Shown here in pieces: positions 1-24,216 of a stretch of 24,216 bases of DNA. Made by a program: the position numbers and the translations under genes. The notes under the pieces were generated by a model. The model made no database searches, was not told the origin of the DNA, and saw only the letters and a list, made by a program, of their open reading frames with translations. Location of the stretch: positions 1 through 24,216 of the IMG/VR virus record IMGVR_UViG_3300049856_000035; one strand, given 5' to 3'. Position 1 is the stretch's first letter. Every line of letters begins with the position of its first letter. The stretch is from a virus.

Positions 1-2258
1 CCCTGCCCATTGGGTTTGTTTGTCTGGTACGGAGTGAGTTGCACCCTGGAGAATTTACTTCCATCACTTTCAAGGGGGAGGCTGACACCGGAGAGGTCAA
101 AGACTTTAATCGGTGCTTCGCCTTCGTTTCCGGTCCACACTTCCAGTCGAGTCGCGGGCTGGTTGTAAGCGCCGAGCGTAAATTTGTACGAGTACGTGGT
201 CCACGTGTCGGCAACGTACCGCTTACACGTTCCGGGTGCCGTACTGGTCTGATTGCGATACCGGCAGTCAACGTCCGGCATTTGGTGAACGAAGTCACCG
301 TTAGCCAGCGCAATCTCAAGCGGGTATGAGCAAGACTTGTACCACTGCGGGTAGCCTCTCAAGTAGTTATTCACCTGCACCATCTGATACCCGGTGCAGG
401 AACCGCCAGAGGCCGGGTGCAATATCCACTGCTTCCAGCCGTTAGAGCCGGTGTGTGTGGATGGCGTCAGAAAGGCAGAGTCATACCGCTGACGGTATTG
501 CCAGTACAGCGTTTCTCCGGGGCCGAAGTGATCGGACCATGTGCCGCCAGCCAGCGCTTCATCCCACAGTGGTGCAATCCAGTACCCCGCAGAGTTTTCT
601 CCCGCGTTTATGGGTAGCGTGAACCGAAGGGACGACACACCGGAGGACTTCACGCTGGTGTCTCGAACACCCTGAATGTTTCCGTACCCGTCAGGTTGCA
701 AGTTTGTCAGAGTGAAGTCAGCGTCCGTGTCCCAAGTGGTGCATCGCTTAACTCCTGCCGCTGCGCACCTTGTCGCAAAGTCACCCGTCCCGCCCGTACC
801 AGTATTGACAATGACCTGCACGCTGGACTGCGCTGTGTTGCCACTCTGAGACAGCAAGCCCGCACAGGTCAGAGTGAAGGTGGAGGTGGCCGTCGGCGAC
901 ACTGACTGCGTACCTGACGAGGCTTTCGTCCCGCTCCAGCCCGTGACGGCAGGAACCGCAGACGCCGTGCAGGCACCCACGTTCGAGGTTGACCAGGTTA
1001 AAGGGGCCGAGCCACCCGTGTTGATGCTGGGCTGCGTGGTGGTGAGGCTGACAGCTGGCGGAGGATCGGCAGGCGGTGAGCCGCCACAGCCTGGACCTGC
1101 GCCACCGGTCAGGCGGTAGGCGTAGACGGGCGTGTCCGCGTAGGACGCGGTGACAAACCCGCACAGCCCCGGCACGTAAGCCCACCGCCCGAACTCCAGT
1201 GTGTAGACGCCTACTTGAGTGGGTGAGGCGGAGCCGGCAATGGCGGTCACGTTCGCAAAAACCCAATTGCCAGTGTGCGTGGTCTCCCAGCCAGCCGGTG
1301 GGGTCAGGGTGACGACGGTCGTGCCTTGGCCCTTGTAGGCCACGCCCTTGTCAGCAATAGGGTCCCACTCAAAGCCCGAGGCTTCGTCGGGGAAGGTCCC
1401 CGTGTACGGCACGTTCAGGTAGCGCACCGGGGTGCCGGTCGAAACATCCCAAACGTGCAGGTCCTGCTGGGTGGTGCGCGTGTCCAGCAGCACCAGTGCC
1501 TTCAGGCGCGGCGAGAAGCCCATCGTGCCGTTCAGGCCCGGATTGGCCCCAAGGTAAGAACTGACCACTCCAGTCACCGGATCAATGCTCTGTAACTGGT
1601 TGCCTTGCGAGGCCCCGCTACCGCAGGCCACGTACTTGTTACTGCCGTGCCACCAGATTTTGTTATTGGCGGAGTCCCACGTGGTCAGCGAGGACTCACC
1701 AGCGCCATTCGCGCAGGCGTCGTTGAAGGTGTTCAGGTGCGCCACAGTCCGCCACGTCGTACCCGTCAAGGCCAGACCGTGGACGTGCCCCGTTCCCCCA
1801 CCACCGGTCGGGTAGTTCGACGCGGAGCCGACCTTGTAGAACTCGTTTAAGTTTGGCGAGTAGGTGAGGTGATCGTAGGTGTGGCTGGCGCACGGCTTGC
1901 CGTCGGAGATCAGGGAGGTCGTAGCGTTGCAGGCCGTCGATGCGGAGCGGGTGAAAGGCATGGCCCACCGGCCTGTTGCCACGTCGAAGGCATAAATTTC
2001 GTTGCCGCTGTAATCGGTGTGCCCGCCGCCAAACACCAGCAGCGACCCCAGCGCCCCGTACCCTGAAGCAAACGCACCGCCGCTGAAGGCCAGCACGCCA
2101 CGCATGGACGAAACGTCTGGCTTTCCAGACACCGAGAACATCGTGCTGCCCGTACCGGACGGGACACTGATCGGAACGAACTTGTTCTCGACCAGATCGC
2201 CGGGCGCCGCCCCGAAGGCGAGGAGGGGGAGGAGGAGGAGGGCGTAGATCAGTTTCAT
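1..2258 (-). CDS. Secreted kelch/Ig/jelly-roll surface protein, 3' end outside window
   Basis: I read one uninterrupted frame of 752 codons from ATG 2258 to the left edge, so the C-terminus is missing. Residues 1-17 form a Sec-type signal peptide (Lys2, then a leucine-rich core ending AFGA). Residues about 25-385 look like a kelch or galactose-oxidase-like propeller, with LLVFGGGHTDYSGNEIYAFD at 73-92 and SHTYDHLTYSP at 125-135. Residues about 400-485 resemble a bacterial Ig-like domain with Cys430 and Cys465. From about 495 on, WQYRQRYD, GWKQWILHP and VQLTPYQT suggest a concanavalin-like jelly roll of the polysaccharide-lyase type. The ATG overlaps the preceding tailspike stop by four bases (ATGA), implying coupled translation. 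I infer a glycan-binding or glycan-degrading role. A Sec signal is odd for a virion protein, so it may be exported by the infected cell. Fold assignments are by eye. Confidence 0.82.
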   Translation of the reverse strand, partial: MKLIYALLLLPLLAFGAAPGDLVENKFVPISVPSGTGSTMFSVSGKPDVSSMRGVLAFSGGAFASGYGALGSLLVFGGGHTDYSGNEIYAFDVATGRWAMPFTRSASTACNATTSLISDGKPCASHTYDHLTYSPNLNEFYKVGSASNYPTGGGGTGHVHGLALTGTTWRTVAHLNTFNDACANGAGESSLTTWDSANNKIWWHGSNKYVACGSGASQGNQLQSIDPVTGVVSSYLGANPGLNGTMGFSPRLKALVLLDTRTTQQDLHVWDVSTGTPVRYLNVPYTGTFPDEASGFEWDPIADKGVAYKGQGTTVVTLTPPAGWETTHTGNWVFANVTAIAGSASPTQVGVYTLEFGRWAYVPGLCGFVTASYADTPVYAYRLTGGAGPGCGGSPPADPPPAVSLTTTQPSINTGGSAPLTWSTSNVGACTASAVPAVTGWSGTKASSGTQSVSPTATSTFTLTCAGLLSQSGNTAQSSVQVIVNTGTGGTGDFATRCAAAGVKRCTTWDTDADFTLTNLQPDGYGNIQGVRDTSVKSSGVSSLRFTLPINAGENSAGYWIAPLWDEALAGGTWSDHFGPGETLYWQYRQRYDSAFLTPSTHTGSNGWKQWILHPASGGSCTGYQMVQVNNYLRGYPQWYKSCSYPLEIALANGDFVHQMPDVDCRYRNQTSTAPGTCKRYVADTWTTYSYKFTLGAYNQPATRLEVWTGNEGEAPIKVFDLSGVSLPLESDGSKFSRVQLTPYQTNKPNGQ

Positions 2259-4672
2259 ACTTGTTCCCAAACAGTGCCGTTGGCGAGGAAGGTCTTGAAC
2301 TCGCCCGTGTTCGCGAGTGTCGGTGCAGCCGGCCAGAGGGTTCCGGCAGCGGTGGCGATGGTCACCAGCCCAGTCCCAAGTCCGCGATGCTTGACCGTGA
2401 TGCGCGTCCCCGTCAGCAGCGACGGGTCCGGCAGGGTGATGGTCTGCGTGGTCGAGGTGCGAGCCGCCATGACCGTGATCACGCCCTTCTGTACCGTGTG
2501 CGGCGTGCCAGTGGGGGATTCGATGTAGGCGTCACTGCTAACCCGCATCGTCCCGGTTCCCGAGATGTGACGGTTGAACATCCCGTCCGCCCCCGACAGC
2601 CCAAAGTACGACCCGAAACAGTCGTTGTTGTCGATGGTGATGGAGCACGTCCGCGACGTGAAGCCGGTCATCGTGAAGCCCGAGCCGCTAAAGCCGATGA
2701 TGGTGTTGTTCCACGAATTGGCGGCCGTCACCGTGTCGTTGCTGTGCAGGGTGTTGTCACTGACCGTGACGGCAAACGAGTCCTCGGCACGAACGAGGTA
2801 GGTGTTGGCAGAGTTCTGACCGTCGCATCCTGGGTTGTGTTCGTAGACGCGGTTGTCGCCGATCCCGACCAGCGCCGAATTGAACACGTAGATGCCATGT
2901 GCTGAGGTGTAGGGCTGGTTGTCGTTCGCCCCGGCAGGGTCTTGCCGCTGATAGCCGTTACGCCGCAAGACGTTCCCGGAGATGTCGCAGTTGTTGGCGT
3001 ACACCGCCCGGATGCCTACGCACGGAGAATGCAGGATGACGTTGCCGGTGATCGAGAGATCGGTGATCGGCGTGCTGGTGTCTTCACCAGTGACCTGAAT
3101 GCCCGAGCACGTGCCGATATCGTTGTAGCGGGTTTTCTTCGGATTGGCCGATCCGGCCACGTCCAAGTCAGTGCCGTCCCACGTCTCCGTTGGCGACAGG
3201 AAGTTGATGACGTTGCGGGCGATGACCACGCCGTTCGCCGGATAGCCTGTTTTCTCCGTAGCGACTGTGATGGCGTCGTGGTCACCGGCCCCCGTGCCTG
3301 ACAGCACCCCGCACAGGAACCCGCTGACCTGATTGTCAGTAATGTTGACGTTGCGCAGGTAGGAATTGTTCGTGGCAAACGAAGCCACCTCCACCACCAC
3401 CGCGCTGTACCCGGCCTTGCGGATGATGTTACCGGTGACGTTGATGTCAAGACACGGCTTGGCAGAAGCACGGATCAGAACAGCCGTTCCACCAGTAGCG
3501 TTGAACCGGTTCTTTGAAAGCGTCAGGCCGTTGTTGTTGTTGCCAACAAACCCGGCCACGTTCTGCCACGCCGTTTCGGCGCGGTTGACGCCGACATACT
3601 CGAAGTTGTTTTCTTCAACCGTCGCGTTCTCGTCATTGAAGAACAACATGCCTTGGTCGGTGTCAGCAGCGCGGTTGCGGCTGAACACGACGTTTTTAGC
3701 GGCCACCATCGTCCACGAGGCCCCGCCGTTCTGCACGCAATCCTGAACGGAGATGTTGCTACCGACAACGGCGCCGTCGATCACGCCGGTATTGCCAATC
3801 TGCAAAGGACCGATCTTCACGTCAGCAATTGAGAACGACAGGCCGCGCATGGTAAAATTCGAGACCACGCCGCTCTCTTTGTAGAACAGGCCGTTCTGGT
3901 AATAGCCGCCACTCAAGGCCGCATTGCGATAGGTGTTGCCGGAGGCGCCGACGACGATGGTCGCCCCGTAACCGCTCACCGTCATGTCATCGAACAGTTC
4001 GACAAGGCTGGAATTCGTCACCAGATACTCACCGGGGTCGAACAAGATCGTGGCCGGCGTGGCACTGGCGAACGCCGCCGTCCGGCAGGCTTGAATGGCC
4101 GCCGTTGAGTCTGTGTTCCCGGTCTTGTCAGCCCCGAAATCCTTGACTCGATACAAGCCCAAGGCCCGCGACACCCCCTGATACCCGTTCTCCAGCCGCC
4201 AGATGTTGGCGTGGGACTCGGCATAAATCGTCCACTGCCCCGCCACGAAGCAGAAGCCCTGAACAACCCCGAAGTCCAGAATCTCAAGGTAACCGCCTGG
4301 ATCACCCCCCAGAAAGCTCTCCGCCCCGTAGGGTTTGAACCTGAACACGTTATCCGTCAGCCGTGCCCCGTCGAAGAACGCCCCCACCGTGGCTTGAGGC
4401 AGGGTCAGGGTGACCGATCCTGGCGCTTGATAGTTGGTCAGGACCGGGATCAGGTCAGCGGCGAACAGGGTCGCGTCTGTCAGATACGCCCGCTGCGTGG
4501 TCGAGTTGTTGATGGCCTGAATCAGGACATCAATCGAGGTCTTGGCGGTCTTGCCAGAGTTTGCTGCCGAGCCGATGCCGATGTAGTCGTTGACGGTATC
4601 AACTTGGGCGTTGGAGGTGTACTCCAGCGCCACATCCTTGATCAGCGTCGGGATGACGGGGTTGTTTGCCAC
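2255..4672 (-). CDS. Tailspike protein 2 (pectate-lyase-like beta helix)
   Basis: 805 residues. Starts at GTG 4672, supported by AGGAG five bases upstream. The N-terminal 170 residues would attach to the virion and do not resemble the N-terminus of the other spike. YRVKDFGADKTGNTD at 174-188 is the usual entry motif of pectate-lyase-like right-handed beta helices. The following several hundred residues are rich in repeating N/G/V turns (for example ITGNV, VQDCVQN, ISGNVLRRN), as expected of helix coils. The last 90 residues (from about VQKGVITVMAARTST) look like a separate beta-rich cap of the kind used for trimerisation. The likely role is host-surface glycan recognition and cleavage. Active-site residues cannot be assigned by eye. 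It lies 8 bases after the 84-residue gene and overlaps the kelch gene by four bases. Confidence 0.85.
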   Translation of the reverse strand: MANNPVIPTLIKDVALEYTSNAQVDTVNDYIGIGSAANSGKTAKTSIDVLIQAINNSTTQRAYLTDATLFAADLIPVLTNYQAPGSVTLTLPQATVGAFFDGARLTDNVFRFKPYGAESFLGGDPGGYLEILDFGVVQGFCFVAGQWTIYAESHANIWRLENGYQGVSRALGLYRVKDFGADKTGNTDSTAAIQACRTAAFASATPATILFDPGEYLVTNSSLVELFDDMTVSGYGATIVVGASGNTYRNAALSGGYYQNGLFYKESGVVSNFTMRGLSFSIADVKIGPLQIGNTGVIDGAVVGSNISVQDCVQNGGASWTMVAAKNVVFSRNRAADTDQGMLFFNDENATVEENNFEYVGVNRAETAWQNVAGFVGNNNNGLTLSKNRFNATGGTAVLIRASAKPCLDINVTGNIIRKAGYSAVVVEVASFATNNSYLRNVNITDNQVSGFLCGVLSGTGAGDHDAITVATEKTGYPANGVVIARNVINFLSPTETWDGTDLDVAGSANPKKTRYNDIGTCSGIQVTGEDTSTPITDLSITGNVILHSPCVGIRAVYANNCDISGNVLRRNGYQRQDPAGANDNQPYTSAHGIYVFNSALVGIGDNRVYEHNPGCDGQNSANTYLVRAEDSFAVTVSDNTLHSNDTVTAANSWNNTIIGFSGSGFTMTGFTSRTCSITIDNNDCFGSYFGLSGADGMFNRHISGTGTMRVSSDAYIESPTGTPHTVQKGVITVMAARTSTTQTITLPDPSLLTGTRITVKHRGLGTGLVTIATAAGTLWPAAPTLANTGEFKTFLANGTVWEQV

Positions 4673-4680
4673 GGCAGCTC

Positions 4681-4935
4681 CTAGAACAGCACCCAGACGC
4701 CGGTTGCGGTCGTGCCATTGCCGGTCGAGTAAATCTTGGTGACCTGCATGACCTCCTTCTCACCGGCTGCAAACGGCCACAGCACGCCCGTCCTGCCGTT
4801 GGAGAAGTCCACCTTCAAATCACCCGCACCGATGCATTTAATCATCCGTGTTGGCGAGTCAAAGGTCGTGTCTGCGGCAAGGCTGACGTTGTAGCCGTTC
4901 GTGCCGCCGCGCAGTTCGTTACTGATGGTGCCCAT
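4681..4935 (-). CDS. Small beta-rich protein, possible spike-base/adaptor
   Basis: 84 residues from ATG 4935, preceded by AGAGGA about six bases upstream. No signal peptide or membrane segment. The sequence alternates short beta-prone stretches with glycines (YNVSLAADTTFDSPTRMIKC, GAGDLKVDF, EKEVMQVTKIYSTGNGTTAT). This pattern resembles small spike-base proteins found beside tail-fibre genes, such as the RCAP_Rcc01079 family of gene transfer agents, but that comparison is from memory and only moderate. Its position between two tailspike genes suggests a joint, adaptor or attachment protein for spike 2. It could instead be a minor decoration protein. Confidence 0.6.
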   Translation of the reverse strand: MGTISNELRGGTNGYNVSLAADTTFDSPTRMIKCIGAGDLKVDFSNGRTGVLWPFAAGEKEVMQVTKIYSTGNGTTATGVWVLF

Positions 4936-4956
4936 GGTTAATCCTCTGCTTCGTGG

Positions 4957-5016
4957 TTACGAATTGGCGCTACGGCCAATCTCAACAAACTTGATGCCTG
5001 ACGTTGACATACGCAT
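4957..5016 (-). CDS. Possible 19-residue micro-ORF between spike genes
   Basis: The stop codon of tailspike 1 (TAG at 5017-5019) is followed immediately by ATG at 5016, opening a 19-codon frame (MRMSTSGIKFVEIGRSANS) that ends at TAA 4957. Nothing but the direct abutment argues for translation; no clear ribosome binding site is visible. It fills most of the 81-base gap before the next gene. It may simply be untranslated spacer. Confidence 0.2.
   Translation of the reverse strand: MRMSTSGIKFVEIGRSANS
4963..4980. other. Intergenic inverted repeat
   Basis: ATTGGC and GCCAAT form a perfect six-base-pair stem around a six-base loop in the gap between spike 1 and the 84-residue gene. No T-run follows on the minus strand, so it is not a convincing intrinsic terminator. 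It could be an mRNA processing or stability hairpin, or chance. Confidence 0.3.
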
Positions 5017-7203
5017 CTACAGCGCCAAATCAACGTACGTGCCGGTGTCGTTAGTGTAGAACCGCATTTCAGCACCAATAAACGCAGTAGTGTACCGACG
5101 CTGACTATTTGCCGAGCCAGCGTCATCGGCAAGCGAATTTTCCAACGCTTCACCGTTCCACGTCCGATCTAAAAACTCCACCCCTTGGTTATTGCGAAAG
5201 TTGTTCCAGACGCTAAACACCGCCACATCTGCCGTCTTGATGTTCTTGATGTAGTTAAAGCGATTCTGCGAACACCCCCAAGGCGTCTCAAACGTTCCAG
5301 CAGCGCCCGCCCCTGTTGTAGTTGCGAACAGGTAGGTGGCTCCGTGGATGTAGTTATGCTCGAACTTTATCTGACGCAGTTGCGCAGCACCAAGACCGAC
5401 ATTCGCCTGAATAACGGCCCTTGTGTTGACCGTCGTTGCTCCAGTGAAACCGGCCGACACGAACGGTTTGGCAAAGAAGAAATTCCCCTGCACCAACGCG
5501 CCTACCAAGTTAGGGCCAACGACGTAAACGCCGACGTTGTAATTGCGCACTTGGTTGCCGCGAACGATTGGCCCTTGAATCTGCCCCTCTGGGTAATTAG
5601 CATCGGCGGCATTGTCGGTTCTAATGCGCACAAACGACTGACGATTAGTGTCAGTTGCCGCAGTCGTCGGAAACTCCGTTGGGTTGTTGGCTATCACGAT
5701 GCCGCTCATGGGGTGATGCGTCATGTAATCAGCTCTGGCGGCCACATAAGCGCTCAATCCCTCAGCATTGATATCGAAGGCGCCGCCTTCTGAATCCGCT
5801 GTTGAGCTGAGAGTCGTTGGGTTGCCGGTCACCGTGACGCTATAGGCTGGAGCAGACACAGTGACGGCGGTTGGATATCCGATGATTGTGTTGCGCGTAA
5901 CTGAGCACAGCCGCGACCGGACTTTTACCGCCGAGTCAGCGACAAACGAAGGCGAGTCACACAGGAACGTGTTGCCGTCAACCTCAACGTCAACACCTGC
6001 TGGGTAAGCCGGTATCTCGCTGGAGTTGTAGCAATAGTTGTTATTGAATTTCCAGCCGCGCCCAGAACGCTTTACCGGACCAAGCGACCAGCCAGCAACC
6101 GTCGGCGTGTACGTATTGGCCTCAAAGGTCAACGGCCCGTCATACGACGTTTCGCCGCTAAAACAAGAATCGCAATATTCAAAGCGATTGCCGCTGTCGA
6201 TTGCAATGCCATCCACTCCGTCGCAATTAATGGCATGAATAAGCGCCCGTCCGCTGGTCGCGTGCGCAGTGGCTAGAAACTTGCAGTTAGTTATCTTCGC
6301 GTCGTAGTTCTTGGTTGTGTTGTAACTCACAGAATGTACATAGTCGTAAGTCACTGGCTTTTGATACGTGATGGCTGCTGAATCAATCTTGGTAAACGTG
6401 CAGCCTTCAACTGTCGTGTGCGCGCTGTTCTTAAACACTATCGCATCGCGAAAGTCTGTCAGTGCATTGCCTGGCGTTGCGTGTCTGGTATCGTTCCCTT
6501 CAAACACAAACCCCTCAATAGTGACGTGCTCGGTTGCCGCAGCAGCGTTGTTGTCCGGCGTGCCAACCAGAACCAACGGGTACGCTAACGAGTATGTCGA
6601 TATGTCGGCGTTATATCGAAGCAGCTTTGCGCCATTTCCGCGCAACGTAACTTTTGATCCGGTTACTTTTATCCCCCATTTGTCATTAGCACCAGCGGAA
6701 CGCCGGATGTAGCAATTCCATCGTGCTGGAAAATCAATGACGCCACCGGTACTTCCAAGTACCGACAGCGCGGTATGCGCGGCATCCGTAACGTCAGTGC
6801 CATTGACTGCCCCGTAGCGTCGAATGTCCAAAGCCTGATACGCATAACTAACCGGCGTCACTCCAGCCGCAATCTCCGCCGCCGTCCGTGGGAACAACAC
6901 CGCGCCAAGCTGATCTATCGTGAGGACCTCTGAATACTCAAACTCGGTCCATTGCTCCACCCCCGCCGAGTTCTTCAGCGTCACGTCGTAGCTCACCGAG
7001 CTATCCAGCCAAATCGCCGGGAACAGCCCGCCCGTGTCTGCCACCACCGGATCAGCATGGGGCGTGGTTAAGGCCGAGTCGTAGTACACCGGTGAAGGAG
7101 TCGAGGTTCCAGAGACGACGAAGTACAGCTTCGCCCCGCTCAGGACGGTTCCCGACGGGGTAAACTCACGACTGCGCGGGGTGGTGAATAGGGTCGATGA
7201 CAT
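5017..7203 (-). CDS. Tailspike protein 1 (virion adaptor plus beta helix)
   Basis: 728 residues from ATG 7203. Residues 1-95 match a common phage fibre adaptor pattern: FTPSGTVLSGAKLYFVVSGT, then VYYDSALTTPHADPVV, then GGLFPAIWLDSSVSYDVTLK. Residues 128-141 (IRRYGAVNGTDVTD) are the typical entry to a right-handed beta helix, followed by short repeating coils with N/G turns (VTIEGFVFEGND, TTVEGCTFTKID). The role would be adsorption to, and probably depolymerisation of, a surface polysaccharide. The DNA encoding the body (roughly 5040-6840) is more AT-rich than the N-terminal 350 bases and the neighbouring genes, which suggests the receptor-binding part was exchanged separately from the adaptor. 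The ribosome binding site is weak (GGAT eight bases upstream). A 148-base gap separates it from the ejection gene upstream. Confidence 0.88.
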   Translation of the reverse strand: MSSTLFTTPRSREFTPSGTVLSGAKLYFVVSGTSTPSPVYYDSALTTPHADPVVADTGGLFPAIWLDSSVSYDVTLKNSAGVEQWTEFEYSEVLTIDQLGAVLFPRTAAEIAAGVTPVSYAYQALDIRRYGAVNGTDVTDAAHTALSVLGSTGGVIDFPARWNCYIRRSAGANDKWGIKVTGSKVTLRGNGAKLLRYNADISTYSLAYPLVLVGTPDNNAAAATEHVTIEGFVFEGNDTRHATPGNALTDFRDAIVFKNSAHTTVEGCTFTKIDSAAITYQKPVTYDYVHSVSYNTTKNYDAKITNCKFLATAHATSGRALIHAINCDGVDGIAIDSGNRFEYCDSCFSGETSYDGPLTFEANTYTPTVAGWSLGPVKRSGRGWKFNNNYCYNSSEIPAYPAGVDVEVDGNTFLCDSPSFVADSAVKVRSRLCSVTRNTIIGYPTAVTVSAPAYSVTVTGNPTTLSSTADSEGGAFDINAEGLSAYVAARADYMTHHPMSGIVIANNPTEFPTTAATDTNRQSFVRIRTDNAADANYPEGQIQGPIVRGNQVRNYNVGVYVVGPNLVGALVQGNFFFAKPFVSAGFTGATTVNTRAVIQANVGLGAAQLRQIKFEHNYIHGATYLFATTTGAGAAGTFETPWGCSQNRFNYIKNIKTADVAVFSVWNNFRNNQGVEFLDRTWNGEALENSLADDAGSANSQRRYTTAFIGAEMRFYTNDTGTYVDLAL

Positions 7204-7351
7204 TGACTGTATCCAATAAAAAAAGACGTTGAATCGCGGTCTGAAGTTTCAGCAGCCATTGGTATGGCCGGACTGTCACTGATTTACTCGACGTGGTTCC
7301 AACACCATCCCTGGGTGTTTGCCTTGATCTGCGGGTTAATCTGCTGCATGG
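7204..7351. other. Largest intergenic gap (148 bases), ejection gene to spike 1
   Basis: This is the longest stretch without a confident gene. It contains an inverted repeat AACACC/GGTGTT with a seven-base loop at 7301-7319. It also has a 12-base palindrome-like CTGAAGTTTCAG near 7240-7251, and a run of seven A at 7218-7224 (T-run on the transcribed strand). The hairpins are not placed next to the T-run, so I do not call a terminator. No promoter with good -35/-10 spacing was found on the minus strand. A small plus-strand ORF starts inside the gap. Confidence 0.5.
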
Positions 7352-7398
7352 CTATCGCTGCTGATCGGCAGTCGCGCCGCCAACCGCCGCCCCAGTAA
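7264..7398 (+). CDS. Possible 44-residue membrane peptide on opposite strand
   Basis: An ATG at 7264 opens a 44-codon plus-strand frame ending TAA 7396-7398. The product has a hydrophobic stretch WVFALICGLICCMAIAA followed by a basic, proline-rich tail (DRQSRRQPPPQ), a one-pass membrane layout. Against it: no clear ribosome binding site, it overlaps the 3' end of the ejection gene antisense, and everything else in the window runs leftward. A frame of this length can arise by chance. Confidence 0.2.
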   Translation: MAGLSLIYSTWFQHHPWVFALICGLICCMAIAADRQSRRQPPPQ

Positions 7399-9445
7399 GC
7401 GGGGCGATCTGCCTCGCTGGCAACCCACGAACCGCAGCCGTGGCTTGCGCGGTACTTCGCGCCCCTGCTGCAGCCTGTATCCCGGCCCCAGCCAGCGCCC
7501 CCGTAGGCCCGCCAGAGACGAATCCAAACACCTGCCCTAACTGCTGAATGCCCTTCATCAGAGCGTTGGTTGAATTTGACGTGTTTACCACGCCATCTTG
7601 CGGGATGCGTGCGCGAGCGAGTTGCACAAACTCACCAATCGCCCGGCGCTCCTGCGAGGAGAAGATTGTTGCGAGATTCTCTCGATACCCCCCATTGAAG
7701 TAGGTCTCATAACGAGAGACCACGAGGCGAGGACTGATCCCCTCGTTCTTCAGGGCGGGGCGGAAGATCGACTCCATGACGCCCTGCTTCATCGCTTGAT
7801 GGGCCGGACTCCCCGCCCCGTTCACGTCGATGATCCTCCGGGCCAGTGCGCGGTTGTTCAGTACGCCGCGAATGGCCGTCTCGCCGGTAGCAGCATCGCT
7901 CCGCAGCCAGTTCACAACCTCAGTCTGAGCGCCCTTCTCAAGCCTCCCGGCGTCCCGCGCTGGCTCACCGAAAACCTGCTGGTATCGCCTGAACAGGTCA
8001 CGTCCGGTCCGCCAAGCCTGCACGGCATCGGTCGGGCCAACAACCTGCCCGTCATCAAGTGCCCTGTTCACCATGTCATCAAACTCGGTGCGGAGGACGC
8101 TCAGTCCGATCCTGTCCGTGGCATCGGCCTCACGAGACAGGCTGTTGATGAGTTTGCGGGTTTTCTCAAGATCCTGAAGCGGGATCTTGCGCGGGGCCTT
8201 ACTCCCCATGCCCTCAAACCACGCCGCATTCCCCCGCAGCCGCTCCAGCATCTTTGCCGTGCGAGGCATCAGGTCGGCGTCATAGCCCACCTCTGAGTTC
8301 TGGAGGTTGTCGTCAATTTCAGCGAGGAACCCTTTAAACGCCCGCGAGTCCATCGCTGCGTCAGCGTCTCTGGCTTGGGCGTAAGCATCGCGGTATGCAG
8401 CCCTTGCCGCGTCCGCCCGCGCCCGCGTGGCCTGCATGACTGTCTGACCAGAGGTAGCCGCGTCAGCCCCGGCGGCTGGTCCGGCCACTTCCCGCTGCAA
8501 CAGCCCCATGCCGGTGTTGCCGTTCGCCCCGAGCATGGCTTCGTCGGCCTGGTCACGAGCGCCCCGGATGATCGTCCCGGCCCTGGACGAAACGTCCATC
8601 TTCGCCAGGTTCTCCTCCAGAGACTGTTGGGCGTAGTCATCCGTGAGCTGCCCGCGAGTCAGGGGGACGCCGAAACGGTTGGACAGGGCCGTATTACGAA
8701 CCGCCGCGGGAATCTGTTCGTCCGGCAGGGCGGCACTCGTGGCCGTCCGCGCTGCCGCTTCCAGTTGCGCTGCAAGCTGCCGGGTCATCTGGCCCGGATC
8801 TAAGCCGTACTGCTGGGCAATCGCTGCGCCTTGGGCCGTGAGCGTGCCGTTTGGGGCCACTGCCTGCGGCTGAGTGCGAAGTGCATCCCAAACCTTACGC
8901 CCCTGCGCCGATACCCACGACAGGCCAGCACTGATCGGCTTGGACAGGGCCTGACCGCCCGCACTGAACGCCCCAGTTACGGCGGCTTTCACCGGGTCGA
9001 TGCCCTGTTCAGAGCCTTGCGCCATTGCTGCTGCGTCCTCCGCCACCGACGTGGCACCGCCAGCCAACCCCGCTCGGCCTATCTGCGTCGCTAAATTTGC
9101 CCCACCGGCACCGAATTTAGCCGCCGGGAGGTACTTCACCACCGAGCTGGCAAAGTCCACCATGTCGGCAGGGTCAAAACCGGGTTTGTTGAGATACCCG
9201 GTCTGCCCCTGATAAGTGGCGATGATGTTTCCCTCGGGATCTTTCTCAAACGTCGCTCCGGGGAGGGTTTTGGCGATAATGTCGGCCCGTGATTGGTCGT
9301 CTGTGGTCGTGAAATAAGCCAAACCGAGCCGCAACCCCTGCCCAACAGTCACCGGAGGGTCAAAATTACCGACCTTGCTGTAATCGGGCGGTGGCGCGTC
9401 GAACGGATCGACCACTTCGGCCCGATCAAACGGATCAGTTGGCAT
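7352..9445 (-). CDS. DNA ejection/internal virion protein, gp16-like position
   Basis: 697 residues from ATG 9445; a GTG at 9451 in the same frame is an alternative start, and neither has a strong ribosome binding site. It overlaps the preceding gene by 11 bases. Residues 1-100 include a proline/aspartate-rich leader (MPTDPFDRAEVVDPFDAPPP). An Ala/Gly-rich, membrane-active-looking stretch follows around 115-175, then a long helical, charged region (about 210-560) and a small Ala/Gly-rich tail. Size, composition and position as the last of three ejection genes match P22 gp16 (609 residues), which leaves the capsid with the DNA and helps it cross the envelope. Sequence identity to gp16 is not obvious by eye, so the call rests on layout and composition. 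Confidence 0.72.
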   Translation of the reverse strand: MPTDPFDRAEVVDPFDAPPPDYSKVGNFDPPVTVGQGLRLGLAYFTTTDDQSRADIIAKTLPGATFEKDPEGNIIATYQGQTGYLNKPGFDPADMVDFASSVVKYLPAAKFGAGGANLATQIGRAGLAGGATSVAEDAAAMAQGSEQGIDPVKAAVTGAFSAGGQALSKPISAGLSWVSAQGRKVWDALRTQPQAVAPNGTLTAQGAAIAQQYGLDPGQMTRQLAAQLEAAARTATSAALPDEQIPAAVRNTALSNRFGVPLTRGQLTDDYAQQSLEENLAKMDVSSRAGTIIRGARDQADEAMLGANGNTGMGLLQREVAGPAAGADAATSGQTVMQATRARADAARAAYRDAYAQARDADAAMDSRAFKGFLAEIDDNLQNSEVGYDADLMPRTAKMLERLRGNAAWFEGMGSKAPRKIPLQDLEKTRKLINSLSREADATDRIGLSVLRTEFDDMVNRALDDGQVVGPTDAVQAWRTGRDLFRRYQQVFGEPARDAGRLEKGAQTEVVNWLRSDAATGETAIRGVLNNRALARRIIDVNGAGSPAHQAMKQGVMESIFRPALKNEGISPRLVVSRYETYFNGGYRENLATIFSSQERRAIGEFVQLARARIPQDGVVNTSNSTNALMKGIQQLGQVFGFVSGGPTGALAGAGIQAAAGARSTAQATAAVRGLPARQIAPLTGAAVGGATADQQR

Positions 9446-10703
9446 AATCACTACGCCACTGCTGAAGAATGGCCTGATCGCTGAGATTCGGGTTGTTCAC
9501 CCGCATCTGCTCCTTGTACTGGGGCCAGAACACGAGTCGGCCTGACTTCTTGTTGAGTCCGGTCAATGGGGTTTCCCGCACATAGGTCCGCAGCTGACGT
9601 TGGAAGCCCTTGAGACTGCCGTTCGCCTCACGGTACCGATCGGCAAAGTCGGCCATTTCTACTTTCCGATCCGCCAAGGCCAGGTTGTAGTCAAGGATCA
9701 GCGCATTCGCCTCCCCGACATTCTTCGTACTGGCCAAGCCCTGCTCGATCCGTTTGGCATCGTTCTCCGTCTGCGGGCCTTTCTGAGCCTGCATCTTGCG
9801 GAGCACCAAACCGTTTACCGCTGCTTTGTAGCCCTGAAGATTGGCCGCGTTCTTTAGCGTCCCCTCGGAAACTGGGATACCGAGATCCGTTGCCAGCGTG
9901 GTCAAAGCCGCCCTGCCGTCCTGTGTCGGGCCGGTGATCGCCGGATTCCTTCTCAGGTTAAGGATTTGATCGCGTTCGTCCAGTGCGTTCTGTGCGTCGT
10001 TCTGCAGAACTTGATACGCCTCACCCTCAAGTTTGTCGGCGTTGTCCTCGCCGGGCATGTTCACCTGCACGGTGGTCTTTCCAGACGCAGATTTTCGGGC
10101 TAAAAATTCAGCGTACTCTGGGTTTCCTGCCGCCAGTTGAAACTCCCGAGCAGAACTTGGTAGCGCCTGAGGATCAGGCGGCGCCATCGCCAAATCCGCG
10201 TGCTCCTTGAACTGGTCAACGGCCCGCTTCAATCCAGCCGGATCGTCCGGCACGGCATTCAGGCCGGGAAAGAACCCCTTCGCCTTCACCTCAGGCCAGT
10301 AGTACCTCGCTGCCGCCATGCCTGCCGCGTCGCCCTTGGCAAACGCCGCTTGCACCGTCCCCAGCACCTGACTCAGGTATTGCGCCTTCGACTGCCGGGC
10401 CGCCGTGTCTCGCAGCTCCTGATCCGAGCCTTGCGCCGCAATCGCCCCGCGCTGCTGGGTCAGCGAGTTCTGGCCCTGCTCGTACTGTTGAGCAGCCATC
10501 GGGTCGATACCCTGCAACGTGGCCTGATCCGCTCCCGTGGACAGGGCGTTCCTGAACTCACCCTGCCGGCGAATGTCGTCAAGCTGCGCGTGAGCCAGAA
10601 GGTTGTTGTTCTTCAGGCTGTCCATCTGCGCCGAACGAGCTAGGACGTTGCCATAGTCAGGCGGCTGCACCTGCTGCAGAAAGTTGCTGTAATCGACGGG
10701 CAT
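9435..10703 (-). CDS. DNA ejection/internal virion protein, gp20-like position
   Basis: 422 residues from ATG 10703 with a strong GGAGGA seven to eight bases upstream. The product is almost entirely helical and Gln/Ala-rich (for example QQYEQGQNSLTQQRGAIAAQ), without membrane segments or cysteines. A heptad-like region lies in the middle (EGEAYQVLQNDAQNALDERD). The C-terminus carries conserved-looking aromatic and basic residues (GRLVFWPQYKEQMR). It sits second in the set of three ejection genes, as gp20 does in P22 (471 residues). The likely role is as a structural component injected with the genome. The family assignment is inferred from position and composition. Confidence 0.7.
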   Translation of the reverse strand: MPVDYSNFLQQVQPPDYGNVLARSAQMDSLKNNNLLAHAQLDDIRRQGEFRNALSTGADQATLQGIDPMAAQQYEQGQNSLTQQRGAIAAQGSDQELRDTAARQSKAQYLSQVLGTVQAAFAKGDAAGMAAARYYWPEVKAKGFFPGLNAVPDDPAGLKRAVDQFKEHADLAMAPPDPQALPSSAREFQLAAGNPEYAEFLARKSASGKTTVQVNMPGEDNADKLEGEAYQVLQNDAQNALDERDQILNLRRNPAITGPTQDGRAALTTLATDLGIPVSEGTLKNAANLQGYKAAVNGLVLRKMQAQKGPQTENDAKRIEQGLASTKNVGEANALILDYNLALADRKVEMADFADRYREANGSLKGFQRQLRTYVRETPLTGLNKKSGRLVFWPQYKEQMRVNNPNLSDQAILQQWRSDYAN

Positions 10704-10705
10704 GG

Positions 10706-11581
10706 CTATCCTCCGGCCTTCTGCTGCTGTTTCCAGAGCAGATAGTTGTTGATGCCGCCTTGAATCGCCTGCGTGGCCCCACCAACCCCCGCCAGAATCC
10801 CCGACGCCCGATCAGATCCCTGCTGCGCGAGCAGGTTGGAGACGTTAGCGCCGGTTGCTGAGGCGGCTCCCGAGGCGGTATTGGTCGCAGAATTCCCGAA
10901 GCCCGCCAAGGTGTTCAACTGACCAAAGATGCGGTCCGAGGCAAAGGCTGAGGTTCGATCCGCCAAGGCTCTTAGGGCATTACCACTCAATGCCCCACCA
11001 CGCGCCGCAAACGAGTTACCGATGTTACGGTTCTGCTCGTTGAGCATGAACTGCGTGCCAGGAAGGTTTCTAAATTGCTCAGAAAGCTGAGCAGCGCCGA
11101 TGGGAGCCAAGTGCGGCCCCTTTGGAACGGTGATCGCACCGGATTTCACCAGCGCATCAAACTGCGCCCTAGATGCCGCCTCGCTGCCGTTCGGCTTCCC
11201 AAGGTATTTCTTGGCAGCCAGCCCGCCCAACAAACCACCGGCGCCAATAAATAGCGCCTTACCAATGCCGCCACCGTGCTTACCGCCAGGTTGTGGGTTA
11301 TCAACAGCCCATTTCGCATAAGCGGCTTCGTAGGCATCATTCTGGTTGCCGGTATCCATGCCTGAATAGCCAGGCACAAACGCCGAGGCCAGCGTGTTTA
11401 GCGCCTGATTACCAACATCCCGTTGTGGTGCGGTCAGCCCAAGAATGGTGTCGAACTGGCGGCGCTGCTCGGCAATGGCGGCTGCATCGCCTTTTCCTGC
11501 GGCATCTGCCGCTTTGTTCGCGCCGATGATGCTACCGGCGGCCCCGATCCCCGCCCCGATCAATGGAACTGCTGCCGGCAT
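10706..11581 (-). CDS. DNA ejection/internal virion protein, gp7-like position
   Basis: 291 residues from ATG 11581, whose A is shared with the preceding TAA (TAATG). A longer frame exists upstream, but it would overlap the gp14-position gene by 61 bases, and MPAAVPLIGAGIGAAGSIIG is a typical N-terminus for this class. The N-terminal Gly/Ala hydrophobic stretch and a second one around 105-120 (IGKALFIGAGGLLGGLAAKK) suggest membrane interaction. The C-terminal half is rich in N/Q/A/S (FAARGGALSGNALRALADRT). This composition is common among podovirus proteins ejected ahead of the DNA, and the position matches P22 gp7. Confidence 0.72.
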   Translation of the reverse strand: MPAAVPLIGAGIGAAGSIIGANKAADAAGKGDAAAIAEQRRQFDTILGLTAPQRDVGNQALNTLASAFVPGYSGMDTGNQNDAYEAAYAKWAVDNPQPGGKHGGGIGKALFIGAGGLLGGLAAKKYLGKPNGSEAASRAQFDALVKSGAITVPKGPHLAPIGAAQLSEQFRNLPGTQFMLNEQNRNIGNSFAARGGALSGNALRALADRTSAFASDRIFGQLNTLAGFGNSATNTASGAASATGANVSNLLAQQGSDRASGILAGVGGATQAIQGGINNYLLWKQQQKAGG

Positions 11582-12171
11582 TAGTGAAAATTCCCCGTGT
11601 GCATTGAACCCGACAACCCAGCCCCGTAAAAACGCGCCCACCGGTTGTAGTACACCGCCGCCTTGGAGGTCTGATGTGGAAGGGCCATCAGCATCGCGTC
11701 ATGGCGGGATGCAACGTCCGAACCGGACACTGCCAACTCGGGGGCGCTTAAAATCCAGTCCTCAAAGGTGTAGCGCAAATAGTCAATCGGGTAATCGCTG
11801 CCTTCGTGCCGCCAGTTGCCACCCGAATACATAACCTTGAACCCAACGCGCTTTGCCAACGCCAACGCCGCCCTGTTGAAGCGCGGGACCTTGGTCAGCA
11901 GTTCCACACAATCGGTTTCCGTGAATGCCCAAAAGCAAGCGGCCGTGGCTGAGGGTCGCGCCTCAGACGCAAACAGCGTGTGCACCTCGTACGTGCCTGG
12001 CTCGTGTCGATCAACCAAGAACACCCCATCGCCGTCCGTCAAGGCCACACTCCCAGGCTTCTGCAGCCAGCCAGCCGCCGACGCCCACGCTTGCCCGTCC
12101 TCCGCAATCTGCGGCCAGAAGCGCCGTGTAAGGCCGTCGATAAACTCCACCGATGTGCAGGGCTCGATCAT
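11581..12171 (-). CDS. GNAT-like protein in the P22 gp14 position
   Basis: 196 residues from ATG 12171, overlapping the preceding stop by four bases (ATGA). The central part has acetyltransferase-like features: GVFLVDRHEPGTYEVHTLFA as strands around 49-68, then RFNRAALALAKRVGFKVMYS (about 96-115), which resembles the GNAT helix-strand segment N-x-A-x-x-LAK-x-x-GF. P22 carries gp14, a head-assembly protein that I recall as GNAT-like, at the same place between the tail-closure genes and gp7. A structural or assembly role is therefore as likely as an enzymatic one. Residues 150-196 have no recognisable domain. Confidence 0.6.
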   Translation of the reverse strand: MIEPCTSVEFIDGLTRRFWPQIAEDGQAWASAAGWLQKPGSVALTDGDGVFLVDRHEPGTYEVHTLFASEARPSATAACFWAFTETDCVELLTKVPRFNRAALALAKRVGFKVMYSGGNWRHEGSDYPIDYLRYTFEDWILSAPELAVSGSDVASRHDAMLMALPHQTSKAAVYYNRWARFYGAGLSGSMHTGNFH

Positions 12172-12497
12172 GCTGCTGGGATGTCATCCTCGTAGCCGTT
12201 GGCCGTAAAGCTCACGTTCCCACCCAGCGAACGAACCCGAATCAAGTCCGTGCCCTCTAGGTAGAAGTCCTCCTGATACGGCACGTTCTTCACGACGGTG
12301 GCGTCATAGACCGTGTACTGACTGGTGGCATCGGCAGCAGCCGCCAGTGCCAGAGAAATACGGATGTCATCCGTCGCCACCTGACAGCACGCTTTCACCG
12401 ATACCTTGGCGCGCCGGCCAGCGCCTGGCGTGTAGAGCGAGGTCAACACCGTGGCCGCCGGTTTCTGCTGCGCAATGGCCTGCTTTGGGACGGCCAT
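12168..12497 (-). CDS. Small beta-rich virion protein
   Basis: 109 residues from ATG 12497 (TGATG overlap), with AGGAG five bases upstream; a TTG three bases earlier is less likely. The sequence shows a short beta sandwich pattern: TVLTSLYTPGAGRRAKVSVK, QYTVYDATVVKNVPYQEDFY, LEGTDLIRVRSLGGNVSFTA. Small proteins of this pattern (LYT.P.G.RA, then GD.IRVRS..G.VSF) are common among phage decoration or tail-associated proteins, but I cannot name the family. It lies between the gp10-like gene and the gp14-position gene, where P22 encodes its tail needle; this protein is not a needle. Confidence 0.6.
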   Translation of the reverse strand: MAVPKQAIAQQKPAATVLTSLYTPGAGRRAKVSVKACCQVATDDIRISLALAAAADATSQYTVYDATVVKNVPYQEDFYLEGTDLIRVRSLGGNVSFTANGYEDDIPAA

Positions 12498-12784
12498 CAA
12501 TACTCCTGGAAAGTCAGTTCTTTGAGGCGGGCGGTGTTGGCATCAGCCGCGTTCTGGGCTGTGGCTGCCGCCGTCAGGGCACTGTCAGCTCGAGACAACC
12601 CCAACCGACTCAGCCACGCATTACTGCTCGACTCCTGAAATCGCCACTCCACCGAGTTGGTACTACCAGCCATCGCCGCCGCTTCAATGCGCGTTAGGAT
12701 CGCGGTCCGTAGCAGGTCAAAGACCGGCCGCAGCTCGGCAAACTTCTCCGGAATCCGGAGCGGTAAGCTAGATATAGCCACCAA
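12497..12784 (-). CDS. Uncharacterised 95-residue protein after gp10-like gene
   Basis: Starts at GTG 12784 with GGAGG six bases upstream, inside the last 17 bases of the gp10-like gene. The product is mostly helical, with an N-terminal segment LPLRIPEKFAELRPVFDLLR and a C-terminal Ala-rich helix (DSALTAAATAQNAADANTAR) that could form a coiled coil. No cysteine, signal or membrane segment. It occupies the place of the P22 tail needle gene 26 but is far shorter than the 233-residue needle. It might be a minor head-tail component. Confidence 0.55.
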   Translation of the reverse strand: MVAISSLPLRIPEKFAELRPVFDLLRTAILTRIEAAAMAGSTNSVEWRFQESSSNAWLSRLGLSRADSALTAAATAQNAADANTARLKELTFQEY

Positions 12785-14120
12785 CCGCCTCCACTACCGC
12801 ATCTTCCAGAACCACCGGCACCGGATCACTGACCCACTGCCGATAGATTCGATCCCTACTCGATCCCAAACCGTGCCAGACCTGGCGATATTTGTACTGC
12901 CCGATCTTCCCCAGTGAGCGACTGGGCAGGTTGACCCACGTTTTCCCACCGTCATCCGAGAAGTCCAGACCAATCGTGGGGTCCGACCCTTGCCCGGTCA
13001 CCAACCCCTCCCCGGGCTTGACTGCGGATTCAAAGCGCCCGTGCGAGGCCATGACCCGCTCGGCATAGACCGCCGGATAGCACCATTCCTTGCGCACCTC
13101 TGCGCCCCATTCGGCGTACACCGTAGTGGACAATTCGCCCATCCTCCCGGCGTCATCAAACACCCACGTTTTCCCCCACGCCTCAACCGCCCCGCGCACC
13201 TGCCAATCAGCCTGCCCCAGCGTCTCCCGCTCGCACCACTCCAGCGTGCTGAAGTCGTACACCAACGTGGCCTGTCCGGGGATGGTCAGGACGTAACACA
13301 AGTGCCCCTCCAGCGTGTAGGTGAAGGCAAACGCGGCACTGAGGTCGCCGTAGCTCGCCAACGCACACTCGACACCGTGCTGGCTGATGCGGGCCGGGGT
13401 TCTGTCCCGCAACGCCCTTACCGTCCCATCCGACGCCAGCCAGACCACGGAATTGTCCAGTGCTGCCAGCGTCGCCCCAGCAACGCACCCCAACTCAACC
13501 ACCCCGTCCGGTATCCGTTCAAACGTGAAACCGGTCGTGCCGGCGTTCCAATACAACTCGACCGTTCTAGTCCCGGCCAGCACGATCTGGTTGTGATCGG
13601 CAATCAGCCCCACCAGCTTGTCCGGTCGGGATTCCGCCACGGCAAAGTCCAGGGCATCGAAATCGGTAGTGGAGTTCAGTTCAGATATCGCAAAGGTGTC
13701 AGAGTCTGGCCGCAGAAAGATCAGGAAATTGTCCAGAAAGTCGATGTCCGTGCCGGGCACGAAGTCCGGATCGGTGATCTGGGAAACCGTGGCTCCGTCC
13801 GTGTAGTACCCATTGGCCATCACGACGGCCAGCCGATTGGCCACCATCGGCATCCGCCCGGTGGCCGGCACCACGCCAATACTCGTGACCGCTCCGGAAC
13901 GGCTGATGCTGTAGAGCACCTCACCAGACAGAAGATAGATCAGGTCGTTCCACTCCACCGCCCCACCAAAGCCCGCAGTGGGCACGGTCGCAAACGCACC
14001 CACTCCCGGCGCGTGCCGCAGCAACACGGGCGCCTTGCCCTGATTCACCGCTTCCGGGTGTACGTTCAGCAGTCGGGTCCCGGACTGCTTATAGGTTGCC
14101 AAGGGTAATGGAATACGCAT
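12768..14120 (-). CDS. Packaged-DNA stabilisation protein, P22 gp10-like
   Basis: 450 residues against 472 in P22 gp10. Starts at ATG 14120, with AGGGAG five bases upstream, inside the last 32 bases of the gp4-like gene. The N-terminus MRIPLPLATYKQSGTRLLNV, with its early Asn-x-x-Pro-Glu (NVHPE), and the repeated propeller-like strands (WNDLIYLLSGEVLYSI, GTRTVELYWN, SVVWLASDGTVRAL) match the gp10/phage-stabilise family I know. The C-terminus has DFSDDGGKTWVNLPS and RIYRQWVSDPVPVVL, typical of the family. In P22-like phages gp10 forms a hexameric ring under the gp4 ring that closes the channel after packaging. Confidence 0.9.
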   Translation of the reverse strand: MRIPLPLATYKQSGTRLLNVHPEAVNQGKAPVLLRHAPGVGAFATVPTAGFGGAVEWNDLIYLLSGEVLYSISRSGAVTSIGVVPATGRMPMVANRLAVVMANGYYTDGATVSQITDPDFVPGTDIDFLDNFLIFLRPDSDTFAISELNSTTDFDALDFAVAESRPDKLVGLIADHNQIVLAGTRTVELYWNAGTTGFTFERIPDGVVELGCVAGATLAALDNSVVWLASDGTVRALRDRTPARISQHGVECALASYGDLSAAFAFTYTLEGHLCYVLTIPGQATLVYDFSTLEWCERETLGQADWQVRGAVEAWGKTWVFDDAGRMGELSTTVYAEWGAEVRKEWCYPAVYAERVMASHGRFESAVKPGEGLVTGQGSDPTIGLDFSDDGGKTWVNLPSRSLGKIGQYKYRQVWHGLGSSRDRIYRQWVSDPVPVVLEDAVVEAVGGYI

Positions 14121-14484
14121 CCCCGCTCCCTCTCGGCAAGCCGCCCGTCACGGCTGGCGGGTTGAGTGACTGGCGCACGATGAACGTGTCGGCCAACGTG
14201 GCATTTGCAGAAAGTTCGGTAGTGATAGTCACACTAGAGCTGTTCGCCAGTTCAATCGCCAGCAGGTAATGCACGCAGGACAGCACCGCAGGCGGCATAA
14301 CCACGTCCTCGCCCATCGTTGAGACCTGCACGTAGTTCGGTATCAGGAGATCCTCAGCGAGACGCACCATCAGCCCATTCAGCAAATCCAGCCCGGCCTC
14401 CCCCTGCTCCGCAGAGGGTTCTTCGACGAACGAGATCACGTTCGCCGCCCGGTAGGCTTTGGTCAGCAGTTCGATGACGGTCAT
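14089..14484 (-). CDS. Head-completion/tail accessory factor, P22 gp4-like
   Basis: 131 residues from ATG 14484 (MTVIELLTKAYRAANVISF). The helical N-terminus with LLTKAYRAANV, then EEPSAEQGEAGLDLLNGLMV, is characteristic of gp4-like and gp6-like head-tail connector proteins. P22 gp4 (166 residues) binds the portal and nucleates tail assembly. An upstream in-frame extension to 14589 would run through the terminator and the coat gene and is rejected. The start is unusual: the T-run of the coat-gene terminator touches the ATG, and no purine-rich binding site lies in the normal window. The nearest (GGGGGAGG) is about 22 bases away, inside the hairpin stem. Confidence 0.85.
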   Translation of the reverse strand: MTVIELLTKAYRAANVISFVEEPSAEQGEAGLDLLNGLMVRLAEDLLIPNYVQVSTMGEDVVMPPAVLSCVHYLLAIELANSSSVTITTELSANATLADTFIVRQSLNPPAVTGGLPRGSGDAYSITLGNL

Positions 14485-14514
14485 AAAAAATGGGGGAGGT
14501 TTTACCCTCCCCCA
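14485..14514 (-). terminator. Strong intrinsic terminator after the coat gene
   Basis: On the transcribed strand the order is TGGGGGAGG, a six-base loop (GTAAAA), CCTCCCCCA, then six T. The nine-base-pair stem is perfect and nearly all G-C. It begins six bases after the coat stop codon, and the T-run ends directly at the ATG of the gp4-like gene. Termination here would leave coat mRNA in large excess over the tail-factor mRNA; the downstream genes must then be reached by read-through. Confidence 0.9.
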
Positions 14515-14519
14515 ACTCC

Positions 14520-15704
14520 CTAGCCAGTCACCCGCACTGCAAGTTCCGGCCGGATGCACTTGTAGCCGTGCAGGATGTCGAGACGACACGGAATTTTGTC
14601 ATTCACGATGTCGTACTGACGAGCCACACGGATACTCAGCCCGTCCATGACTTCACGCGCACCCCAGGCCCCGTACTGACTGACGTCCTCAAGGTCAGCG
14701 GTCACAAACGTGAACGCATCCTTGTGGTACGCCAGACTCTGCGGGTAGGCGGTTGATGCAGAACCAACCACCGTCACTGCCGAGGCATTCGCCACCGTCG
14801 ATGAGGCGTTCTTGTCGGCGGTGGCCGTCGCTACCAGCGGCGGGCTGATGGTCAGCACTGTCGCTGTCGCTGAGGTCACCACGAACTGCTTCAGGAACGA
14901 GTAAGCAACCTTGGTTTCCGGGTGTACCGCAAACACACCCGCAAAGGTCACCACCGTGCCGGCGGCGTAGGCTGTCGTCGACGTATTGATGGTGATGGTC
15001 GAGCCGGCCTGCGTCGCACCGTTCGAGGTGATACCGCCAACCACGCCCGCACTGTTGGTGTGGGTGTAGATGCGCTCGTTCTCGTACCAGTCAAAGCCAG
15101 CCGTCCGGCCCATCAGACCTTCCCGGTACTGCTCGCTGATCCTGCTTTGATCGTTGAACAGGCCCTTCAGCCCATCAACGGTCGCGGCCATCGCTGCCGA
15201 GTCGTACTGAATCATGCGCTGATCGTCTTTGGGTGCCAGGAACTGGTTGAGCTTGACGCGGGCATTGAGTGCCGTTGCCAACGTCGCCGGGGTCGTACCC
15301 GCCGAACCCACCAGGTTGTAGACCTCCTTGGTGACGGAAGTGAGCATGTCCGACTCAATCGTTGAGGCGAGCACGGCCACCGCCGGCTTCAGGATGCGGG
15401 TCGAGAAATCATCAAGGCTGAGGGTTAGCTCTGCCGTGGTGAAGTTCATGTCCACACCCTTCTGCGTTGCCATCTGCACCGTAACCGAGGTCTCCGTGGT
15501 GTCCTGCGCAGAAAGCGTGGCGCCGGTCCTCACGGTGTACTGGTTGGGCAGGCGGATCTTCAAGCTGTCGCCAATTTTGGCGCCAGACCGGGCATAGCTG
15601 TCGTCGTACTGACGATTGACCGTGCCAATGAATGACAGCTTCTCGTGCAGCAGGCGCGCTGCCTCACGAGTCACCATCGTGGGAGTCAGAAGTGAATTAG
15701 CCAT
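14520..15704 (-). CDS. Major capsid protein, P22 coat-like
   Basis: 394 residues against 430 in P22. Starts at ATG 15704, which directly follows the scaffold stop, with GGAG seven bases upstream. The N-terminus MANSLLTPTMVTREAARLLH and the segment GDSLKIRLPNQYTVRTG (45-61) fit the P22 coat family. Residues about 220-325 form a threonine/alanine/valine-rich beta insertion (STITINTSTTAYAAGTVVTF). This lies where the P22 coat has its telokin-like I-domain on the HK97 core. The C-terminal AYHKDAFTFVTADLED at 325-340 is typical for the family. A terminator follows the gene. Confidence 0.94.
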   Translation of the reverse strand: MANSLLTPTMVTREAARLLHEKLSFIGTVNRQYDDSYARSGAKIGDSLKIRLPNQYTVRTGATLSAQDTTETSVTVQMATQKGVDMNFTTAELTLSLDDFSTRILKPAVAVLASTIESDMLTSVTKEVYNLVGSAGTTPATLATALNARVKLNQFLAPKDDQRMIQYDSAAMAATVDGLKGLFNDQSRISEQYREGLMGRTAGFDWYENERIYTHTNSAGVVGGITSNGATQAGSTITINTSTTAYAAGTVVTFAGVFAVHPETKVAYSFLKQFVVTSATATVLTISPPLVATATADKNASSTVANASAVTVVGSASTAYPQSLAYHKDAFTFVTADLEDVSQYGAWGAREVMDGLSIRVARQYDIVNDKIPCRLDILHGYKCIRPELAVRVTG

Positions 15705-16490
15705 TTATCGTCTCCGAATTTGCTTGTTACGCCAAGCCCGCCACTGGTCTGGTGACATGCGCTCGGGGTCCTCCCCAGCGCCTTCACCGTCACCGTCCAC
15801 CGTTGAGGGTGGGGGCGGGGCATTACTAACGGGTTTGCCTTGTGGCTTGAGCAGCGACAACTCCACTTTCACCAACGCCGCGATCTTCTGCGTCATCGGT
15901 AGTGCAGCAATCTGTGCGGCCACGGCTGGGTTGCTGCCGAGATGAAACAGAAGCTCCGGACCGCGTTCCGCCGATTTGATGTACTCACCCATCGGCGCAT
16001 CGACTGCGAGGTCTTGCCGTAAGGCAACCTTCTCCCAGTTCGGGTCCTTCTTCGCTTCCGCGAGGCGGCCCTGCCAGTTCTCATCGAGAACCTGCTGGTA
16101 TTCCGCATCGTTACTCTCGACAGCGCGCTGTGCGACCGCTTCCGGCACCCTGGATTGCTGGACCACCACCTCTTTCGCCAACCGTTCAGACAGCCATTGG
16201 GTCTGGGCATCGGTGAAGCGTTCGACGTCGTGATCATAAGCAGCCAATGTGGGAGGGTCAGACAACGGAGCCGTTTGGGCCTTCTCCGCTCGCTCACGCC
16301 AGTAACGAGTTTCTTCCTCGGCTTTCCGTCGGGCCGACGTCAACTCGGAGATACGTTCCTGAAACCGACCCTTGCGGGGCTTGGCCTCATCGCCGGTATC
16401 TGTCGGCGGGGGAGTCTCCGGCGGAACCACGGCCGGGGCTATTGAGTTCTCTGGCGGGATTACCGCCGCTTCAGTCTCGTTCAAGGTCAC
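15705..16490 (-). CDS. Capsid scaffolding protein, P22 gp8-like
   Basis: 261 residues from GTG 16490. The in-frame TTG at 16484 has better spacing from GAGGA and may be the true start, giving 259 residues. The product is acidic, proline-rich at both ends, and helical in the middle with a coiled-coil stretch (RISELTSARRKAEEETRYWR). It ends in MSPDQWRAWRNKQIRRR, a strongly basic C-terminal helix like the coat-binding end of P22 scaffold. It lies between portal and coat as expected. Scaffold copolymerises with coat into the procapsid and leaves before or during packaging. Confidence 0.85.
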   Translation of the reverse strand: MTLNETEAAVIPPENSIAPAVVPPETPPPTDTGDEAKPRKGRFQERISELTSARRKAEEETRYWRERAEKAQTAPLSDPPTLAAYDHDVERFTDAQTQWLSERLAKEVVVQQSRVPEAVAQRAVESNDAEYQQVLDENWQGRLAEAKKDPNWEKVALRQDLAVDAPMGEYIKSAERGPELLFHLGSNPAVAAQIAALPMTQKIAALVKVELSLLKPQGKPVSNAPPPPSTVDGDGEGAGEDPERMSPDQWRAWRNKQIRRR

Positions 16491-16506
16491 GTCCTCACGA
16501 ATGTTC

Positions 16507-16519
16507 CCCCGGTCCGGGG
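16507..16519. other. 13-base GC palindrome between portal and scaffold
   Basis: CCCCGGTCCGGGG is a palindrome except for its central base and could form a five-base-pair hairpin with a three-base loop in the 39-base portal-scaffold gap. There is no T-run, so it is not an intrinsic terminator. It may stabilise the scaffold-coat mRNA end or modulate scaffold translation. Confidence 0.4.
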
Positions 16520-16529
16520 TGAGAACCGC

Positions 16530-18458
16530 TTAACGCCCGGCTGGCGAAGGTTTGGCTTCGGGAGGCTGACTCAGCGTACGCAGTTTCTCCTGCGCCTGAA
16601 GCTGCAGATTTAGCACTTCCGTCAAAATCTTGTCGTCCTCAACCGCCTTGCGCTGGTTGTCGAGGTCGAGTCCCTGATTTTCCAGTTGCAAGCGTTGCAG
16701 TTGCAGTTGCTCCACCGGATTCGGCTCCTGCGGCTGCATCTTGGCCTGCTCCTCCTCGTTCGGCTCGATGGCACCCGTACCCAGCAGGTACTTCCTGAGA
16801 CGCGCTTCAAGCTCCGTGCTCTCAGGGATGTCGAGGCCCTTCAGGACGAGATCGGGAGCGATCTGGAACAGCACCGGCCATGCCTGACCGACCTGCAACA
16901 GACGCTCGGAGGCTTCCTGTCGGAGCGTGGTGTAGCTCGGGCCGATGGTCACCCGAACCTCAAACTTGGCCTTGCTCCGGTCCGTAACCGTAAACGACTC
17001 ACCGCTCTGCTGATCGACCACCGTCTGGTTGATGGTCACGAATTCCTCCGTGCCGTCGTTACCCAGGATGCGAATTTGCCGTTCGGTGTCGTAAATGTCG
17101 GGGATCAGGTCCAGCAACACCTCGCCGGTCTGGCGGATGGCCTTTCCCAGGTTGTCCATGTACACGTAGGAACCAACATCGCCCTCCTCTTTCCGGGCGG
17201 TGATGGCCTTCCCCGAGACCTCGTTACCTCGGGAACCCAGCGAGGCATCAAAATAACCCGTGGTCGCCTTGATGTCGTCGGCGTCCTGTTGGGCTAGCGA
17301 GATCAGTTCGATGGGTACGGGCTTGCCCGGCTCCCTAGATGGCTTGCCAACGAGGGGATCGGGGTTGTACGGCAGCCACGTCCGCTTGACCTGATTGGCC
17401 TCGTCCCACAGCGGCTGGAAGCCCCTTACCTGAGCCGGAGTCAGCAGGTAATCGACCTTCGGACTCTGGAGTATTTCCTCGGCCAGCATCGAACGGGTGA
17501 AGTTGTACGATCGTTGAGGATCTTTGGCATTACGAACCACGCCCTTGCGCAGCTCCTTGCCCTTGATGTTGACCGACTTGCCTGACACGTGGATAACGGG
17601 AATCCACTGCCACTTGTACTCAATCGGTTCTTCGAGAACGTGCGCCCCGGACATCTTTACCCAGCGGATGCAATGTCCCTTGACCGGCCGGCGGCGCTTG
17701 ACGGTGATGCCAGACGCCTCCAGTTCGTCCAGGATCAGCTTGACCTCCTCCTCCCGGATCACCCTGCCGTCAGACATCTCCAGCAGCGAGGTGGTCTTGG
17801 GGACCTTCTGGTACCACTCCACCACCCGCACGGCGTCATCCGTACACCAGTCCCCGGCCAAGTCCTCGAAGTCGGTCAGGGCCGCATTTGGGTACTGGCG
17901 TTCAAACTGGGCTTTGGGGATGCGGGAACTCACGAAACAGTACTGCGCATCGTTCTTCGTCGGGTGCGAGGCCCGCGGGTCCCACACCACCGCAAAGGGA
18001 TTGGGAATGCTGCGGATGTACAGGTCCTGATCGAAACTGTCACTGTCGGCGTATTCGTTCACCACCCGCCAATTGCCCGAGCCAATCGCGGCGGCATACA
18101 TGAACTGCTGGTCGTAGACCGATTCTGCGTCCGACAGGGCCTCAATGTTCCGGATCAACCCGGAGAACACGTCAACCATCTTCTTGCCAGTGTCTTTGAC
18201 CGAGCGGAGTTTGATCTGCGGGCGACTCTGCCGCTGATCCCCCACCATCTGGTCAATCACGGGTTCAATCCGATTGTAGGTGAAGCACGGTCGGCCTTTG
18301 CGGGCGTTCAGGATTTCCGCCTGCCACTGCTCGCCGTCCTCAAAGGCAAAGCGCAGGTCCTCCTCCGCCTTGTTCCGATTGCTGGCGTCATCAGCCGCAG
18401 CCTTGTCGTACAGGGCGCGACCTTCGGAGACCAGCTTGTCCCGGCGTTCCTTCCTCAA
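16530..18458 (-). CDS. Portal protein, P22-like
   Basis: 642 residues against 725 in P22. Starts at TTG 18458, giving a four-base TTGA overlap with the large terminase stop. GEQWQAEILNARKGRPCFTY and NRIEPVIDQMVGDQRQSRPQ near the N-terminus are typical of P22-like portals. A long mixed alpha/beta body follows. The C-terminal 75 residues are a glutamine/leucine-rich coiled coil (EQLQLQRLQLENQGLDLDNQ), consistent with a shortened version of the P22 C-terminal barrel. The protein forms the dodecameric ring at one capsid vertex, through which the terminase threads DNA. No ATG is available nearby at the N-terminus. Confidence 0.92.
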   Translation of the reverse strand: MRKERRDKLVSEGRALYDKAAADDASNRNKAEEDLRFAFEDGEQWQAEILNARKGRPCFTYNRIEPVIDQMVGDQRQSRPQIKLRSVKDTGKKMVDVFSGLIRNIEALSDAESVYDQQFMYAAAIGSGNWRVVNEYADSDSFDQDLYIRSIPNPFAVVWDPRASHPTKNDAQYCFVSSRIPKAQFERQYPNAALTDFEDLAGDWCTDDAVRVVEWYQKVPKTTSLLEMSDGRVIREEEVKLILDELEASGITVKRRRPVKGHCIRWVKMSGAHVLEEPIEYKWQWIPVIHVSGKSVNIKGKELRKGVVRNAKDPQRSYNFTRSMLAEEILQSPKVDYLLTPAQVRGFQPLWDEANQVKRTWLPYNPDPLVGKPSREPGKPVPIELISLAQQDADDIKATTGYFDASLGSRGNEVSGKAITARKEEGDVGSYVYMDNLGKAIRQTGEVLLDLIPDIYDTERQIRILGNDGTEEFVTINQTVVDQQSGESFTVTDRSKAKFEVRVTIGPSYTTLRQEASERLLQVGQAWPVLFQIAPDLVLKGLDIPESTELEARLRKYLLGTGAIEPNEEEQAKMQPQEPNPVEQLQLQRLQLENQGLDLDNQRKAVEDDKILTEVLNLQLQAQEKLRTLSQPPEAKPSPAGR

Positions 18459-19891
18459 AACCGGAACGCTCCACCAATCGCCCGCACCTTGAATTCTTCG
18501 GACTTCACGGCCACGCCACTGCCGGCCACCATCTGGTGACCGTAACGAACGGCGGAAATAACGTCATCGTCGAGCTTCACGAGATTGCCGTTGTCCCGGT
18601 GGTACTTGCGGAATTCGTCGAAAAACTCCGTGCAGGTGCTAAAGACCTTGAATCGGTCAGTCCGCATTCGTTCGTACATCTCAATCAGCCCCGGTTCGAC
18701 GAAGTTCGAGCCGTCCGGGTTGTGGAAATTGACGGCATTCGTGATCCCCGACTGTTGGTAAATCTGCCGCACCGTCTCGCCCGAACCCTTCTCCCGATTG
18801 TCGGCGTCGTGGGGAAAGACCATCGGACTGTGTGCCCACTGGCTGTTAGCCACCGCCGCGTGCGCCGCCACAATCTCCCCCGACCGTCGATACACCCTCG
18901 TCAGGTAGATCACGTCCTGTTCCGGATCGTGCGCCAACCAGGCTATGGCCGTCGGATGGTTGATACCGATGTCAATCGCCCGGATGACCCGGTACCACGG
19001 CCGTTGTTCCACGTGAAACGGCTCGCACTTCAGGCGTTCCTCAGAGATCGGAAAGACCAACCCAGACCCGAAGAACGGCGTGCCCTTCGAGCGCATGTCC
19101 CGCTCGTGCTCGGGGATGCTTTTCAGAATCTTGGTCTGCACTTCGGGAGTGAGGTGTGGACACTGACTCCACGCAATCGGCCCAATCAGGGCCTGAAACT
19201 CACCCCTGGACTCCATGAACGTCCGGACGAGGTTGGTCATGCCCAGTTCGGGGGTCATGCTGTAGACGATCAATCCTCCCCTACCCTGATCCCCGGTCAT
19301 CGTGCGAGTGACCAACTGCCCCACCACCTCGTCCGGCGGCTGCTCGTCAACCAGAATCTGGTCCACCGATGAACCGGCAAAGGGGAGGGTCGCCTGACCC
19401 GTCCCAGCCTGCGTGTAGGACCGTAAGCTGATGCGCGACTCACCTCCGGTGACGTGCTTGACCCAGATGTCAGAGGCCAGCCCCGGCGATTGTGAGCGGG
19501 CGATGCGGACCACCTCGTCGGGGTGTATCCAACCCCCAGAGATCCTTTCCCCATCCAGCAGGTCGCCAATCAGTTCCTTCTGGAGCACGTCCCGAACCTG
19601 TCTGGAATCGACACCCAATGCCCAGTGCGTTCCGGCACGCTGGAATCGCCTGCCCTGCCAGTCCTCTGGGTAGTTCCCCGTGGCGTGCAGGGCGAAGGCG
19701 TAGGCAGCGGAAAGCGTCTTGCCGGTGCGGTTGCCGGCCAGCACCATCACCTCCGAGTGGGTGGCTGTGGCCGCGAAAAACTGCTCCTGCCACGGATACC
19801 AGGGTTCGATGAACTCCCGCCGGTGGCTTGCCCGGTAGTTCAGCGCCTCAACCTTGAGGTCAATCCGGTCCTGCGCTCGCGCCAGATTCAT
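18455..19891 (-). CDS. Terminase large subunit, P22 gp2-like
   Basis: 478 residues from ATG 19891, which shares its A with the preceding TGA. An in-frame TTG three bases earlier is an alternative. The ATPase domain shows Walker A LAGNRTGKT (51-59), Walker B ILVDE (179-183) and a coupling motif SMTP (211-214). The nuclease domain has Asp307 in AIDIGINHP, His361/Asp362 in FPHDAD, and Asp441-443 in LDDDVISAVRYG, the usual acidic cluster. The enzyme cuts concatemeric DNA and drives it into the procapsid through the portal. It lies between the small subunit and the portal. Confidence 0.94.
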   Translation of the reverse strand: MNLARAQDRIDLKVEALNYRASHRREFIEPWYPWQEQFFAATATHSEVMVLAGNRTGKTLSAAYAFALHATGNYPEDWQGRRFQRAGTHWALGVDSRQVRDVLQKELIGDLLDGERISGGWIHPDEVVRIARSQSPGLASDIWVKHVTGGESRISLRSYTQAGTGQATLPFAGSSVDQILVDEQPPDEVVGQLVTRTMTGDQGRGGLIVYSMTPELGMTNLVRTFMESRGEFQALIGPIAWSQCPHLTPEVQTKILKSIPEHERDMRSKGTPFFGSGLVFPISEERLKCEPFHVEQRPWYRVIRAIDIGINHPTAIAWLAHDPEQDVIYLTRVYRRSGEIVAAHAAVANSQWAHSPMVFPHDADNREKGSGETVRQIYQQSGITNAVNFHNPDGSNFVEPGLIEMYERMRTDRFKVFSTCTEFFDEFRKYHRDNGNLVKLDDDVISAVRYGHQMVAGSGVAVKSEEFKVRAIGGAFRF

Positions 19892-20166
19892 CAACCGAAC
19901 AACTCGTCAGGGTTCATGCCCAGTTGCTTGGCCTTGGCCCGCAGCTCGTCGGCCGAACGTACCGTGGTGTCCAGCGTCCCCGACATCTCGACCGAGGTCA
20001 GGTCGGGCATCGACTTACGCAACAGGATTTCAGCCGCCCGCAACTGGGTAGCGGTCAGTTCGGTCTTGCCGTCCAGGTGCTCCCCGAGCTTCCCGAGGAT
20101 GGCCGTGACGGGGATGCCCTCCCGCGCCCTGAGTAACGCCAATTGCCTCCGGGTAATGTCACTCAC
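19891..20166 (-). CDS. Probable terminase small subunit
   Basis: 91 residues from GTG 20166, overlapping the preceding stop by four bases (GTGA), with GGAG seven bases upstream. The product is helical: TRRQLALLRAREGIPVTAIL, then LTATQLRAAEILLRKSMPDL (37-56), then SVEMSGTLDTTV. Short proteins with the segment T..Q..AAEILL.K..PDL..VE.SG precede large terminases in many phages. The role, DNA recognition at the start of packaging, is inferred from this pattern and from direct adjacency to the large subunit. No clear winged-helix signature was seen. Confidence 0.72.
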   Translation of the reverse strand: MSDITRRQLALLRAREGIPVTAILGKLGEHLDGKTELTATQLRAAEILLRKSMPDLTSVEMSGTLDTTVRSADELRAKAKQLGMNPDELFG

Positions 20167-20501
20167 CGGCCCGCTCCGTACAGGTTAACCACCTGCCAGC
20201 CGTATTCCTGGCTGTCTTGGGTACTCAACCCCTCATCAGCCATCGCCGTCAGCACTTTGGCCTCCGCCTCGTTGCAGTCGTTAATGATCCGATTCTGGTC
20301 GGCAGTCACTAGGATTTGAGTAGTAGCGGCTGGGGTGACCGAGGTCCAGTCCACCAGTACCGTACCGGTAGACCGGCAGTCGAGCCGGTACTTGAGCGTG
20401 GTGGGAGCCACCACGGAGCCGTCAGAGCCTACCCGACGCACGTTGACGGTGCGTGCTGAGTCCTCGTTGACGACGGAAAGATAGCCTTGATGAAGTCGCA
20501 T
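20163..20501 (-). CDS. Small beta-rich protein upstream of terminase
   Basis: 112 residues from ATG 20501, with only a weak GCGGG upstream. It is preceded by the only gap (30 bases) in the right half of the window. The middle reads LKYRLDCRSTGTVLVDWTSV followed by TPAATTQILVTADQNRIIND. This resembles small Ig-like phage structural proteins with a YR.D....GTV..DWTSVTPA..T.I.V pattern. The C-terminus is helical (EAEAKVLTAMADEGL). It would be the first gene of the late module and could be a minor virion protein. The exact function is unknown. Confidence 0.6.
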   Translation of the reverse strand: MRLHQGYLSVVNEDSARTVNVRRVGSDGSVVAPTTLKYRLDCRSTGTVLVDWTSVTPAATTQILVTADQNRIINDCNEAEAKVLTAMADEGLSTQDSQEYGWQVVNLYGAGR

Positions 20502-20531
20502 GCTGCCCGCGATGAAAACACACGTTGGCAG

Positions 20532-20942
20532 CTATATAGACGATCTCGCCCTATCAAAGGTGGACAAATTGGACAGGCGGGACTCTGGCAACACATCCAG
20601 TCTGCCGGCGAGGTAGCCGTGGGCTTGTTCGAGCCATTGGTACATGCGTGACTTGGACATACCCAGGGCGTCTGCCTTCTCGTCCCTTGTGGCGCTGGAG
20701 CGGTAGATCACTTCAACGACGGCTCTGGGTATCTCGTCCATCGTCAACCAGGCGCGGTGGAAATCAGCAATTTCCTTGGGCATGGTTTTGATGGGGATGT
20801 GCTGGGTGGTTTGTTTGATGGCAGCCCCCACGGCGCCTTCCTCCTTGATGCGGCTCATCAGCGAGGATTTCGGCCAGCCGTCTTCATGACGTTGGCGCCA
20901 GCGGCCCCACTCCTTGCCGCGTTGATTGACCCAAGCGATCAA
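20532..20942 (-). CDS. Putative late regulator with sigma70-r4-like HTH (Q-like)
   Basis: 136 residues from TTG 20942 (TTGA overlap), supported by GGAGG five bases upstream. The N-terminus has NQRGKEWGRW (6-15), a WGRW motif seen in phage Q-like antiterminators and related proteins. Residues about 53-66 (TMPKEIADFHRAWL) and the helix-turn-helix near 86-112 (DEKADALGMSKSRMYQWLEQ) resemble sigma-70 region 4-like regulators found at the end of phage early operons. It is the last early gene, just before the virion genes, where a late-gene activator is expected. It lacks any visible zinc-binding cysteines. It could also be a DNA-binding protein of another family. Confidence 0.6.
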   Translation of the reverse strand: MIAWVNQRGKEWGRWRQRHEDGWPKSSLMSRIKEEGAVGAAIKQTTQHIPIKTMPKEIADFHRAWLTMDEIPRAVVEVIYRSSATRDEKADALGMSKSRMYQWLEQAHGYLAGRLDVLPESRLSNLSTFDRARSSI

Positions 20943-21076
20943 TTCAGCCTCCAGAGGTCGTCATCGTCTACGGAATGAACTCGGCGGAGGTCGTTGGGGT
21001 CGAGGGCCAGCACTTGGATCGGCTCTTCGACGTCGGTCATCCACAAGAACAGCCGGTACTCGATTGCTTGTTCCAT
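20939..21076 (-). CDS. Small acidic protein, 45 residues
   Basis: ATG 21076 shares its A with the TGA of the nuclease gene, and the frame ends at TGA 20939, overlapping the TTG start of the regulator by four bases. It therefore fills exactly the space between two genes with no gap. The product is acidic (VEEPIQV, ALDPNDL, VDDDDLWRLN) with one Trp near each end and no membrane segment. Its 3' end carries the GGAGG for the next gene. Function unknown; it could be a small inhibitor or regulator. Confidence 0.6.
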   Translation of the reverse strand: MEQAIEYRLFLWMTDVEEPIQVLALDPNDLRRVHSVDDDDLWRLN

Positions 21077-21504
21077 CACGAACCCCAGTGCTTGACTGTC
21101 AGGTACCCGGTCCGACCCTCAGCCCGGAGGGTGTGCAGCCTTTTCAACTCGGACCGATAATGGCTGGCGATAAAGGCTTTGTCCACCTTGGAGAGCTTCA
21201 GGCTGAAGTGGGCCTTGGTGCTCAGAGCTCTAACCTTCTCGGGTCCCATCTTGGCCTCGGCCCACGTCACAAACGAGATCGGGTCTGATCCTAATCGCTG
21301 ATGACAGGTGAAGCAGTGCGCGAAGGCGTTCTCCGGTGACCAGCGGGTTGATTTGTGCCGTCTGGAATACAGGTGGGAGCAGTGCAGGTTCTGGGCACCG
21401 TGCTGGAAGGTCTTGTGGCAACACTCACAGGTCCAAGCTGACCGTTCTCGAATGCAGAGGGAGAAGGCCACGTCAGCCGGTTCCCGGCGAATGCTGAAGC
21501 CCAC
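21076..21504 (-). CDS. HNH/NinG-like endonuclease
   Basis: 142 residues from GTG 21504, immediately after the preceding TAG. The zinc-finger-like layout is clear: C26-x-C28-C29, HCSH with Cys42 and His44, Asn59 in WSPENAFAHC, then C64-x-x-C67-His68. This is a CxxC...H...N...CxxCH arrangement as in HNH nucleases and lambda NinG/Rap recombination endonucleases, which resolve branched DNA. The C-terminal half is helical and basic (SKVDKAFIASHYRSELKRLH). Position between replication and late control genes parallels the nin region of lambdoid phages. The exact family is uncertain. Confidence 0.65.
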   Translation of the reverse strand: MGFSIRREPADVAFSLCIRERSAWTCECCHKTFQHGAQNLHCSHLYSRRHKSTRWSPENAFAHCFTCHQRLGSDPISFVTWAEAKMGPEKVRALSTKAHFSLKLSKVDKAFIASHYRSELKRLHTLRAEGRTGYLTVKHWGS

Positions 21505-21981
21505 CTACACGTCCCCGTAGCGTTGTTCAGCGAGGTATCCCTGGTATCGGGCTTCCAGCCGCATCCACAACTCAGCCGCCCAATCTTCGGTTGATAGCTG
21601 AGAACGCGAGGTCACACCGCATTCTACCCGAACCTTCTCAGCACACTCGTGGGTATTGGCGGCCCCCATGAACTCCCAGAACGTGGCCTCTGCACACCGA
21701 ATCCCCGCCTGTTGCGTCTCGCTCAACTCGTCCCACTTCTTGCGTGGTGCCGGTGGCGCGGGAGTGCCCGGAGGCGTGGGAGACACCTCGCGGGGCACGT
21801 CTACCGCACCACCGACATTTTCATGCTGAGGCAAGTTTAGCAGGGCTACCGCCACGTCCGTGTTGACCTTGTGAAATTCCGTGTTGTCGTCCATCGGAGA
21901 CACGTCAATGGTGTAGCGGACGGTGCCGTCCACCAGCGAGGTAAATTTGGCAATGGTTCCCTTCAGGGCCAACACGCTCAC
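21505..21981 (-). CDS. Uncharacterised two-domain phage protein
   Basis: 158 residues from GTG 21981 (GTGA overlap), with GGAGG upstream. Residues 1-50 are beta-rich (LALKGTIAKFTSLVDGTVRY then TIDVSPMDDNTEFHKV), a pattern I associate with phage-encoded domains next to replication and recombination genes. A proline-rich linker follows (SPTPPGTPAPPAPRKK). The C-terminal half is helical (KWDELSETQQAGIRCAEATF) and ends with RSQLSTEDWAAELWMRLEAR. A role in DNA metabolism is suggested only by context. No catalytic motif was recognised. Confidence 0.65.
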   Translation of the reverse strand: MSVLALKGTIAKFTSLVDGTVRYTIDVSPMDDNTEFHKVNTDVAVALLNLPQHENVGGAVDVPREVSPTPPGTPAPPAPRKKWDELSETQQAGIRCAEATFWEFMGAANTHECAEKVRVECGVTSRSQLSTEDWAAELWMRLEARYQGYLAEQRYGDV

Positions 21982-22157
21982 GCCTCAACCTCCGGTCCCG
22001 CCACCAATCGCCACCAGCCATCTTGATCGTACTGATACGCGCCCCACCGATCACCGGGCTTGGGGTGTGGCGGCATCATTGCGTGCGGCCCTTCGTAGTG
22101 ACACCGGTCGCCGACCTGACAGGGGCAGAACGGATCGCCGTATTTGCAGGGGGTCAC
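21978..22157 (-). CDS. Cysteine-rich mini protein, 59 residues
   Basis: Starts at GTG 22157 (GTGA overlap with the HTH gene stop), with AGGTGG five bases upstream; GTG 22166 is an alternative. The N-terminus TPCKYGDPFCPCQVGDRCHY puts four cysteines in 15 residues, a likely single metal site or disulfide knot. The C-terminal half is Trp/Tyr-rich (GDRWGAYQYDQDGWWRLV). Short phage proteins opening with C..GD.FCPCQ.GD.CHYEG occur in other phage genomes as I recall, without assigned function. Confidence 0.65.
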   Translation of the reverse strand: MTPCKYGDPFCPCQVGDRCHYEGPHAMMPPHPKPGDRWGAYQYDQDGWWRLVAGPEVEA

Positions 22158-22327
22158 GGCTTCCACCTAAGCAATGCGCCATTCACGTCACTGAGCTTCA
22201 GCCTGTACTTGCGATTCCGCACCTTCAACGGCTGATCCGGCGTCCAACCGTTTTTCAGGTGCTGGTAGATGGTTGAGCTGGAGACGTTGAAGCGTTGGGC
22301 CAGCTCGATGATTTGGGCTGACCTCAT
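22154..22327 (-). CDS. Small helix-turn-helix protein
   Basis: 57 residues from ATG 22327 (ATGA overlap), with GGTGGA four bases upstream. The first 25 residues are a good helix-turn-helix, IIELAQRFNVSSSTIYQHLK, in the style of small excisionase/MerR-like or resolvase-type DNA-binding domains. The C-terminal half is basic and beta-prone (LKVRNRKYRLKLSDVNGALL). It is probably a small DNA-binding regulator. Target and direction of regulation cannot be inferred. Confidence 0.65.
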   Translation of the reverse strand: MRSAQIIELAQRFNVSSSTIYQHLKNGWTPDQPLKVRNRKYRLKLSDVNGALLRWKP

Positions 22328-22629
22328 TTCGTCCACCGCAAGATGCACAGAAACTCTCCCGGCTTGGCGCTGGACGTGCAGAACGGCTGAATCTCGTAGG
22401 GCTTTTCTACGCAGTCCATTTTGTTCACTGAGCCATCCGCTGTGTACCCATAGGTGCAGTCATTGCGGGTCATAAACTTCGCGCCGGACTGGTACTTTTG
22501 CTCGGCTTCCAATAGACGCTCTGTCAGCTTTATTTGCCCGCCCAACAGAATGTAGATAACGACAATCAAGACGGCACATAAGCCACCAAGACCATAGAAT
22601 GCCACCGAAGTCTTGTCTATTGCCCTCAC
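22324..22629 (-). CDS. Membrane-anchored periplasmic protein with four cysteines
   Basis: 101 residues from GTG 22629 (GTGA overlap with the 43-residue gene), preceded by GGGGGTGG. A longer frame exists upstream, but it would overlap that gene fully and the hydrophobic segment would lose its short positive N-terminus. Residues 10-30 form one membrane span (GLCAVLIVVIYILLGG), followed by a helix (KLTERLLEAEQKYQ). Four outer cysteines at 58, 73, 84 and 95 could make two disulfides in the periplasm. Superinfection exclusion or an envelope-modifying role would fit, but nothing identifies it. Confidence 0.55.
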   Translation of the reverse strand: MRAIDKTSVAFYGLGGLCAVLIVVIYILLGGQIKLTERLLEAEQKYQSGAKFMTRNDCTYGYTADGSVNKMDCVEKPYEIQPFCTSSAKPGEFLCILRWTK

Positions 22630-22757
22630 AACCACCCCCAAATCCACCCCAAGCCAGCCACCAACACCAGCATGAAGGCACATCCAACGATAAAGCCATT
22701 CTGGAAATGCCGGTATCCGTGCCGCTGCCACGCTGAGTTTTCGACGTACTCGTTCAC
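22626..22757 (-). CDS. Single-pass membrane mini protein, 43 residues
   Basis: Starts at GTG 22757 with GGAGG just upstream and overlaps the previous gene by four bases (GTGA). A polar, aromatic N-terminus (VNEYVENSAWQRHGYRHFQN) precedes a hydrophobic segment GFIVGCAFMLVLVAGLGWIW that runs to the C-terminus. The longer reading frame up to 22862 would lie over two upstream small genes and is rejected. No family recognised. Confidence 0.5.
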   Translation of the reverse strand: MNEYVENSAWQRHGYRHFQNGFIVGCAFMLVLVAGLGWIWGWL

Positions 22758-22855
22758 AACCACCTCCAGAACGCCCACGTGCAGATGATAAACGCCACCG
22801 TCAGCCCGAAGGCGTTGACGATGCCGATGAATAGGCGGTGTTGCTCGTCGTTCAT
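22754..22855 (-). CDS. Membrane mini protein, 33 residues
   Basis: ATG 22855 overlaps the previous stop (ATGA), with GAGGGGAG eight bases upstream, and the frame ends at TGA 22754 on the next start. The product MNDEQHRLFIGIVNAFGLTV continues into AFIICTWAFWRWL: seven polar residues and then one hydrophobic helix ending in Trp. It fills the space between two coupled genes exactly and is shorter than usual gene-calling cutoffs. Confidence 0.5.
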   Translation of the reverse strand: MNDEQHRLFIGIVNAFGLTVAFIICTWAFWRWL

Positions 22856-23031
22856 TCGTCAAACTCCCCTCTGGCTATCGCAATAGTGAAATAAACTAAC
22901 CCAGCGAATGCCCAGCAACTGATGCCAAACAGGACCATCTCCCCTTCGTTCAAGAAGAACCACGCGCCATATCCAGTCACCGCAAGCAGCCCCACGAAAA
23001 TCCACACGGCCACGAATCGACCCACGTTCAT
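22852..23031 (-). CDS. Two-pass membrane mini protein, 59 residues
   Basis: ATG 23031 overlaps the previous stop (ATGA), with a strong GGGGAG six bases upstream. Two hydrophobic helices (VGRFVAVWIFVGLLAVTGYG and FGISCWAFAGLVYFTIAIAR) are joined by a short acidic loop (NEGEM), and the protein ends GEFDE. The two-helix hairpin layout is found in small holins and other phage membrane proteins, but no endolysin is adjacent, so I do not assign a holin function. Confidence 0.6.
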   Translation of the reverse strand: MNVGRFVAVWIFVGLLAVTGYGAWFFLNEGEMVLFGISCWAFAGLVYFTIAIARGEFDE

Positions 23032-23213
23032 CGCTTACTCCCCTTGCAATTGCTACCACCAGGCCACTTGTCCGTGCGACTCACCACGCCAGACACGCCC
23101 CCAAACACCTCACGCATACTCGATATCCATTGGTGCATCTTCGGGTGCATCTTCTGCTGGTTTATTGCGGCTTGGTCGCGTTTCTGCTTTTCGAGTCTGT
23201 CCAGCAATTCCAT
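23028..23213 (-). CDS. Small basic protein overlapping the replication gene
   Basis: 61 residues from ATG 23213, which has GGAAGG six bases upstream; this start lies 104 bases inside the replication gene in another frame. A shorter start at ATG 23117 (29 residues, eight-base overlap) is possible but has a poorer binding site. The N-terminus MELLDRLEKQKRDQAAINQQ is a charged helix and the C-terminus is basic (NCKGSKR). The stop overlaps the next start by four bases. No family recognised. Confidence 0.45.
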   Translation of the reverse strand: MELLDRLEKQKRDQAAINQQKMHPKMHQWISSMREVFGGVSGVVSRTDKWPGGSNCKGSKR

Positions 23214-23709
23214 GCGCGGCCTTCCTCATCCACTCGTAGCCCTGACTGCTGATGGTCTGCCATTCCTCATTAGACACGTCAGCGTCTCCGTAGAGCTTCC
23301 GCAATCTCTCTCCCATCTTGCGTTTCATCGCGACCATGGCTTCTAGCTGGTCGTTGGGAATGCGGTAGTTGTGAAGGACTTCCAGTAACAAACGGTTGGC
23401 TGAGGCTTGCCACTTACAGGGCTGAGGGTAGACCTCATCGGGCTTAACGTCGTTGGCCTTGCTTGGTGGTTGCTTGTACTGGATCGTCTCGTACTCGTCG
23501 GTCCACCGCTCCTGGTTTAGGAAGGTCGTGGGATCGAGGACAAAGCCGTCCTTCCAGCGTTTATCCTCCTTCACCCGTTTCTTCAGGTGGGCTACGATAG
23601 TTGGAGCATAGTCGTCGAGCTTCTTCAGTTCCCACTTCTTCAGCGCGGCGGCTTTGCCGACCTTTTTTGGGTAGGCTTGCCAGAAGGACTCGAAGGCGGA
23701 GCTGCTCAT
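23110..23709 (-). CDS. Probable phage replication protein (FWxxYPxK type)
   Basis: 199 residues from ATG 23709 (ATGA overlap), with AAGGA seven bases upstream. An in-frame extension to 23796 would run into the DUF3440 gene and is rejected. The N-terminus has the signature FESFWQAYPKKVGKAAALKK (5-24), then W..GFVLDPTTFLNQERW (about 52-69), a pattern typical of phage replication initiator or helicase-loader proteins. The middle is helical (ANRLLLEVLHNYRIPNDQLE) and the C-terminus is charged and disordered-looking (PAEDAPEDAPMDIEYA). It likely starts DNA replication by recruiting a host or phage helicase. No wing-helix or ATPase motif was seen, so the exact role is uncertain. Confidence 0.65.
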   Translation of the reverse strand: MSSSAFESFWQAYPKKVGKAAALKKWELKKLDDYAPTIVAHLKKRVKEDKRWKDGFVLDPTTFLNQERWTDEYETIQYKQPPSKANDVKPDEVYPQPCKWQASANRLLLEVLHNYRIPNDQLEAMVAMKRKMGERLRKLYGDADVSNEEWQTISSQGYEWMRKAAHGIAGQTRKAETRPSRNKPAEDAPEDAPMDIEYA

Positions 23710-24216
23710 GCTGCTTTCCTTGCCTTCTTCAGAGTCAGATAACGCCCATAGGCTTCGCTCTTTGGCTGCGTGAGACCAAGACCCTTGCACCACCAATCGT
23801 TACGCAACAGAACTTTGCAGAGTCTGCGCCATGACGGCGCCCAATATTTCTTCTCCAAGGATCGCGGCGCTTCATCAGGAATCCCACCGGCATACCCTCT
23901 GCTCTGCCAGCCTTTCATCCAACTGCGGAATCGAGCGACGTAATGCTCTCGCGTGACTTCAGGCATCGTCGCTAACAGCAGGTTGGCGTAGCTTTTCCAA
24001 GTATGCCCCGGTGGCTTCGTGATCTTGTTATAGCCGGTAATGTTCCCGGTTTCCTCAATGTACAAAGCCCCGCTATTGGCCCCGTTCACCCTGGCAACTA
24101 CCTTGCTCCACGTTTCAGGTTCAATGATGTGATAGAGCCAGAGACCGCGCTTCTGATCGTCACCGTAGGGCTGGCACAGCCTCATCTGCGAAGGACTAAG
24201 CCCCGCTAGATGCATC
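23706..24216 (-). CDS. IbrA-like/DUF3440 PAPS-reductase-family protein, 5' part missing
   Basis: The visible 169 residues match the C-terminal DUF3440 region of IbrA and related phage phosphoadenosine-phosphosulfate reductase-like proteins. Matching blocks include SQMRLCQPYGDDQKRGLWLY, ETWSKVVARVNGANSGALY, KITKPPGHTWKSYANLLL, APSWRRLCKVLLRNDWWCKG and LGLTQPKSEAYGRYL. The ATP-pyrophosphatase (PP-loop) half should lie to the right of the window, so the ATG at 24215 is probably internal. The family is known as a regulator (IbrA/IbrB in E. coli) and is common in phages, where its substrate is unsettled. In family members an IbrB/ParB-like partner gene often lies adjacent. None is visible downstream here, so it would have to lie upstream. 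Confidence 0.88.
   Translation of the reverse strand, partial: MHLAGLSPSQMRLCQPYGDDQKRGLWLYHIIEPETWSKVVARVNGANSGALYIEETGNITGYNKITKPPGHTWKSYANLLLATMPEVTREHYVARFRSWMKGWQSRGYAGGIPDEAPRSLEKKYWAPSWRRLCKVLLRNDWWCKGLGLTQPKSEAYGRYLTLKKARKAA

Follow-up and report, generated by a model that had tools for sequence, protein, structure and literature searches.

P0001, placed last in the tail operon of a P22-like podovirus, probably encodes a late-made, Sec-exported protein of bacterial type that was acquired by the phage and that would bind, and perhaps cut, exopolysaccharide matrix; judging from sequence comparisons, we give this reading a probability of roughly 0.55. We favour a Sec-exported matrix binder that acts outside the virion because P0001 lacks a head-binding domain, belongs to a family of proteins that bacteria secrete, and has its expression linked to the late synthesis of a tailspike. 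The gene lies at one end of a 24,216-base virus record (the window, meaning the whole stretch of DNA analysed), which also carries P22-type coat, portal, head-closure and terminase genes. The 24,216-base fragment shows no lysogeny gene. The relevant features are as follows.

3..2258, minus strand: P0001, putatively exported protein with propeller, Ig-like and C-terminal domains, truncated by the contig edge (752 codons open; bacterial and phage relatives)
2211..2258, minus strand: Sec-type signal sequence, residues 1 to ~16 (rule-based score; bacterial and several phage relatives also have one)
1098..2195, minus strand: kelch beta-propeller, residues 22-387 (Pfam Kelch in all members of alignment A3, PDB kelch profile matches, AF2 model and fold search)
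789..1073, minus strand: Ig-like domain, residues 396-490 (homologous to the Ig-like repeats in bacterial proteins L182, L185, L186 and L190)
3..788, minus strand: conserved C-terminal domain, residues 491-752, cut by the contig edge (similarity to L180, L204, L227, L240 and L241)
2255..2258, minus strand: ATGA overlap of the tailspike 2 stop and the P0001 start (sequence)
2255..4672, minus strand: tailspike 2, 805 aa, pectate-lyase-like beta-helix, no signal peptide (Pfam PF12708, E 1.6e-8)
5017..7203, minus strand: tailspike 1, 728 aa, virion head-binding N-domain, no signal peptide (A2 profile match at 6943-7203)

The P0001 frame, its signal sequence and its domains

P0001 opens at an ATG at position 2258 and runs off the contig edge, giving at least 752 codons without a stop, and its ATG shares the TGA of tailspike 2 in a 4-base overlap (ATGA). 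The sequence-only reading had proposed a frame of this length with a Sec-type signal, beginning inside the stop of tailspike 2, and this was borne out. Comparison with the bacterial protein L241 indicates that about 25-45 residues of the C-terminus are missing. The tailspike 1 gene lies upstream of that for tailspike 2 and is the sole bearer of a head-binding domain in the record; the A2 profile, which also matches PDB 7eeq, has its single match in the record there and detected no P22-type head-binding N-domain in P0001. Between the genes we found no sites above chance for a promoter or terminator of P0001's own. A recent transfer of P0001, judged by composition, was rejected, as its GC content and codon use match those of the phage.

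The N-terminus (MKLIYALLLLPLLAFGAAPGD) passes a rule-based n-/h-/c-region signal-peptide score: the n-region is charged, the hydrophobic core spans ~13 residues and LLA or AFG could serve as the -3/-1 site, with cleavage predicted after residue 14 or 16. All signal peptides were called with this simple n/h/c-region rule, and marginal cases were judged by eye. The propeller begins ~5 residues past the signal. Although P0001 alone falls below the curated cut-off, Pfam Kelch families were found in 7/7 members of alignment A3, and the propeller profile matches the kelch domain of Keap1 (E 3e-9). Single-sequence folding of P0001 gave a pLDDT of 34; the AF2 model of residues 22-387 has pLDDT values mostly of 70-95, and a fold search with the model returned the LZTR1 kelch domain (Z 26, 286 residues at 3.0 A). 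The layout first proposed from the sequence, of propeller, Ig-like domain and jelly roll, is thus upheld for the propeller by profile and model and for the Ig-like domain by homology; the C-terminal domain is conserved, but its jelly-roll fold was not confirmed, this part being modelled poorly in the AF2 prediction. Similarity to polysaccharide lyases is marginal, consisting of a Pfam PL14 match (E 0.013) in one relative, in a part whose fold is poorly predicted; P0001 itself has no Pfam PL14 match, and no PDB match supports a lyase family for its C-terminal part.

Relatives in bacteria and phages

Searching with the single P0001 sequence recovered no relative from 50,697 phage records, plasmids, PHROGs, NCBIfam or the PDB, the lone family-level match being a sub-threshold Pfam kelch match, and a peptide-pattern search of viral and genome contigs likewise gave none. 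Relatives first surfaced in a whole-genome search of gammaproteobacterial genomes, where the propeller is matched by separate bacterial proteins at ~30% identity (E to 1e-21), and the C-terminal domain by L180 at 38% identity (E 9e-32), a protein that has the propeller too. A profile built from the propeller alignment recovered 34 viral contigs. The C-terminal domain was seen in three bacterial proteins (L180, L240 and L241) and in phage L204 and L227, every time together with the propeller, and in L241 the propeller, an FN3-like linker and the C-terminal domain follow one another as they do in P0001.

Where the N-terminus of a bacterial relative can be seen, it mostly bears a signal peptide. 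Neighbouring genes were identified for two of them, L244 and L246, and both lie inside XrtA/PEP-CTERM exopolysaccharide loci. The L246 protein is flanked by TIGR03088/TIGR03108 and TIGR03087/TIGR03108 genes (XrtA/PEP-CTERM glycosyltransferases and amidotransferases). Near the L244 protein are a flippase, TIGR03100/TIGR03101 (exosortase-A hydrolases 1 and 2) and TIGR03099 (exosortase-A decarboxylase). Moreover, the XrtA marker TIGR03087 scores over its cut-off in 9/12 genomes with the propeller, compared with 45/328 others (p=5e-6). On the basis of these loci and this enrichment, the propeller family appears to be tied to exopolysaccharide-matrix biology; we found no report of kelch proteins in PEP-CTERM exopolysaccharide systems in open-access full text. 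Like P0001, the L244 and L246 proteins combine a signal peptide with a propeller, and L246 also has the FN3-like inter-domain linker and the C-terminal domain of P0001, in the same order. However, they are chromosomal and stand among exopolysaccharide genes, whereas P0001, which is ~25-30% identical to them over the propeller, is encoded in a phage tail operon; it is the relatives, not P0001 itself, that are XrtA-locus proteins. Together these proteins define a so far unnamed propeller family linked to exosortase-A exopolysaccharide, whose members are candidate slime-binding or slime-cutting reagents.

Among the viral propeller proteins, signal peptides were called by rule in L204, L205, L206, L211, L216, L218, L219 and L227 and by eye in L202, L210, L228 and L229; many others have none and start directly at the propeller. 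L205 is certainly a phage (terminase E 8e-233, portal) and its signal, MRRIILSLLLAPLLAFG, closely resembles that of P0001, while L204 and L227 carry propeller, C-terminal domain and signal peptide. In the propeller tree, signal-bearing, signal-free and bacterial sequences interleave, and P0001 falls among signal-free phage sequences on long branches. The signal-free phage propellers count against our preferred reading, since they indicate that the propeller also serves without export, possibly on virions.

Several viral contigs contain runs of large signal-bearing genes. L210, a phage contig with a head-closure gene, has five consecutive large genes (3413-9149; 255-482 aa), each with a signal-like N-terminus, and L204 encodes at 1268-7066 a 1,932-aa protein with a signal peptide, 28 cysteines and no Pfam match. 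An idea that disulfides are involved was dropped, as signal-bearing tailspikes have no higher cysteine density than signal-free ones (p=0.22), and signal-bearing propellers not clearly so (p=0.08). Gln seems often to follow directly on the likely cleavage site in signal-bearing phage proteins (L050, L055, L058, L146, L167, L204, L205, L216, L218, L219, L227 and L228), a pattern shared with signal peptidase I sites in certain bacterial phyla.

Signal peptides at the tailspike position of related phages

We surveyed 130 distinct loci with a tailspike head-binding-type N-domain, scoring genes of at least 200 aa on the tailspike strand; the contigs are metagenomic and the results derive from sequence alone. 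The signal rule was passed by 0/471 upstream genes, by 9/120 tailspikes, a rate biased upwards by the use of signal-bearing tailspikes as seeds in one search, and by 7/62 of the next downstream genes (conservatively 4/59), a contrast with the upstream genes that does not depend on tailspike seeding in the same way. Three rule passes were set aside as false: L025, L050 +1 (membrane acyltransferase-like) and L058 +1. The genes of interest are listed below.

Signal-bearing tailspikes, signal before a head-binding-type domain:
L019 7932-10124
L030 7947-10241
L031 7929-9128
L041 7938-9059
L050 7938-9998
L055 1866-3344
L060 4496-6829
L068 7899-9107
L092 8001-9500
L132 7974-10178
L167 8001-9731
Signal-bearing proteins downstream of a tailspike:
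L058 11981-13153, DUF1996 (Pfam E 3e-32)
L020 12741-14039, DUF1996-like by eye
L027 12640-13971, DUF1996-like by eye

In these ~11 distinct tailspikes the signal consists of 15-25 added residues before an otherwise normal N-domain, and some of the genes have a clear ribosome-binding site with few open codons upstream. The N-domain behind the signals matches the solved head-binding domain 7eeq (E 1.4e-21); the same domain is found in P22-type tailspikes of solved structure (PDB 7eeq and 9vyg), in tailspike 1 and in the tailspike of Xanthomonas phage PBR31. The P22-type isolates checked start at this domain and have no signal peptide: in cultured and other deposited phages, similarity to the signal-bearing tailspikes begins past the signal, and in four deposited records that we inspected the tailspike begins, with no signal, a few residues ahead of the domain. 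An absence of export signals from tail proteins, the premise of the sequence-only reading, describes the isolates checked but is contradicted by these ~11 phages. On the tailspike tree, nine changes are needed to account for the signal-bearing sequences, and a single clade is not rejected (p=0.08). The genes downstream that bear signals are varied in kind. The L167 tailspike lies in an Acidobacteriales MAG, with no obvious phage neighbours.

In each of 11 virus records searched, including those of 39-58 kb, the signal-bearing tailspike is the single head-binding-type gene, and it mostly sits directly after cysteine-free genes located where P22 has its ejection proteins. By the textbook account, tailed-phage virions assemble entirely in the cytoplasm, a scheme that does not explain a signal peptide on the sole tailspike. 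Tentatively, we entertain the idea that in a group of P22-like podoviruses both tailspikes and tail-accessory glycan proteins are produced as Sec precursors, such that the sole head-binding tailspike would be exported, would fold in the periplasm and would join tail-less particles at or after lysis, assembly then taking place partly outside the cytoplasm. By analogy, the addition of exported tail proteins to particles at lysis is feasible, because the P22 tailspike joins finished heads last, also in vitro. If the tailspike itself were exported, a textbook rule of phage assembly would fail. We found no description of signal peptides on phage tailspikes in open-access full text, a search outside which lie most subscription-journal papers and all preprints. 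Where reports on isolates mention signal peptides, it is mainly in lysis genes (PMC12989515, PMC10194101). Phages of Porphyromonas gingivalis carry signal-peptide genes, indicating Sec substrates beyond lysis genes (PMC10367356); unlike P0001, these belong to phages of Bacteroidetes hosts, have unknown functions and have no described link to a tailspike.

Proposed function of P0001

In the reading that we favour, a P22-like podovirus took up a bacterial-type secreted matrix protein and set it last in the tail operon, where ribosomes re-initiating at the ATGA overlap with tailspike 2 would produce it late. Export would fall to the host Sec machinery, and signal peptidase would remove the N-terminus of the protein. 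In the periplasm, and outside the cell after lysis, the propeller and C-terminal domain may bind, and perhaps cut, host exopolysaccharide, which could help progeny to leave, or to reach slime-embedded cells. The sequence-only reading had offered an exported enzyme that strips capsule or matrix; the secreted matrix protein is supported, with bacterial relatives that are mostly signal-bearing and come from exopolysaccharide producers, but the marginal PL14 similarity does not carry the enzyme, and lyase activity is unproven. If exported proteins are consistently encoded at the tailspike position, phages would have a second way of dealing with capsule and slime, in which the infected cell secretes matrix proteins.

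Two published proteins resemble P0001 in part. Gp40 of Xanthomonas phage PBR31, a related podovirus, is a 215-aa SGNH esterase with a signal peptide, similar to tail-associated hydrolases, which its authors suggest may aid lysis (PMC10975493); unlike P0001, it has no propeller. WceF of Pantoea stewartii has an export signal and a phage-tailspike-like fold and acts on exopolysaccharide (PMC7949094), which shows that bacteria can export enzymes of a tailspike-like kind that act on slime. In contrast to P0001, it is bacterial and not phage-borne, has a Tat signal and a beta-helix, and lacks a propeller.

Rather less probably, P0001 belongs to the virion as a receptor-binding component, maturing in the periplasm and being added to the particle during or following lysis; the signal-bearing tailspikes may behave likewise. 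Its location in the tailspike operon, the ~11 related phages whose sole head-binding tailspike has a signal peptide, the late joining of the P22 tailspike to heads and the signal-free propeller proteins of other phages, which could be virion parts, are all consistent with this. However, P0001 has no recognisable virion-binding domain: ~5 residues separate the signal from the propeller, and no more than ~25-45 residues are missing from the C-terminus.

It is unlikely that the hydrophobic N-terminus is an uncleaved anchor or inherited relic on an ordinary tail protein assembled in the cytoplasm. Signal-free phage relatives do exist, but unrelated proteins repeatedly show small -3/-1 side chains and charged n-regions, large genes with signal-like starts occur in the surveyed loci solely at the tailspike and downstream of it, and a relic would be expected to decay, whereas the hydrophobic core in P0001 is intact.

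The end of the tail operon is a usual place for lysogenic-conversion cargo genes, and the relative L240 is encoded in a bacterial genome within a phage-like stretch, yet a lysogenic-conversion factor that alters the lysogen surface, the other suggestion made at the outset, is very unlikely given the ATGA coupling of P0001 into the late tail operon, the lack of a promoter or terminator of its own and the absence of any visible lysogeny gene from the window. The phage-like stretch that contains L240 (L243 7564-17001; G270) also carries further signal-bearing genes.
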